From Tessaracoccus palaemonis (GTDB lineage Bacteria; Actinomycetota; Actinomycetes; Propionibacteriales; Propionibacteriaceae), in NCBI RefSeq assembly GCF_019316905.1, contig NZ_CP079216.1:1426001-1490000 (forward strand): a DNA stretch of 64,000 nt. Direction: 5' to 3'. This document shows, piece after piece, positions 1 to 64,000 of this stretch. The notes beneath the pieces were generated by a model, which had not been told where the DNA came from, ran no database searches, and was given only the letters and a program-made list of their open reading frames with translations. Each line of letters starts with the position of its first letter. Within the stretch, counting starts at the first letter, position 1. The translations under genes were made by a program, and so were the position numbers.

Positions 1-269
1 GCCTTCAGCAGCCCGGTGGCGTGGGCGCCCAGCCGGGTGAAGTCGGTGGTGCCCTTCTCCGCCCTGGTGAACTGCAGCTCACGGTTGGCCTCGCGCAGCT
101 GCACACGAAGCTGGCTGACCTTCATCTCGACCTCACGCACGTAGCTGTCGACGGTGTGCTTGTCGTAGCCGAGCATGGCGTGCGGGAAGCTACCCGCCGC
201 CGAGGCGCTCTCGTCGAACAGGTTGAGGCCCGTCTCCTCGGTCTCGAGGTCGCGCTGCGAATCAGTCAC
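1..269 (-). CDS. DivIVA domain-containing protein, partial (C-terminus outside window)
   Basis: The N-terminal 89 residues are visible and the rest runs off the left edge. It starts at a GTG (269) preceded by AAGGAG about 8 bases upstream. After an acidic, unstructured leader comes FPHAMLGYDKHTVDSYVREV, which has the feel of the DivIVA/Wag31 N-terminal membrane-binding motif (F..a..GYd...VD.fv), followed by a heptad-rich stretch (VEMKVSQLRVQLREANRELQ) predicted to form coiled coil. DivIVA-family proteins sit at curved membranes at poles and septa and organise cell-wall growth. Whether this is the main polar-growth DivIVA or a divergent relative cannot be judged from the fragment. Confidence 0.65.
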   Translation of the reverse strand, partial: MTDSQRDLETEETGLNLFDESASAAGSFPHAMLGYDKHTVDSYVREVEMKVSQLRVQLREANRELQFTRAEKGTTDFTRLGAHATGLLK

Positions 270-342
270 CAGTCCAGCTCCTTCAGGGATGAGTCCACCT
301 CCGAGGGTAGTCGGTGGGAACAGTAAAGCCAGAGATAACAGG

Positions 343-374
343 CGGGGCGCCGCGGCTTTCACCGCGGCGCCCCG
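343..374 (-). terminator. Rho-independent-type hairpin downstream of methylmalonyl-CoA epimerase
   Basis: Perfect 13-bp inverted repeat (343-355 with 362-374) with a 6-base loop CTTTCA. It lies 25 bases past the epimerase stop, so it should end that minus-strand transcript. No clear T-run follows, as is common in high-GC actinobacteria. Confidence 0.6.
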
Positions 375-398
375 TCATGTTCCCGGGAGTCGCCAGAC

Positions 399-848
399 TC
401 AGTGCTCCTCGGTCTCCTTGGGCAGCTCGACCAGCTCGAGCAGGACGCCGCGGGCGTCCTTCGGGTGGACGAAGTTGATGCGCGAGCCCGAGGTGCCGCG
501 GCGGGCCTCCGGGTACAGCAGGCGCATGCCGCGCTCCCTGAGGACGGCGCTGACGTGGTCGAGGTCCGCGACGCGGTAGGCCATCTGCTGGATGCCCTGT
601 CCGTTCTTCGCGAGGAACTTCGCGATGGTGGAGTCCTCGTTCAGCGGTGCGATCAGCTGGATGCGCGCGTTCTCGGCGAGCTGGTCGCCCGTGCCCATCA
701 TGGCCTCGGCCACGCCCTGCTCCTCGTTGACCTCGCGGTGCAGCTCGCGCCAGCCGAGGACTTCAGTGTGGAACTTGACGGCTTCGTCGAGGTCCGGGAC
801 GGCAAGGCCGACGTGATCAATGCAGATGAAAAGATCCGAATTCTCCAT
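399..848 (-). CDS. mce: methylmalonyl-CoA epimerase
   Basis: 149 residues, the full length of the vicinal-oxygen-chelate epimerase family that interconverts (R)- and (S)-methylmalonyl-CoA in the cytosol, linking methylmalonyl-CoA mutase to propionyl-CoA in propionate metabolism. Two betaalphabeta-beta-beta modules are seen. Expected metal ligands include His12 (CIDHVGLAVPDLDEA), Gln64 and Glu138 (LLELVE). The fourth ligand position, His in the Propionibacterium shermanii enzyme (from memory), is Gln here in GIQQMAYRV, near residue 88. The ATG at 848 gives the family-typical N-terminus; an upstream extension to 935 is unlike the family. It diverges from the small membrane gene at 938 and ends before a hairpin. 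Confidence 0.85.
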   Translation of the reverse strand: MENSDLFICIDHVGLAVPDLDEAVKFHTEVLGWRELHREVNEEQGVAEAMMGTGDQLAENARIQLIAPLNEDSTIAKFLAKNGQGIQQMAYRVADLDHVSAVLRERGMRLLYPEARRGTSGSRINFVHPKDARGVLLELVELPKETEEH

Positions 849-937
849 GTATCCAAGCTTCCCACACCGGCGCGTCCACTCGCCGCCGGGGGTGCTCTCA
901 GGCAGAATTGAGCGTCGACACCCTGAGGAGGGCAATC

Positions 938-1093
938 GTGCTCAACTGGATCAAGAAGCTCTTGCTCCTGCTCGTGGCGGCGTTCGTCATCTGGTACCTC
1001 GTCACCAGGCCGGAGGCCGCCGCCGAGGCGGTGCGTGCCTTCTTCGGGGCCTTCGAATCCTTCGTCCGCTTCTTCACGACGCTGGCAGGATAA
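938..1093 (+). CDS. small single-pass membrane protein
   Basis: 51 residues from a GTG at 938 with a strong GAGGAGG ribosome-binding site 6 bases upstream; the TTG at 908 is less likely. Residues 1-7 carry two lysines, followed by one hydrophobic helix (LLLLLVAAFVIWYLV) and a short amphipathic tail rich in Ala and Phe. Topology is probably one helix with the tail outside or on the membrane surface. It stops 5 bases before the PH-domain gene and is probably co-transcribed with it. I do not recognise the family. Confidence 0.6.
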   Translation: MLNWIKKLLLLLVAAFVIWYLVTRPEAAAEAVRAFFGAFESFVRFFTTLAG

Positions 1094-1098
1094 GTCCC

Positions 1099-1656
1099 GT
1101 GGGCGTCCTCGGGCGCTTCCTCGATCCGAACATCGAGGCCCACCTCCTCGATGTCGAGGGGGAGGTGGTCATCGACGAGGTGCGCAAGCACTGGGCGGCC
1201 ACCATCTGGTGGTACGCCCTGATGCTGCTGAGCATCCCCCTGTTCGTGTCGATGGTCTTCGCCCGCGGACTGTTCTGGGCGCCGATGTTGCTCGGGCTCG
1301 CCGCAGTCTCCGTCGGGGCCTGGAAGGTGCACGTCGCCCACATGGACCGGTTCGTCATCACGAACATGCGGGTCTTCCGGGTGCACGGGGTCTTCACCAC
1401 GCACCTGGCCACCATGCCGATGACCCGGATCCTCGACATCTCGATGATGCGCACGCTGTGGGGACACCTGCTCGGCTACGGCCACTTCGTGTTCGAGTCC
1501 GCGGCGCAGGACCAGGGGCTCCGCGACATCCGGTTCGTCGGCGACCCGGAGCGTCGCGACCTGACGATCCAGCGGGTGATCCAGCTGTCGGGCCTCAGGC
1601 AGACCATGAAGGTCGAGTCCTGGGTCCGTGACACGTCCTCGCCCGACGGCACCTAG
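1099..1656 (+). CDS. PH domain-containing membrane protein
   Basis: 185 residues. An N-terminal segment is followed by two adjacent hydrophobic helices (about residues 32-52 and 56-75) and then a bacterial PH-like (bPH2/YdbS-type) domain with FVITNMRVFRVHGVFTT, ATMPMTRILDISM and YGHFVFESAAQDQGLRDI, all characteristic of the actinobacterial branch of this family. Members are membrane-anchored and of unknown biochemical role. The GTG at 1099 is chosen because upstream in-frame sequence overlaps the preceding gene and looks non-coding. It is probably in one operon with the small membrane gene and converges on pgm, whose stop is 20 bases away. Confidence 0.75.
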   Translation: MGVLGRFLDPNIEAHLLDVEGEVVIDEVRKHWAATIWWYALMLLSIPLFVSMVFARGLFWAPMLLGLAAVSVGAWKVHVAHMDRFVITNMRVFRVHGVFTTHLATMPMTRILDISMMRTLWGHLLGYGHFVFESAAQDQGLRDIRFVGDPERRDLTIQRVIQLSGLRQTMKVESWVRDTSSPDGT

Positions 1657-1676
1657 AGGCGCCGCCGGGCACAGGG

Positions 1677-3299
1677 TCAGGCCAGGGCCCGGTCCACGAG
1701 TTCCCTGGCGGCGCTCTGCACCTCGGCCAGGTGGTCGGCGCCCTTCAGGGACTCGGCGTAGATCTTGTACTTGTCCTCGGTGCCGGACGGGCGCGCCGCG
1801 AACCAGGCGTTCTCGGTGGTCACCTTGATGCCGCCGATGGCCGCGTCGTTGCCGGGCGCGTGCGACAGGACCGCGGTGATCGGCTCGCCCGCCAGCTCCG
1901 TGACGGTGACGTCCGCCGAGCTCAGCCGCGCCAGCCGGGCCTTCTGCGCGCGGTCGGCGTCGGCGTCCACGCGGGCGTAGTAGGAGCGGCCGAACTCGGA
2001 CTCGAGGTCCGCGTAGTGCTGCGAGGGCGTGCGGCCGGTGACGGCGATGATCTCGCTGGCGAGCAGCGCGAGCAGGATGCCGTCCTTGTCGGTCGTCCAG
2101 GTGGAGCCGGCCAGCGTCAGGAACGAGGCGCCCGCCGACTCCTCGCCGCCGAAGCCGATGGACCCGTCGCTGAGCCCCGGCACGAACCACTTGAAGCCGA
2201 CGGGCACCTCGGCCCGGCGCCGCCCCAGCTTGGCCGCGACCTTGTCGATCAGCGAGCTGGAGACCAGCGTCTTGCCCACGCCGGCCTCGGGCGACCAGCC
2301 GGGGCGGTGCGAGAACAGGTAGTTGATCGCCACCGCCAGGTAGGCGTTGGGGTTCATCAGGCCGGCGTCGGGGGTCACGATGCCGTGCCGGTCGGAGTCC
2401 GCGTCGTTGCCGGTGGCCACCGTGTAGCGGTCCCTCTGCTGGACGAGAGACGCCATGGCGTCGGGGGAGCTGCAGTCCATGCGGATCTTGCCGTCGGTGT
2501 CGAGCGTCATGAACCGCCAGGTGGGGTCGACCGTCGGGTTGACGACCTCGATCGGGAGCCCCTGCTCTGCTAGGAACTGCCAGTACTGCACCGAGGCGCC
2601 GCCGAGCGGATCCGCGCCGTGGACCAGCCCGGACGCCTTGATCGCGTCGAGGTTCAGCACCTGCGACAGCTCATTGCAGTACGGCGTGCGGTAGTCGTAG
2701 CGGGTGATCTCGGAGGCGGCCCGCTCGTACGGCGTGCGGCGGATGGAGCGGTAGTCGCCGAGCAGCTCGTTGGCGCGGGCGGCGATCACCTTCGTCGCGT
2801 CGGTGTCGGCCGGTCCGCCGTTCGGCGGGTTGTACTTGAAGCCGCCGTCGCGCGGGGGGTTGTGGGACGGGGTGACGACGATGCCGTCGGCGCGGGGACC
2901 GGCGCCGAGGTTGTGTCGGATGATGGCCCGCGACACGGCCGGGGTGGGCGTGTACTCGTCGTCACGCTCGGCGAGCACCTCGACGCCGTGCGCGTGCAGC
3001 ACCTCGATCGCCGTCTTCCAGGCCGGGTAGCTCAGCGCGTGGGTGTCCTTGCCGATGAACAGCGGGCCTGTGGTGTTCTGCGCCGCGCGGTACTCGACGA
3101 TCGCCTGGGTGGTGGCGGCGATGTGCGCCTCGTTGAAGGCGGTGTCCAGCGAAGAGCCGCGGTGGCCGGAGGTGCCGAAGGTGACCTGCTGGTCCGGGTT
3201 GGCGGGATCGGGGACGCGATCGTAGTAGGCGGCGATGACCTCGTCGACGTCGATCAGATCGGATTCCTGAGCCGGAAGCCCGGCGCGCTCATGTGCCAT
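1677..3299 (-). CDS. pgm: phosphoglucomutase, alpha-D-glucose phosphate-specific
   Basis: 540 residues, the usual length of the Pgm family that interconverts glucose-1-phosphate and glucose-6-phosphate in the cytosol. Seen are FGTSGHRGSS near residue 41, the phosphoserine loop TPSHNPP (Ser145), the metal loop with NDADSDRHG, the sugar-binding GGEESAG and the C-terminal phosphate-binding RPSGTEDKYKIYAES. It supplies hexose phosphate for the alpha-glucan genes nearby on the same strand. The ATG at 3299 lies 6 bases after a TAGGAT -10 element and has no Shine-Dalgarno, so the message is probably leaderless. Confidence 0.95.
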   Translation of the reverse strand: MAHERAGLPAQESDLIDVDEVIAAYYDRVPDPANPDQQVTFGTSGHRGSSLDTAFNEAHIAATTQAIVEYRAAQNTTGPLFIGKDTHALSYPAWKTAIEVLHAHGVEVLAERDDEYTPTPAVSRAIIRHNLGAGPRADGIVVTPSHNPPRDGGFKYNPPNGGPADTDATKVIAARANELLGDYRSIRRTPYERAASEITRYDYRTPYCNELSQVLNLDAIKASGLVHGADPLGGASVQYWQFLAEQGLPIEVVNPTVDPTWRFMTLDTDGKIRMDCSSPDAMASLVQQRDRYTVATGNDADSDRHGIVTPDAGLMNPNAYLAVAINYLFSHRPGWSPEAGVGKTLVSSSLIDKVAAKLGRRRAEVPVGFKWFVPGLSDGSIGFGGEESAGASFLTLAGSTWTTDKDGILLALLASEIIAVTGRTPSQHYADLESEFGRSYYARVDADADRAQKARLARLSSADVTVTELAGEPITAVLSHAPGNDAAIGGIKVTTENAWFAARPSGTEDKYKIYAESLKGADHLAEVQSAARELVDRALA

Positions 3300-3305
3300 G
3301 CAGCA

Positions 3306-3311
3306 ATCCTA
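3306..3311 (-). promoter_or_regulatory. -10 element of pgm (leaderless start)
   Basis: TAGGAT on the minus strand, 6 bases before the pgm ATG. It matches the TAnnnT actinobacterial -10; no convincing -35 is seen. The implied transcription start falls at the start codon. Confidence 0.5.
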
Positions 3312-3373
3312 GTGGCGCCCTTCCTCGCGCGGGAAGGTAACGGCCCGTGCTTGAAGGGTGCCGACGCGGCGGC

Positions 3374-3379
3374 CAGAAT
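3374..3379 (+). promoter_or_regulatory. possible -10 element of the thioredoxin-fold/TPR gene
   Basis: CAGAAT, 7 bases before the ATG at 3387 and with no ribosome-binding site between. The same arrangement, CACAAT and 7 bases, precedes hisI, which supports a shared leaderless promoter form. Confidence 0.35.
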
Positions 3380-3386
3380 AGGGACC

Positions 3387-4286
3387 ATGACGCAAGCCAA
3401 CTTCTCACGTCCCGGGGCCGTCGACCTTTCCACGCTCTCCACCGCCGCGGGGCAGCACTCCGGCGCCAACTACGTGATGCCGCTGACGGAGGCCGAGTTC
3501 CAGGCAGTCGCGGCGCGCTCGATGCAGCATCCCGTGCTCGTCGAGTTCCACTCGTCGCGTGACCAGGCGGGGCAGGCCACGTCGGCCGCGCTCGCGGAGC
3601 TGGTCAACGCGGCCGACGGCCGCTTCCTGCTCGGCCGCGTCGACGTCGACGCGGAGCCGCGCCTGGCCCAGGGATTCGGGGTGCAGGCCGTCCCGACGGT
3701 CGTCGCCGTCATCGGGGGCCAGCTGGCGCCGCTGTTCCAGGGCACCAAGACCCGCGAGGAGATCGCCCAGGTGCTGGACCAGGTCGCGCAGGTGGCCGTC
3801 GGGAACGGCCTGACAGGGCGGGCGACGCCGGTCGACGGCCCGGCCGGGCCCGAGGGCGAAGCTGCTCCGGTGGCAGACCCGCGCTTCGCGAAGGCGGATG
3901 CGGCCCTCGAGGCCGGCGACTTTGCGGCGGCGCTGGCGGAGTTCGACACGCTGCTGGCCCAGACCCCGCACGACGCCGAGGTCATCGCGGGCCGGGCGCA
4001 GGCGGCGCTCCTGAACCGCAGCCTTGGCTTCGACGCGCAGGGCATCGTCGAGAAGGCCGCCGCCGGGCCGGGCGACGTGCCCGCGCAGCTCGACGCCGCC
4101 GACCTCGAGGTCATCAACGGCCGCTACGAGGAGGCCTTCGACCGGCTGCTCGGGCTGGCGGCCGAGGTCGGCCCCGACGAGAAGGACACCATCAGGGTCC
4201 GCCTGCTGGAGCTGTTCGAGGTGGTCGGGCGCACGGAGCAGGTCGTGCTCAAGGCACGCCGCCGACTCGCGACCGTCCTTTTCTGA
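3387..4286 (+). CDS. YbbN-like thioredoxin-fold/TPR protein lacking the CxxC
   Basis: 299 residues. About 31-140 form a thioredoxin fold (PVLVEFHSSR, VDVDAEPRLAQGFGVQAVPTVVAVIGGQ, with the cis-proline at AVPT). About 155-299 form a TPR-like helical tail (FAKADAALEAGDFAAALAEF). The layout is that of YbbN/CnoX co-chaperone-like proteins. The position where W-C-x-x-C should stand reads HSSRDQAGQ, so there are no redox cysteines, and a binding rather than thiol-exchange role is likely. The ATG at 3387 follows a possible leaderless -10. It converges on the membrane gene at 4324. Confidence 0.8.
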   Translation: MTQANFSRPGAVDLSTLSTAAGQHSGANYVMPLTEAEFQAVAARSMQHPVLVEFHSSRDQAGQATSAALAELVNAADGRFLLGRVDVDAEPRLAQGFGVQAVPTVVAVIGGQLAPLFQGTKTREEIAQVLDQVAQVAVGNGLTGRATPVDGPAGPEGEAAPVADPRFAKADAALEAGDFAAALAEFDTLLAQTPHDAEVIAGRAQAALLNRSLGFDAQGIVEKAAAGPGDVPAQLDAADLEVINGRYEEAFDRLLGLAAEVGPDEKDTIRVRLLELFEVVGRTEQVVLKARRRLATVLF

Positions 4287-4323
4287 CGTTCCTCGTCCCT
4301 GCTCAGCAACGCCTATCCGCTGG

Positions 4324-5637
4324 TCACCTCACTGCCGCACATGGAATTGTGGCTGTCCAGGACATTGCGACACCTTCCGGCGTGATCTGTACCACCACGG
4401 GATCCCCATTCGCGCCGTCAGCACACGCCAGACGCGCCTCCGAGACCGAGTCAGACCAGACCGGGCCTGCCGTATTCCATGGGTCGCCGCGAAAATCTGC
4501 TGCGATGCCCATCAGCAGTACCGCAGCGAGGAGGTAGGTCACCAACCGATTTCCCAGCGCCCAGGCGGCAAGGATCAGGGCTGGTGTCACGAGTAGGGCA
4601 AATGGCACGGAGTATCGAGATGGTTCAGCCGGCGTCCACCAGTCGGTGATCGCGATCGCCTGCATGTCGGCGAAGAAAAGCGTGCCCATGAGGAGCGCGC
4701 CGCCTGCAACACACAGCGTCACTATCGCTGGTCTGGCCTTCTGCGCATTGCCCGACCTGCGAGTCACAGCAATGATGAGCAGCGCGAGCGGGACCATGGC
4801 CACCACACAGGCCCCCGCCACGCCGGAGATACGAATCAGGATCTGCGACCCGGTCACCCCGAACGCCGTGACATCCAATCCCCTAACGAGTACCTGTACC
4901 AGTGCCTCCAGCAGGTTGTTCTGCAGCGCGCCGTCTGAGTCGATGGCTCGCTCGGAGGCGTTCATGGAAAAGAACTGAATGGCAGCGCCAACGCCATACG
5001 TGAGGCTCGGCACCCGTTCCCACCAGCCGCAGGCCCGCACCAATTGCCAGATGGCGAGGGGAGCGACGATCAGGCCGAGGGGATCGGTCATCACACACAG
5101 CGCGGCCACGACCGCAGCCGTGATTGTCACAGCCTTCCTGCGATAGCTCGTCAGTAGGATGATGACGAGGATGGCGTCGCAGAACCAGCGCAGGTTCGTG
5201 ACATTTCCCAACACCTCATGTTGACCGGCAGGGATGAAAATGAACACAGATGCGCAGGCCAGACCCCAGCGCCATGACTGTGTCAGCTTGGTGAAGAACG
5301 GCCATGCGAGCCACATGAATCCCATCCGGATGAGAGCCATGCTGACCGCGATTCCCCAGCTGGCCAGCTGCAGTGGAAGGGCCATCACCACGATTCCAAC
5401 GACAAGCCGGGCCATCACGTGCAGGTATCCGGAATAGGGCTCGAGCATCGCCATCCACCCTCGAGCGAGGAAGTCGCTCAGGAAAATGGTGCCGTCCTCT
5501 TTGTGGAGATGCAATGCAACCTGGCCCGTCAGCCTCGGCACGAGGAGGAAGATGAATCCGATCAATGAAACTGCCGCGGCATAGAAATGGGGGGGAGACG
5601 CTCCTAGCCTGTGCCTGGGGAGGGTGCTCAGATGCAT
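4324..5637 (-). CDS. polytopic membrane protein of unknown function, lower GC
   Basis: 437 residues with about ten to eleven hydrophobic helices, an extracytoplasmic-looking loop after the first (LHKEDGTIFLSDFLARGW) and a roughly 50-residue soluble C-terminus with Asp, Glu and Val strands. The general shape recalls GT-C-like glycosyltransferases or polymer-export membrane proteins, but I see no motif that secures this. Base composition is clearly lower in GC than both flanks, with frequent A/T third positions, suggesting acquisition by transfer. No Shine-Dalgarno or TAnnnT is evident before the ATG at 5637. It stands alone between a convergent gene and the Nudix operon. Confidence 0.65.
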   Translation of the reverse strand: MHLSTLPRHRLGASPPHFYAAAVSLIGFIFLLVPRLTGQVALHLHKEDGTIFLSDFLARGWMAMLEPYSGYLHVMARLVVGIVVMALPLQLASWGIAVSMALIRMGFMWLAWPFFTKLTQSWRWGLACASVFIFIPAGQHEVLGNVTNLRWFCDAILVIILLTSYRRKAVTITAAVVAALCVMTDPLGLIVAPLAIWQLVRACGWWERVPSLTYGVGAAIQFFSMNASERAIDSDGALQNNLLEALVQVLVRGLDVTAFGVTGSQILIRISGVAGACVVAMVPLALLIIAVTRRSGNAQKARPAIVTLCVAGGALLMGTLFFADMQAIAITDWWTPAEPSRYSVPFALLVTPALILAAWALGNRLVTYLLAAVLLMGIAADFRGDPWNTAGPVWSDSVSEARLACADGANGDPVVVQITPEGVAMSWTATIPCAAVR

Positions 5638-5801
5638 GCGACAAGTTTCTCATGGAGTGAATCGCTGATTCCTCCGGCCCGTCAGTTGAGCCCGCTGGCA
5701 CCGTGCACCCAACGCCGATGTGGCCGTCCTGACTCGCGAGAGTGAGGCTGCTCATTCTCACCGGCCAGCCTCCCGAGTGGTCGGACGCCGCAGCCGCTCG
5801 G

Positions 5802-6577
5802 CTAGGTTCCCACCGGGTAGCCGGCCTCCGAATAGCCCCGGCCGCCTTCCAGCAGCCAGGTGATGCGTCGGAAGGACAGCTCCGTGACGAACTCGCCGAT
5901 CTCATGGGGCGCCACCCAGTGCACGTCTCGGATCTCGTGGTCGGAGGCGGCGATGGTCGCGACCGTCACGGCGTCGAGGACCCCGCCGTCGAAGATGAAC
6001 TCCACCGCGTCGGACCAGCCGAGGTACGGCGGCATCCAGTCCGCGATGAGCGGCTGGCCGAGCGCGACCTCGAGGCCGAGCTCCTCCTCGACCTCCCGCT
6101 CGGCGCCGGCCCTGGGCGACTCGCCCCGCTCCACGACGCCGCCAGGCAGCTCCCAGTCCTGTTTGTACGTGGTCTCCAGGAGCAGCACTCGGCCCTCCTC
6201 GTCGCGGAACAGCACGTGCGCGATGAGGCGCTTGGTGGGCAGGATCGAGTCGAGCATGCCGGAGAACCCGTGCTCGCCGTAGACGGTGTCGACCGCCAGC
6301 CGGGAGTAGACGAGCACATCCCGGAAGACGCCCGGTTCCGGCTCGATGGCTGACCTCAGCCGCCCCTCGAGCCGGAACCCGCAGCGGTGCAACGCCGTGC
6401 GCGCGGTAGCGTCCCAGTCGGGCAACTCCACCTGCAGGCGCCTCAGGTCGTGGGCAATGATCGCGTCGTCCGCGGCGAGCGACACCGCTCGCTGTAGGGT
6501 CTCGGCGTCGACGCTCTGCTGCTCCCAGCGGAGCCGACCGACACCGTCGGCGATGTCCACCTCGACCTTGAAGTCGC

Positions 6578-6581
<4 letters not shown>
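5802..6581 (-). CDS. Nudix hydrolase with N-terminal GNAT-like remnant
   Basis: 259 residues. The first ~100 resemble the second half of a GNAT acetyltransferase (TARTALHRCGFRLEGRLRS, FRDVLVYSRLA). Residues ~120-245 are a Nudix domain with a complete box: GGVVERGESPRAGAEREV followed by EEELGLEV (GX5EX7REUXEEXGU). Nudix enzymes hydrolyse nucleoside diphosphates linked to another moiety; substrate is unknown here. The GTG start at 6581 overlaps the glgB stop by 4 bases (GTGA), so it is translationally coupled and is the last gene of the glgE-mak-glgB operon. Cleavage of a nucleotide sugar is a possible but unproven role. Confidence 0.8.
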
Positions 6582-8475
<1,894 letters not shown>

Positions 8476-8476
<1 letters not shown>

Positions 8477-9651
8477 CATGAGCTCCTTTGTGGAAGTGCT
8501 GCCAGAAAATCTATCGGCACCCGCACCAGGTGTGGGCGGAATCGTGACTCGTAGGACACTTCGTATCCGGCCTTGTCCGTCTCGTACGCGGCGAGCACCG
8601 GATCGGGGCGGGCCGGGTCGAGGCCGTAGCCGGTGAGGAACGCGTCGCGGGCGGCGGTGAGCCACCCGTCGGGTGCCTCCTCCATGACCGAGGCGTAGCG
8701 CAGGGAACGGAGCATGCCTGCCACGTCGCGCAGCGGGGAGTCGGGGAGCCGTCGATCGGCCATCGGTCTGAGGGGCTCTCCCTCGAAGTCGACGTAGACC
8801 CAGCGCCCCTGAGTGAGCAGCACCTGCCCGAGGTGACAGTCGCCGTGGATCCGCTGCGCCGGCAGGTCGCCCGGGGGGACGGCGTCGAAAACAGCTGCCG
8901 CCGCGTCCGCGAAGGGACCCACAGCCGGCTGCTGTCCGACGACGTCGGCGAAGCGTGCGCGGAAGGCCGCCGCGAGCTCCGCACCCGACAGCGTGCCCGT
9001 ACCGAGGCGTTCGGCAAGGGCCTCGTGCAGCCGGGCAAGGGCGGCGCCCGCGGCGCGGGCGTGGTCGGAGAAGTCCGCCCGGGCGGCGGCGTGGCGACGC
9101 GCCAGCTCGAAGCCGTCTGTCGGGTCCTGCAGGCACTCGAGGAACACGGCGAGGTCGGTGTCGCCGACGCTCCACGTGCCGTAGAGCTCTGCGACGGTAC
9201 CGGTCCCGGCGAGCGCGCGGTGCAACTCGACGTCGACATTGCGTCCCGGCTCGAGGCGCCGGAAGACCTTGGCGAGCAGGGTCGTGCCGAAGAACACGGT
9301 CGTGTTCGACTGCTCGCCGGAGAACCGGCGGGCGCCAAGCCCCTCCGGGATCTGCCGGAATGCCTCGAAGCCGGGAGCGCCGGCGCGGAGCGCGTCCAGC
9401 AGTAACCCCGCCTCGTCGCACGCGTCGACGAAGCTGCCGTCAGGGTCGATGCGCAGCGGAATGAGGAACCGGTCCACGCGGCCGTCGGGATAGGAGACGA
9501 GGAGGACCGCCGGGCGCAGACCCGGGCCGGGACCGGGACGCACGACCCAGTCTCCGAGTTCGACCCCCGCGGGAGTGCCGGCGCGGCCTGAGAACCAGCG
9601 CTGCGTCGAGGCAAGCTCGAACAGGGCGGTGGTCAGGTCGTCGTGGTTCAC
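8476..9651 (-). CDS. mak: maltokinase (Pep2/Mak)
   Basis: 391 residues with a eukaryotic-protein-kinase-like fold. It phosphorylates maltose with ATP to alpha-maltose-1-phosphate, the donor for GlgE. Seen are the N-terminal cap (STQRWFSGRAG), a lysine-bearing N-lobe strand (LLAKVFRRLEPGRNVDVEL), the catalytic loop RIHGDCHLGQVLL and the metal-binding VYVDFEGEPLRPM, all Mak signatures. In many actinobacteria it is fused to trehalose synthase TreS; here it is free-standing and treS is not in the window. The GTG start overlaps the glgE stop by 4 bases and its own stop overlaps glgB, so the three are coupled. Confidence 0.93.
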
Positions 9652-11657
9652 TCCGCGGTCACATGCAGGACGTGTGCGGGACGACCGGGGTAGAGGCGGA
9701 CGAATGCCTCCTCACCCCAGGTGTAGCGCTCCTGGTTCAGCTCGTCGAAGACGGCCACCTGACGTGCACCGGGAAGCCCCAGTGCGGCGAAGTCCAGGTT
9801 CAGGCTCGACTCGACGGTGTTGTCCGGGTCCAGCGAGCACACCACGAGCACGACGTCGTCGCCGTCCGACTTGGAGAACGCGATGACCTTGTCATGCGGG
9901 GCGTGATGGAAGTGCACGTCGCGGAGCTGCTGCAGCGCCGGGTGGGCCTCCCGGAGGCGGTTCAGCGTCCCCATCAGCACGTTGAGGTTCGGCTCGGCGT
10001 CGTAGTCGCGCGGCCGGTACTCGTATTTCTCGGAGTTGAGGTACTCCTCCTTGCCGGGTGCCAGCGCTTCGTGCTCGAACAGCTCGAAGCCGGAGTAGAC
10101 GCCCCACGTCGGCGACATGGTCGCGGCGAGGATCGCGCGGATCGCGAAGGCGGCGGGATTGCCGGACTGCAGGAAGAAGGGGTTGATGTCGGGCGTGTTG
10201 ACGAAGAAGTTCGGCCTGTAATGCGAGGCCATCTCGCCGCTGAGTTCCGTCAGATACTCCGTCAGCTCCCACTTGAGGTTGCGCCAGGTGAAGTAGGTGT
10301 AGCTCTGCTGGAAGCCGACGGTGCCGAGCGCCGACATCATCTGCGGCTTCGTGAAGGCCTCCGCCAGGAAGATGATCTCCGGGTTGGTCTCGTGGACGCG
10401 CTGGAGAAGCCAGTCCCAGAACTCGACCGGCTTGGTGTGCGGGTTGTCGACGCGGAAGATGGTCACGCCACGGTCGATCCAGAACCGGACGATCCGCAGC
10501 ACTTCGTGGTAGATCCCGACGGGGTCGTTGTCGAAGTTGATGGGGTAGATGTCCTGGTACTTCTTGGGCGGGTTCTCCGCGTAGGCGATCGTGCCGTCGA
10601 GGCGCGTGGTGAACCACTCGGGGTGCTCACCGACCCAGGGGTGGTCGGGTGAGGCCTGCAGCGCGAGGTCGAGCGCCACCTCCAGCCCCAGCGAGCGTGC
10701 CTTCGAGACGAACTCGTCGAAGTCGTCGAAGTCGCCGAGATCAGGGTGGATCGCGTCGTGGCCGCCCTCGGGCGAGCCGATGGCCCACGGGGAGCCCGGG
10801 TCCTGCGGCGAGGGGGTCAGCGAGTTGTTCTTCCCCTTGCGGAAGGCGGAGCCGATCGGGTGGATCGGGGGCAGGTAGACGATGTGGAAGCCCATGGCGG
10901 CTGCCGCCTCGAGGCGCTCATGCGACGAGGCGAAGGTGCCGGAGTGCCACTGGCCGTCGTCGCCCTGCGTGGCGCCCTGCGAGCGGGGGAAGAACTCGTA
11001 CCAGGACGAGTAGAGGGCACGCCGGCGCTCGACGCGGATGGGGTAGTCGGGGGTCGGGGAGACCAGCTCGCGAGGTCCGAAGCGCGCCATCGCGCGTCGG
11101 ATGGGCGCTGAGGTGATCAGCTCGAGCAGCTCGCTCACGTCGGCCTCGGGCGTGACGGACTCGGCCGTGCCGCGCAGCAGGTGGGCGGCGCCGGGGGCCC
11201 GCAGCGTCTCGGCCTGCGCCGCGGCGCGCTCGAGCAGGTCGCGCCCCTCCATGCAGACGAGGTCGACGTCCACGGCGGCGGGGAGCTTCTTTGTCGCGTT
11301 GTACGTCCAGGTGCCCCAGGGGTCGCTCCAGCCCTCGACGCGGTAGGTCCAGTCGCCCTCGGCGGCCATCCGGACATGGGCCTGCCAGACGTCGAGGCCG
11401 AGGGGCTCCACCTGGACCATGTCGATGCGGCGCTGAGTGCCGCCGGGGGCCGTCAGGATGACCGACGCGTTGACAGCGTCGTGCCCCTCGCGGAAGACAT
11501 GGGCCTGGATGAGAAGACGCTCGTGCACGACCGCCTTGACCGGGTACGCGCCGCCCTGCAGCACAGGGCTGACACCGGTGACGGGAATGCGCCCGAGGCC
11601 GCCCTCGGTACGGATGATTCGCTGGCGTGCGGCGCGGGCCGGAAACTCGTCTGTCAC
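9648..11657 (-). CDS. glgE: alpha-1,4-glucan:maltose-1-phosphate maltosyltransferase
   Basis: 669 residues, the full GlgE length. It extends alpha-1,4-glucans by transferring maltosyl from alpha-maltose-1-phosphate. An N-terminal beta-domain precedes helical segment S and the GH13 barrel, with SSWYEFFPRSQG, PPIHPIGSAFRKGKNN, the nucleophile in IFRVDNPHTKPVEFWDW, the acid/base in IIFLAEAFTKP and NTPDINPFFLQ. The start at GTG 11657 is preferred over 11675 because it lies 7 bases after a TAGGCT -10 element and has no Shine-Dalgarno. It heads the operon glgE-mak-glgB-Nudix. Confidence 0.95.
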   Translation of the reverse strand: MTDEFPARAARQRIIRTEGGLGRIPVTGVSPVLQGGAYPVKAVVHERLLIQAHVFREGHDAVNASVILTAPGGTQRRIDMVQVEPLGLDVWQAHVRMAAEGDWTYRVEGWSDPWGTWTYNATKKLPAAVDVDLVCMEGRDLLERAAAQAETLRAPGAAHLLRGTAESVTPEADVSELLELITSAPIRRAMARFGPRELVSPTPDYPIRVERRRALYSSWYEFFPRSQGATQGDDGQWHSGTFASSHERLEAAAAMGFHIVYLPPIHPIGSAFRKGKNNSLTPSPQDPGSPWAIGSPEGGHDAIHPDLGDFDDFDEFVSKARSLGLEVALDLALQASPDHPWVGEHPEWFTTRLDGTIAYAENPPKKYQDIYPINFDNDPVGIYHEVLRIVRFWIDRGVTIFRVDNPHTKPVEFWDWLLQRVHETNPEIIFLAEAFTKPQMMSALGTVGFQQSYTYFTWRNLKWELTEYLTELSGEMASHYRPNFFVNTPDINPFFLQSGNPAAFAIRAILAATMSPTWGVYSGFELFEHEALAPGKEEYLNSEKYEYRPRDYDAEPNLNVLMGTLNRLREAHPALQQLRDVHFHHAPHDKVIAFSKSDGDDVVLVVCSLDPDNTVESSLNLDFAALGLPGARQVAVFDELNQERYTWGEEAFVRLYPGRPAHVLHVTAE

Positions 11658-11664
11658 GCTGCAC

Positions 11665-11670
11665 AGCCTA
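11665..11670 (-). promoter_or_regulatory. -10 element of the glgE operon (leaderless start)
   Basis: TAGGCT on the minus strand, 7 bases before the GTG at 11657. It is the main reason for choosing that start. No convincing -35 is visible. Confidence 0.45.
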
Positions 11671-11725
11671 GCCAATGGACCCGCTCGTTACGCTCCGGGT
11701 CCAGACGCGTGTCTATGTGACGTGT

Positions 11726-13864
11726 TCAGCCCCTCTCGGTTCTCGCCTCCCCCTCCCAGGTCAGGAGCTGCAGCGAGCTGGTCGGCACCTCGGCGCGCAT
11801 CACCGCGACGGTGCGGCCGGGCAGCGTGAGCCTCGCACCGGCGGGCAGCAGGCCCTCGGGCAGTTCGCCGTCGCCCCCGCTGTGCCACACCACGCGGTAG
11901 CTGCGGCCCCAGGGCAGTTCCGGCAGCCGGATCCGGGCGTCGCCGGCGCCGGAGTTGAACCAGGTGAGGAACGCCTCGTGCTCGTTCGACACGTACATGC
12001 CGAGCAGTCGGCGGGATCCGTCGTGCCAGTCGATCTCGGTCATCTGGCCGCCCTTGCCGTTCATCCACGTCATGTCGACCCGGTGAAGGTTCTCGCCCTG
12101 GGGGCTGAGGATCTCGTTGTGGTAGGCGAAGTCGGTCGGCTGGAAGACGCTGTAGGCCTGGCGGATGGCGATCAGGGAACGGACCTTGTCGTGAACGCCG
12201 CGCCACTGGGGGCTGATGTTCCAGTCGACCCAGCTGATGGGCGAGTCCTGGCAGTACGCGTTGTTGTTGCCCTGCTGGGTGCGCCCGAACTCGTCGCCGG
12301 CGGTCAGCATGGGCGTGCCGATGGCGAGCAACTGCGTGGCCATGAGATTCAGCACCTGGCGGCGGCGGATCGCGTTGATCTCCTCGTCGGAGGTCTCCCC
12401 CTCCCAGCCGTGGTTCCAGGAGCGGTTGTTGTCGGTCCCGTCGCGGTTCGACTCGGCGTTGGCGAGGTTGTGTTTCACGTCGTAGCTGACAAGGTCGCGC
12501 ATCGTGAACCCGTCGTGGGCCGTGATGAAGTTGATGCTCGACTGCGGGCAGCGGCCGGGGGCGTCGAACAGGTCGGGGGAACCGGCGAGCCGGGTGGCCA
12601 GCTCCTGCACGCCGTGGATGGCGCCGCGCCAGTAGTCGCGCACCAGGTCACGGAAGCGGTCGTTCCACTCGTGCCAGCCGGCTCCCCACGCGCCGACCTG
12701 GTACCCGAACGGCCCGATGTCCCATGGCTCGGCGATGATCTTGATGTCGTCGAACGTCGGGTCGGCGGCGATGAGTCGCTTGAGGGCATGGTGGTGGTCG
12801 ACGTGGTGTTTCCTGTTGCGCACCAGCGTCGTGGCCAGGTCGAACCGGAAACCGTCGACGCCCATCTCGGTGACCCAGTACCGCATGGAGTCGAGCACCA
12901 TCGCGCGCACCATCGGCGTGGAGGTGTTGACGGAGTTCCCGCAGCCGGTGACGTCATAGTCGTCGCGCCCGTTGTCCGTGAGGCGGTAATAGGCGGCGTC
13001 GTCGATTCCGCGCATGGACAGCGTCGGTCCGTCCGAGCCGCCCTCTGCGGTGTGGTTGTAGACCACGTCGAGGATGACCTCGATGCCGGCCTCATGCAGG
13101 GCCGAGACCATCTGCTTGAACTCGGCGACCTGGCGTCCGACGGTGCCGCGCGTCGCGTAGAGCGCATGCGGAGCGAAGAAGCCGAGCGTGTTGTAACCCC
13201 AGTAGTTGCGCAGGCCCTTCTCCGCGATGAAGGGTTCCGAGACGAAGTGGTGAAGCGGCAGGAACTCGACGGCTGTGATGCCGAGGTCGACGAGGTAGTC
13301 GATCACGCTCGGGTGCCCCATGCCGAGGTAGGTGCCACGCAGCTCGTGGGGAACCTCGGGGTGCAGCTTCGTGAAGCCCCGCAGGTGGGTCTCGTAGATG
13401 ATCGTCTGGGACAGAGCCCTGCGCTGGGCCACGGGTGTCGGTGCCGGTGTGTCGGCGACGACGACCGACAGGGGCACCGAGCCCAGCGAGTCCAGCGTCG
13501 ACATGGTCCGTGGGTGCCCCGGAACGTGGTCGCGGATGGGGCCGCGGAAGTCGACGCCGCCGCTGATGGCGCGGGCATAGGGGTCGAGCAGCAGCTGGTG
13601 CGGGTTGAAGCGGTTACCTCCGCCCGGATTCCAGGTGCCGAACACCCGGTACCCGTAGAGCTGCTCCGCGCCGACGCCTGGCACCTCGACGGTCCAGACG
13701 CCGTGCTCGTCGACCTCCATCGGGACCCTGCGCTCCTGGTTGCGGGAGTCGACGAGGGCCAGCTCCACCCGGGCGGCGCGCGGCGCCCAGAGACCGAAGC
13801 GCGTTCCGGTCCCGGTGATCGTGGCGCCCAGCGCGTCGGTCGCGGGGAGCGGGGCAGGAGTCAT
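11726..13864 (-). CDS. glgX: glycogen debranching enzyme (isoamylase type)
   Basis: 712 residues. The CBM48-like N-terminus (GTRFGLWAPRAARVELALVD) is followed by a GH13 barrel with IIYETHLRGFTKLHPEVP, VILDVVYNHTAEGG, the nucleophile in GVDGFRFDLATTL, the acid/base in IIAEPWDIGPFGYQVG and FITAHDGFTMRDLV. It hydrolyses alpha-1,6 branches of glycogen. It lies upstream of glgE in the same orientation with a 68-base gap containing the glgE promoter, so it is probably a separate unit in the same alpha-glucan block. The ATG at 13864 lacks a clear ribosome-binding site; the sequence further upstream does not look coding. Confidence 0.93.
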   Translation of the reverse strand: MTPAPLPATDALGATITGTGTRFGLWAPRAARVELALVDSRNQERRVPMEVDEHGVWTVEVPGVGAEQLYGYRVFGTWNPGGGNRFNPHQLLLDPYARAISGGVDFRGPIRDHVPGHPRTMSTLDSLGSVPLSVVVADTPAPTPVAQRRALSQTIIYETHLRGFTKLHPEVPHELRGTYLGMGHPSVIDYLVDLGITAVEFLPLHHFVSEPFIAEKGLRNYWGYNTLGFFAPHALYATRGTVGRQVAEFKQMVSALHEAGIEVILDVVYNHTAEGGSDGPTLSMRGIDDAAYYRLTDNGRDDYDVTGCGNSVNTSTPMVRAMVLDSMRYWVTEMGVDGFRFDLATTLVRNRKHHVDHHHALKRLIAADPTFDDIKIIAEPWDIGPFGYQVGAWGAGWHEWNDRFRDLVRDYWRGAIHGVQELATRLAGSPDLFDAPGRCPQSSINFITAHDGFTMRDLVSYDVKHNLANAESNRDGTDNNRSWNHGWEGETSDEEINAIRRRQVLNLMATQLLAIGTPMLTAGDEFGRTQQGNNNAYCQDSPISWVDWNISPQWRGVHDKVRSLIAIRQAYSVFQPTDFAYHNEILSPQGENLHRVDMTWMNGKGGQMTEIDWHDGSRRLLGMYVSNEHEAFLTWFNSGAGDARIRLPELPWGRSYRVVWHSGGDGELPEGLLPAGARLTLPGRTVAVMRAEVPTSSLQLLTWEGEARTERG

Positions 13865-13953
13865 CAGGCGGCTTTCTGTCCGATGGTGTCGGCAACCAAT
13901 ACTGTCATTTCCGACGATGTGAACGTTAACCCGGCCACGACGGTCGCGTCGGA

Positions 13954-13959
13954 TAGGTT
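13954..13959 (+). promoter_or_regulatory. -10 element of the cysteine desulfurase gene (leaderless start)
   Basis: TAGGTT, 6 bases before the ATG at 13966, with no Shine-Dalgarno. The spacing is identical to that before the S9 peptidase gene, which has the same hexamer. Confidence 0.5.
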
Positions 13960-13965
13960 GCGCAC

Positions 13966-15087
13966 ATGTCCGTGTTCCTCGATCATGCCGCGACGTCGCC
14001 CCTGCGTCCCGAGGCACTGGAGGCCTTCGTCCTGGCGTCGGGGATCGTCGGCAATGCCTCGTCACTGCACCGGTCGGGCCAGCGGGCCCGGGCCACACTG
14101 GAGGAGGCCCGCGAGGAGCTGGCGGCCGCGGTCGGCGCGCACCCGAGCGAGGTCATCTTCACCTCGGGAGGGTCCGAGGCGGACACCATCGCGGTCCTGG
14201 GAGGCTGGGCGGCCCGCCGCGACGCCGGATTCCGCCGCTGCCTGGTCTCGGCCGTTGAACACCCTGCCGTCGCGGACGCCGTGGCGCGCGGGGCCGAGGT
14301 GCTGCCCGTCGACGGTGGCGGGCTCGTCGACCTCGGTCGCGCGGCGACGCTGGTCGACGCGTCGGTCGGGCTGGTCAGCGTGCAGTGGGTCAACAACGAG
14401 ACCGGCGTCGTGCAGCCGCTCGCCGCCGTCCGCTCGCTGGCGCCGGACGCCTGGCTGCACAGCGACGCCGTGCAGGCGCTGGGCCACGTGCCGGTCGACT
14501 TCACCGCGAGCGGGCTCGACCTGATGAGCCTCAGCGCCCACAAGGTCGGCGGGCCCGTCGGGATCGGCGCGCTGCTCGCCCGCAGGGAGACGACGCCCGC
14601 GGCGGTCGGTCTCGGCGGGGGACAGGAGCGCGGAGTGCGGTCCGGCACGAGCGCCGTCGCCCTGGCCGTGGCCTTCGCACGCGCGGCGAGCCTCGCCGCC
14701 GACGAACTCAGCACCGAGGGTCCCCGGCTCGCGGAGTTGAGTAGCCGCATCGCCGCGCTCGTGGTCGGGCTCGGGGCGCGGCTCAACAGCCGCGCCGACG
14801 GCGCGCCGCACATCGTGAACGCCACGTTCGACGGCGTCCGCGCCGACGACGTGCTGTTCCTGCTCGACCAGCTCGGGGTGGACGCCTCCGTCGGGTCCGC
14901 GTGCCGCGCGGGGGTGCACCAGCCGAGCGAGGTGCTGCTCGCGATGGGTCGCAGCCTCGAGGACGCGACGAGCTCGCTGCGCTTCTCGCTCGGCCACACC
15001 TCGACCGTCGCCGACGTCGAAGCCCTGGAGGTCGCGCTGCCGCAGGCGCTGGATCGGGCGCGCGGGGCCTTCGGGCGCGGCGCGTAG
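13966..15087 (+). CDS. cysteine desulfurase (NifS/IscS family)
   Basis: 373 residues of the PLP-dependent class V family. It removes sulfur from cysteine as a persulfide. Seen are the N-terminal [32 protein letters not shown], the PLP lysine (Lys193) in [12 protein letters not shown] and the persulfide cysteine (Cys313) in [13 protein letters not shown]. It lies directly upstream of mnmA, so the likely job is sulfur supply for tRNA 2-thiouridine. This IscS-mnmA pairing is also seen in mycobacteria. The stop codon TAG doubles as the first bases of a TAGACT -10 element for mnmA. Confidence 0.93.
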
Positions 15088-15090
15088 ACT
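15085..15090 (+). promoter_or_regulatory. possible -10 element upstream of mnmA
   Basis: TAGACT formed partly by the desulfurase stop codon, 31 bases before the mnmA ATG, leaving room for its AGGAGG ribosome-binding site. The same hexamer precedes several genes in the window. Confidence 0.3.
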
Positions 15091-15121
15091 GGTGCGCCGG
15101 ATCCAGGGTCAGGAGGCGCGG

Positions 15122-16195
15122 ATGAGGGTGCTGGTGGCGATGTCGGGCGGGGTCGACTCCGCCGTCGCGGCGGCCAGGCTCGTGGCCGAGGGCCACGACG
15201 TCACGGGCGTGCACCTGGCGCTCTCGAAGAATCCCGCCTCCTACCGCTCGGGCGCGCGCGGCTGCTGCTCCCTCGAGGACTCCCACGACGCCCGCCGCGT
15301 CGCCGACAAGCTCGACATCCCGTTCTACGTGTGGGATTTCGCCGAGGAGTTCCACGAGGCCGTCGTCGAGAACTTCATCGACGAGTACCGCGCCGGCCGG
15401 ACCCCCAACCCCTGCCTGAGGTGCAACGAGAAGATCAAGTTCGCCGCGGTCCTCGACCGGGGCATCGCGCTCGGGTTCGACGCCGTGGCCACGGGCCACT
15501 ACGCCGACCTCCGCCGGTCCGCCGACGGCGTCGTCACGCTGCACCGCGCCGCCGACGCCGCCAAGGACCAGTCCTACGTGCTCGGCATGCTGACGCAGGC
15601 ACAGCTGTCGCGGTGCCTGTTCCCGCTGTTCGACGTCGAGAAGCCGGTTGTCCGGGAGGAGGCCCGCGCCCTCGGGTTCGGGGTGGCGAAGAAGCCGGAC
15701 AGCCACGACATCTGCTTCATCGCGGACGGGGACACGCAGGGGTTCCTGTCCCGTCACCTCGACGACGCCCCCGGCGAGATCGTCGACAGCGCGGGGACCG
15801 TGCTGGGCGTCCACGCCGGGACGCACAACTACACCGTCGGCCAGCGCAAGGGGCTCGACCTGCGGGTGCCGGCCCCGTCGGGGGAACCGCGCTACGTGCT
15901 GAGCATCGAGCCCGCCAGCCGCACCGTCGTGGTGGGGTCGCGGGGGGAGCTGGCCGTGGACACGCTGACCGGCATCCGTGTCACGTGGACGGGGGACCCG
16001 GTCCTCGGGCCGTGGCGCGGTCAGGCGCAGTACCGAGCGCACGGCGTGCCTCAGGACGCCACCATCGAGGCGACCGGCGACGGGCTCGTCGTGGCCCTCG
16101 ACGCGCCGGCCTCAGGTGTCGCGCCCGGCCAGAGCGTCGTGCTCTACGACGGCGACCGGGTCGTCGGCAGCGCCGTGATCGCCGAGGCCCGCTGA
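15122..16195 (+). CDS. mnmA: tRNA-specific 2-thiouridylase MnmA
   Basis: 357 residues. It activates U34 of Lys, Glu and Gln tRNAs with ATP and inserts sulfur at C2. Visible are the PP-loop [14 protein letters not shown] at residue 7, the catalytic cysteine region [23 protein letters not shown], the Gln/Ser pair in [10 protein letters not shown] and the second cysteine in [15 protein letters not shown], then a C-terminal beta-barrel ([15 protein letters not shown]). The ATG has an AGGAGG site 6-7 bases upstream. Its stop overlaps the next start as TGATG, so the MetE-like gene is coupled to it. Confidence 0.95.
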
Positions 16196-17151
16196 TGCGC
16201 GTCACCGCGGCCGGGTCCCTGCCCGGCGACGACTTCCGCGGCGCGCTGGCGGCCATGTCCGAGGCGCTGCCCGACGTGCTGCCGCTGCCCGAGCTGCCGG
16301 CGCGCGGCGTCGGATCCGACATGATCGGGCGCACGCTCGCCATGGTCGACGGCCTCGAGTTCGACCTGCAGCCCGCCGGCTGGCGGCTGGCCGCGCACGG
16401 CGACGCCGCGTACCGCCGGGCCCGCGGCGGGTGGCGCCGTGACCTGGACGACGCCGAGGAGCTGCTGCAGGACTTTGACGGCGTGCTCAAGGTGGCGCTG
16501 ACGGGCCCATGGACGCTGGCCTCGGGCGTCGAGCGGCCAGCCGGGGACCGGCTGCTGGCCGACCACGGCGCACGCCGCGAACTCGCCCAGGCGCTGGCCG
16601 AGGCCGCGGCCGTGCTGCGCGCCGACCTGGCCCGCCGCCTTCCTCGGGCGACGGTGTGGGTGCAGGTCGATGAGCCCGGGCTGATCGCGGTCGGGTCGGG
16701 GGCGGTGCCGACCGCCAGCGGCTTCTCGCGGCACCGCAGCGTCGACGAGGCCGAGCTCGTCGAGGCGCTGCGGCCCCTCGGCGGGGAGACCTCCCTGCTG
16801 CACTGCTGCGCGCCCGGACGCTGGCTCGGCGTGGCCAGCCGGGCGCGCTTCCACGGGGTTGCCGTCGACGCCGCCCTCGTCGACCTCGACGAGCTGGCCC
16901 AGTGGTGCGACGAGCGTCGCCGGCTCGTTCTCGGGGTGGTCGACACCGCATCCCGTACCCGGCAGGGCGTCGACGAACTCGTGCGGACCGCGCTGCGCAT
17001 CCTGAGGCAGGTCGGCACCGAGGTGTACGACGACCTGCTGCTCGGCACGGCCTGCGGGCTCGCAGGCTGGCGTCTCGGCGACGTCGTGCCGCAGCTGGAC
17101 GCCCTGACCCGCGCGGCCGCGCTGGTCGAGGAGTCGCTGGCGCGCGGCTGA
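16195..17151 (+). CDS. MetE-like (cobalamin-independent methionine synthase fold) protein
   Basis: 318 residues, less than half of full MetE. It resembles the C-terminal UROD/MetE-like barrel: the N-terminus VTAAGSLPGDDFRGAL, GPWTLASGVERPAGDR, VWVQVDEPGLIAVG and LLHCCAPGRW, the last two matching positions of MetE metal- and substrate-binding segments. A related short protein lies between mnmA and ligA in mycobacteria (recalled, not checked), but no ligA follows here. Function is unknown; a link to thiol or methyl transfer is inference. It is translationally coupled to mnmA by TGATG. Confidence 0.75.
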   Translation: MRVTAAGSLPGDDFRGALAAMSEALPDVLPLPELPARGVGSDMIGRTLAMVDGLEFDLQPAGWRLAAHGDAAYRRARGGWRRDLDDAEELLQDFDGVLKVALTGPWTLASGVERPAGDRLLADHGARRELAQALAEAAAVLRADLARRLPRATVWVQVDEPGLIAVGSGAVPTASGFSRHRSVDEAELVEALRPLGGETSLLHCCAPGRWLGVASRARFHGVAVDAALVDLDELAQWCDERRRLVLGVVDTASRTRQGVDELVRTALRILRQVGTEVYDDLLLGTACGLAGWRLGDVVPQLDALTRAAALVEESLARG

Positions 17152-17166
17152 CCCGCCGGCTGCGCC

Positions 17167-17172
17167 TAGACT
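17167..17172 (+). promoter_or_regulatory. -10 element of the small membrane gene at 17179 (leaderless start)
   Basis: TAGACT, 6 bases before the GTG at 17179, with no ribosome-binding site between them. Confidence 0.5.
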
Positions 17173-17178
17173 GGCGCC

Positions 17179-17382
17179 GTGCGCGTCTTCTCCGATCTGA
17201 ATCTCGACGGCGACAACCCCGTGCGTGCCCACGCGAACCGTGGCACCTGGGGGCCGACGGGCGTGCCCACCACCAGGTGGAAGAAGGTCCAGCGGATCCT
17301 CATCCCGATCGTCACCGTCGCGATCGCCATCGGCCTGTTCTTCCTCGGCCGCATGTTCTACCTCATTCTGACCGGCGCGTAA
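17179..17382 (+). CDS. small single-pass membrane protein
   Basis: 67 residues. A polar N-terminal half (VRFSDLNLDGDN-like start, then ANRGTWGPTGVPTTRWKKVQ) is followed by one hydrophobic helix (ILIPIVTVAIAIGLFFLG) and a short tail. The Arg/Lys before the helix suggests the N-terminus is cytoplasmic. It stands where many actinobacteria carry ligA, between the MetE-like gene and gatC. The GTG start is backed by a leaderless-type -10. I do not recognise the family. Confidence 0.6.
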   Translation: MRVFSDLNLDGDNPVRAHANRGTWGPTGVPTTRWKKVQRILIPIVTVAIAIGLFFLGRMFYLILTGA

Positions 17383-17402
17383 GGGCCCAGGTCGGTTCGC
17401 CC

Positions 17403-17408
17403 TAAGAT
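17403..17408 (+). promoter_or_regulatory. possible -10 element of gatCAB
   Basis: TAAGAT, 47 bases before the gatC GTG, which has its own TAGGAG ribosome-binding site; a leadered transcript is therefore expected. Confidence 0.4.
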
Positions 17409-17455
17409 GGTCCCGGCCGCGACAGCGGCCGACTGGACAACCTAGGAGCAGCGCT

Positions 17456-17749
17456 GTGGGTCTCACCGCCGCCGACGTGGCTCGACTGGGCGCCTTGGCA
17501 CGCATCCAGCTCTCCGAGCAGGAATGCGCCGAACTCGCCCCCGAGCTGGACGTCATCTTGGAATCGATCCGACGGGTCTCGGAGGTCGCGACGCCTGACG
17601 TGCCGATGGCGACGCACGCGATCACGATGACCAACGTCTTCCGCGACGACGTGGTGCGGGACTCGATGACGGCCGAGCAGGCGCTCTCCGGCGCCCCCGA
17701 CGACGAGGACGGGCGCTTCCGCGTCCCTCAGATCCTGGGCGAGGAGTGA
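17456..17749 (+). CDS. gatC: Asp-tRNA(Asn)/Glu-tRNA(Gln) amidotransferase subunit C
   Basis: 97 residues, typical for GatC, which wraps around and stabilises GatA in the GatCAB complex. The N-terminal helices [20 protein letters not shown] and the [15 protein letters not shown] segment match the family, as does the C-terminal [10 protein letters not shown]. The GTG at 17456 follows TAGGAG at suitable spacing. It ends 2 bases before the gatA ATG. GatCAB makes Asn-tRNA and/or Gln-tRNA where the direct synthetases are missing. Confidence 0.92.
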
Positions 17750-17751
17750 GC

Positions 17752-19260
17752 ATGGACGACCTGATCCGCCTGAGCGTGGCAGAGCTCGGCCGCCGCATGG
17801 CAGCCGGCGAGCTCACCTCCGAGGAGCTGACCCGCGCCTGCCTGGCCCGCATCGAGGCGCTGAACCCGACGCTGAACGTTTTCCTGCACGTCGATGCGGA
17901 GGGGGCGCTCGCCGCCGCCCGCGCCGTCGACGCCCGGCGTGCCGCCGGCGAGGAGCTCGGCCCGCTGGCCGGCGTGCCGATCGGCGTCAAGGACAACTAC
18001 TGCACCACCGACATGCCGACGACGTGCGGCTCGCGGATGCTGCAGGGCTGGGTTCCGCCGTATGACGCCACCGTCGTGAAGCGGCTGCGCGAGGCGGGGC
18101 TGGTCATCGTCGGCAAGACGAACATGGACGAGTTCGCCATGGGGTCGTCGACCGAGACGTCGTTCTACGGCCCGACCCGCAACCCGTGGGACACCGACCG
18201 GATCCCCGGCGGCTCCGGTGGCGGGTCCGCGGCTGCGGTCGCGTCCTTCATGGTGCCCCTGGCCGTCGGCTCCGACACGGGCGGCTCCATCCGTCAGCCA
18301 GGTGCGGTCACGGGCACCGTCGGCGTGAAGCCCACCTACGGCGGCGTCTCCCGCTATGGACTGGTGGCGATGGCCTCGAGCCTCGACCAGCCCGGCCCCT
18401 GCACGCGCAGCACCGAGGATGCCGCGCTGCTGCAGGCCGTCATCGGCGGCTACGACTTCCACGACTCCGCGTCGCTGGACGTGCCCGTGCCCGACCTGGT
18501 CGCCGCCGCGCAGGCCGACGACCTGTCGGGCGTGCGGATCGGCGTCGTCACGGAGTTCCAGGGCGAGGGCTACGAGCCGGGCGTCCTGGAGCGCTTCGCC
18601 GAGGCCGTCGAGCTGCTGCGCGCGGCCGGCGCCGAGATCTTCGAGGTCAGCTGCCCCGCGTTCACCTACGCGCTGCCCGCGTACTACCTGATCCAGCCCG
18701 CCGAACTGAGCTCCAACCTCGCTCGCTTCGACGGCATGCGCTACGGGCTGCGGGCAGGCGACGACGGCACCCACTCGGCCGAGCAGGTCATGAACCTGTC
18801 CCGCGAGGAGGGCTTCGGCCGCGAGGCCAAGCGCCGCATCATCATCGGCACATACGCGCTGTCGGCCGGCTACTACGACGCCTACTACGGCTCGGCGCAG
18901 AAGGTCCGCACGCTCATCCAGGCCGACTTCACGAAGGCCTTCGAGACGGTCGACGTGCTGATCTCGCCCACCACTCCGACCGTGGCGTTCCGGATCGGGG
19001 AGCGCATGAGCGACCCGATGAGCATGTACCTCGCGGATCTCTGCACGATCCCGTCGAACATGGCCGGCAACGCGTCCGCGTCGTTCCCCTGCGGGCTGAG
19101 CGACGGGCTCCCCGTCGGGCTGCAGGTGATGGCGCCCCCGATGGCCGACGAGCGGCTCTACCGCGTCGGCGGCGTGCTGGAGCGGGCGCTCGAGTCGGCC
19201 TGGGGCCACCCCCTGCTCAACGAGCTTCCCACCATCGACACCCAGGCGGTGACCGCATGA
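17752..19260 (+). CDS. gatA: Asp-tRNA(Asn)/Glu-tRNA(Gln) amidotransferase subunit A
   Basis: 502 residues of the amidase-signature family; it releases ammonia from glutamine for GatB. The Lys-cisSer-Ser triad is intact: Lys80 ([11 protein letters not shown]), Ser159 ([11 protein letters not shown]) and the nucleophile Ser179 ([11 protein letters not shown]). [15 protein letters not shown] is also typical. A GTG at 17746 overlapping the gatC stop is possible, but the ATG at 17752 is better placed after GAGGA. The gene overlaps gatB by 4 bases (ATGA). Confidence 0.96.
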
Positions 19261-20744
19261 GCGAGCTGGCCGACTACGACGACCTGCTGACCCGCTACGA
19301 GCCCGCGCTCGGGCTCGAGGTGCACGTCGAGCTGAACACCGCCACCAAGATGTTCTGCGGCTGCGCCAACGAGTTCGGCGGCGAGCCGAACACCCACACC
19401 TGCCCGGTCTGCCTAGGGCTCCCCGGCTCGCTGCCCGTCATCAACGGCAAGGCGGTCGAGTCCGCCATCCGGATCGGGCTGGCGCTGAACTGCTCCATCG
19501 CGTCCTGGTGTCGCATGGCCCGGAAGAACTACTTCTATCCGGACATGACGAAGAACTTCCAGACCTCGCAGTACGACGAGCCGATCGCGTTCGACGGCTA
19601 CGTTGACCTCGATGTGGACGGCGAGACCTACCGCGTCGAGGTCGAGCGCGCCCACATGGAGGAGGACGCGGGCAAGGCGACGCACGTCGGCGGCTCGGGT
19701 CGCATCACGGGCGCCGACTACTCGCTCATCGACTACAACCGTGCCGGCGTGCCGCTGATCGAGATCGTCACCAAGCCGATCCTCGGCACCGGCGACAAGG
19801 CGCCGCAGGTGGCCCGTGCCTACGTCGCGCACCTGCGCGAGCTCGTGAAGGCACTGGGCGTGTCCGACGCCCGCATGGAGCAGGGGTCGCTGCGCTGTGA
19901 CGCGAACATCTCGCTGGCGCCCATCGGGGCCGACAGGCTCGGGACCCGCACAGAGACCAAGAACGTCAACTCGCTGCGCTCTGTCGAGACGGCCATCTCC
20001 TACGAGATGACCCGCCAGGCCGCCATCCTCGACGACGGCGGCCGCATCAAGCAGGAGACCCGGCACTTCCACGAGGCGGACGGCACCACGTCGCCCGGAC
20101 GCTCGAAGGAGGAGGCCGAGGACTACCGCTACTTCGCGGAGCCCGACCTGATGCCCATCGCCCCGAGCGCCGAGTGGGTCGAGGAGCTGCGCGCCACCCT
20201 GCCGGAGCCGCCCGCCGAGCGCCGCCGCAGACTGCAGGCCGCCTGGGGGTTCAGCGACATCGACTTCGGCGCGATCGTGAACTCCGGCGCCCTCACGCTG
20301 GTCGAGGAGACCGTGGCGGCGGGCGCCACGCCCGCCGCGGCCCGGAAATGGTGGGTCACGGAACTGGCCCGCCGCGCCAACGAGGCCGGCGTCGAGATCG
20401 ACGCGCTCGACATCACCCCGGCGCAGGTCGCGGGCGTCCAGGCGCTCGTCGACGAGGGCAGGGTCAACGACAAGCTGGCCCGCCAGGTCATCGACGGCGT
20501 GCTCGCCGGCGAGGGCGAACCCGCCGAGGTCGTGGAGAAGCGGGGGCTTGCCGTCGTCTCCGACACGGGAGCGCTGAGCGCCGCGGTGGACGACGTGATC
20601 GCGAAGAACCCTGACGTCGCGGCCAAGATCCGTGACGGCAAGGTCGCCGCGGCCGGCGCCCTGATCGGTCAGGTCATGAAGGCCATGCGCGGTCAGGCCG
20701 ACGCGGCCAGGGTCCGCGAGCTGATCCTGGAGAAGCTCGCGTAG
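19257..20744 (+). CDS. gatB: Asp-tRNA(Asn)/Glu-tRNA(Gln) amidotransferase subunit B
   Basis: 495 residues. GatB binds and activates the misacylated tRNA and transfers ammonia delivered from GatA. Seen are [20 protein letters not shown], the paired zinc cysteines (FCGC and CPVC), [39 protein letters not shown] and the C-terminal YqeY-like tail ending near [17 protein letters not shown]. The ATG overlaps the gatA stop (ATGA). It is the last gene of gatCAB; a repeat-rich non-coding patch follows. Confidence 0.96.
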
Positions 20745-21085
20745 TCCCGGCCATCTCGGGTCGCTGAGCACTTCGGCAGGTTCAGCACGGGCACTGTCGA
20801 AGCGCCCTGAGCGGAGTGAAGGGTCCTGGTTCAGGTCCGACGTTTCGTCAGCTTCGGCCATGTCGGAGCACCCGATGTGCGGTGGTGGGTTCTCGCCTCG
20901 CTTCGCTCGGCGCCCTTCGACGAGCTCAGGGAACCGGCTCGGCACATACCTGTCGACGTGGCTGTCTCGGGTCGTTGAGCCTGTCGAAACGCCCTGAGCG
21001 GAGCGAAGGGTCCCAACTTGGGTCGTTGAGCACTTCGACAGGCTCAGCACAGGCCCCGTCGAGTTGCTGAGCGCGGTGAAGGGAA
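20745..21085. repeat. non-coding patch of dispersed actinobacterial repeats
   Basis: This 341-base gap between convergent gatB and the HNH gene has no credible gene. It holds several recurring units: CCTGAGCGGAGTGAAGGG at 20806 and a near-identical copy at 20993; GAGCACTTCGGCAGG-type units at 20766 and 21028; and a 57-base unit (20881-20937) that recurs with 3 mismatches inside the HNH gene at 21756-21812. Units contain short self-complementary parts (GAGC/GCTC, CTTCG/CGAAG) and may fold. Such repeats are common in actinobacterial genomes; they may also serve as terminators for the two convergent genes. Confidence 0.7.
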
Positions 21086-22975
21086 TCAGCCGCAGCGGGC
21101 GAGGTGGGTGGCGTCGGCGATGGTGTCGCACCAGTCCTGGATGGTCCTCTCGACGGGGCTGAGCTGTGGGCCGAGGTCGGGGGTGCATTCCAGCCACGCG
21201 CCGCCGCTGGTGACCTCATAGACGTAGCCCAGGGGGCTGGTCCAGCGGAAGTGGCCGGGTGCGATCTGGTTCAACACCCAGGCGCCCTTGGTCTTGCCGC
21301 GGTGGACGCGGCGGCAGAGCTGGGCCAGGTTGTCCAGCCGGGTCTGGCCGGGTCGGCCGGGCTGGTAGGTGGTGTTGTGGTCGACGTCCAGGCCTCGGGT
21401 GCGGGTGGAGAACGGGAACGCCTCCGTGGGTCGCAGCAGCCGCAGGGCTTTGCGCATCCGCCGAGTCGGCCGGTACCCGTCGGCGGCGGGGGTGTTGTTC
21501 AGGTCGATGACGGGCTGAACCTTGAGGCTGATTTCGCCGTTGCGGTAGCCGTCGCCGAGGAGCTCGCCGAGCAGCGCGGTGGTCAGCGTGCCGGCGCGCT
21601 CGACCGATGCGACCGGGTCCAGGGTTCCGTCCGCGTCCGCGGTGATGTGCACGACGATCTCCACCCTCGGCAACCGCGCAGGCGGCGGTGGGGTGTCGGG
21701 TCGCCGGCCACGCAGACCGGGCTCTGTCCCGCCCCCGTCCAGGCGGGCCGTGTGGGGTGGCGGGTCCTCGCCTCGCTCCGCTCGGCGCCCTTCGACGAGC
21801 TCAGGGAACCGGAAAGGCGGCTCAGGCAACCGGGTCGGCTCAGGCAACCGGGTCGGCTCAGAGAACCGGGGCGGCGGCTCAGGGAACCGGTCGGGTCGCC
21901 GAGCACTTCGACCAGGCTCAGCACATGCCTGTCGAGGTGCCTTGAGCGAAGCGAAAGGTCCCACCCCACCCGAGCGATCCAGCCGCGGATCGTCGGGTGG
22001 CTGCCAGTCGGGAGGCTCATCATCAGGGAACGGAGGCTCATCGTCCTCGTCCGGCGGCTCCGGCGGCACCGGCGCGATGACCGGGCCGTCGCAGTCGCTG
22101 TCCAAGAGGGCCAGACCGTCGCCCGGGCTGGTGCAGTCGATGCCCCGATGATCAAGGCAGCCGTCCATGCTGTCGAGGTCGATGCCGAGGGCGGGCTGGT
22201 CGGCTTCGAGGATGGTGAGCAGGAGGTCGGGGTTCATGGCCAGGGAGAGGGCCTTCGCGCGGCGGGCGGAGTGGTCCAGGCCGGGATAGCGGGCCTTCAA
22301 CCGCTCCGAGATCTGATGGAGGCGTTCGTCGACGATCCTGCCATCCAACACATCGAGCCGGCCGCCGATCGACGTGACACCCGGCTCCTCGTCGCGCAGC
22401 CACACCCCACGCCGGGCACGGGCCTCGGCCTCCCGCTCCCGCGCGGCGGCCGCGTCGGCCCGGATGATGAGCTTCTTCAGTTCCCCCAGCGCCGCACCGG
22501 GCACCAGCCCGTACTGCCTCGGCAACCAACGGGCCGTGACGGTCTCGGCCTGCATCGGATCCAGATCCCGACACAACCACGCGGCCCTCTCGGCGAGCCA
22601 GCGTTCGACCTCCCCGTTGATCACGGCCTCGAACAACATCGGGTGTCGGTACTTCAGATTCAGCGCGGAGGCGGTCCTCTCGATCGCCGCGGTCTGCGAA
22701 CACCGCAGCAACGCGGCGACCTCCATCGCCAGGAACTCCGACACACCCGGGGTTCCCTCCCCACCCGGGTGGACCAGCTTCTCCGGCAGCTTCGTATCTC
22801 GGTCACGGTAGATCTCGGTCCCGTAATCCAGCAGGTCCGCCTCATCCAGGCGGTAGGCCAGGGCAAGGTCGCAGATGGCCTCCAACTCCTCGGCCTCCCC
22901 GCGGCGACGCAGCACGACACCCGCACGGAGGCGGATGGTCGCCTGCCGGGAATCGTCACGTCGCCTGGTTTCCAT
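21086..22975 (-). CDS. DUF222/HNH endonuclease-type protein with repeat-derived insert
   Basis: 629 residues. The N-terminal half is the helical DUF222-like region (LEAICDLALAYRLDEADLL to roughly residue 260). The C-terminus holds the HNH region GLDVDHNTTYQPG, LDNLAQLCRRVHRGKT. Between them, about residues 315-430 are Pro/Asp/Glu/Arg-rich low complexity and include in-frame copies of the neighbouring non-coding repeats and an 18-base tandem repeat. The usual zinc CxxC of HNH domains is not seen. These genes are multicopy in actinobacteria and their role is unknown. The ATG at 22975 lies 7 bases after TAGCGT, so it is preferred over the GTG at 23014. Confidence 0.75.
   Translation of the reverse strand: METRRRDDSRQATIRLRAGVVLRRRGEAEELEAICDLALAYRLDEADLLDYGTEIYRDRDTKLPEKLVHPGGEGTPGVSEFLAMEVAALLRCSQTAAIERTASALNLKYRHPMLFEAVINGEVERWLAERAAWLCRDLDPMQAETVTARWLPRQYGLVPGAALGELKKLIIRADAAAAREREAEARARRGVWLRDEEPGVTSIGGRLDVLDGRIVDERLHQISERLKARYPGLDHSARRAKALSLAMNPDLLLTILEADQPALGIDLDSMDGCLDHRGIDCTSPGDGLALLDSDCDGPVIAPVPPEPPDEDDEPPFPDDEPPDWQPPDDPRLDRSGGVGPFASLKAPRQACAEPGRSARRPDRFPEPPPRFSEPTRLPEPTRLPEPPFRFPELVEGRRAERGEDPPPHTARLDGGGTEPGLRGRRPDTPPPPARLPRVEIVVHITADADGTLDPVASVERAGTLTTALLGELLGDGYRNGEISLKVQPVIDLNNTPAADGYRPTRRMRKALRLLRPTEAFPFSTRTRGLDVDHNTTYQPGRPGQTRLDNLAQLCRRVHRGKTKGAWVLNQIAPGHFRWTSPLGYVYEVTSGGAWLECTPDLGPQLSPVERTIQDWCDTIADATHLARCG
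21756..21812. repeat. 57-base dispersed repeat inside the HNH gene
   Basis: Matches 20881-20937 in the intergenic patch with 3 mismatches. On the minus strand it is read in frame and gives FPELVEGRRAERGE, about residues 388-407 of the HNH protein. A second repeat-like stretch at 21901-21962 resembles the units at 21028 and 20993. Confidence 0.75.
21819..21892. repeat. 18-base tandem repeat in the HNH gene
   Basis: Units of GGCTCAGGCAACCGGGTC at 21819 and 21837 are identical, a third at 21855 differs by a few bases and a degenerate fourth starts at 21876. They encode a six-residue repeat (RLPEPT). Confidence 0.8.
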
Positions 22976-22982
22976 GACACCC

Positions 22983-22988
22983 ACGCTA
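22983..22988 (-). promoter_or_regulatory. -10 element of the HNH gene (leaderless start)
   Basis: TAGCGT on the minus strand, 7 bases before the ATG at 22975. Confidence 0.4.
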
Positions 22989-23110
22989 CGACCCGCCACC
23001 GACACTTTTCGCACGCCCGTCTGAATTATCCACAGGGCACGTCATCCTGAACGGAGCGGCAGGGTCGTCGGCTGTCACTTCCCCGTGGCCAGCTCGATCT
23101 CGTGCACAAC

Positions 23111-23165
23111 GATGCCTATATCGGTGCCGCTGTTCCCATGCTGCAGCGGCCCCCGTATAGGCATC
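23111..23165. other. long two-part hairpin between divergent genes
   Basis: Outer arms GATGCCTATA (23111-23120) and TATAGGCATC (23156-23165) are perfectly complementary, as are inner arms GCCGCTG (23126-23132) and CAGCGGC (23144-23150), with a 5/5 internal loop and an 11-base apical loop. It lies between two divergent starts, so it terminates neither gene; it may be a small RNA end, an operator or a mobile repeat. Confidence 0.6.
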
Positions 23166-23212
23166 TTTGTGCTGGAAAGGGGGACCGGGAATGGGCTCAG
23201 GGAACAGGGTGA

Positions 23213-23218
23213 TAGCTT
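23213..23218 (+). promoter_or_regulatory. -10 element of the phosphotransferase gene (leaderless start)
   Basis: TAGCTT, 6 bases before the ATG at 23225. Confidence 0.4.
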
Positions 23219-23224
23219 GCGGCC

Positions 23225-24242
23225 ATGGCAGGCAGGATGCACGAGAACCAGGTGGCGACCAGCGCCGGGCTCGTGCGTCGGCTGCTGGAGGAGCAGTATC
23301 CCGTGCTCGCCGGTGAGCCCATCGCGGACGCCCCCATGCACGGCACAGACACGGACGTGTACCGCGTCGGGGACCGGCACTGCATGCGGCTTCCGATCGT
23401 GGACTGGGCCTTCGGCCAGCAGGAACGCGTCCGCCCCTGGCTGCCCTGGCTGCGCGACCGGCTCAGCCTGCCGCCCGCCGTGCCCGAGTTCTACGGCGCG
23501 CCGGGCTGCGACTACCCGGCGCCGTGGTGCGTCCAGCGATGGGTGCCAGGGCGTCGGCTCCAGCCCGGCAGCGACGACGCCGGTCTTGCCGTCGAGATCG
23601 CCGACTTCCTGCGCGAACTGCGGGCCCTCCCGATCCCCGAAGGGGCACCGACGGCAGGGCTCAGCCCCCACGCCATGGACGCCGACGTCCGAGAACGCCT
23701 TGCCGCGCTGTCAGGCAGCGTCGGCGGCCTCGGGACCGGCGCGCGGGCCCCCGAGGCCGGTGACGAGGACGGTCCCCAGGATGGCCGCGAGGACGATCCT
23801 CAGGATGGCCGCCCGGACGCTCCCGAGGCGAGCGGCGCGGACTCTCCCGAGGTGCACGAGGACCTGGCCGCGGCCTGGACCACGCTGCTCGAGGCGACCC
23901 CGCCGTGGGACGGTCGAGGCACGCTCTGGCTACACGGAGACGTGGCACCGGGAAACCTGATCGTCCGCGACGGGCGCCTCGTCGGGCTCATCGACTGGGG
24001 CGGCGTCGGGGTGGGGGAACCCGCCAACGACCTGCAGGTCGCCTGGAATCTGTTCACGCCGAACGCCCGCGAGGCCTTCCGGCGTGGCCATCGACGTGCC
24101 CGACGCCACGTGGCGCCGGGCGCGGGCCCGGGCGTTCGCGCAGGCCGCGTTCCAGCTGTCCTTCTACCGCCTGACGCTCCCGCCCCTGGCCGAGCAGGCC
24201 CGGCACACCTTCGCCCAGGTCCTCGGCGAGCTCGGCGTCTGA
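23225..24242 (+). pseudogene. aminoglycoside-phosphotransferase-family protein, frameshifted near 24083
   Basis: The kinase-like fold is clear: ATP lobe (DTDVYRVGDRHCMRLP), catalytic loop LWLHGDVAPGNLIVRD and metal-binding LVGLIDWGGVGVGEPANDL. Near 24083 the frame shifts: the original frame runs on as Arg/Pro/Ala-rich sequence to 24271 and overlaps the next gene, while the next frame reads AIDVPDATWRRARARAF and LSFYRLTLPPLAEQARHTF, the family's usual C-terminus, ending at TGA 24240-24242. One extra base in CGGCGTG explains this. Residues ~180-212 are four 8-residue repeats (EDGPQDGR type) in a linker. Substrate unknown; it may be a true pseudogene or a sequencing error. Confidence 0.75.
23765..23860 (+). 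repeat. 24-base tandem repeat in the phosphotransferase linker
   Basis: Four 24-base units (23765, 23789, 23813, 23837). The first two differ by only two bases; the last two have drifted. They encode EDGPQDGR, EDDPQDGR, PDAPEASG and ADSPEVHE, an acidic loop insertion between the kinase lobes. Confidence 0.7.
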
Positions 24243-24251
24243 CGGCGGGGA

Positions 24252-24257
24252 TAGGTT
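24252..24257 (+). promoter_or_regulatory. -10 element of the S9 peptidase gene (leaderless start)
   Basis: TAGGTT, 6 bases before the ATG at 24264. It lies just after the true end (24242) of the phosphotransferase reading frame, consistent with that gene ending there. Confidence 0.5.
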
Positions 24258-24263
24258 GGGACC

Positions 24264-26285
24264 ATGACTGATCCCACCCCAGACCCCTGGTTCGATCTGG
24301 ACAGCTACATCTCGACGCCTCGGCTCGGCGGCCTGACGCTGAGCCGCGACGGCTCGTCGCTCGTGGTGGCCGTCCAGGGCACCGATGCGGAGGCGACCAC
24401 CTACACCACCGCCCTGTACCGCGTCGACCCGACGGGTGAGACCCCCTCGACGCGACTCACGCGCTCGGTCAAGGGTGAGAGCCTCAGCGCGTTCCTGCCC
24501 GACGGGTCGCTGCTGTTCACCTCGAAGCGCGACCTCCTCGGCAGGGCGGGAGACAAGCCGTCTGAGACGACCGCCGCGCTGTGGTGCCTGCCGGCCGGTG
24601 GGGGAGAGGCCTACGAACTGGCCCGCCGCGACGGCGGCTGGGGCCAGGTGCTCACCACCGACAGCGACCGCGTCATCCTCGGCGTGCCCGTCCACCAGGG
24701 CGCCGCGGACGACGAGGCCGATGCCGCGAGGCGGACGGCTCGGCGCGATACGAAGGTCGCAGCCCTCCTGCACAGCGGATACCCGGTGCGCTACTGGGAC
24801 CACGACCTCGGCCAGGAGACGACCCGCCTGCGCGCCGCCCGGGTCACGGGAGAGGGCGACCGTGAGCTGGCCGACGTGGAAGACCTCACCGGCGACGTCG
24901 GCCGCGCGCTCGGCGACGTCGCGGTCTCCCGCGACGGATCGGTCATCGTGGCCGAGTGGTCGGTGCCCGAGGCGCACGGCGTCACCCGCGCCGAGCTCGT
25001 CCGCATCGACCCGGCCACGGGCGAGCAGACCGTCATCGCATCGCACGCCGACGACGAGTTCGGCTTCCCGGTCGTCAGCGATGACGGCAGCCTGATCGTC
25101 GCCGTCCGGAACCGACGCTCGACCCCCACCGTAAGCCCCGACGCCACCCTGTGGCTCATCGACGGCGACGGTGAGGGTCGCCCTCTGGCGGCCGACTGGG
25201 ACCGCTGGGCGCACCCCGTCGCGTTCACCCCGGACAACGCCACGCTCATCGTGACCGCGGACGACGACGGCGAGTGCCCCGTCTTCGCCGTCGATGTCGC
25301 GACCGGGGAGGTGCGCCGCCTGACGCAGCACGGCGCGTACAGCTCCGTCCAGCTCAGCCCCGACGGCGCCACCGCCTACGCGGTGCGCACGGCCTACGAC
25401 ATCCCCGGCGAGGTCGTCGCGATCGACATCGCGGGCGCCACGACCCGGGTGCTGCCCGGCCCCGTCGAGTACCCGGCGCTGCCCGGCCGCATCGAGCGCG
25501 TCGAGACCACCGCCGCCGACGGCACCAGGATCCCCGGCTGGCTCGTCCTCCCCGACGGTGCATCTCACCAAAACCCGGCACCCTTGACGCTGTGGGTCCA
25601 CGGCGGCCCGCTCGGCTCCTGGAACGCCTGGAGCTGGCGCTGGTGCCCCTGGCTGCTCGTCTCGCGCGGCCAGGCCGTCCTGCTCCCCGACCCCGCACTC
25701 TCCACCGGCTACGGCCTCGACCACATCCAGCGCGGCTGGGGACGGTGGGGGGCCGAGCCGTTCACCGACATCATGGCGCTCACCGACGCGGCCGAGGCTC
25801 GGGACGACGTCCGCGACGATGCCTCGGTCATGATGGGCGGCTCCTTCGGCGGCTACATGGCCAACTGGATCGCGACGCACACCGACCGCTTCGCCGCGAT
25901 CGTCAGCCACGCCTCGCTCTGGAACCTCCAGTCCTTCGGCCCGACCACCGACGCCTCCTGGTACTGGAAGCGCGAGCTCAGCGAGGAGATGATGGCCGCC
26001 CACTCGCCGCACCTGTTCGCCGCCGACATCGTCACGCCGATGCTCGTCATCCACGGCGACCGCGACTACCGGGTGCCGATCGGCGAGGGGCTGGCGCTGT
26101 GGTGGGCGCTCAACGAGAAGCACGACGGGGAGCCGGCCGACCTGCCGCACCGCTTCCTGTACTTCCCCGACGAGAACCACTGGATCCTCACGCCGCAGCA
26201 CGCGAAGGTCTGGTACGACACCGTCATCGAGTTCCTCGCCGCCCACCGCGAGGGCAGGGCGATGAAGACCCCAGAGCTGCTCTGA
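24264..26285 (+). CDS. S9 family peptidase (prolyl oligopeptidase / acylaminoacyl-peptidase type)
   Basis: 673 residues. The first ~400 form a beta-propeller-like region with repeated blades (LTLSRDGSSLVVAVQGT, VAVSRDGSVIVAEWSV, VQLSPDGATAYAVRT). The C-terminal alpha/beta-hydrolase has the oxyanion HGGPLGSW, nucleophile Ser in MMGGSFGGYMAN, Asp in LVIHGDRDYRVP and His in PDENHWI, so the triad is complete. No signal peptide is present, so it is cytosolic and probably cleaves short peptides. It ends before a strong bidirectional terminator. Confidence 0.93.
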   Translation: MTDPTPDPWFDLDSYISTPRLGGLTLSRDGSSLVVAVQGTDAEATTYTTALYRVDPTGETPSTRLTRSVKGESLSAFLPDGSLLFTSKRDLLGRAGDKPSETTAALWCLPAGGGEAYELARRDGGWGQVLTTDSDRVILGVPVHQGAADDEADAARRTARRDTKVAALLHSGYPVRYWDHDLGQETTRLRAARVTGEGDRELADVEDLTGDVGRALGDVAVSRDGSVIVAEWSVPEAHGVTRAELVRIDPATGEQTVIASHADDEFGFPVVSDDGSLIVAVRNRRSTPTVSPDATLWLIDGDGEGRPLAADWDRWAHPVAFTPDNATLIVTADDDGECPVFAVDVATGEVRRLTQHGAYSSVQLSPDGATAYAVRTAYDIPGEVVAIDIAGATTRVLPGPVEYPALPGRIERVETTAADGTRIPGWLVLPDGASHQNPAPLTLWVHGGPLGSWNAWSWRWCPWLLVSRGQAVLLPDPALSTGYGLDHIQRGWGRWGAEPFTDIMALTDAAEARDDVRDDASVMMGGSFGGYMANWIATHTDRFAAIVSHASLWNLQSFGPTTDASWYWKRELSEEMMAAHSPHLFAADIVTPMLVIHGDRDYRVPIGEGLALWWALNEKHDGEPADLPHRFLYFPDENHWILTPQHAKVWYDTVIEFLAAHREGRAMKTPELL

Positions 26286-26299
26286 CGCCCCGGACATGC

Positions 26300-26332
26300 G
26301 ACGGCCCGTCCCCCGGCAGGGGACGGGCCGTC
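26300..26332. terminator. bidirectional terminator hairpin
   Basis: Perfect 14-bp stem (26300-26313 with 26319-26332) and a 5-base loop CGGCA, lying between the convergent S9 peptidase and TIGR03085 genes, 14 and 16 bases from their stops. Confidence 0.85.
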
Positions 26333-26348
26333 GTGCTTCGGGTCGGAC

Positions 26349-26957
26349 TCAGAGTCCCTTGATCGCCTTCTGCCAGGCCTCCACGACGGCGGGCTCGCCG
26401 GTGATGGCGACGTCGGCCTTTCGGCCGCTCAGGTGCAGCAGGATCTCGGACGGCAGCCCGGCGATCGTCAGGGGCTTCGGGCCGCGCCCGAGTTGCGCCA
26501 CCTCGCCCGTGTCGGTGCGCTGCAGCCGGACGTGGCCCTTGAACTGCATGTTTGTCTTGCGGGCCAGCACCTTGGTCATCGGCCACAGGTCGCGCTGCTC
26601 GCCGGGCTTCAGCACCTGGACCCGGCCGTTGGCGCGCAGCACGTCCTCGTGGTGCATGAAGTACTCGCCCGAGTTGACGAGGTTGTCGACCGGGAACATG
26701 ATCCAGCCGGGCGTGCGGATGGCCTCCACCAGGGCCGGGTAGCCCAGCTCGTGGAGCGTCTCACGCTGGATGCGCTCGGTCTTCGGCGCGAACTTCTCCG
26801 AGCCGATGCCGGGCAGCGCGCCGAGCTTGTGCTCGCGCACGTAGAGGTGCGCGGCGAGGTCCTGGGTCTGCCACCCCGCACACTCGGTCGGGGCGAAGGG
26901 GCCGAGCTCCTCGAGGAGGTCGGCCAGGGCAGCTCGTTGGCGTCGGGCGAGGGTCAT
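26349..26957 (-). CDS. TIGR03085 family metal-binding protein (DinB/maleylpyruvate isomerase-like)
   Basis: 202 residues. The N-terminus MTLARRQRAALADLLEELGP, the CAGWQTQDLAAHLYVREHK segment and NSGEYFMHHEDVLRANG carry the histidines of the DinB-like metal site and are characteristic of this actinobacterial family. The C-terminal part (VTGEPAVVEAWQKAIKGL in modified form) matches its SCP2-like end. Relatives include mycothiol-dependent isomerases, so a mycothiol-linked role is possible but not shown. The ATG at 26957 lies 7 bases after a minus-strand TAGTCT; a GTG two codons upstream is also possible. Confidence 0.85.
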   Translation of the reverse strand: MTLARRQRAALADLLEELGPFAPTECAGWQTQDLAAHLYVREHKLGALPGIGSEKFAPKTERIQRETLHELGYPALVEAIRTPGWIMFPVDNLVNSGEYFMHHEDVLRANGRVQVLKPGEQRDLWPMTKVLARKTNMQFKGHVRLQRTDTGEVAQLGRGPKPLTIAGLPSEILLHLSGRKADVAITGEPAVVEAWQKAIKGL

Positions 26958-26964
26958 GGGCACA

Positions 26965-26970
26965 AGACTA
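26965..26970 (-). promoter_or_regulatory. -10 element of the TIGR03085 gene (leaderless start)
   Basis: TAGTCT on the minus strand, 7 bases before the ATG at 26957. Confidence 0.45.
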
Positions 26971-27018
26971 GACACTCTGAGCCAACCCGGCGGACGCGAC
27001 ATCCGGGAATGCGCGGGG

Positions 27019-27024
27019 CACAAT
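27019..27024 (+). promoter_or_regulatory. possible -10 element of the hisI-trp operon
   Basis: CACAAT, 7 bases before the hisI ATG and no ribosome-binding site, so transcription probably starts at or near the start codon. No trp leader peptide or attenuator can fit here. Confidence 0.4.
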
Positions 27025-27031
27025 AGGGCGC

Positions 27032-27358
27032 ATGCCAGAGCTCACCTTCAACGCGGACGGCCTCGTGCCCGCGATCGCCCAGGACGCCGACACCCGCGAG
27101 GTGCTGATGCTGGCCTGGATGGACGCCGAGGCCCTGCGGCGCACCCTCGCCACCGGCAAGGCCACCTACTGGTCCCGCTCCCGCCGGGAGTACTGGGTCA
27201 AGGGGGAGACCTCCGGCCACCACCAGAGCGTCGTGAAGGTCGAGCTGGACTGCGACGGCGACACCATCCTCCTGACGGTCAACCAGACCGGGGCCGCCTG
27301 CCACACCGGCAACCGCACCTGCTTCTTCACGGAGCTGACCGACGGCGACGTCGCATGA
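27032..27358 (+). CDS. hisI: phosphoribosyl-AMP cyclohydrolase
   Basis: 108 residues, the monofunctional form without HisE. It opens the purine ring of PR-AMP in histidine synthesis. Seen are [37 protein letters not shown], the metal-binding DCDGDTIL and [13 protein letters not shown], with all family Cys and His residues in place. It heads the trp cluster and overlaps trpE by 4 bases (ATGA), as in other actinobacteria where hisI sits near trpE; hisG, hisE and hisF are not in this window. Confidence 0.95.
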
Positions 27359-28848
27359 TCATCTCGCCCACCCTCGGGGAGTTCACCGAGCAGGCGAGGA
27401 CCCGTCGGGTCATCTCCGTCCACGCGCGGCTGCTTGCCGACGACCAGACGCCCGTCGCCCTCTATCAGCAGCTCTGCGGCGACCGGGAGGGCACATTCCT
27501 GTTCGAGTCGGCCGACGGTGGGATCTGGTCGCGCTGGTCGTTCGTCGGCGTCCGCGCCGCCGCGACGCTCACCGAGCGGGACGGCCACGCCGCCTGGATC
27601 GGCCGTGAGCTCGTGGGCATCCCCGACGACGGCGACCCTCTCGAGGTGCTCCGCGCCACGCTCGCCGAGCTCGCCACCCCGCCAGAGACCGGGCTCCCGC
27701 CGTTCCACGCAGGCATGGTCGGCTATCTCGGCTATGACGTCGTGCGGCGGCTCGAGAGGCTGCCCGACACCACGACCGACGACCTCGGCCGCCCCGAGCT
27801 CATCATGATGCTCGCGAGCGAACTCGCCATCCTCGACCACCATCGCGGTGAGCTGTGGCTGGTGGCTAACGCCATCAACTACGACGGCACGGACGAGGGC
27901 GTCGAGCGCGCCTACCGGACCGCCGTCGACGCCATCGAGGGCATGGCGGCGGCGCTGCGGCGCCCCCGCGCGAGCCTCGTTGTCCAGGAGGGCGAGCCCC
28001 GCACCCCCACGGTGATCCGGCAGCGCTCCTCCGAGGAGTACCGCGCGATCGTCGAGGAGGCCAAGGAGGAGATCCGCGCGGGCGAGGCCTTCCAGATCGT
28101 CGTGTCGCAGCGCTTCGACGTGCCGACGAGCGCCGACGCCTTCGAGGTCTACCGGGCCCTGCGGCTCACCAACCCCAGCCCGTACCTCTACCTGCTGAGG
28201 CTGCCGGGCTTCGACGTCGTCGGGTCCAGCCCCGAGGCCCTGGTGACGGTGCAGGACCGCGTCGCGACCACCCGGCCCATCGCCGGGTCCCGGCCACGCG
28301 GGGCCACCCCGGAGGCCGACCGCCGCCTCGCCGAGGAGCTGCTCGCCGATCCGAAGGAGAAGGCCGAGCACCTCATGCTCGTCGACCTCGGCCGCAACGA
28401 CCTCGGCCGGATCTGCGCCCCCGGCAGCGTCACCGTGCACGAGTTCATGAAGGTCCGCCGCTACTCGCACATCATGCACCTCGAGGCCGCGGTCTCCGGG
28501 CGCCTCCGGGACGGGGCCACCGGGCTGGATGCCGTGCTGAGCTGCTTCCCGGCCGGCACTCTGTCCGGCGCCCCGAAGGTGCGGGCGATGGAGATCATCG
28601 ACCGCCTCGAGGTGAGCCGCCGCGCGCTCTACGGGGGCGTGGTCGGGTACTTCGACTTCGCCGGCAACGCCGACGTCGCCATCGCCATCCGCACCGCCCT
28701 GATCGCCGACGGCGTGGCGCACGTCCAGGCAGGAGCCGGGATCGTCGCCGACTCGGTGCCGGAACTCGAGGACGCGGAGTGCTCGCACAAGGCAAGGGCC
28801 GTGATCACGGCCATCGGGAGGGCAGAGGCGATGGGGGGCCCCGCATGA
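27355..28848 (+). CDS. trpE: anthranilate synthase component I
   Basis: 497 residues. It converts chorismate and ammonia to anthranilate, with TrpG supplying ammonia; trpG is not in the window. The N-terminal region contains [17 protein letters not shown], which resembles the tryptophan feedback site (LLES-type motif). The chorismate-binding domain has [60 protein letters not shown] and [16 protein letters not shown]. The ATG overlaps the hisI stop and its own end overlaps the next gene (both ATGA). Confidence 0.95.
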
Positions 28849-29249
28849 GGGGTCGTGCGCCCGCGACACTCGTGGCCATGGCCGGGGCGCTGCTCGCCAC
28901 CCTGGGCTCGCAGGCGGCCTCGTCGCCGCTCATCGGCCCCGCCCTGGCTGTCCTGGCCGGCATCGCGCTCAGCCTCATGCTGTACCGCACCGCACTGCGG
29001 GTGCTCGGCGTCGCGATCACCGCGCTGTCAGTGGCCGGCCTCGGGTGGGCCGTGTCCATGGGCGCGTGGCTCGTCGCGGCGGGTTTCGCCGTCGCCGCGG
29101 CCGGGCTGCTCGGCGTCGTCGTCTGGGGGCCGCGCTGGGTCCGTCGCTCACCCGCCGCCGAGCGGCGCCTCGACGACTGGTCGGCCATGGACGCCGGGCT
29201 CGACCCGACCACCACCGGGGATGAACAACGGCCTGACCGCGCCGCCTGA
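28845..29249 (+). CDS. Trp biosynthesis-associated membrane protein (TIGR02234-like)
   Basis: 134 residues with four hydrophobic helices (ATLVAMAGALLATLGSQ; ALAVLAGIALSLMLYR; LGVAITALSVAGLGWAV; WLVAAGFAVAAAGLLGVVVW) and a C-terminal cytosolic tail containing DDWSAMDAGLDPT, a family signature (W..lD.G.DPT). This family is confined to actinobacterial trp operons and its role is unknown. It overlaps trpE by 4 bases. Confidence 0.85.
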   Translation: MRGRAPATLVAMAGALLATLGSQAASSPLIGPALAVLAGIALSLMLYRTALRVLGVAITALSVAGLGWAVSMGAWLVAAGFAVAAAGLLGVVVWGPRWVRRSPAAERRLDDWSAMDAGLDPTTTGDEQRPDRAA

Positions 29250-29255
29250 TGGCGG

Positions 29256-29261
29256 TAGGCT
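29256..29261 (+). promoter_or_regulatory. possible internal -10 element upstream of the HGxxPAAW gene
   Basis: TAGGCT, 40 bases before the ATG at 29302, whose own ribosome-binding site (GAGAGG) lies between. It could give extra expression of the trpC-B-A part. Confidence 0.3.
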
Positions 29262-29301
29262 CACCCGAGTCAGCGATCCGACCAACCAGAGAGGCTGAGC
29301 G

Positions 29302-29508
29302 ATGGCGCGTACCGCGAAGTACTACCACCACGGGCGGAGCCCTGCGGCCTGGGTCGGTTCCGTCGGCGTCGCGATCGGCTTCGTGCTGGTCGCCATCGCG
29401 GCCATGCTCGGCCCCAGCTGGCCGCTCGTCATCACCGGCGCCGCCGTGATCCTGGTCGCCTGCATCGTCACCATGGTCATGAAGACCATGGGCTTCGGCC
29501 AACCGTGA
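29302..29508 (+). CDS. HGxxPAAW family small membrane protein
   Basis: 68 residues. The N-terminus carries HHGRSPAAWVGS, the signature of the family, followed by two hydrophobic helices (VGVAIGFVLVAIAAML; WPLVITGAAVILVACIVTMVM). Its function is unknown. It lies between the TIGR02234 protein and trpC, is preceded by GAGAGG, and overlaps the trpC GTG start by 4 bases, so it is translated together with trpC. Confidence 0.85.
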   Translation: MARTAKYYHHGRSPAAWVGSVGVAIGFVLVAIAAMLGPSWPLVITGAAVILVACIVTMVMKTMGFGQP

Positions 29509-30299
29509 CCGTCCTCGACGACATCATCGCCGGAGTCCGCGAAGACCTCCACGCCCGTACCGCACGAGTCCCGCTCGCCGACGTCCGGCGCGCCGCGGAG
29601 AGCGCGCCCGAGCCCCTGGACGTGGTCGCCCGGCTGCGCGACCCGCGCCTGGCGGTGATATCCGAGGTCAAGCGCAGCTCGCCCTCAAAGGGACACCTGG
29701 CCGACATCTCCGATCCGGCGGAACTCGCCGCCTCCTACGCGGCGGGCGGCGCGGCGGCGATCTCCGTCCTCACCGAGCAGCGCCGCTTCAACGGCAGCCT
29801 CGACGACCTGGACGCCGTGCGCGCCCGCGTGGACGTGCCGGTGCTGCGCAAGGACTTCATGGTCGACGAGTACCAGTTCTTCGAGGCCCGCGTGCACGGG
29901 GCGGACCTCGTGCTGCTCATCGTCGCGGCCCTCGACGACGCCCAGCTGAGGAGCTTCCTCACGCTGACGTCCGATCTCGGCATGACGGCCCTCGTCGAGA
30001 CGCACACCGCCGAGGAGGTCGACCGCGCGCTCGAGGCCGGTGCCGAGGTGATCGGCGTCAACAACCGCAACCTCAAGACGCTCGACGTCGGCCTGGCGAC
30101 CTTCGGGGCGCTGGCCGGACGTATCGGCTCCGATGCCGTCAAGGTGGCCGAGTCCGGCATCCTCACCGCCGCCGACGTTGAACTCGTCGCGTCGCAGGGC
30201 GCCGACGCGATCCTGGTGGGGGAGGCGCTCGTCCGCCACGGCGACCCCGCCGCGGCGATCTCCGAGTTCATGGCGGCCGCAGAGAGGGGCATCCGATGA
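29505..30299 (+). CDS. trpC: indole-3-glycerol phosphate synthase
   Basis: 264 residues, a single-domain (betaalpha)8 barrel without a TrpF fusion. It closes the indole ring from CdRP. Seen are the catalytic lysine in [61 protein letters not shown] and [14 protein letters not shown] start overlaps the upstream gene (GTGA); its stop overlaps trpB (ATGA). The preceding TrpF step must come from PriA (55396) or a gene elsewhere. Confidence 0.96.
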
Positions 30300-31531
30300 G
30301 CCTGCCGACCGACACGGGACACTTCGGGCAGTTCGGGGGGCGTTTCGTCCCCGAGGCACTCCAGGCCGCGCTGGCGGAACTCACGGAGGCCTTCGACGCA
30401 GCCTGGGCCGACCCCTCCTACCACGCGGAGCTGGAGAAGCTGCAGCGCGACTACTCGGGCCGCCCGACCCCCATCACCGTCGCGGAGAACTTCTCGCGGC
30501 AGTGCGGCAACGCCACGATCCTGCTCAAGCGCGAGGACCTGAACCACACCGGCGCGCACAAGATCAACAACGTGCTCGGCCAGGCCCTGCTCACGAAGCG
30601 GATGGGCAAGACGAGAGTCATCGCGGAGACCGGCGCAGGCCAGCACGGCGTCGCCACCGCGACCGCAGCCGCGCTGCTCGGCCTCGAGTGCCGCGTCTAC
30701 ATGGGCGAGGTCGACACGCAGCGCCAGGCGCTGAACGTCGCCCGCATGCAGCTGCTCGGCGCCGAGGTCTACGCGGTCGCCGCCGGCTCCCGCACGCTCA
30801 AGGACGCCATGAACGAGGCGATGCGCGACTGGGTCACCACCGTCGAGGACACGCACTACCTCATCGGCACCGTCGGTGGACCCCACCCGTTCCCGTACCT
30901 CGTGCGCGAGCTGCAGCGGGTCATCTCCACCGAGGCCCGCCGCCAGATGATCGCCGAGCACGGCGGGCTGCCCGACTACGTCGCGGCCTGCGTCGGGGGC
31001 GGCAGCAACGCCATCGGCATGTTCTACGACTTCATCGAGGACCCGTCCGTCGGCCTCTACGGATTCGAGGCCGAGGGCGAGGGGATCTCCACCGGGCGCC
31101 ACGCGGCGACGATCACCGCGGGCAGCCCCGGCGTGCTGCACGGCGCCCGCACCTACGTCCTGCAGGACGAGGAGGGCCAGACCATCGAGTCGCACTCCAT
31201 CTCGGCCGGCCTCGACTACCCGGGTGTCGGCCCCGAGCACGCCTGGCTCGCCACCACCGGCCGCGCGGTCTACGAGCCGGTCACCGACGCCGACGCCATG
31301 GACGCCTTCAAGCAGCTGACCCGCACCGAGGGCATCATCCCGGCCATCGAGTCGGCCCACGCCGTCGCCGGCGCGAAGCGGCTCGGGCTGCGGCTGGCGC
31401 AGGAGAACCCGGACCTGCACCCGAAGATCCTCGTGTGCCTGTCGGGCCGCGGGGACAAGGACGTGGCGACGGCGTTCGACTGGTTCGGGCTGCCCGGCGT
31501 GCCGGACAAGACCGTTGGAGGCCTGGAATGA
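30296..31531 (+). CDS. trpB: tryptophan synthase beta subunit
   Basis: 411 residues. It condenses indole and serine with PLP. Lys89 in [15 protein letters not shown] is the PLP lysine; also seen are [18 protein letters not shown] with the catalytic glutamate, the phosphate-binding GGGSNAIG, and [13 protein letters not shown]. It is the TrpB1 type with the HTGAHK, GAGQHG and YPGVGPEHA signatures. It overlaps trpC and trpA by 4 bases each (ATGA), so alpha and beta are produced in step for the alpha2beta2 complex. Confidence 0.97.
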
Positions 31532-32376
31532 GCAGCTTCACCGACGCCGCGCGGCTGGGCAACACCGGTGCCGTCGTCGCCTCCTGCCTCGACGCGGGGC
31601 GACCCGCGCTCGTCGGCTACCTCCCCGTCGGCTACCCGAGCGTTGCGCAGTCGATGGAGGCCTTCCGGGCCGTGGTCGAGGGCGAAGACGGCCGCGGCGC
31701 CGACATCGTCGAGATCGGCATCCCATACTCCGACCCGCTGATGGACGGGCTGGTCATCCAGCACGCCACCGTGAAGGCAAGGGCGCGCGGGGTCCACACT
31801 CGCGACGCGTTCACCGCCGCCGAGACCGTCGCCGCGACCGGCGCCGCCCCGATGGTGATGACCTACTGGAACCTGATCGAGGCCTACGGCCCCGACCGGT
31901 TCGCCCGCGACCTCGCATCGGCCGGCGGCCGCGGCGTCATCACCCCGGACCTGCCCCCGGACGACTGCCCGGAGTGGTTCGAGGCCAGCGATGCCCACAG
32001 CCTCGACAGGGTGTTCCTGATCGCCCCCAGCTCCACCGACGAGCGCATCGCGCTCACGATGGGATCGTGCCGCGGCTGGGTGTACGCCACCAGCGTGATG
32101 GGCGTCACCGGTGCGCGCTCCGCCACCTCCGACGCCGCGCCCGTGATCGTGGGGCGGGCCCGCGCCATCGACCCGACCATCCCGGTCGGCATCGGTCTCG
32201 GCGTGAGCAACGGGGCACAGGCGGCCGAGATCGGCGGCTACGCTGACCTCGTGATCGTCGGATCGGCGCTGCTCAAGTGCCTGGACTCCGACGGAGCAGA
32301 CATGCCGGGGGACCTGCGGCGCCTGCGGGCGCTGTCGGGCGAACTGGCCGCGGGCGTGGCGAGCGCCCGCCCTTGA
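31528..32376 (+). CDS. trpA: tryptophan synthase alpha subunit
   Basis: 282 residues. It splits indole-3-glycerol phosphate and passes indole to TrpB. Glu62 and Asp73 in [14 protein letters not shown] correspond to the two catalytic acids of the family. [41 protein letters not shown] and [16 protein letters not shown] are also seen. It is the last gene of the hisI-trp operon and a hairpin follows. Confidence 0.96.
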
Positions 32377-32384
32377 TCCCGGCG

Positions 32385-32420
32385 ACTGATCCCGTGTCCC
32401 GGCCGGCCCGGGGGATCAGT
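32385..32420 (+). terminator. terminator hairpin after the trp operon
   Basis: ACTGATCCC (32385-32393) pairs with GGGATCAGT (32412-32420); the 18-base loop is itself GC-rich and partly self-complementary. It lies 9 bases past trpA and before the gltB promoter. Confidence 0.65.
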
Positions 32421-32474
32421 TGTTGCGGGTTCGTTACAACCTGGCAAACCGGCCGCCCGCTCGGTGAGACTGGA

Positions 32475-32503
32475 TTGTCGTGCAGAACTGCTGGCCGTAA
32501 TGT
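32475..32503 (+). promoter_or_regulatory. sigma70-type promoter of gltBD
   Basis: -35 TTGTCG (32475-32480) and -10 TAATGT (32498-32503) with a 17-base spacer. This leaves a leader of about 50 bases with GAGGAGGA before the gltB ATG. It is the best -35/-10 pair I found in the window. Confidence 0.6.
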
Positions 32504-32560
32504 TTGCACGCTGCCGCGTGAGCGGACGCGTGCCCACCGACCCTCGAGGAGGACCCGCCC

Positions 32561-35500
32561 ATGTCCCACAGTGTTTTTCCCCAGCGGGCCAAGGTGGGTC
32601 TCTATGACCCGGCGTACGAGCATGACGCCTGCGGCGTCGCCTTCGTGGCACGCCTCGATGGGGTGCCGACCCACGACATCGTGTCGAAGGGCCTCGAGGC
32701 CCTTCGTAACCTTGACCACCGCGGCGCCACCGGCGCGGACGAGGCGGCCGGCGACGGCGCGGGCATCCTGATCCAAGTCCCCCACAAGTTCCTCCGCGAC
32801 GTCGCGGGAGTCAAGCTCCCCGACCTCGGCGAGTACGCCGTCGGCATGGCGTTCATGCCCGTCGACGAGGCCGAGCGCGCCGAGGCGCGCCGCCGGATCG
32901 AGGCCATCGCCGAGGAGGTCGAGCTCGACGTGCTCGGCTGGCGGGACGTCCCCGTCGAGACCGGCACGCTGTCGCCCATCTCGGTCGGCGCCATGCCGCA
33001 CTTCGAGCACCTGATCGTCGCCGGCCGCGACGGCCAGTCCGGCATCGAGTTGGACCGCTTCGCGTTCGTGCTCCGGCGCCGCGCCCAGCACGAGGCGGGC
33101 GTCTACTTCTCCTCGCTGTCCGCCCGCACGCTCGTCTACAAGGGCATGCTGACCACCGCCCAGCTGGAGGAGGTCTTCCCCGAACTCCACGACGAGCGCA
33201 TGGCGTCGGCCCTTGCGCTGGTCCACTCGCGCTTCTCGACCAACACCTTCCCGGCCTGGGAGCTGGCGCACCCGTACCGCATGATCGCCCACAACGGCGA
33301 GATCAACACCGTGCGCGGCAACCGCAACTGGATGCGTGCCCGCGAGGCCCTCCTCACCTCCGAGAAGTTCCCCGGCGGCGTCGACGCCCTGTTCCCGATC
33401 TGCACCCCCGAGGGCTCCGACTCCGCGTCCTTCGACGAGGTGCTCGAGCTCCTGCACCTCGGCGGCCGCTCGCTGCCGCACGCCGTGCTGATGATGATCC
33501 CCGAGGCGTGGGAGGGCCACGCGGAGATGGACCCGGAGCGCCGCGCGTTCTACGAGTACCACTCGATGATCATGGAGCCCTGGGACGGCCCGGCCTGCAT
33601 GACGTTCACCGACGGGTCCATCATCGGCGCCACGCTGGACCGCAACGGTCTGCGTCCCGGCCGCTACTGGGAGACCGTCGACGGTCTCGTCGTGTTCGCC
33701 TCCGAGGCGGGCGTGCTGCCGATCGAGTCGAAGGACATCGTCCGCAAGGGCCGCCTGCAGCCCGGCCGCATGCTCCTGCTCGACCTGGAGCGTCACCGCG
33801 TCCTCTCCGACGAGGACGTCAAGGGCGCGCTCGCCTCGCAGCACCCCTACCGCAGGTGGGTCGCCGAGCAGAAGATCGAGCTCGACAAGCTGCCGACCCG
33901 CGCGCACATCGTCCACTCGCACAGCTCCGTCATCCGGCGCCAGCAGGTGTTCGGGTACACGCACGAGGAGCTGCGCCAGCTCGTCGCTCCCATGGCGAGT
34001 CAGGGGGCGGAGGCCATCGGGTCGATGGGCACCGACACCCCCATCGCGGTGCTGAGCTCCCGCCCGCGGCTGATCTTCGACTACTTCAAGCAGCTGTTCG
34101 CGCAGGTGACCAACCCGCCGCTCGACGCGATCCGTGAGCAGCTCGTCACGAGCCTGACCACCAAGATCGGCCCCGAGCGGAACCTGCTCGAGCCGACCCC
34201 CGACGCGGCCCGCCAGATCACCATGACCAGCCCGATCCTCGACTCCGAGCAGCTGGCCAAGATCGTGCGGATGAACCGCGAGGGCGAGCTGCCCGGCTTC
34301 AATGCGCACGTCATCAAGGGCGTCTACAAGGTCGCCGGCGGAGGCCGGGCCCTGCAGGCCCGCATCGACGAGCTGTGCGAGGAGGTCTCGTCGGCCATCC
34401 GCGGCGGCGCCCGCGCGATCGTGCTGTCCGACCGGCACTCCAACGCCGACCTGGCTCCCATCCCTTCGCTGCTGCTCACCGCCGCGATCCACCATCACCT
34501 CGTGCGGCAGAAGACGCGCACGCAGGTGGGCCTGGTCGTCGAGGCCGGCGACGTGCGCGAGGTGCACCACGTCGCGCTGCTGCTCGGCTACGGGGCCGCC
34601 GCGGTCAACCCGTACCTGGTGTTCGAGTCCGCCGAGGACCTCGCCCGCCGCGAGATGTACGTCAACGTGACCCCGGAGAAGGCGATCGCCAACGTCGCCA
34701 AGGCGCTCAGCAAGGGCGTGCTGAAGGTGATGAGCAAGATGGGCATCAGCACCGTCGCCTCCTACACCGGCTCGCAGATCTTCGAGTGCATCGGGCTGAG
34801 CCAGGAGGTCGTCGACCAGTACTTCACCGGCACCACGTCGCGCCTCGGCGGACTGGGCATCGCCGAGCTGGCCAAGGAGATCAAGGCGCGCCACAAGCTG
34901 GCCTACCCGGGCGACGGCATCCCGCTGGCGCACCGCACGCTGCCCGTGGGCGGCGAATACCAGTGGCGCCGCGAGGGCGAGCCGCACTTGTTCGACCCCG
35001 AGACGGTGTTTCGGCTGCAGCACTCGACGCAGACCGGCGACTACCAGGCCTTCAAGCGCTACTCGGCGCTCGTCAACGACAACAGCTCGCGGATCATGAC
35101 GCTCCGCTCCATGCTGAAGTTCTCCGAGCGGGAGCCCATCAGCATCGACGAGGTCGAGCCTGCCAGCGAGATCGTCAAGCGGTTCTCCACCGGCGCGATG
35201 AGCTACGGCTCCATCTCGATGGAGGCCCACCAGACCCTGGCCGTCGCGATGAACCGCATCGGCGGCAAGTCGAACACGGGCGAGGGCGGCGAGGATCCCG
35301 AGCGCCTGCACGACCCGGCGCGCCGCTCGGCGATCAAGCAGGTCGCCTCCGGCCGCTTCGGCGTGACGTCGGAGTACCTGACGTATGCCGACGACATCCA
35401 GATCAAGATGGCGCAGGGTGCCAAGCCCGGCGAGGGCGGCCAGCTGCCCGGCCCGAAGGTCTACCCCTGGGTGGCGAAGACGCGGCACTCGACGCCGGGC

Positions 35501-37090
35501 GTCGGCCTCATCTCGCCGCCGCCGCACCACGACATCTACTCGATCGAGGATCTCAAGCAGCTGATCCACGACCTGAAGTGCGCCAACCCCGTCGCACGCG
35601 TGCATGTCAAGCTGGTGTCCGAGGTCGGCGTCGGCACCGTCGCGACGGGCGTCAGCAAGGCCAAGGCCGACGTCGTGCTCATCTCCGGGCACGACGGTGG
35701 CACCGGCGCGGCCCCGCTGACCTCCGTCAAGCACGCGGGCGCACCCTGGGAGCTCGGCCTGGCCGAGACGCAGCAGACCCTGCTGCTCAACGGCCTGCGC
35801 GACCGCATCGTCGTCCAGTGCGACGGACAGCTCAAGACCGGCCGCGACGTCATCGTCGCCGCCCTGCTGGGCGCGGAGGAGTTCGGCTTCGCCACCGCCC
35901 CGCTGGTGGTGTCCGGCTGCGTCATGATGCGCGTCTGCCACAAGGACACCTGCCCGGTCGGCGTCGCGACGCAGAACCCCGAGCTCCGCGGCAAGTTCCA
36001 CGGCGACCCCGACCACGTCGTCAACTTCTTCATGTTCATCGCCGAGGAGGTGCGCGAGCTGCTCGCCCAGCTCGGCTTCCGCACGCTGGAGGAGGCCGTC
36101 GGCCGCGTCGACGTCCTCGACATCGCCGAGGCCGTCGGGCACTGGAAGACGCAGGGCCTCGACCTCACGCCGATCCTGACGAAGGTCGACGACGTGCACG
36201 GCAATGCGCTGCACTGCATCCAGGGCCAGGACCACGGTCTCGACACCAAGCTCGACGTCGAACTGATCCGGCTGGCCGAGCCCGCGCTGGCCCGCGGTGA
36301 GCGGGTTCGCCAGAGCCTCGGGGTCCGCAACGTCGACCGCACGGTCGGCACCATGCTCGGGCATGAGGTGACCAAGGCCACCGACGGCAAGGGACTGCCC
36401 GACGGCACCATCGAGTTCACCCTGAAGGGCACCGGCGGCCAGAGCTTCGGCGCGTTCCTGCCCCGCGGCGTGACGCTGCGGCTGGTCGGCGACTCGAACG
36501 ACTACTTCGGCAAGGGCCTCTCCGGCGGCCGGCTCGTCGTCACCCCGCAGGATGACGTGCACTTCGACCCCGCGACGCAGATCGTCGCGGGCAACGTCAT
36601 CGGCTACGGCGCGACGTCGGGTCAGCTCTTCCTGCGCGGCCTCGTGGGCGAGCGCTTCTGCGTCCGCAACTCCGGCGCGACTGCGGTCGTCGAGGGCGTC
36701 GGCGACCACGGCTGTGAGTACATGACGGGCGGCGAGGTTCTCGTGCTCGGCCCGACCGGGCGGAACTTCGCGGCCGGCATGTCCGGCGGCGTCGCCTGGG
36801 TCCTCGACCTGAACCCGCTGCGGCTGAACTCCGAACTGGTCGACCCCGTCGACCTGAACGAGGGTGACCTCGCCCGCGTCCGCGAGCTCATGACGGAGCA
36901 CCGCGCGGAGACCGGCTCGCTGGTCGCCGACGCGCTGCTCCAGCTGAGCGACGCCGAACTGGGGCTGCGCTTCACCAAGGTGCTGCCCCGCGACTTCGCA
37001 CGGCTGATGGCCGTGCGCGAGATGGCGATGGCCGACGGGCTCGCCGAGACCGAGACCACCAAGCTGATGATGGAGGCCGCTCATGGCTGA
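32561..37090 (+). CDS. gltB: glutamate synthase (NADPH) large subunit
   Basis: 1509 residues. It hydrolyses glutamine and aminates 2-oxoglutarate. The amidotransferase domain begins at Cys24 ([10 protein letters not shown]), exposed after propeptide removal. The central and FMN domains follow, with [16 protein letters not shown] and [20 protein letters not shown]. The [3Fe-4S] cysteines are in [19 protein letters not shown]. The C-terminal GXGXG beta-helix has [10 protein letters not shown] and [14 protein letters not shown] at 32561 follows GAGGAGGA. It overlaps gltD by 8 bases. Confidence 0.97.
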
Positions 37091-38549
37091 TCCCAAGGGT
37101 TTCATGACGACGCCGCGGCAGCTGGCCGCGCGTCGGCCGGTGGGGGAGCGCATCCACGACTGGAAGGAGGTCTACCCCGGGACACCCGGGCGTGCCCTCC
37201 TGCCGATCATCACCGAGCAGGCCGGCCGGTGCATGGACTGCGGCATCCCGTTCTGTCACAACGGCTGCCCGCTCGGGAACCTGATCCCCGAGTGGAACGA
37301 CCTGGTGTGGCGCGACGAGTGGCAGTCCGCGCTCGAGCGGCTGCACGCCACCAACAACTTCCCGGAGTTCACCGGGCGGCTGTGCCCCGCGCCCTGCGAG
37401 ACGAGCTGCGTCGTCGGCATCAACCGCGACCCCGTCACGATCAAGAACGTCGAGGTCGCCATCATCGACAAGGCGTGGGACGACCTGCGCGTCACCCCGC
37501 AGCAGCCGCCGTGGCACACGGCCAAGACCGTCGCGGTCATTGGATCCGGCCCCGCCGGGCTCGCCGCCGCGCAGCAGCTGACGCGGCGCGGCCACACGGT
37601 CGTCGTCTACGAGCGGGCGGACGCCATCGGCGGCCTCCTGCGCTACGGCATCCCCGAGTTCAAGATGGAGAAGTCCGTCCTGGACCGGCGCCTCAAGCAG
37701 ATGATCCTCGAGGGCACCCAGTTCAAGACCGGCGTCAACGTCGGCGTCGACATCACGGGCGCGGAACTGCGCGAGCAGTACGAGGCGGTCGTGCTGGCCG
37801 TCGGCTCCACCGTCGCCCGCGACCTGCCCGCCCCCGGCCGCGAGCTGAACGGCATCCACCAGGCGATGGAGTTCCTGCCCCAGGCCAACCGCGTCGCGGT
37901 CGGCCAGGAGGTCCCCGACCAGATCACCGCCGCCGGCAAGGACGTCGTCATCATCGGCGGTGGCGACACCGGCGCCGACTGCCTGGGCACGTCGATCCGC
38001 CAGGGCGCCGCGTCCATCACGCAGCTGGAGATCATGCCGATGCCGCCCGAGGCGCGCCCCGGCCACCAGCCCTGGCCCACCTACCCGATGACCTTCAAGG
38101 TCACCTCCGCCCACGAGGAGGGCGGCGACCGGGTCTACGCGGTCAACACCCAGCGCTTCGTGGGCGACGAGGACGGCAACGTCGCGGGACTCGACATCGT
38201 CGAAGTGCGCTTCGAGGCCGGCCGCTTCGTCGAGGTGAAGGGCACCGAGAAGCACATCCCGGCGCAGCTCGTGCTGCTCGCGATGGGCTTCGTCGGACCG
38301 GAGAAGGCCGGCCTGGTCGAGGAGCTCGGGCTCGAGCTCGACGGCCGCGGCAACATCGTGCGCGACGACGCCTACGCGACCAACGTGGACGGCGTGTTCG
38401 CGTGCGGCGACGCGGGGCGCGGCCAGTCGCTCATCGTGTGGGCCATCGCCGAGGGGCGCAGCTGCGCGGCCGGCGTCGACACGTTCCTGTCCGGCACCTC
38501 CAAGCTGCCGCGGCCCATCGGGCCCGAGGTGCGCCAGCTCCTCGCCTGA
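37083..38549 (+). CDS. gltD: glutamate synthase small subunit
   Basis: 488 residues. It passes electrons from NADPH through FAD and iron-sulfur clusters to GltB. Clusters of cysteines lie in [18 protein letters not shown] and [11 protein letters not shown]. The FAD-binding [17 protein letters not shown] and NAD(P)H-binding [17 protein letters not shown] motifs are intact, as is the C-terminal [17 protein letters not shown]. Its ATG lies inside the end of gltB, so translation is coupled. A strong hairpin follows. Confidence 0.97.
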
Positions 38550-38564
38550 ACGCCGAGCAACGGT

Positions 38565-38596
38565 GACGGCCACTCCCCGCAGGGGGAGTGGCCGTC
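38565..38596 (+). terminator. terminator hairpin after gltBD
   Basis: Perfect 14-bp stem (38565-38578 with 38583-38596) and a 4-base loop GCAG, 16 bases past the gltD stop and just before the rpiB promoter. Confidence 0.85.
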
Positions 38597-38616
38597 CGCG
38601 TTCCGGCCGCGCGCCC

Positions 38617-38622
38617 TAGACT
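38617..38622 (+). promoter_or_regulatory. -10 element of rpiB
   Basis: TAGACT, 32 bases before the rpiB ATG, directly after the gltBD terminator. A leadered transcript with AAGGAG is expected. Confidence 0.45.
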
Positions 38623-38653
38623 GGGCGGGATCCATCGACGAAGGAGACGAAGC

Positions 38654-39127
38654 ATGAGGGTGGCGATCGCCAGCGACCACACGGCCATGGAACTGCGGGA
38701 GAACATCGCGGAGTTCGTACGGGGCATGGGCCACGAGGTCGTCGACCTCGGCACGAACGACCCGAGCCGGGCCGACTACCCGGTCTACGGCCGGGCCGTG
38801 GGCGATGCGGTCGCGTCCGGGAAGGTCGACCGCGGCATCGCGATCTGCGGCACGGGCATCGGGATCTCCATCGCCGCCAACAAGGTGCCCGGCGTGCGCT
38901 GCGTCGTGTGCTCCGAGCCCTACTCCGCGGCGCTGTCGCGTCAGCACAACGACTCGAACGTGCTGGCCTTCGGGGCCCGGGTCGTCGGCGACGAGATGGC
39001 AAAGATGATCACCCGCGAGTGGCTCGTCACCGAGTTCGAGGGGGGCCGCCACCAGCGGCGCGTGAACCAGCTGAACGCGCTCGACGAGGGCGTCGAGATC
39101 GCCGACCAGGTGGACCCTCTGGCGTGA
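38654..39127 (+). CDS. rpiB: ribose-5-phosphate isomerase B (RpiB/LacAB family)
   Basis: 157 residues. It interconverts ribose-5-phosphate and ribulose-5-phosphate in the pentose phosphate pathway. Seen are [32 protein letters not shown], the active-site cysteine loop [18 protein letters not shown] and [17 protein letters not shown]. The ATG at 38654 has AAGGAG at good spacing. It is probably a single-gene unit. A role with another sugar phosphate (LacA/LacB or erythrose type) cannot be excluded from sequence alone. Confidence 0.9.
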
Positions 39128-39191
39128 CGGACTGACGCCCGCGCCGCTGTCATAACAGTTGCGTAACGACGGGTGGTTCAGGTTGGCTCGC

Positions 39192-39214
39192 GTTAGTACA
39201 TATGGTTAACTAAC
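39192..39214 (+). promoter_or_regulatory. palindromic operator candidate at the ROK regulator promoter
   Basis: GTTAGT (39192-39197) and ACTAAC (39209-39214) form an inverted repeat with an 11-base centre, ending 4 bases before the ATG at 39219. A possible promoter (TTGGCT at 39183, 17 bases, TTAACT at 39206) overlaps it, placing the transcript start at the start codon. Half-sites of TTAGT/ACTAA type are known for XylR-like ROK repressors, so autoregulation is likely. Confidence 0.55.
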
Positions 39215-39218
39215 AAAC

Positions 39219-40352
39219 ATGAGCCAGGCAGCGACGAGCAGGGGAGAGCGCCCCTTCGCCATCCGTCTCGGGCAACACAAGGTGCTCCCCGAGGATGCGA
39301 GGCGCTACAACCGCTCCCTTGTCCTCTCGACCCTCTTCCACGAGGCACCGATGAGCCGCGCGGACCTGGCGAGGGCCACCGGCCTGACCCGTGTCACGAT
39401 CTCGGCGCTGGTCGCCGACCTGCTCGTCGAGCAGCTGGTCAGGGAAATGGGCGTCAGCGGTGACGTCCGACCCGGCAAGCCTGCCACCCTCATCGACATC
39501 GACGACGATCACCTGTGTCTCGTGGCGATCGACCTGTCGGGCAACGAGCACTTCCGGGCCGCGCGGCTCAACCTGCACGGCGTCGTCGTCGAGCACTGTG
39601 CGGTGCCGATCCCCCAGGATCTGGGCGATGCCCTCGGCGTCATCGTCGACCTGGCCGCCGACATGGTCGCGCGGGCGCCCGCCCGGGTGCTCGGCGTCGG
39701 CGTCGGCGCGCCCGGCATCGTCAACCACGACGGCGTCGTCCTCAAGGCCTCCAACCTCGGCTGGGAGTCGGTCGACCTGGCCGGGGAGTTGCGCCATGCG
39801 ACCGGTGCCCCCGTCATCGTCACCAACGACGCGAACGCTGCCGTGCTCGGCGAGTTCACGTTCGCGGACGCAGCCGAGGACGTTCTCCTCATCCGCGTCG
39901 GCCGCGGCGTCGGTTCCGGACTGCTGGTCTCCGGCCGCGTGCTGGACGGCGCGCATCTCGCCGGCGGCGAACTCGGTCACGTCACCGTCGGCACCGACGG
40001 CGGTCCCCTGTGCGGCTGCGGCAAGCTCGGCTGCCTCGAGGCGTGGCTCTCCGAGCCCGCACTCACTGCCCGCCTGTCGACCGGTCACCAGGACGCGCTG
40101 CGTGTTGCAGGGGAACGGCTCGGTATCGCCCTTGCTCCGGTCGTCGGCGTACTGGACATCTCGGAGGTCCTCCTCTCCGGCCCCTCGGAGCTGCTTGACG
40201 GCGAACTCCGCGAGGCCGCGACCGAGACCCTGGAGTCTCGCATCCTGACCCGCTTCCACGGGGTCACGGTGCGGATGGCGGGGGAAGGCGACGACATCGT
40301 GCTGCGCGGTGCCGCCGTCCAGGTCCTCTCTTCGCAGCTCGGGGTCTTCTGA
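39219..40352 (+). CDS. ROK family transcriptional regulator (NagC/XylR-like)
   Basis: 377 residues. Residues ~30-85 are a winged helix-turn-helix (NRSLVLSTLFHEAPMSRADL, TGLTRVTISALVADLLVE). The rest is a ROK domain with VGVGAPGIVNHDGVV, VTNDANAAVLGEF, and the zinc-binding GGELGHVTV...GPLCGCGKLGCLEAW segment. ROK regulators release DNA on binding a sugar or sugar phosphate. Placed directly before the ABC importer and GH20 genes with a 77-base gap, it probably controls them; the palindrome at its own start is the likely site. Confidence 0.9.
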   Translation: MSQAATSRGERPFAIRLGQHKVLPEDARRYNRSLVLSTLFHEAPMSRADLARATGLTRVTISALVADLLVEQLVREMGVSGDVRPGKPATLIDIDDDHLCLVAIDLSGNEHFRAARLNLHGVVVEHCAVPIPQDLGDALGVIVDLAADMVARAPARVLGVGVGAPGIVNHDGVVLKASNLGWESVDLAGELRHATGAPVIVTNDANAAVLGEFTFADAAEDVLLIRVGRGVGSGLLVSGRVLDGAHLAGGELGHVTVGTDGGPLCGCGKLGCLEAWLSEPALTARLSTGHQDALRVAGERLGIALAPVVGVLDISEVLLSGPSELLDGELREAATETLESRILTRFHGVTVRMAGEGDDIVLRGAAVQVLSSQLGVF

Positions 40353-40429
40353 CCTCAGCTGCCACGGCAGCACCCTCCAGGGAAACAACCAACGAAGTTA
40401 CACACCACCTAGGAAAATGGAGTCAGGCA

Positions 40430-41725
40430 ATGAAGCTCAAGCTTTCGGCCGTTGCCCTCGTCGGGGCTTCCGCTCTCGCGCTCAGCGCATGCGGAGCCAA
40501 CACCACCGCGGAGTCCACCTCGGACGCCACCGCATCCTCTGGCGCCGCCACCGGCGACATCCGCGTCTGGCTCGTCGGTGACACCGACACGCCGCAGGAC
40601 GCGCGGGACTACCTCAAGAAGACCTTCGAGGAGCAGAACCCGGGATCGACCCTGACCATCGAGGTCCAGCAGTGGACCGGCCTCGTCGACAAGCTCACCA
40701 CCTCGCTGTCCAGCAACGACAGCCCCGACATCGTGGAGATGGGCAACACCCAGGCCGCCGCCTTCACCTCGGCCGGTGCGCTGCTCGACCTGAGCGACAT
40801 CAAGGACGCCCTCGGCGGTGACGACCTGCTGCCCGGCTTCGTCGAGGCCGGCTCGTACGACGGCAAGCTCTTCGCGGCGCCGTACTACTCCGGTGCGCGC
40901 GTGGTGTTCTACAACACCGAGCAGTACAAGGAAGCCGGCGTCGAGGTCCCGACCACGCTCGACGAGTACGTCTCCAACGCCGTGACCATCAACGAGAAGC
41001 TCGACGACGTCGCGGGTGTCTGGTTCCCGGGTAAGGACTGGTACAACGCGCTCCCGTTCATCTGGGAGAACGGCGGCCAGATCGCCGTGCAGAACGACGA
41101 CGGCTCGTGGGACGCCCAGTTCTCCAGCGCCGAGTCCCTGGCCGGCATCGCCCAGGTCCAGACCCTGATGACCGAGGGCACCACCGCCCCCAAGGACGGC
41201 GACGAGACCGACGCGTGGGTCCCGCTGCGCACCTCGAAGTCCGCCACCCTGTCCGCGCCGAGCTGGGCCTACTGGTCCATCGTCGCTGACGAGGACGGCA
41301 ACGACACCGACGTGACCGACTCGCTCGGCTACTTCGCCCTCCCGGGCAAGGACGGCGGCGCCGCCTCCGTCTTCGCCGGTGGCTCCAACATCGGCATCTC
41401 GGCCAAGTCCGCCAACGTCGACCTGTCCAAGGCCGCGCTGGAGATCATGCTGAGCGACGAGTACCAGACCATCCTCGCTGAGAACGGTCTGGTTCCTGCG
41501 AAGACCAGCCTCGGCTCCAAGGTCGCCGGTGCGACGCCTGAGCTCGCCTCCATCATCGCCGAGGCCGCTGCCTCCGCGAAGCTGACCCCCGCCAGCCCGA
41601 ACTGGGCCGAGGTCGAGGCACAGGGCCTCCTGCAGGACTTCTTCGTCCAGGTCGCAAACGGCGGCGACGCCGCCACGCTGGCCGCGGAGCTGGACACCAA
41701 GATCGAGTCGATCCTCAACGCCTGA
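40430..41725 (+). CDS. sugar ABC transporter substrate-binding lipoprotein
   Basis: 431 residues. The signal peptide with lipobox LALSAC puts the lipidated cysteine at residue 21, followed by a Ser/Thr/Ala-rich tether. The body is a family-1 solute-binding fold (IEVQQWTGLVDKLTTSLSS, SPDIVEMGNTQAAAFTSAG, LFAAPYYSGARVVFYN). It captures the oligosaccharide outside the membrane for the two permeases that follow. Given the GH20 enzyme downstream, N-acetylglucosamine oligosaccharides (chitobiose-like) are the likely ligand; this is inference. A long hairpin separates it from the permeases. Confidence 0.92.
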   Translation: MKLKLSAVALVGASALALSACGANTTAESTSDATASSGAATGDIRVWLVGDTDTPQDARDYLKKTFEEQNPGSTLTIEVQQWTGLVDKLTTSLSSNDSPDIVEMGNTQAAAFTSAGALLDLSDIKDALGGDDLLPGFVEAGSYDGKLFAAPYYSGARVVFYNTEQYKEAGVEVPTTLDEYVSNAVTINEKLDDVAGVWFPGKDWYNALPFIWENGGQIAVQNDDGSWDAQFSSAESLAGIAQVQTLMTEGTTAPKDGDETDAWVPLRTSKSATLSAPSWAYWSIVADEDGNDTDVTDSLGYFALPGKDGGAASVFAGGSNIGISAKSANVDLSKAALEIMLSDEYQTILAENGLVPAKTSLGSKVAGATPELASIIAEAAASAKLTPASPNWAEVEAQGLLQDFFVQVANGGDAATLAAELDTKIESILNA

Positions 41726-41739
41726 TCCCATCAGAACCC

Positions 41740-41781
41740 GACGCGGGGCCCGGAGAGGCTCGTCCCTCCGGGCCCCGCGTC
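41740..41781 (+). terminator. intercistronic hairpin between binding protein and permease genes
   Basis: Perfect 16-bp stem (41740-41755 with 41766-41781) and a 10-base loop, 14 bases past the binding-protein stop and 38 bases before the permease ATG. It would partly terminate or protect the upstream message, raising binding protein over permease. Confidence 0.8.
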
Positions 41782-41819
41782 ATCCCCACGACCCACCCAC
41801 TGCAGAAAGGCTCACCGGA

Positions 41820-42758
41820 ATGCTCGCGACCAGTGATGCCCTCGCCACCACCGAGGTGGACACGCCACGAAGCCGACGTCCGCAGCTGACCCCGATGCTG
41901 CTCCTGGCCCCGGCGTTCATCATGCTGGCCATCTTCATCGGCTGGCCCGTCGTCCAGATGATCGTGATGAGCTTCCAGGAGTACGGACGCGCCCAGATCT
42001 TCGGCGCCGACCCCGAGTTCATCGCGCTGGGCAACTACACCAAGGTCCTGACCGATCCGACCTTCTGGGCCGTGCTCGGGCGCAGCGTGGCGCTCGCCGC
42101 GGTCTGTGTCGTGGCCACGATGGTGCTGGGCATGGCCATCGCCGTCATGATGACCAAGCTCGGCAAGGTCATGCGCACCGTCGTGTCCGTCGGGCTGCTT
42201 CTCGCGTGGGCGATGCCCGCGCTGACCGCCACCATCGTGTGGGGGTGGATCTTCGACACGTCGTATGGACTCGTCAACTGGCTGATGACCAAGCTCACGG
42301 GAGACAACTGGTTCGGTCACTCGTGGCTGATCGACCCGCTCAGCTTCTTCGGCGTCGCGGCCATCATCATCATCTGGGGCGCCATCCCGTTCGTGGCACT
42401 CAGCCTCTACGCCGGCCTGACGCAGGTGCCGTCCGAGGTGCTCGAGGCCGCATCGCTCGACGGGGCGAATGGCTGGCGGCGCTTCGTCAACGTCACCTTC
42501 CCCTACATCCGCTCCATCGTGATCGTCGTCCTGATCCTGCAGATCATCTGGGACCTGCGCGTGTTCGCGCAGATCTACGCGCTGCAGACCATCGGCGGCA
42601 TCCGGGAGCAGACCAACACCATCGGCGTCTACATCTACACCGAGTCGATGGCCTCCGGCCGACTCGGCACCGGCGGCGCCATCTCCGTCATCCTTGTCGC
42701 GATCCTGCTGGCGATCTCGGCCTACTACATCCGCCTGACCCTGAGGAACGAGGACTGA
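41820..42758 (+). CDS. sugar ABC transporter permease (MalF-type)
   Basis: 312 residues with six predicted membrane helices. The EAA loop, which docks the ATPase, is in EVLEAASLDGANGWRRFVNV. Conserved features include LLLAPAFIMLAIFIGWPVVQ at the first helix and NYTKVLTDPTFW. The ATG follows AGAAAGG. It forms the channel with the next permease. No ATPase gene is linked; actinobacterial importers of this type often share one ATPase (MsiK) encoded elsewhere. Confidence 0.92.
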   Translation: MLATSDALATTEVDTPRSRRPQLTPMLLLAPAFIMLAIFIGWPVVQMIVMSFQEYGRAQIFGADPEFIALGNYTKVLTDPTFWAVLGRSVALAAVCVVATMVLGMAIAVMMTKLGKVMRTVVSVGLLLAWAMPALTATIVWGWIFDTSYGLVNWLMTKLTGDNWFGHSWLIDPLSFFGVAAIIIIWGAIPFVALSLYAGLTQVPSEVLEAASLDGANGWRRFVNVTFPYIRSIVIVVLILQIIWDLRVFAQIYALQTIGGIREQTNTIGVYIYTESMASGRLGTGGAISVILVAILLAISAYYIRLTLRNED

Positions 42759-42759
42759 C

Positions 42760-43590
42760 ATGAAAGGCTCACTGCTTTCCAGGTCCCTGCTGAACGTCGC
42801 AGCCGTCATCGTGTTCGTGTGCTCGGTGTTCCCCGTCTACTGGATGGTCAACACCTCGATGCTGCCCGGCGCCAAGATCAAGTCGACCACGCCGTCGTTC
42901 CTGCCCGAGTCGCTGAACTTCGCCAACTACGCCACCGCCCTCGGCGACGGCTTCATCCCGGCCATGTGGATGTCGCTGGCAGTGACCGGCCTGACGCTCG
43001 TCACCGCGCTGGTGTTCGCCTTCATGGCGGCGCTGGCGCTGTCGAGGTTCACCTTCCGCTCACGCAAGTCGCTGATCGTCGCCGTGCTCGTCATCCAGAT
43101 GGTGCCGGCCGAGGCCCTCATCATCTCCATGTTCCGGCTGCTCGACGGCTGGCACCTGGTCAACACGGTGCTCGGCCTGTCGGCCGTCTACATCGCCATG
43201 GTCCTGCCGTTCACGATCTGGACCCTGCGCGGTTTCGTCCAGGGAGTCCCCGCAGACCTCGAGGAGGCAGCCCAGATCGACGGCTGTTCCAAGGCCGGCG
43301 CCTTCTGGCGGATCACGTTCCCGCTGCTCGCCCCCGGCCTGGTGTCCACGGGCATCTTCGCCTTCATCCAGGCCTGGAACGAGTTCGTCTTCGCGCTGGT
43401 CATCATGACCCGGGAGGAGAGCCAGACCCTCCCGATCTGGCTGCGGTCCTTCCTCCAGGCCACCAAGGCGACCGACTGGTCGGTCGTCATGGCAGGCTCG
43501 ACGCTGATGGCCCTGCCCGTGGTGATCTTCTTCCTGATCGTCCAGGGCCGGATGACGTCGTCCATGACCTCCGGCGCCGTCAAGGGCTGA
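42760..43590 (+). CDS. sugar ABC transporter permease (MalG-type)
   Basis: 276 residues with six predicted helices. The EAA loop is DLEEAAQIDGCSKAGAFWRI; also typical are FPVYWMVNTSMLPG near the N-terminus and FAFIQAWNEFVFALVIM. It starts one base after the previous stop and pairs with the MalF-type permease to form the translocation channel. Confidence 0.92.
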   Translation: MKGSLLSRSLLNVAAVIVFVCSVFPVYWMVNTSMLPGAKIKSTTPSFLPESLNFANYATALGDGFIPAMWMSLAVTGLTLVTALVFAFMAALALSRFTFRSRKSLIVAVLVIQMVPAEALIISMFRLLDGWHLVNTVLGLSAVYIAMVLPFTIWTLRGFVQGVPADLEEAAQIDGCSKAGAFWRITFPLLAPGLVSTGIFAFIQAWNEFVFALVIMTREESQTLPIWLRSFLQATKATDWSVVMAGSTLMALPVVIFFLIVQGRMTSSMTSGAVKG

Positions 43591-43609
43591 GCAACAACCA
43601 AGGACCGAG

Positions 43610-45103
43610 ATGCAGCACCTTCCCCTCATCCCCGCACCGACCCACATCGAGCTCGCCGACGGCGCGTTCCGGCTCGCCGCGACCACTCCGGTCAGCGGGG
43701 AGCTGGCCGACCTGCTCGCCGACGAGCTGCACACCGTCACCGGAGCGCGCCCGCACGTCGGCGGTCACGGCGAGATCCGGCTCCGGATTGCGGGGGAGGG
43801 GAGGCCGGGGTCCTATCATCTGACGGTCACCGAGCACCGGGTCACCCTGACCGGCGCCGACCGCGCCGGCCTGCGGTACGGCATCTGGACGCTCGTCCAG
43901 GCCGTCCGCCGGTCCGGAGACGGCTGGGAGATCCCGGCCCTCGACATCCACGACGCGCCCCGGTTCGCCTACCGCGGCTTCATGATCGACGTGGTGCGGC
44001 ACTTCTTTGACGTCGCCACGGTCGAGACCCTCATCGACCGCGCCGCCCGGCTGAAGCTCAACGCGCTGCACCTGCACCTCAGCGACGACCAGGGCTGGCG
44101 GCTCGAGATCGCCTCGCGGCCCGAGCTGACCGCGAAGGCGTCCGGCACCTCGGCCTTCGGGGATCCCGGCGGCCACTTCACGCAGGCCGACTACGCCCGC
44201 ATCATCGCCCACGCGGCCTCCTACGACATGATCGTCGTGCCGGAGATCGACCTGCCCGGGCACACGCACGCCGTCGGCGTCGCCTACCCGGACCTGGTCG
44301 AGGAGCCCGTCCTCACGCAGGAGATGCGCGACACGGTCGAGGCCTTCGGCGGCGACGTGCCCGTCAAGGGCGAACCCTGCACCTCCATCCCCGTCGGCTT
44401 CTCGCAGCTGCGCATCCACCATGAGCCGACCTACGACTTCCTCGCTGACGTGCTCGGGGAGGTGGCCGCGCTGACCCCGGGCCCGCTGGTGCACGTCGGC
44501 GGAGACGAGTGCCTCGGCACCGACCCGGCGGACTTCGCGTACTTCATGGAGCGCGTCACCACGCTGGTGGCGGGCCTCGGCAAGACGCCGGTGGTCTGGC
44601 ACGAGGCGGGCGCGGCCGAAGGGCTGGCCCGCGGGACGGTCGGGCAGTTCTGGGGGCTCCGGTCCAACGACGAGCAGGTCGCCGCGAAGGCGCGCTCGTT
44701 CCCCGAGCGGGGTGGCGGTGTCATCCTGTCACCGGCAGACGCGATCTACCTCGACATGAAGTACGACGAGGACGAGCCTCTCGGCCTGACGTGGGCCGGC
44801 TACGTCAGCGTCGAGCAGTCCTACGACTGGGACCCGGCGACGCTGATCGACGGGATCGGCGAGGACGCCGTGCTCGGCGTCGAGGCGCCGACCTGGACCG
44901 AGAAGCTCACCAGCCTGGCCGAGCTCGACCACATGATGTTCCCGCGCATCGCCTCTGCGGCCGAGATCGGCTGGTCGCCCGCACCCGGGGGTCACGACTG
45001 GCGCACCTGGGAGTCCTTCTCCGCCCGTCTCGCGGGCATCGCCCCGCTGTGGGAGGCCCAGGGCATCGGGTTCCACAGGGCGCCAGGGGTGGACTGGCGC
45101 TGA
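43610..45103 (+). CDS. beta-N-acetylhexosaminidase (GH20)
   Basis: 497 residues. An N-terminal GH20b-like domain precedes the catalytic barrel with FAYRGFMIDVVRHFF, LHLSDDQGWR, PEIDLPGHTHA and the catalytic pair Asp299-Glu300 in VHVGGDECLG, the substrate-assisted mechanism of GH20. It removes terminal N-acetylglucosamine or N-acetylgalactosamine. There is no signal peptide, so it acts in the cytosol on imported oligosaccharide. It starts 19 bases after the second permease with AAGGA at good spacing, so it belongs to the same operon. Confidence 0.94.
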   Translation: MQHLPLIPAPTHIELADGAFRLAATTPVSGELADLLADELHTVTGARPHVGGHGEIRLRIAGEGRPGSYHLTVTEHRVTLTGADRAGLRYGIWTLVQAVRRSGDGWEIPALDIHDAPRFAYRGFMIDVVRHFFDVATVETLIDRAARLKLNALHLHLSDDQGWRLEIASRPELTAKASGTSAFGDPGGHFTQADYARIIAHAASYDMIVVPEIDLPGHTHAVGVAYPDLVEEPVLTQEMRDTVEAFGGDVPVKGEPCTSIPVGFSQLRIHHEPTYDFLADVLGEVAALTPGPLVHVGGDECLGTDPADFAYFMERVTTLVAGLGKTPVVWHEAGAAEGLARGTVGQFWGLRSNDEQVAAKARSFPERGGGVILSPADAIYLDMKYDEDEPLGLTWAGYVSVEQSYDWDPATLIDGIGEDAVLGVEAPTWTEKLTSLAELDHMMFPRIASAAEIGWSPAPGGHDWRTWESFSARLAGIAPLWEAQGIGFHRAPGVDWR

Positions 45104-45119
45104 CCCACCGGCGACCGCC

Positions 45120-45146
45120 GACCCCGGCCCCGGGCCCGGCGGGGTC
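45120..45146 (+). terminator. possible terminator after the GH20 gene
   Basis: GACCCCG (45120-45126) pairs with CGGGGTC (45140-45146), and the GC-rich interior can extend the stem; TCTCGTT follows. Confidence 0.5.
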
Positions 45147-45152
45147 TCTCGT

Positions 45153-45158
45153 TATGAT
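45153..45158 (+). promoter_or_regulatory. possible -10 element of the FNT gene
   Basis: TATGAT, 52 bases before the chosen ATG at 45211. Two earlier in-frame ATGs (45154, 45181) lie within or just after it, which favours the later start. Confidence 0.4.
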
Positions 45159-45210
45159 CGATGCTGCTTCGGACCCCCGAATGACGCCACCGACCAGGGA
45201 TCCCCACCGC

Positions 45211-46041
45211 ATGAGCGACACCAGACTCTTCCCCGGGCAGGTCTTCATCCAGACCGTGCTCGACGCCGCCGAGACCAAGGACACCATGTCCAGGCGGATC
45301 AAGGGCCCCTACCTGATGCGCGCGGCCATGGCGGGCCTGCTGATCGGGATCCTGTACGTTGCGCACTACCAGATCGTCGCGACGTTCACCGACCTCGGTG
45401 GAGTCGACCTCTCCGGCGTCGGCAAGATCCTCGGTGCCGCGGTCTTCGGCTGGGCCCTGGTGTTCATCTACCTGACGAAGTCGGAGCTGCTGACCTCCAA
45501 CATGATGCTGACCTCGGTGGCCGTCTACCATCGGCGCATCACGCCGGCCCGCCAGTTCGGCATCCTGTCGCTGTGCCTGCTCGGCAACGCGCTGGGCGGC
45601 CTGGCCCTTGCTCTCATGCTGAAGGGCAGCACGATCATCACGGGTGGCCTGCTCGAGGCCATGCAGCACGCGGTCGACGTCAAGCTGGGCTACACCACCT
45701 CCATGCTCGGCCTGAGCGACCTCTTCTTCCGCGCCGTGCTCTGCAACCTGCTGATCAACATCGCGATGCTGGTGGTCTACAACGGCTATCTCAAGGACTA
45801 CCTCGCGATCATCATCTCCATGCTGTCCGCGGTCTTCCTCTTCGTCTTCCTCGGGCTCGAGCACTCCGTCGCCAACACGGTGCTGTTCCTGGTGGTCGGG
45901 CTCCAGGGCGAGGTCGCGTGGGGCGCGGCGGCGCTGAACGTCGCAGTGGCGCTGCTCGGCAACTTCGTCGGCGGCGGGGTCCTGATCGGCTTCTACTACG
46001 CCTTCCTCAACGACCCCCGGCGGGGACGCACCACCGACTGA
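45211..46041 (+). CDS. formate/nitrite transporter (FNT) family channel
   Basis: 276 residues with six predicted helices. It matches the FNT pentameric channel family: ETKDTMSRRIKGPYLMRAAM before helix 1, SELLTSNMMLTS (slit region), LGNALGGLALAL, and GLEHSVANTVLFLVVG with the conserved central histidine region. It would carry formate, nitrite or another small monocarboxylate across the inner membrane. Formate export fits a fermentative actinobacterium, but substrate is not settled by sequence. The start is uncertain between 45211 and 45181. Confidence 0.88.
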   Translation: MSDTRLFPGQVFIQTVLDAAETKDTMSRRIKGPYLMRAAMAGLLIGILYVAHYQIVATFTDLGGVDLSGVGKILGAAVFGWALVFIYLTKSELLTSNMMLTSVAVYHRRITPARQFGILSLCLLGNALGGLALALMLKGSTIITGGLLEAMQHAVDVKLGYTTSMLGLSDLFFRAVLCNLLINIAMLVVYNGYLKDYLAIIISMLSAVFLFVFLGLEHSVANTVLFLVVGLQGEVAWGAAALNVAVALLGNFVGGGVLIGFYYAFLNDPRRGRTTD

Positions 46042-46208
46042 GGCCCGGGCGCGGGCCGGGGACCCAGGCGTGTGGGGTGAGGTCCCCATCGCCCCGGGGC
46101 GTCGGACCCATATACACCCCAGATTCTCGTAGAACCCGGCAGGCTCATGACAGTCGAGGGTGTGGCCGGGTTCGGATCCGACGGATGGGGGAGTCTCCGG
46201 TCGGTGGT

Positions 46209-47414
46209 TCAGCCGGTGGGGCGGAAGTTGATGGAGGTGGTGTCCATGATCCAGCCGCGGATCGGCTGCTTCTCGGGCGGCGGATGAGTCGGCGGGGGTA
46301 TCTGGTCGGGGATGTCGCGTTCGATGGGCAGCCCGTGGCGGTTCGTGAACCGCAGCCCGGCCGGGGCACCGGGATCACCGGCGATGGTGAACTCTCCCTG
46401 GTGGTGTTCCCGGTGATGCCTGGAACACAACGAGATCAACGTGTCCATGTCCGTGGGACCACCCTCGGACCAGTGATGCAGGTGGTGGTTCTCCAGGAAC
46501 CCGGCGACGGTGCAGCCCGGGAACCGGCAGCCACCGTCACGATCCTCGATCAACCGCCTGGTCCGCTCCGGCACGATCCGCATACTCCGGCCCACCGAGA
46601 CCGGCTTCGCATCCCGGGTCCAGACAGGCTTCAGCGTGCCGTCGCAGGTCAGCTTCTTCATCAGCCGTGACGGCAACGAGCCACGTTTGTTGATCCACCC
46701 GTTCCCGTCGGCATCCAGATGCACCAGCACCCGGTAATGCTCCCGGCGGGACGCCGGCCGGGCCTGATGCAGGCTGCGCGACGCGCACTCCACCAGCCCG
46801 TCCGCCAGCGTCGCGTCCGGGTCCCCAGCGGTGAACAGCGCGTCCTTGGCTTCACGGATGGCCTGCTCCACCAGCGCCCCGTCCAGCGGGTTCGCGTCGA
46901 ACCGCAACACGAACCGCCCCTCCTGGAGGCTCATCTGCAGTCTGGGTGCGTCGTCGACCGGCGCCACGGGCTCGGGAGGATCCTCGACCGGTCCCGGGGT
47001 GCCGGGCTCGAACAGGTACTTCGGCAACACGCGGCGCAACTGCGACACCGTCGCGGCCTCCACGAACTCGGTGACCGATTCGGCATAGGCGGCCGGCACA
47101 TGGCGGGCGACGACGACCATCTGATCCAGACTCACGGTCCCCCGCGCGAGGCGGGCCTCCAACTCGGGGAAGTCGCCCTTCCGGCGAGCGACGGCCACGA
47201 TGTCGGCGGCGCGGGAGGGGGAGACGGCTGTCATCAGTTGCAGCCAGTGCTCAGGGGACTTGATCCCGCCGCCGGACCAGCAGTTGGTTTCCAGCACCTC
47301 GACCATCAGATCCACCAGATCGGCGTTGAGTTGGGCGGCCTGGCCCGCGATGACGCCCGCGCGGCGGGAGGCGACCTCCCATGCGTCCGCTCCGGCGTCC
47401 CTCAACGAATCCAT
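46209..47414 (-). CDS. DUF222/HNH endonuclease-type protein
   Basis: 401 residues, the usual length for the family. The N-terminal helical DUF222-like region (AAQLNADLVDLMVEVLE, PEHWLQLMTAV, LPKYLF) is followed by a full HNH domain with its zinc cysteines and histidines: CRFPGCTVAGFLENHHLHHW, then LISLCSRHHREHHQGEF. Nuclease activity is likely, the biological role unknown; such genes are repeated in actinobacterial genomes. Unlike the copy at 21086 it has no repeat-derived insert. ATG at 47414 lies 5 bases after TATGAT on the minus strand. Confidence 0.88.
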   Translation of the reverse strand: MDSLRDAGADAWEVASRRAGVIAGQAAQLNADLVDLMVEVLETNCWSGGGIKSPEHWLQLMTAVSPSRAADIVAVARRKGDFPELEARLARGTVSLDQMVVVARHVPAAYAESVTEFVEAATVSQLRRVLPKYLFEPGTPGPVEDPPEPVAPVDDAPRLQMSLQEGRFVLRFDANPLDGALVEQAIREAKDALFTAGDPDATLADGLVECASRSLHQARPASRREHYRVLVHLDADGNGWINKRGSLPSRLMKKLTCDGTLKPVWTRDAKPVSVGRSMRIVPERTRRLIEDRDGGCRFPGCTVAGFLENHHLHHWSEGGPTDMDTLISLCSRHHREHHQGEFTIAGDPGAPAGLRFTNRHGLPIERDIPDQIPPPTHPPPEKQPIRGWIMDTTSINFRPTG

Positions 47415-47419
47415 GTCTA

Positions 47420-47425
47420 ATCATA
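47420..47425 (-). promoter_or_regulatory. -10 element of the second HNH gene (leaderless start)
   Basis: TATGAT on the minus strand, 5 bases before the ATG at 47414. Confidence 0.45.
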
Positions 47426-47573
47426 CACCCGTACGAATCCAAGGACGAGGGTTCCCACCCCCGAAAACCGTTCAAAGTCCGGCCCGCTTAGCGGCAGGCC
47501 GACTCGGCACCAGGTGGTTGGCTCGATCGTGAAGGGTGCCCGGCCGGGTGTCCGGCCGTCGCGGCGGGACGGG

Positions 47574-47579
47574 TAAGGT
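47574..47579 (+). promoter_or_regulatory. possible -10 element of dnaE
   Basis: TAAGGT, 32 bases before the dnaE TTG; the leader carries TAGGAGGA. No clear -35 is visible. Confidence 0.35.
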
Positions 47580-47611
47580 GGGGCCGGAGCGCGCATCTCT
47601 AGGAGGACTCG

Positions 47612-50600
47612 TTGTCGGATTCGTTCGTCCACCTGCACTGCCACACCGAGTTCTCCATGCTGGACGGTGCGGCCAGGGTCAAGGACCTCTTCAGCGGAGC
47701 CGAGCAGATGAAGATGCCGGCGCTGGCGATCACCGACCACGGCAACCTGTACGGGGCCTACGAGTTCTACAAGGCGTCCAAGGCCTTCGATGTGAAGCCC
47801 ATCATCGGGCTCGAGGCGTACCTGACGCCCCGCACGCACCGCTCCGAGCGAAAGCGGGTCCAGTTCGGCGACGGCACGGGCGACGACGTCGCCTCCAAGG
47901 GCGCCTACACCCACATGACGATGTGGGCGGCCGACAAGGTCGGCATGCACAACCTTTTCAAGCTGTCGACGTACTCGTCCCTGGAGGGCTTCTTCTACAA
48001 GCCTCGCGCCGACCGGGAGCTCCTCAACACCTATGGCAAGGGGCTGATCGCCACCACCGGCTGCCCGTCCGGCGAGGTCCAGACGTTCCTCCGGCTCGGC
48101 CAGTACGACAACGCCGTGGCCGCCGCCGCCGAGTTCCGCGACATCTTCGGCGAGGGCAACTTCTACGTCGAGCTGATGGACCACGGCCTCGAGATCGAGA
48201 CCCGGGTGCGTCAGGGCCTGCTGCAGGTCGCCAGGGACCTGAGCCTGCCGCTGGTCGCCACCAACGACCTCCACTACGTGCACGCCGACGACGCCGACTC
48301 GCACGACACCCTGCTGTGCGTCTCCGCCGGCTCCCGCAAGGCGCAGGCGGACCGGTTCCGCTTCGACGGCAACGGCTACTACCTCAAGAGCCCCGAGGAG
48401 ATGCGGCACCTCTTCCGCGAGTTCCCCGAGGCCTGCGACAATACCCTGGCGATCGCCGAGCGCGTCGAGACGAGCTTCGACGAGGGCATCGGCACGTACA
48501 TGCCGCGCTTCGATGTCCCCGAGGGGGAGACCGAGGAGTCCTGGTTCCGGAAGGAGGTCGACCGGGGACTGCACTTCCGCTACCCGAACGGCATCCCCCG
48601 GGAGGTCCTCGACCGTGCCGAGTTCGAGACCGGGATCATCGTCCAGATGGGCTTCTCCGGCTACTTCCTCGTCGTCGCGGACTTCATCAACTGGGCCAAG
48701 CACAACGGGGTCCGCGTCGGCCCCGGCCGAGGCTCCGGAGCTGGCTCGATGTGCGCGTACGCCATGCGCATCACCGACCTCGACCCGCTCGAGCACGGCC
48801 TGCTCTTCGAGCGCTTCCTCAACCCCGAGCGCGTCTCGATGCCCGACTTCGACATCGACTTCGACGACCGCCGCCGCGGCGAGGTCATCACCTACGTCAC
48901 CGAGAAGTACGGCAGCGAGTACGTCGCGCAGATCATCACATACGGCTCCATCAAGGCGAAGGCCGCCGTCAAGGACGCCGCCCGCGTGCTCGACATGCCC
49001 TTCGCCATCGGTGAGCAGATCACCAAGGCCATGCCCCCGGACGTGATGGGCAAGGGTGTCCCGCTCGGCGACCTCTTCAACGAGGAACACAAGCGCTACG
49101 CCGAGGGCGCCGAGTTCCGCGAGCTCTACCAGTCCAACGCCGACGTGCGCACGGTGGTCGACACAGCCCGCGGCATCGAGGGCCTGAAGCGCCAGTGGGG
49201 CGTGCACGCCGCCGGCGTCATCATGAGCCGGGCCCCCATCGCCGACGTCGTGCCGCTCATGAAGCGCGAGGCCGACGGCGCGATCATCACGCAGTTCGAC
49301 TACCCGGGCTGCGAGTCCCTCGGCCTGATCAAGATGGACTTCCTGGGCCTGCGCAACCTCACGGTGCTGGCCGACGCGCTGCACAACATCGAGCTGAACC
49401 GTGGCACCGAGGTGGAGCTCGAGAGCCTCGCGCTCGACGACGAGAAGACGTTCACCCTGCTCCAGCGGGGCGACACTCTCGGCGTGTTCCAGCTCGACGG
49501 CGGCCCCATGCGGGCGCTGCTGCGCTCGATGCAGCCCGACTGCTTCGACGACATCTCCGCCGTCGGCGCGCTCTACCGGCCGGGCCCGATGGGCGCCGAC
49601 TCGCACAACAAGTACGCCCGGCGCAAGACGGGGCGCGAGCCCGTGGAGCCGATCCACCCGGAGCTTGCCGAGCCGCTGGAGTCGATCCTGGGCGAGACCT
49701 ACGGCCTGATCGTGTACCAGGAGCAGGTCATGGCCATCGCACAGAAGCTCGCCGGCTACACGCTCGGCGGCGCGGACATGCTCCGCCGCGCGATGGGCAA
49801 GAAGAAGAAGTCCGAGCTGGACAAGCAGTACGAGACCTTCTCGGCCGGCATGATCGAGCGCGGCTACTCCAAGGACGCCATCAAGACGCTGTGGGACATC
49901 CTGCTGCCGTTCTCCGACTACGCCTTCAACAAGGCCCACTCGGCCGCCTACGGGCTCGTGTCCTACTGGACGGCCTGGCTCAAGGCCAACTACCCCGTCG
50001 AGTACATGGCGGCGCTGCTGCAGTCGGTCCGCGACGACAAGGACAAGTCGGCCCTCTACCTGGCCGAGTGCCGTCACATGGGCATCGAGGTGCTTCCTCC
50101 GGACGTGAACTCCTCGGAGGTGGCCTTCACCCCGGTGGGTGAACACATCCGCTTCGGCATGGGTGCGGTGCGCAACGTGGGCGACAAGGTGGTGACGGCC
50201 TGGGTCGAGGAGCGCACGAAGCTCGGCCCCGCGAAGGACTTCTACGACTTCCTGGACAAGGCTCCGCTGCTGATGTGCAACAAGCGCGTCGTGGAGTCGC
50301 TGGTCAAGGCGGGCGCCTTCGACGAGCTCGGCCACACGCGCCGGTCCCTGATGGGGATCTTCGAGGCAGCGGTGGACTCGATCATCGACCTCAAGAAGAA
50401 CGCCGAGAACGGCCAGGACGGCTTCGACTTCGGCTTCGACGACGGGGCGGGCGCCGACGAGGCCAGCCCGCTGCACGAGGCCGTCCCGGACGTCGACGAG
50501 TGGGACCGCCGCACCAAGCTGGCGTTCGAGCGGGAGATGCTCGGCCTGTACGTCTCCGACCATCCGCTCAACGGGCTCGAACACGTGCTGCAGGCCAACA

Positions 50601-51151
50601 GCGACCGATCCATCGCCTCCGCCGTCGCCGAGGACGGCTACCGCGGCAACACCAAGCTGTGCGGACTGATCACCTCGGTCAACCGTCGCGTGAACAAGGC
50701 CGGCAACATCTGGGCGCAGGTGGTTCTCGAGGATCTCGGCAACTCGATCGAGGTCACGGTGTTCCCACGGGTCTACGACCAGGTCGCGATGCACCTCGCG
50801 CCGGACACCATCGTGGCCGTCGACGGCGTCGTCGAGTCCGGCGAGGACAGGGGACGCATGCGAGCGCAGAACGTCATCGCCCCGCATGTCAGCGCTGAGG
50901 GCAACGTCGGGCCGCTCGCGTTGACCCTGCCCGCCGTGCGCTGCACGCCGGGCGTGGTCGGCAGGCTCAAGTCGATCCTCGCGCAGTACCCCGGCGCGGC
51001 CGAGGTCCACCTCAATCTCCGGACGGGGGAACAGATCAAGACGTTCCGGCTCGGCGACGGCTTCCGCGTCGAGCTCACCTCTGCGCTGTTCGCCGACCTC
51101 AAGGCCGTGCTCGGCCCATCGTGTGTCGGCGTCGGGAGGGAGAGCTCGTGA
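47612..51151 (+). CDS. dnaE: DNA polymerase III subunit alpha (DnaE1-type)
   Basis: 1179 residues, the replicative polymerase. The N-terminal PHP domain has HLHCHTEFSMLDG and ITDHGNLYGAYEFY. The catalytic palm has GPGRGSGAGSM and the paired aspartates (Asp412, Asp414) in PDFDIDFDD. Fingers, the beta-binding region and an OB domain (CGLITSVNRR, AQVVLEDLGNSIEV) follow. The start is TTG 47612, set by AGGAGG 5 bases upstream and the family N-terminus. Its stop overlaps the next GTG by 4 bases. Confidence 0.97.
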   Translation: MSDSFVHLHCHTEFSMLDGAARVKDLFSGAEQMKMPALAITDHGNLYGAYEFYKASKAFDVKPIIGLEAYLTPRTHRSERKRVQFGDGTGDDVASKGAYTHMTMWAADKVGMHNLFKLSTYSSLEGFFYKPRADRELLNTYGKGLIATTGCPSGEVQTFLRLGQYDNAVAAAAEFRDIFGEGNFYVELMDHGLEIETRVRQGLLQVARDLSLPLVATNDLHYVHADDADSHDTLLCVSAGSRKAQADRFRFDGNGYYLKSPEEMRHLFREFPEACDNTLAIAERVETSFDEGIGTYMPRFDVPEGETEESWFRKEVDRGLHFRYPNGIPREVLDRAEFETGIIVQMGFSGYFLVVADFINWAKHNGVRVGPGRGSGAGSMCAYAMRITDLDPLEHGLLFERFLNPERVSMPDFDIDFDDRRRGEVITYVTEKYGSEYVAQIITYGSIKAKAAVKDAARVLDMPFAIGEQITKAMPPDVMGKGVPLGDLFNEEHKRYAEGAEFRELYQSNADVRTVVDTARGIEGLKRQWGVHAAGVIMSRAPIADVVPLMKREADGAIITQFDYPGCESLGLIKMDFLGLRNLTVLADALHNIELNRGTEVELESLALDDEKTFTLLQRGDTLGVFQLDGGPMRALLRSMQPDCFDDISAVGALYRPGPMGADSHNKYARRKTGREPVEPIHPELAEPLESILGETYGLIVYQEQVMAIAQKLAGYTLGGADMLRRAMGKKKKSELDKQYETFSAGMIERGYSKDAIKTLWDILLPFSDYAFNKAHSAAYGLVSYWTAWLKANYPVEYMAALLQSVRDDKDKSALYLAECRHMGIEVLPPDVNSSEVAFTPVGEHIRFGMGAVRNVGDKVVTAWVEERTKLGPAKDFYDFLDKAPLLMCNKRVVESLVKAGAFDELGHTRRSLMGIFEAAVDSIIDLKKNAENGQDGFDFGFDDGAGADEASPLHEAVPDVDEWDRRTKLAFEREMLGLYVSDHPLNGLEHVLQANSDRSIASAVAEDGYRGNTKLCGLITSVNRRVNKAGNIWAQVVLEDLGNSIEVTVFPRVYDQVAMHLAPDTIVAVDGVVESGEDRGRMRAQNVIAPHVSAEGNVGPLALTLPAVRCTPGVVGRLKSILAQYPGAAEVHLNLRTGEQIKTFRLGDGFRVELTSALFADLKAVLGPSCVGVGRESS

Positions 51152-51723
51152 CAGGCACAGAGGAGATCGTCACCGCCCCCCGCAACCCCGGGCAGCTGGC
51201 GCTCCTGTGGGACCGGACGCTGTGGCGGCTCATCGTCTACATCGCCGGCTCCGTGGTGCTCGGCGCCGCGGCGGGACTCCTGTGGTCCGCCGTGACGCCC
51301 CGGGCCAGTTACACCGTGCTGGAGGATCTGTCCGCGTCCATCTCGGAGCGCGGCCAGGCGGAGATCGTCGCGGCGGATGCCACGTTCACGTTCATCACGG
51401 CCCTGCTGGGCCTGCTCGTCGGTGTCCTCGGCTGGCTGATGCTGCACCGTCGCGGTTGGTGGGTCATCGTCGCCACCCTCGTTGCGGCCATCGCCGCGTC
51501 GGTGATGGCGTGGCGCTTCGGGGTCAGCGTCGGTCCGCACGATTTCGTGGAGCGGCTCGCCTCGGCGGGAGCCGGGGATGTGGTGGAGGTGGACCTGACC
51601 CTCCGGTCGATGTCCGCGCTGCTGATCGCCCCGTTCGCTGCGATCATCCCCATCATGCTCCTGTCCGCGTTCTGGCCTGAGGCCGCCGGCGATCAGGACG
51701 AGGCGACGGTCGCACTAGACTGA
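51148..51723 (+). CDS. DUF2567-like membrane protein
   Basis: 191 residues with four hydrophobic helices (LIVYIAGSVVLGAAAGLLW; FTFITALLGLLVGVLGWLML; WVIVATLVAAIAASVMAW; ALLIAPFAAIIPIMLLSAFW). The extracytoplasmic-looking loop between helices 1 and 2 has ASYTVLEDLSASISERGQAE. The pattern fits the actinobacterial DUF2567 family of unknown role. The GTG start overlaps the dnaE stop (GTGA) and has GGGAGG upstream. A -10 element for hisD spans its stop codon. Confidence 0.7.
   Translation: MTGTEEIVTAPRNPGQLALLWDRTLWRLIVYIAGSVVLGAAAGLLWSAVTPRASYTVLEDLSASISERGQAEIVAADATFTFITALLGLLVGVLGWLMLHRRGWWVIVATLVAAIAASVMAWRFGVSVGPHDFVERLASAGAGDVVEVDLTLRSMSALLIAPFAAIIPIMLLSAFWPEAAGDQDEATVALD
51716..51721 (+). 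promoter_or_regulatory. -10 element of hisD (leaderless start)
   Basis: TAGACT, whose last base is the first base of the preceding TGA stop, 6 bases before the hisD GTG at 51728. The his genes can thus be transcribed separately from dnaE. Confidence 0.5.
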
Positions 51724-51727
51724 CCGC

Positions 51728-53029
51728 GTGCTGAGAACTCTTGACCTGACAGGCGTCGACGGTGCCTACCGGACCCTCCTGCCGCGCGGTAGTTTCGACG
51801 TGGAGGCCGCGGTCGCCGTCGTGCATCCCATCGTCGCGGACGTCGCGGCTCGGGGAGCCGAGGCCCTGCTGGAGTACTCAGAGAAGTTCGACCACGTCGT
51901 CCCGCCGTCGCTGAGGGTCGGAGCCGCCGACCTCCGGAAGGCCGCCGACGACCTCGACCCGCAGCTGAAGGAGGCGTTCCTCGAGTCGATCCGCCGCCGC
52001 CGCGCGGTGGCCGGAGCGCTCGAGCTCGACCCTGACCCCGAGCCCGCAGTGCTCGCCGATGGCGCCAGCGTCGGGCTCCGCAACATCCCCGTCGAGCGCG
52101 TCGGCCTCTACGTGCCGGGTGGCCTCGCCCCGCTGGCCTCCAGCGTGATCATGAACGTCGTGCCCGCCCAGGTCGCCGGCGTCACCTCCATCGCGGTCGC
52201 CTCGCCCCCGCAGCGCGAGTTCGGCGGGCTGCCGCACCCCAGCATCCTCGCCGTCTGCGCACTGCTCGGCGTCGAGGAGGTCTATGCCGTCGGCGGCGCC
52301 CAGGCCATCGCCATGTTCGCGCATGGCGTCCAGGGCCTCTGCGATCCCGTCTCGCTCATCACGGGCCCCGGCAACATCTACGTCGTGGCGGCCAAGCGTC
52401 TCGTGCGCGGCCTGGTCGGCATCGACTCCGAGGCCGGTCCGACCGAGATCGCCGTCGTCGCGGATGACACCGCGGACCCGGCGTTCGTCGCCGCCGACCT
52501 CATCTCGCAGGCGGAGCACGACCCCATGGCGGCCTCCGTCCTGATCACCGACTCGACCGCGCTGGCCGAGAAGGTGGTCGCCGAGGTCGAGCGGCAGGTC
52601 GCCGGCCAGCTGCACGAGGAACGCATCAGCACCGCGCTGACCGGCCGGCAGTCCGCCGTCGTGCTCGTCCGCGACCTCGACCAGGCCGTCGCGGTCGCCG
52701 ACGCCTACGCCGCCGAGCACCTCGAGATCCAGACGGCCGACGCCCCCGCGGTCGCCGCGCGCATCCGCAACGCGGGGGCGATCTTCGTCGGCGGCTACTC
52801 GCCGGTGTCGCTCGGCGACTACTCGGCCGGCTCCACGCACGTGCTGCCCACCGCGGGCTGCGCCTGCCACAGCTCCGGCCTGAACGTGCGCTCGTTCATG
52901 CGCACGGTCCACGTCATCGACTACTCGCAGGCTGGCCTGATGGAGCTGGCCGACGGCATCGAGAGGTTCGCGATGGCGGAGAACCTCCCCGGCCACGCGG
53001 CCGCCGTGTCCGTCAGGAGGCCGCGGTGA
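51728..53029 (+). CDS. hisD: histidinol dehydrogenase
   Basis: 433 residues. It carries out the last two oxidations of histidine synthesis with NAD and zinc. Seen are [50 protein letters not shown], the [16 protein letters not shown] segment, the zinc-site region [12 protein letters not shown] and [12 protein letters not shown], and [18 protein letters not shown]. It heads hisD-C-B-H and overlaps hisC by 4 bases (GTGA). GTG start with a leaderless-type promoter. Confidence 0.96.
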
Positions 53030-54120
53030 GCTTCTCGCTGAGCGACCTGCCGCTGCGCGAGGACCTGGTGGGCGAGGAGCCCTACGGCGCCCCGCAGCTC
53101 GACGTGCCCGTCGTCCTGAACGTCAACGAGAACCCGTACCCCCCGTCGCCGCTGATCCGGCAGGACATGGCGGCGGCGGTCGTGCGCGCCGCCGGGGGCC
53201 TGAACCGGTACCCGGACCGCGAGGCGCTCGGCCTGCGCACGGACCTGGCCGCGTACCTCGGCCACGGCCTGACCGCGGACCACATCTGGGCGGCCAACGG
53301 GTCCAACGAGGTCATGAGCCACCTGCTCACCGCCTTCGGCGGCCCCGGCCGCTCGGTCCTGACGTTCACCCCCACGTACTCCATGTACCCGGAGTACGCG
53401 CGCAACACGTTCACGGGCTACGTGACCGAGCCGCGCAACCCGGACTTCACGCTCACGGCGGAGCTCGTCCTCGACGCGGTGCGCCGGCACGAGCCGACCA
53501 TCGTGCTGATCACGACGCCGAACAACCCGACCGGCACGTCGGTGGGCCTGGAGGTGTTCGAGGCCGTGCTGGAGGGCACCGAGGCCATCGTCGTGGCGGA
53601 CGAGGCCTACCAGGAGTTCTCTGCCCGCCCGAGCGCGCTCGAGCTGCTGGCCGACCACCCCCGCCTCGTCGTGTCGCGCACCATGAGCAAGGCATTCGCG
53701 CTGGCGGGCGGCCGCGTCGGCTACCTGGCTGCACACCCCGCGATCGTCGACGCCTGCCGCATCGTCAGGCTGCCCTACCACCTCAGCGCCCAGACGCAGG
53801 CCGTCGCCCGCGTCGCGCTGGCCCACGCCGACGAGCTGCTCGCGCAGGTCCGATCGCTGGCCGCCGAGGCCCGCTCCTTCGAGGCGTGGGCCCGCGAGCA
53901 CGGCTACGACGTCGTCGACTCGGAGGCCAACTTCACGCTCATCGGCCGGTTCCCGGACCGCCACCGCGTGTGGCAGGACCTCCTCGATCGCGGCATCCTC
54001 ATCCGCGAGACCGGACCAGACGGGTTCCTGAGGGTCTCCGCAGGCACCCCCCAGGAGATGAACCTCCTCAAGCACGCGCTCGAGGACCTCGACCCCACCC
54101 GCGAAGGGAGCAGGCCATGA
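53026..54120 (+). CDS. hisC: histidinol-phosphate aminotransferase
   Basis: 364 residues of PLP fold type I. It converts imidazole-acetol phosphate to histidinol phosphate. Seen are [15 protein letters not shown], the PLP-binding [34 protein letters not shown], the PLP lysine in [17 protein letters not shown] and the C-terminal substrate arginine in [16 protein letters not shown] start overlaps hisD; stop overlaps hisB (ATGA). Confidence 0.96.
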
Positions 54121-54725
54121 GCCGCACCGCCACCGTCACCCGAGCCACGAGCGAGTCCGAGATCACCGTCTCCATCGACCTCGACGGTACGGGAGCATCC
54201 ACCATCTCGACCGGCGTCGGCTTCTACGACCACATGCTCACGGCGCTGGCGAAGCACTCGCTCATCGACATCGAGGTCGCCGCGACCGGGGACCTGCACA
54301 TCGACGGCCACCACACCGTCGAGGACGTCGCCATCTGCCTCGGACGGGCCCTGAAGGAGGCGCTCGGCGACAAGTCCGGCATCCGTCGCTACGGGCACGC
54401 CGTGATCCCGCTGGACGAGGCCATCGCCGACGTCGTGGTCGACGTCGCCGGCCGCCCCTACGTGACCTGCGCAGGGGAGCCCGACGGCCAGGTCTACGCC
54501 CGCATCGGCGGCAGCGGCGTGCCCTACGCCGGCTCGATGACCTACCACGTGTTCGAGGCGCTGGCCCTGAACGCCGGCCTCTGCCTGCACCTGCGGCTGC
54601 TCGCCGGCCGCGACCCGCACCACATCGTCGAGGCCGAGTTCAAGGCCCTCGCCAGGGCGCTGCGCGAGGCCGTCGAACCCGACCCCCGCCAGTCCGGGGT
54701 GCCCAGCACCAAGGGAGCGCTGTGA
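54117..54725 (+). CDS. hisB: imidazoleglycerol-phosphate dehydratase
   Basis: 202 residues, the monofunctional dehydratase without a phosphatase domain. The metal-binding motifs are [29 protein letters not shown], and [15 protein letters not shown] with [17 protein letters not shown], all intact. Because it lacks the HisB phosphatase domain, a separate histidinol phosphatase must be encoded elsewhere. It overlaps hisC and hisH by 4 bases each. Confidence 0.96.
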
Positions 54726-55333
54726 GTCCCCGAGTCGGGCTCTTCGACTACGGCTCCGGCAACCTCCACTCGGCCCGTCGGGCGTTCGCCAACGCCGGGG
54801 CCGACGTCGTCCTCACCGGCGACCTCGACGAGCTGGCCGGCTGCGACGGACTCGTCGTACCGGGCGTCGGGGCCTTCGCGACCTGCATGACGGGGCTCAG
54901 CCAGGCAGCCGGAGTCGAGCTGATCCGCGACTGGGTCGCGTCCGGGCGGCCGCTGCTCGGCATCTGCGTCGGACACCAGGTGTTGTTCGAACAGGGAACC
55001 GAGCACGGCACGAGCGTCGCCGGCCTCGGGATACACCCGGGCACCGTGTCGCATCTGGCGGCCAGGCGGCTTCCGCACATGGGCTGGAACACCGTGGAGG
55101 TCCCCGACGGCTCGCGCCTGTTCGCCGGCGTCGAACGCAGCCGTTTCTACTTCGTGCACAGCTATGCGGCAGCTCCCGTCGCAGGCGCTGGGCTCGTGAC
55201 GACCGCCAGGCACGAGGACGCCGTCTTCGTGGCCGCTCTGGAGAGCGGACCCGTGTCGTCGACGCAGTTCCACCCGGAGAAGTCCGGGGCCGCCGGGGCG
55301 AGGCTGATCTCCAACTGGCTCGGCCAGCTCTGA
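54722..55333 (+). CDS. hisH: imidazole glycerol phosphate synthase glutaminase subunit
   Basis: 203 residues, a class-I glutamine amidotransferase that feeds ammonia to HisF. The triad is visible: Cys82 in [12 protein letters not shown], His and Glu in [21 protein letters not shown] supplies the oxyanion strand. Most family members read GICLGMQ, so GHQ is a small deviation. HisF, the partner, is not in the window. GTG start overlaps hisB (GTGA). Confidence 0.95.
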
Positions 55334-55344
55334 GGCATCCCGCC

Positions 55345-55362
55345 CCGCCCGCGAGCGGGCGG
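55345..55362 (+). terminator. hairpin between hisH and hisA
   Basis: CCGCCCGC (55345-55352) and GCGGGCGG (55355-55362) can form a short GC-rich hairpin 12 bases past hisH, ahead of a separate -10 for hisA. Confidence 0.45.
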
Positions 55363-55381
55363 AATCAGGGGCGGCGTCCGC

Positions 55382-55387
55382 TAGGGT
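55382..55387 (+). promoter_or_regulatory. possible -10 element of hisA
   Basis: TAGGGT, 8 bases before the hisA GTG. The AGGG within it could instead act as a weak ribosome-binding site. Confidence 0.3.
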
Positions 55388-55395
55388 GACGTGTC

Positions 55396-56127
55396 GTGGA
55401 GAAGTTGCAGTTGTTGCCCGCCGTCGACGTGCAGGGCGGCCAGGCCGTCCAGCTGGTCCAGGGAGTCGCAGGCACGCAGAAGGAGTTCGGTGACCCGCTG
55501 GCCGCGGCGCTTCGCTGGCAGGAGGGCGGCGCATCCTGGCTCCACCTGGTCGACCTCGACGCCGCCTTCGGTCGCGGCTCCAACGCCGACCTGCTCCGCG
55601 ACATCGTCGGCCACCTCGACCTCAACGTCGAACTGAGCGGAGGCATCCGCGACGACGAGACCCTCGAGCGGGCGCTGTCGACCGGCGCCCGTCGCGTCAA
55701 CATCGGCACCGCCGCGCTGGAGAACCCGCAGTGGTGCGACCGGGTGGTCGGCACCTACGGCGACCGCGTCGCCATCGGCCTCGACGTGCGCGGCGAGAAT
55801 CTCGCGGCGCGCGGCTGGACCACCGAGGGCGGCCCCTGGATGGAGACCCTCGACCGCCTGGTTGCGGCCGGCTGTGAGCGCTTCGTCGTGACCGATGTCA
55901 ACTCCGATGGCATGCTGACCGGCCCCAACACCGAGCTGCTCACCGCAGTCGCGCGGCGCAGCGGCCGCAAGGTCATCGCGTCCGGCGGCATCGCCACCCT
56001 CGACAACCTCCGCGACCTGCGCGCGCTGGTCGACGACGGCATCGAAGGGGCGATCATCGGGACCGCGCTCTACGTCGGGCGGTTCACCCTCGCCGACGCG
56101 CTGGCCGTCGCGGAGGGCGACGCGTGA
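55396..56127 (+). CDS. priA: phosphoribosyl isomerase A, HisA/PriA type
   Basis: 243 residues, a (betaalpha)8 barrel. HisA isomerises ProFAR; PriA enzymes of actinobacteria also do the TrpF reaction, and no trpF is near the trp genes here. Asp11 ([16 protein letters not shown]), [33 protein letters not shown], the RGWTTEGG loop and the second catalytic aspartate in [15 protein letters not shown] are present. Residue 19 is Gln, where M. tuberculosis PriA has Arg19 (from memory). The gene overlaps the fatty-acyl reductase gene by 4 bases. Confidence 0.9.
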
Positions 56128-58475
56128 TGTCGACCCCTCCGGCGAGCACCTTCGGGACCGTCGACGGCGTAGCGCTCCACACGCCGCCGCTGCTCGAGGG
56201 CCGCATCCGCGACCTGCTGGCCGGAAGCAAGATCGTCATGACCGGCGTCACCGGTTTCATCGGCGAGCAGATGCTCTGGACCGTGCTGAGCGAATGTCCC
56301 GACACGACCACCGGCGTCATCGTGCGGCCCAAGGGTTCCGTGACGGCCCAGCAGCGCGTCGCCTCGCTGCTGAAGAAGAAGATCTTCGCCGACCTCGTGG
56401 CCGAGGCAGGCTCGGTCGAGCAGCTGATGGCCGACCGTGTCCAGGTCATCCCGGGTGACCTGCCCGACGTGCCGGAGCTGCCGCGAGACACCGACGTGCT
56501 CGTCCACTGCGCGGGCGACGTGTCCTTCGACCCGCCCATCGACCAGGCTTTCCGGACCAACGTCCTGGGGGCGCGCTCGCTGCTGACGCGCCTGAGGGAG
56601 GCGTGCTCCGACGAGAACGGCGACCTCACGCGCATCCCGCACTACGTGCACATCTCCACCGCCTACACGGCCGGCCGGCGCCGCGGCGCCATCCCGGAGG
56701 CCGCGCACATCCACACGATCGACTACGAGGCCGAGACGCGGGCCGCGCTCGCGATGGCCGAGCACGTCGAGGCCAGGTCGCGCTCCGCCGAACAGCTCGC
56801 CGTGCTGCGCAAGGAGGCCGAGGCCGAACACCGCCAGGCCGGCTACCTCACCACCAGCGAGGACACCGAGCGCCGCCGCAAGGAGTGGGTCAAGGCCGAG
56901 CTGGTCAAGGCCGGCACCGAGCGCGCCCGCTCGCTGGGCTGGACGGACGTCTACACGTTCGCCAAGGCGCTGGGGGAGCGCGTCGTCGCCGACCTCGGAT
57001 CCGAGTTCCGCGTCTCCGTGGTGCGCCCCGCGATCGTCGAGTCCTCCCTGCGGTTCCCCTACGCCGGGTGGATCGAGGGCTTCAAGATGGCCGACCCGAT
57101 CATCCTCGCCTACGGCCGCGGCCAGCTGCCCGAGTTCCCCGCCTCGCCCGACGCCGTCATCGACATCATCCCCTGCGACTACGTCGTCAACGCGATCGTC
57201 GCAGTCTGCGCCACGCAGCCCGCGGTCGGCGAGCCCGAGTACTACCACCTGTCCTCCGGAGCCAGGAACCCGCTCACGTTCCGCGGCGTCTACGAGCAGG
57301 TGCGGCGCTACTTCTCGGAGCACCCCTACACCAGCGGCCAGGGGTCGACCCCGCTGGCGACCTGGACGTTCCCGGGGGCCGAGCCCGTCGAGAAGCTGAT
57401 GTGGGTCGCCGACAAGGGCGTGAAGGTCGGGAACAGGCTGCTGAGCTTCGCCCCGCGCGGCCGGCGGACCCGCACGTGGGCGACCGCCCTGGACTCCTCG
57501 CGCAAGCAGCTCGACTTCCTCGGCAAGTACCTCAGCCTCTACGGCGAGTACCTCCAGTCCGAGCTGCACTTCGTCGACGACTGCACGCTGGCCCTGCACC
57601 GCTCGCTGCACGCCGACGACGCCGACCGCTTCGGTTTCGACTCCGCGGACTTCAGCTGGGACCACTACCTGCAGGACGTGCACATCCCGGCGATCACCGA
57701 CCCCGTCAAGCGGCTCGAGGCGGCCCGTAAGCGGCGCAACGCCAGGTCCACGACGTACCGGGACCTGAAGCCCACCGAGCCCGGCACGGTGCTCGCGGCC
57801 TTCGACCTCGACGGCACCGTGATGGCCACCAACGTCGTCGAGACGTACCTGTGGGCTCGGCTGCCCGAACTCTCCCCGCTCCGCCGGGCCGCGGAGCTCG
57901 CCCGGGTCGCGGCGCAGCTGCCGCTCTACCTGGGCGCCGAGCGGCGCGACCGCGGCGTGTTCCTCCGCTCCATGTACCGCCGCTACGCGGGCGCCGACCT
58001 GGCCCGGTTGGAGGGCTTCGTCGACGACAGGCTGTCGCCGCTGATCCTCGACCGGATGTCGCCCGAGGCCATCCGACGGATCCGCGAGCACCGCGACGCC
58101 GGTCACACCACCATCCTGCTCACCGGCGTGATCCGCCCCCTGACGCGGCCCTTCGAGGGGCTCTTCGACACGATCGTCGCCGCGGAACTCGCGACGGACG
58201 CCGACGGGAAGTGCACCGGGTTCCTCAGCGGCCCCCCGATGGTCGGGGAGTCGCGTTCGGCGTGGCTGGCCCATTACGCGCAGCTGCACGGCATCGACCT
58301 GGCGAAGAGCTACGCCTACGCCGACAGCCACGTGGACTACCCGATGCTCCATGCGGTGGGCAACCCGGTCGCGGTCAGTCCCGACATCCCGCTCATGCGG
58401 GAGGCCAAACGCAAGGGCTGGTCGATCGTCGAATGGCCAGAGATGTCGCCGCTGCCGCGGCTGAAGATGTCGTGA
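56124..58475 (+). CDS. fatty acyl-CoA reductase fused to a HAD-IB phosphatase
   Basis: 783 residues. Residues ~35-400 are a male-sterility/thioester-reductase SDR domain: NAD(P)-binding [12 protein letters not shown] (40-47), STAYTAG and the catalytic Tyr277-x3-Lys281 (VYTFAK). It should reduce an acyl thioester to aldehyde or alcohol. About 420-540 is a sterile-like C-terminal region. Residues ~555-770 are a HAD domain: [12 protein letters not shown] (Asp561, Asp563), [26 protein letters not shown]. The pairing suggests reduction plus removal of a phosphate or pyrophosphate group. GTG at 56124 overlaps the hisA stop with GGAGG upstream. Confidence 0.85.
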
Positions 58476-58491
58476 ACGGAAAGGACGACTG

Positions 58492-60012
58492 ATGTCACGC
58501 CCAGGATTCGTGCTGGAGGTCGACGCCAAGACCCCGCCGCTCATGACGATGTCGGGGGCGCAGCTGCGCCTCGAACGGCTCGGCGTCGGGACGCGGGTGG
58601 TCTACGGGCCCGACGCCGACCGCTCAACCGACCCGGTCGGCCTGATCGACGCCGCGCTCCAGGCCCCGCTGGGGGCCGATCCGCTGGCCGCGCAACTGAG
58701 TCCCGCGACCAGGCTCACACTCGTGCTGCTCGACTCGGACGCCCCGCTGCCGCGGCCGTACTTCGACCCGAGGCGGACCCTCGCCGAGCGGGTGCTGGAA
58801 CAGGCCGCGCGCGCCGGGGTTGATGACGTCGAGATCGTGGTCGCCAGCGGGCTGAGGCAGCGCTGGTCCGGCGCCCAGGTCACCCGGGTGCTCGGCGACC
58901 GCGTCGCCACCTCCTTCCTCCCCGACGACCTGATCAGCAGCCACGACGTGACGGCGGAGACGCTTGTCACCATCGGCGACATCGACGGGCACCCGGTCAG
59001 CGTCAACGCGCGCGTCGCGGACTCCGACCTGCTGGTCGTCATCGGCCTGCGCGCCGACCACACACACAGCTGCCCGCTCGCCGAGGGCATCACGGATCTC
59101 GCGACCGTCAAGCGGCTCGGCTCCGCCGAGGGGGAGCCCGAGTTCGGCCGCCAGGTCTGCGAGCTCATCGCCGGCCAGATCCCGGTCTTCTCCCTGGTCG
59201 CCGTCCTCGGCCAGCCGCTGCTCAGCCACTCGCTGCGGTTCGCGTCGCGGCGCGAGTGGGAGTGGGGGCTCGCCGACCGGCTCGCCTTCGCCGGCGCCCG
59301 CCAGACGGTCGCGGCGCTGCCCCGCCAGGGGGCCCAGCTCCTGCACGGCACCCCGCGCGCGGACTACGCCGTCATCGACGTCATCGGCGGCGCGCACACC
59401 GCGGTGATGGAGAACGCCCGCCAGGTGTGGCGGGCCGCCAACGGCGTGGAGGTCCCCGGCCCTGCCGACGTGCTGGTCACCCCCGTGTGGGGCGCCGCGA
59501 TCGACGAGTCCGATCCCATCGGCAACCCGCTGGCCGCCGCCCGACATGCGCTTGTCACCCAGGCCGGATCGAACCTCGGCACCCCGTTCGTGCGCGAGGG
59601 CGGCGTGCTCATCGCCCAGCATCCGCTGCGGCACCGGTTCTCGAACCGGCGGCACAGCGCCGCGGCCGACTTCTTTGCGACCGTGCTGCCCCAGACGACC
59701 GACCCGGACGAGATCGCCGCGCGCTTCGAGCCCGCCGCCATCGACGACGAGTGGTATCTCGATCTGTACCGCAAGCGCTTCGCTCCGCACCCGCTGCGGG
59801 TGTTCCAGGACTGGTACGCCATCGCGCGCGCCACCGCCCCTCTTGCCGACGTGATCTGGGTCGGGGCCGACCGGCGCAGCGCCGCCGTGCTCGGGCACCG
59901 GGCCGCGAGCACCGCGGCCGACGCGCTGGAGATCGCGTCCGGGTCCGTGGGATTCAGCCCGTCCATCGCCATGCTCCGCGGCGTCGGGCTGGTCGTCGGG
60001 GACGTGAAGTGA
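58492..60012 (+). CDS. LarA-like (lactate racemase/DUF2088 fold) protein, altered active site
   Basis: 506 residues. The N-terminal part fits the LarA N-domain (LTLVLLDSDAPLPRPYFDPR, like D-x-x-R-P-x-P), and VEIVVASGLRQRWSGAQVT stands where LarA has G-x-H-R-P with a catalytic histidine; here it is Arg. The GG-x-K-x-x-x-P-G cofactor-lysine motif is not apparent (VIGLRADHTHSCPLAEGITD instead). The C-terminal domain has VIDVIGGAHTAVMENARQVW and VLVTPVWGAAIDESDP. I therefore do not call a racemase. GGAAAGG precedes the ATG. It sits between the reductase and the PlsC-like gene. Confidence 0.7.
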   Translation: MSRPGFVLEVDAKTPPLMTMSGAQLRLERLGVGTRVVYGPDADRSTDPVGLIDAALQAPLGADPLAAQLSPATRLTLVLLDSDAPLPRPYFDPRRTLAERVLEQAARAGVDDVEIVVASGLRQRWSGAQVTRVLGDRVATSFLPDDLISSHDVTAETLVTIGDIDGHPVSVNARVADSDLLVVIGLRADHTHSCPLAEGITDLATVKRLGSAEGEPEFGRQVCELIAGQIPVFSLVAVLGQPLLSHSLRFASRREWEWGLADRLAFAGARQTVAALPRQGAQLLHGTPRADYAVIDVIGGAHTAVMENARQVWRAANGVEVPGPADVLVTPVWGAAIDESDPIGNPLAAARHALVTQAGSNLGTPFVREGGVLIAQHPLRHRFSNRRHSAAADFFATVLPQTTDPDEIAARFEPAAIDDEWYLDLYRKRFAPHPLRVFQDWYAIARATAPLADVIWVGADRRSAAVLGHRAASTAADALEIASGSVGFSPSIAMLRGVGLVVGDVK

Positions 60013-60800
60013 GCAGGGATCTGCCCAGCTGGGCCCAGCGGCGCAGTACCCGGCCGCGCCCCCGGCTCACCCTCCCGGCCGACCTGCTGGCCGCGGCCCG
60101 CCAGTTGATCCTCCGGCAGCGGCCCGCGGGCGCTCCCGCGCGGACCCGCCTCTCGCGGGAGATGTCGCCGCGCGCCGAGTTGATCGGGCGGCATCTCCTG
60201 CTGCGGGTCCTGAGCCTGCGTTTCGACATCGAGTTCGTCGGGTCGGGGAACCTGGACGGGCTGCGTCAGCCCTTCGTGTTCGGCGCCAACGAGCAGGGGG
60301 CGATGGACTACCACCTGTTCAGGCTCTCGCTGCCCAAGCGTCTCCGCCCCACGATGATCGCCCCCTCGCGGGCCCTCGCCCGGGGGCGCAACGTCGTGGT
60401 TTTCACCGACGACCCGCAGGCGGGCCGCCTGGTGGGGGAGTTCTCGCCGGTGGCGGCCGGACTCGCGAACCAGCACAACGTCGCGATCGTGCCGATCGGC
60501 CTGGTCGGCACGTTCAAACTCAACGATCTGATCAAGCTGCCGGTGTCCACGAGGCCGAAGGTCTCCATCCGCATCGGTGCTCCCATCTATGTGCGGGGGC
60601 GGCGCATCTCGCAGGCGACCGCGGAACTTCAGGGCACCGTCGAGCAGCTCGTGCACGAGGGTGACCTCAGCTGGTGGGACGTGGAGAAGCGGCGCGTCGG
60701 CTCCAGCGGAGCCCCGACGCCCGAGCCGATTCCGCGCTGGCGCAGGCTCTGGGATCAGGCGGCCCCCGCCGAGCAGGACGCCCGGCGGATCTGGTCGTGA
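60009..60800 (+). CDS. PlsC-like acyltransferase-family protein, degenerate motifs
   Basis: 263 residues. A basic N-terminal ~75 residues precede a 1-acylglycerol-3-phosphate acyltransferase-like fold. The HX4D motif reads NEQGAMD, so the catalytic histidine is Glu although the Asp remains; the FPEGTRS motif reads FTDDPQA. Later strands (NVAIVPIGLVGTFKLNDL, VSIRIGAPIYV) fit the family well. It may bind lipid without transferring acyl groups, or use different chemistry. GTG start overlaps the LarA-like stop (GTGA), so the three genes from 56124 form one unit. Confidence 0.75.
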   Translation: MSRDLPSWAQRRSTRPRPRLTLPADLLAAARQLILRQRPAGAPARTRLSREMSPRAELIGRHLLLRVLSLRFDIEFVGSGNLDGLRQPFVFGANEQGAMDYHLFRLSLPKRLRPTMIAPSRALARGRNVVVFTDDPQAGRLVGEFSPVAAGLANQHNVAIVPIGLVGTFKLNDLIKLPVSTRPKVSIRIGAPIYVRGRRISQATAELQGTVEQLVHEGDLSWWDVEKRRVGSSGAPTPEPIPRWRRLWDQAAPAEQDARRIWS

Positions 60801-60831
60801 CCGCTCCGGGGCGAGCCTCGGCCGGGGCCGG

Positions 60832-60837
60832 TAGTGT
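60832..60837 (+). promoter_or_regulatory. -10 element of the tandem-GNAT gene (leaderless start)
   Basis: TAGTGT, 7 bases before the ATG at 60845. Confidence 0.45.
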
Positions 60838-60844
60838 GGTGGCC

Positions 60845-61807
60845 ATGGAGCCCTATGTCGAGCCGCATCTCACGTGGCGACTCCTCGAACCCTCCGACCT
60901 CGGCGAGTTGGAGGCCTTCGGTGGCCAGCTCGACGCTCTGGACAACTCGGTGCTCTCGGCCATGGGCAAGGAGATCCCGACCTCCACGGACACGATGGTC
61001 CCCGAGCTGACCATCGGCGGGTGGGACGCGTACCGCTCCCTGTCGGCCTACGGCGCCGCCTACCGCGACCCCTCCGGAGGGCGGGGGCTGCGACTGTTCC
61101 TGCTCGGCGGGGTGCACCCGGTGTACCGGCATCTCGGCATCGGCGGGAAGATCCTGCAGTGGCAGGTCAGCCAGGCGGCCACGTGGCGCGACGCCAACCA
61201 CCCGGGGGAGCCTCTGTGGCTGGGCTGCTACTTCGAGCTGGGCCGACCCGGGCTGGACAGGATCGCCGGTCGACTCGGCTTCGCCCCGGAGCGCTACTAC
61301 TACGACCTCGTGCGCGACCTCGACACGCTGCCCCGGGAGCGCGTGACGCCGGCCGGGGTGCGTATCGAACCGTTCTCCCCCCAGCACAGCGAGGAGGTCC
61401 GCGTGCTGCACAACGAGGCCTTCTCCTCCATCGGTGGCGGGGAGGTCGCCGCCGCCGACTGGGCCGCGCGCATCGCCGACGACGACTTTCGTGCCGAGTG
61501 GAGCTTTCTCGCCTTCGACGAGCACGACGCACTCATCGGCTACGAGATGAGCTCTGCAGACGTCAACGAGGAGACCGGCGCCCCGGCCGGCTGGACCGAG
61601 AGATTCGGAGTGCGGCCCCGGGACCGGGGACGTGGCGTCGCGCTGAAGCTGCTCAGCGAAGCGCTGCGTGCGATGCGCGCAGACGGCTGCCGTGAGGCGG
61701 GCATCGGCATCGACACGCCCGACGGGCTGGCCCTGTCCCGCCTCGTTGCCGACCTGGGCTACACGACGCGCGACGCCGTGCAGCTCCTGAGCAGGTCACT
61801 TCCCTGA
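60845..61807 (+). CDS. tandem GNAT acetyltransferase
   Basis: 320 residues with two GNAT folds. The first (~1-150) has LFLLGGVHPVYRHLGIGGKI, the acetyl-CoA-binding motif A form (R-x2-G-x-G/A), and LDRIAGRLGFAPERYYYD. The second (~165-320) has FLAFDEHDALIGYEMS, TERFGVRPRDRGRGVALKLL and LSRLVADLGYT. This layout resembles mycothiol synthase-like and other tandem GNATs of actinobacteria; substrate unknown. It has its own leaderless-type promoter and is separate from the upstream lipid-like cluster. Confidence 0.8.
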   Translation: MEPYVEPHLTWRLLEPSDLGELEAFGGQLDALDNSVLSAMGKEIPTSTDTMVPELTIGGWDAYRSLSAYGAAYRDPSGGRGLRLFLLGGVHPVYRHLGIGGKILQWQVSQAATWRDANHPGEPLWLGCYFELGRPGLDRIAGRLGFAPERYYYDLVRDLDTLPRERVTPAGVRIEPFSPQHSEEVRVLHNEAFSSIGGGEVAAADWAARIADDDFRAEWSFLAFDEHDALIGYEMSSADVNEETGAPAGWTERFGVRPRDRGRGVALKLLSEALRAMRADGCREAGIGIDTPDGLALSRLVADLGYTTRDAVQLLSRSLP

Positions 61808-61815
61808 CGCTTCGG

Positions 61816-61821
61816 TAGGAT
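61816..61821 (+). promoter_or_regulatory. possible -10 element of yebC-ruvCAB
   Basis: TAGGAT, 51 bases before the yebC ATG; the leader has GAGAAGGTGGGG. Confidence 0.4.
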
Positions 61822-61872
61822 CGACCGGTAGCAGTTAGCCAAGTTCCCATAAGACGAGAAGGTGGGGTCCGT

Positions 61873-62646
61873 ATGAGCGGGCATTCCAAGTGGGCCACGA
61901 CCAAGCACAAGAAGGCCGTGATCGACGCGAAGCGCGGCAAGCTCTTCGCCAAGCTGATCAAGAACGTCGAGGTCGCCGCGCGGCTCGGCGGCGGTGACAT
62001 CTCCGGCAATCCCACCCTGTACGACGCGATTCAGAAGGCCAAGAAGTCCTCGGTCCCGAACGACAACATCGACCGCGCGGTCAAGCGCGGCTCCGGTGCG
62101 GAGTCCGGAGGCGCCGACTACGAGACGATCATGTACGAGGCATACGGCCCGGCCGGTGTCGCGATCCTGATCGAGTGCCTCACCGACAACCGCAACCGCT
62201 CGGCATCCGACGTCCGCGTGGCCGTCACCCGCAACGGTGGCACCATGGCCGACGTGGGCTCCGTCCAGCGGCTCTTCTCGAGGAAGGGCGTCGTCACCGT
62301 GCCGAAGGTCTCGGGCGGCAAGGAGATCTCCGAGGACGAGGTCCTCGAGGCGGCGCTGGAGGTCGGCCTCGAGGAGGTCAGCGACTCGGGCGACGAATGG
62401 GAGGCGCTCAGCGACCCCAACGACGTCGTGGAGGTGCGCAAGGCCATCGAGGCCGCGGGTCTGGACTACGACGCCTCGGAGGTGCAGTTCGTCGCGTCCT
62501 TCGACCAGAGTGTCGACTCCGTGGACGTGGCGTCGAAGATCTTCCGCATCATCGACGCGCTCGAGGACTCCGACGATGTCCAGAACGTCTACACGAACGT
62601 CGACCTGACCCCCGAGGTCGCTGCGGCGCTCGAGGACGAGGACTGA
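61873..62646 (+). CDS. yebC: YebC/PmpR family regulator / translation factor
   Basis: 257 residues, full length. [50 protein letters not shown] and [19 protein letters not shown] are the family signatures. YebC proteins are described as DNA-binding regulators and more recently as factors that help ribosomes at difficult stretches such as prolines. It lies 10 bases before ruvC, the standard actinobacterial yebC-ruvC-ruvA-ruvB order. The ATG has a GGTGGGG-rich ribosome-binding region upstream. Confidence 0.96.
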
Positions 62647-62656
62647 GCACCCTGCC

Positions 62657-63178
62657 ATGCGCGTGATCGGCATCGACCCCGGGCTGACCCGCTGCGGGGT
62701 CGGTGTTGTCGAGGGGACCCTCGGCAGGCCGCCCAGGCTGGTGGCCGTCGGCGTGGTGCGCACCTCGACGGGGTTGGACCTCGCCCGCCGGCTGCTGGCC
62801 CTCGAGGAGGGGCTGGCCGCCTGGTTCGACGAGTACCGCCCGGAGGCTGCCGGCATCGAGCGGGTCTTCGCCCAGCACAACCTGAACTCCGTGATGGACA
62901 CCGCGCAGGCCTCGGGGGTCGCGGCGGTCTCCGCGGCACGCCGCGGCCTGCCCGTCACCTTCCACACCCCGAGCGAGGTCAAGGCGGCCGTGACGGGCTC
63001 CGGCACGGCCGACAAGGCCCAGGTGACGCAGATGATCACCCGGATCCTCAAGCTGGCCGAGGCCCCCAGGCCCGCGGACGCCGCCGACGCGCTCGCGGTG
63101 GCCGTCACCCAGATCTGGCGCGGCGGCGCCACCAACCGCTACGCCGCGGCTGTCGCGGCAGCGAAGGGGAAGCGATGA
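62657..63178 (+). CDS. ruvC: Holliday junction resolvase RuvC
   Basis: 173 residues. It cuts Holliday junctions symmetrically after RuvAB migration. The acidic residues are Asp7 ([12 protein letters not shown]), Glu68 ([12 protein letters not shown]) and the C-terminal Asp pair in [36 protein letters not shown] is also typical. It overlaps ruvA by 4 bases (ATGA). Confidence 0.97.
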
Positions 63179-63792
63179 TCGCCCAGCTGACCGGTACCTG
63201 TGTCCGCGCAGGTGCCACCACCTGCGTGCTGGATGTGGGCGGCGTGGGCTACCTCCTGCACGTGACGCCCGCTACCGCGGCGTCTCTCAGGCCGGGGGAG
63301 CAGGTGACGCTCGCCACGTCCCTCATGCTGCGGGAGAATGCCGTGACACTCTTCGGGTTCGCCGACGAGCACGAGCGGGACGCATTCGAACTCGCGCAGT
63401 CGGCCTCGGGCGTCGGCCCGAAGCTCGCGCTGGCGATCGTGTCGGTGCTCAGCCCCTCCGAGCTGCGCCGCGCCGTGCAGAGCGAGGACCTCGCACGGCT
63501 GACGGCCGTGCCCGGCATCGGGCGCAAGGGTGCGGAGAAGATCGTGATCGAGCTGCGGGACAAGGTCGTCACCCTCGTCGACCCGGACTCGCCCGAGCCT
63601 CAGGAGTCTCCCGCGCAGCAGGCCCAGGAACTGTGGCGTGCGCAGGTCAGCGACGGCCTGCAGGGGCTCGGCTGGTCCGCCCGCGATGCGGAGGCAGCCT
63701 GCGACAACGTGGCCCACCTGGTCGACGAGACGCCCGACATCGGCGTGGCGCAGCTGCTGCGCGCCGCCCTGAACTCGCTGGCCAGGCGCTGA
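63175..63792 (+). CDS. ruvA: Holliday junction branch migration protein RuvA
   Basis: 205 residues. Domain I is an OB fold ([53 protein letters not shown]). Domain II has two helix-hairpin-helix motifs ([29 protein letters not shown]) that grip the junction. Domain III ([20 protein letters not shown]) binds RuvB. Its stop overlaps the ruvB ATG (TGATG). Confidence 0.97.
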
Positions 63793-64000
63793 TGGACGAC
63801 TCCGCCGTCGACCCGCACGCCACCGTCGAGGAGCGCGACTACGAGGCAGCGCTGAGGCCCCGCTCGCTTGCCGAGTTCGAGGGCCAGCCCCGTGTCCGCG
63901 AACAGCTCGGTCTCGTGCTGGATGCCGCCCTCCACCGCGGCACCGCGCCGGACCATGTGCTGCTGTCCGGGCCCCCCGGGCTGGGCAAGACCACCCTGGC
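63792..64000 (+). CDS. ruvB: Holliday junction ATPase RuvB, partial (C-terminus outside window)
   Basis: The first 69 residues are visible. After an acidic leader come [20 protein letters not shown] and [16 protein letters not shown], the RuvB N-terminus and Walker A. RuvB is the hexameric motor that drives branch migration on RuvA-bound junctions. The ATG at 63792 overlaps the ruvA stop (TGATG). Confidence 0.96.

Follow-up and report, generated by a model that had tools for sequence, protein, structure and literature searches.

A three-gene unit behind hisA in Tessaracoccus palaemonis: a candidate remodelled remnant of a four-gene actinobacterial cluster

What a fatty acyl-CoA reductase-like protein, a LarA-like protein and a PlsC-like protein might be doing together directly behind hisA is the question raised by a 64,000-nucleotide stretch of the Tessaracoccus palaemonis genome (contig NZ_CP079216.1, positions 1,426,001 to 1,490,000 of the forward strand; henceforth referred to as the window). 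A sequence-only reading had described the three genes as one unit coupled to hisA, and their positions and junctions were all confirmed on the window sequence: the gene for the reductase with its fused HAD-IB domain (henceforth FAR-HAD) starts at 56124 and overlaps hisA, which ends at 56127, by 4 bases, a 16-base gap separates it from the gene for the LarA-like protein, and the latter overlaps the PlsC-like gene by 4 bases (Table 1). Because the order of the trio behind hisA is identical in 21/21 loci of the window genus that were fetched at length, and because a fourth gene is added to it in distant families, we consider that the arrangement is not due to chance. The association with hisA itself has a limited range: hisA lies less than 4 kb from the FAR gene in 21/21 loci of the window genus, 19/20 of other Propionibacteriaceae and 7/9 from other families of the order, in 13/80 named loci (the best 80 of at least 564 confirmed) and in 0/26 deep-phylum loci.

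Table 1. Coordinates of the genes, domains and altered stretches at the locus (window positions).
Feature	Position	Strand	Remarks
hisA/priA	55396..56127	+	Pfam His_biosynth 2.5e-64; upstream neighbour, outside the conserved cluster
FAR-HAD	56124..58475	+	783 aa; fatty acyl-CoA reductase-like extended SDR with fused HAD-IB phosphatase domain; PF07993, PF12710
FAR-HAD, NAD(P)-binding reductase domain	56241..57197	+	TGxTGF and YxxxK motifs intact
FAR-HAD, HAD-IB domain	57792..58385	+	DLDGT and ADSxxD motifs intact
LarA-like protein	58492..60012	+	506 aa; LarA fold; lacks NPN lysine and both tested histidines
LarA-like protein, altered stretch	59050..59157	+	GGxKS (NPN lysine) and HHN (nickel histidine) of intact homologues shortened and replaced; from alignment
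PlsC-like protein	60009..60800	+	263 aa; lacks catalytic His and PEGTRS; from alignment, motif tallies and fold match to 5kym
PlsC-like protein, altered motif	60288..60308	+	NEQGAMD where the cluster's intact PlsC proteins have NHxSHLD

In distant actinobacterial families the genes occur in the order FAR-HAD, zinc-dependent dehydrogenase, LarA homologue (LarAH) and PlsC, mostly away from hisA. The expectation that the trio would stay together away from hisA, checked on actinobacterial genomes, was thus borne out in other families; however, the trio is not the whole set, since the full form includes the dehydrogenase gene, which has been lost in the window's family. All four genes were present in 70/80 named loci, a sample in which close relatives are over-represented and 7 loci are contigs that are also in the separately fetched set, and 9 of the 10 gaps lie at contig ends. 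Adjacency was scored by distance limits, so that the dehydrogenase of one locus (L158), 6.6 kb off, counts as missing. The four-gene set is not invariant, as the full-length deep-phylum locus L156 has no dehydrogenase and the loci of family f21 have no detectable PlsC. In a set of 296 genomes, LarAH was cut at E of about 1e-70 (10 genomes with weaker matches were dropped, the window genome and its split match among them) and FAR-HAD was counted down to E 1.5e-38, a threshold that admits a few partial contig-end matches; FAR-HAD was found in 75/76 genomes with cluster-type LarAH, and cluster-type LarAH in 75/79 genomes with FAR-HAD. These counts set aside 12 LarAH genomes (40–43% identity) because those examined had no FAR beside the gene; when they are added, FAR-HAD accompanies LarAH in 75/88 genomes. 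Both larB and larC lay inside the fetched flanks of 17/164 loci, 11 of the 17 being Actinomadura; the LarB, LarC and TetR queries from the flanks were named by eye and afterwards checked, and one LarB and one LarC were confirmed above NCBIfam cut-offs. Phylum-wide, LarC was matched in 66/76 genomes with cluster-type LarAH (ten being without a match) versus 126/220 others, a correlation that lends weak support because LarC is common for other reasons; the link of the cluster to NPN is instead drawn from the order-level pattern and the larB/larC adjacency. The four-gene cluster was undescribed in the literature searched, and the supplementary gene-context table of PMC7583248 may already list some of the neighbours.

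An NAD_binding_4 domain, a nucleotide motif and YxxxK are the defining marks of a fatty acyl-CoA reductase, and the window FAR-HAD has all three. Pfam matches cover the reductase (NAD_binding_4, 3.9e-43) and the HAD domain (1.6e-34), and the latter scores 101 bits against the HAD-IB model TIGR01490, above the cut-off of 98.3. The closest PDB sequence is the fatty acyl-CoA reductase 7eoz (2.6e-44, residues 28–529); the window protein differs from such NAD_binding_4 plus Sterile reductases in its fusion to HAD-IB and in its partial Sterile domain, which at 26.7 bits falls under the Pfam cut-off of 35.4. Across Propionibacteriaceae loci the FAR Tyr and Lys are kept in 37/37, and the HAD Asp and Thr residues and DLDGT in 38/38. 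When nine flagged loci were checked for in-frame stops between FAR and HAD, eight had none and the gene of L168 looks broken. Acyl reduction by the window FAR-HAD is predicted from its family and motifs. Of 102 full-cluster sequences, 28 have Glu for the second Asp of the HAD motif, so that phosphatase activity is not assured there. The overlap with hisA also invites the reading that the HAD domain serves the adjacent his genes as their histidinol-phosphate phosphatase, the remainder being a by-product of gene fusion, and the domain is indeed weakly like histidinol-phosphatase models (71–72 bits, cut-offs 280 and 400). Since a HisN-like protein is encoded elsewhere in the window genome (269 bits, just under the cut-off of 275) and in most lineages hisA is not a neighbour of the FAR-HAD cluster, we do not favour this reading and regard it as highly improbable.

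The LarA-like protein matches Lar_N (Pfam; 5.5e-15, 55.5 bits, cut-off 23.3), and the nearest solved folds to its predicted model (mean pLDDT 93) are 9q3j and 9q3k, with query TM-scores of 0.70–0.75. The altered active site seen in the first reading is real: the equivalents of the NPN lysine (LarA K184), the catalytic His108 and the nickel ligand His200 are all gone. Equivalents of LarA D72, H108, K184 and H200 are present in 115/115 cluster-type loci elsewhere (108 distinct sequences); in Propionibacteriaceae genomes the lysine is kept in 0/52 and the His108 position in 3/52, and in 4/52 a His occupies the H200 position or a neighbouring one. Sequences shorter than three quarters of the reference were excluded from motif tallies, for PlsC 18 Propionibacteriaceae rows. 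The NPN-binding Arg (LarA R75) is likewise absent from the window protein, but its equivalent, residue 85 of the sister-cluster LarAH P0003, is Leu, Ile or Cys in 115/115 cluster-type loci, so R75 does not separate the intact from the altered sets; R96 of P0003 was dropped as the R75 counterpart because the alignment places R75 at residue 85. LarC was not found in the window genome, and LarE, which gave only 22 bits (cut-off 150), counts as not found too. Given the loss of the lysine together with these two results, the window LarA-like protein is probably not an NPN enzyme.

Known LarA relatives help to place this protein. P0003 passes the cut-off of NF052592 (933.5 bits against 740), the family of LarAH groups 14, 15 and 16; the window protein shares the fold but scores 320 bits and lacks the NPN lysine and the nickel histidine. 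According to the accessible parts of the sources, LarAH14 from Frankia had no activity on the substrates tried and the NPN and catalytic residues are missing from group 16 (PMC7583248), while in groups 14 and 15 it is the second catalytic His that is missing (PMC12611868). Because Frankia loci carry the four-gene cluster, the tested Frankia LarAH14 is probably one of its members. The nearest solved sequence and fold to the window protein are single-histidine LarA-like enzymes (9q2u, 9q3j, 9q3k), for which the accessible part of PMC12611868 suggests carbohydrate metabolism; these, however, keep the NPN lysine and are 18–19% identical to the window protein in the fold alignment.

No Pfam or NCBIfam model, PF01553 included, matched the window PlsC-like protein over cut-off, and its alignment to intact PlsC proteins of sister clusters gives 25–29% identity. 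HxxxxD and PEGTRS are the defining motifs of PlsC/AGPAT acyltransferases. The model of the window protein (mean pLDDT 72.5) resembles PlsC of Thermotoga maritima (5kym, a 1-acyl-glycerol-3-phosphate acyltransferase; E 3.2e-8, TM 0.48 and 0.52); thus, it has the fold of 5kym, which the intact cluster protein also matches in sequence, but not the catalytic His or PEGTRS. Glycerophosphate acylation was given in the first reading as what PlsC-type proteins do; the window protein, as it lacks His-x4-Asp and PEGTRS, is probably not an acyltransferase. The motif is broken in 21/21 loci of the window genus, with Glu in place of the catalytic His in 18/21; elsewhere its residues are kept in 101/101 sequences, in one of which a single PEGTRS Gly differs. 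A family-wide loss was considered and rejected: among the 20 loci of other Propionibacteriaceae, five (L124 and four loci of genus g25) retain an intact motif, most others are unreadable by the motif pattern and two (L117, L121) have no room for PlsC, and we therefore claim motif loss for the window genus only.

The dehydrogenase gene is adjacent in 0/41 Propionibacteriaceae loci, so that full four-gene adjacency is absent from the window, and no orthologue was found in 12 Propionibacteriaceae genomes, where the best matches have at most 38% identity and E 4.8e-22 or weaker. A single branch sets the Propionibacteriaceae apart from all others in the FAR tree, and likewise in the LarAH tree. What sequence comparison establishes is the cluster with the co-occurrence of its genes, the absence of dehydrogenase and NPN lysine from all Propionibacteriaceae examined, a PlsC motif that is additionally broken in the window genus, FAR and HAD motifs that are intact, and constraint on the altered genes. 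The explanation that we favour, at a probability of roughly 55%, is that the old four-gene cluster was remodelled step by step and that the trio is what remains of it, in which FAR-HAD would still work, the other two proteins would be non-catalytic partners and the product would be simpler. On this view the LarA-like and PlsC-like proteins, both of which keep the parent fold in their models, would have given up their ancestral steps, hence the simpler product, and would serve the still active FAR-HAD enzyme in a structural or regulatory role. Constraint on both genes is indicated by dN/dS values of 0.15–0.42 (LarA-like) and 0.13–0.35 (PlsC-like), well under 1 in each of the four comparisons.

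Slow decay also fits part of the data. Once the dehydrogenase and the pathway for the nickel cofactor had been lost, the LarA-like and PlsC-like proteins may be functionless and on their way out, with FAR-HAD the only member that matters: both genes evolve faster than FAR-HAD, the LarAH tree has long branches, 67/117 family genomes have no match to intact LarAH (about ten more having a weak match only), and L117 and L121 have no room for PlsC. The low dN/dS, the LarA-like match in 35/35 congeners, the high-confidence LarA fold and the non-random change of the PlsC His to Glu nevertheless make this reading unlikely. The same constraint and the recurrent Glu, together with conserved C-terminal residues of the LarA-like protein, could alternatively mean that both proteins have evolved activities of their own that need no cofactor and act on the FAR-HAD product. 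We judge such new enzymes to be slightly less likely still, since a newly conserved group of acid, base or metal residues was not demonstrated and, within the window genus, the LarA-like protein varies along its former NPN stretch.

Remodelling of an old cluster leads back to what that cluster makes. The lipid chemistry proposed by the sequence-only reading agrees with the enzyme families, and from their resemblance a lipid is the probable product. A fatty alcohol, as that reading suggested, may be made, but nothing at the locus points to the ether bond that was also proposed; for the long-chain diol pathway of Thermoleophilum and Thermomicrobium, the literature searched gave no gene-level link. 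With all four genes present, the FAR domain would reduce an acyl thioester to an aldehyde or alcohol, PlsC would attach an acyl chain and the HAD domain would take off a phosphate; a polyol or 2-hydroxy-acid portion of that lipid would be the target of hydride transfer by the dehydrogenase and by the NPN enzyme. A non-lipid substrate, with FAR reducing a small carboxylic thioester and PlsC acylating a small metabolite, might be suspected from the cluster dehydrogenase, which resembles polyol and amino-acid dehydrogenases, and from LarA enzymes, which work on small hydroxy acids (accessible parts of PMC7583248 and PMC11770544). The match of FAR to a solved fatty acyl-CoA reductase across residues 28–529, its partial Sterile domain and the likeness of the full-cluster PlsC to AGPAT models, albeit under their cut-off, make this improbable.

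More tentatively, and with odds that we place somewhat below even, the cluster may represent an ancient NPN-dependent lipid pathway of actinobacteria, in which a LarA-type enzyme without the second catalytic histidine would, for that reason, catalyse a hydride reaction other than racemisation; the cofactor would later have been abandoned in Propionibacteriaceae, where the enzyme stayed as a non-catalytic subunit of FAR-HAD, and PlsC of the window genus would have followed. Several LarA groups, the one tested from Frankia included, have no known substrate according to the accessible part of PMC7583248, and the tight genomic link of a LarA homologue with FAR-HAD, the dehydrogenase and PlsC offers a concrete place to look for one, namely lipid extracts. 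The Propionibacteriaceae provide a natural comparison, having kept the reductase but not the cofactor site, and one of their genera not the acyltransferase site either. A related arrangement is found in the AGPAT-HAD fusions that adjoin WS/DGAT genes in Actinomycetota (accessible part of PMC10351704): there, as here, PlsC-type and HAD-type domains occur within a lipid gene cluster, but in the window the HAD domain is fused to FAR instead.

The window (1426001-1490000) lies in a single-contig genome of 3.2 Mb, and on re-reading it the coordinates and overlaps assigned by the sequence-only reading to three genes next to hisA, which encode a fatty acyl-CoA reductase-like protein fused to a HAD-IB phosphatase (FAR-HAD), a LarA-like protein and a PlsC-like protein, were correct. 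The closest named relatives of the LarA-like protein come from Tessaracoccus and Arachnia, and the gene order hisA, FAR-HAD, LarA-like, PlsC-like, yebC, ruvC, ruvA was found at all 21 loci of the window's genus. A GNAT gene between the PlsC-like gene and yebC was not detected at five of these 21 loci, the spacing between hisH and hisA was 1-2 kb in several of them, and at two (L060 and L061) hisA was the sole his gene seen in the stretch.

Coordinates of features in the window and at individual loci of other genomes
Feature	Location	Coordinates	Remark
FAR-HAD	window	56124-58475	
LarA-like	window	58492-60012	
PlsC-like	window	60009-60800	
GNAT protein, mycothiol synthase-like	window	60845-61807	next after the PlsC-like gene; 34 bits vs cut-off 163
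Dehydrogenase to LarA homologue interval	L145 (family f21)	10442-12461	
Fragmented FAR-HAD	L168 ('Candidatus Frankia californiensis')	6130-8494	
LarA-like, ~25% identity	L154 (family f49)	9106-10596	
LarA-like, ~25% identity	L155 (family f49)	9096-10379	

The suggested check of whether the genes stay together away from hisA gave a positive answer: hisA adjoins the cluster in Kribbella and Actinopolymorpha too, and the cluster stands apart from it in the loci of Nocardioides, Frankia, Actinomadura, Nitriliruptorales and Acidimicrobiales. Elsewhere in the order, the named loci belong to Kribbella, Actinopolymorpha and Nocardioides (among the best 80 of at least 564 named loci). In lineages other than the window's own family, Propionibacteriaceae, FAR-HAD and the LarA homologue are separated by the gene of a zinc-dependent medium-chain dehydrogenase; this enzyme is similar to inosose, idonate, threonine and sorbitol dehydrogenases, with every score under the family cut-off. 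Among the best 80 of at least 564 named loci, FAR or HAD was present in 74, the dehydrogenase in 79, PlsC in 76 and all four in 70, and nine of the ten incomplete loci run into a contig end, the exception being L210. By the same adjacency test, 18 of 26 loci from deep in the phylum had all four genes; in this set PlsC was not detected at five loci of family f21, and the dehydrogenase was not found at L156. At L145, one f21 locus without detected PlsC, ~2 kb between the dehydrogenase and the LarA homologue leaves room for another gene. At L168 the FAR-HAD gene is fragmented by stops and a frame change, owing to mutation or to assembly error, and the other three genes match. A TetR-type gene recurred at 15 of 164 loci (one representative checked).

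A set of 296 genomes from the phylum contained 76 with a cluster-type LarA homologue, of which 75 had FAR-HAD, and 79 with FAR-HAD, of which 75 had a cluster-type LarA homologue; the window genome is one of the four exceptions, its altered LarA-like protein being matched as two weaker pieces. A related LarA group (~36-43% identity) occurred in 12 genomes, in none of which FAR-HAD was found at the co-occurrence threshold, and it kept the lysine and histidines of the nickel-pincer nucleotide (NPN) site in all six members examined.

In PMC7583248 and PMC11770544, LarA is described as binding NPN through R75, K184 and H200, with catalysis on H108 and H174. Equivalents mapped through alignments showed D72, H108, K184 and H200 at all 115 cluster-type loci examined outside Propionibacteriaceae, with Leu, Ile or Cys at the R75 position in all 115. 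A gapped alignment with 9q2u is compatible with absence of H174, a residue missing from LarA groups 14 and 15 according to PMC12611868. Within the fetched flanks, which extend up to 10 kb, both larB and larC were present at 17 of 164 loci (11 from Actinomadura), and one LarB and one LarC from cluster flanks scored above the NCBIfam cut-off. In a sample of the order, LarC was found in 16/16 genomes with the LarA homologue from two families (residues read in seven) and, among eight genomes of a third family, in the two that have the homologue and in no other. Because D72, H108, K184 and H200 are kept, larB and larC lie near some clusters and LarC follows this pattern, the intact LarA homologue likely uses NPN. 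At several Actinomadura loci (L216-L220, L222, L223, L226 and L232) paired LarB-like matches adjoin LarC near the cluster; the member tested reached 170 bits, just below the LarB cut-off of 175.

Each protein family of the cluster is already known; we found no description of a set of these four genes that includes an NPN enzyme in the literature searched, and a supplementary gene-context table lay outside the search. The families (an acyl-thioester reductase, an acyltransferase, a phosphatase and two enzymes of hydride transfer, with relatives acting on polyols and hydroxy acids) suggest a lipid as the putative product of the cluster. PMC7583248 raises the possibility that LarA homologues in which some catalytic residues are missing carry out a different hydride-mediated reaction, and the linked dehydrogenase would fit this.

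The sequence-only reading had described the LarA-like protein as having an altered active site, and this was borne out across Propionibacteriaceae, where the NPN lysine was lost in 52/52 genomes. The dehydrogenase was absent at all 41 loci of the family, and a search of 12 family genomes gave no orthologue. Neither LarC nor LarE was found in the window genome, and LarC was not found in 28 of 35 congeners; it was kept in the other seven (G001, G013, G015, G028, G030, G032 and G034), where it may serve another nickel-dependent LarA, since the cluster LarA-like protein of this genus is without the NPN residues. A second lineage, family f49 (L154 and L155), also has LarA-like proteins without the NPN lysine and histidines; FAR-HAD was not found beside these genes, and the two genomes were not among the LarC-positive genomes of the phylum sample.

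The NHxSHLD motif of the PlsC-like protein was broken at 21/21 window-genus loci (His replaced by Glu in 18, Ala in one and Gly in one; one keeps His and has lost Asp), and PEGTRS was lost in all 15 aligned proteins, with ~40 columns deleted. Elsewhere in the family, His and Asp were kept at five of 20 loci; of the other 15, two have no room for PlsC, three stop at a contig end or close to one, and the remainder have no motif readable by our search pattern. In genus g25 (L106-L109) the PlsC protein retains NHxSHLD while the NPN lysine of the LarA-like protein and the dehydrogenase gene are both missing, which makes it an intermediate state. The Tyr and Lys of FAR were kept in 37/37 and the HAD motif residues in 38/38 Propionibacteriaceae loci; in full clusters outside the family, Glu replaces the second Asp of the HAD motif in 28 of 102 sequences. 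The FAR tree and the LarA-homologue tree both place Propionibacteriaceae on one side of a branch, next to Kribbella in the FAR tree (support 92/93); the LarA-homologue tree has long branches flagged by a program warning. The PlsC site was lost later or in part, and the simplest account is that the dehydrogenase and the cofactor were lost once, early in the family, followed by the PlsC site in the window's genus.

For the LarA-like gene, dN/dS was 0.15 in the comparison with the closest relative (whose LarA-like protein is 98% identical) and as much as 0.42 with three congeners that are more distant; the PlsC-like gene gave 0.13 and as much as 0.35 in these comparisons, and FAR and HAD gave 0.03-0.29. 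Slow decay of the altered genes is possible, and the absence of a match to the LarA homologue from 67 of 117 Propionibacteriaceae genomes speaks for it. We read both products as probably folded and constrained proteins whose ancestral chemistry is gone, because of these dN/dS values and of the structure models, in which the LarA-like protein (mean pLDDT 93) matched single-histidine LarA structures and the PlsC-like protein (mean pLDDT 72.5) matched PlsC.
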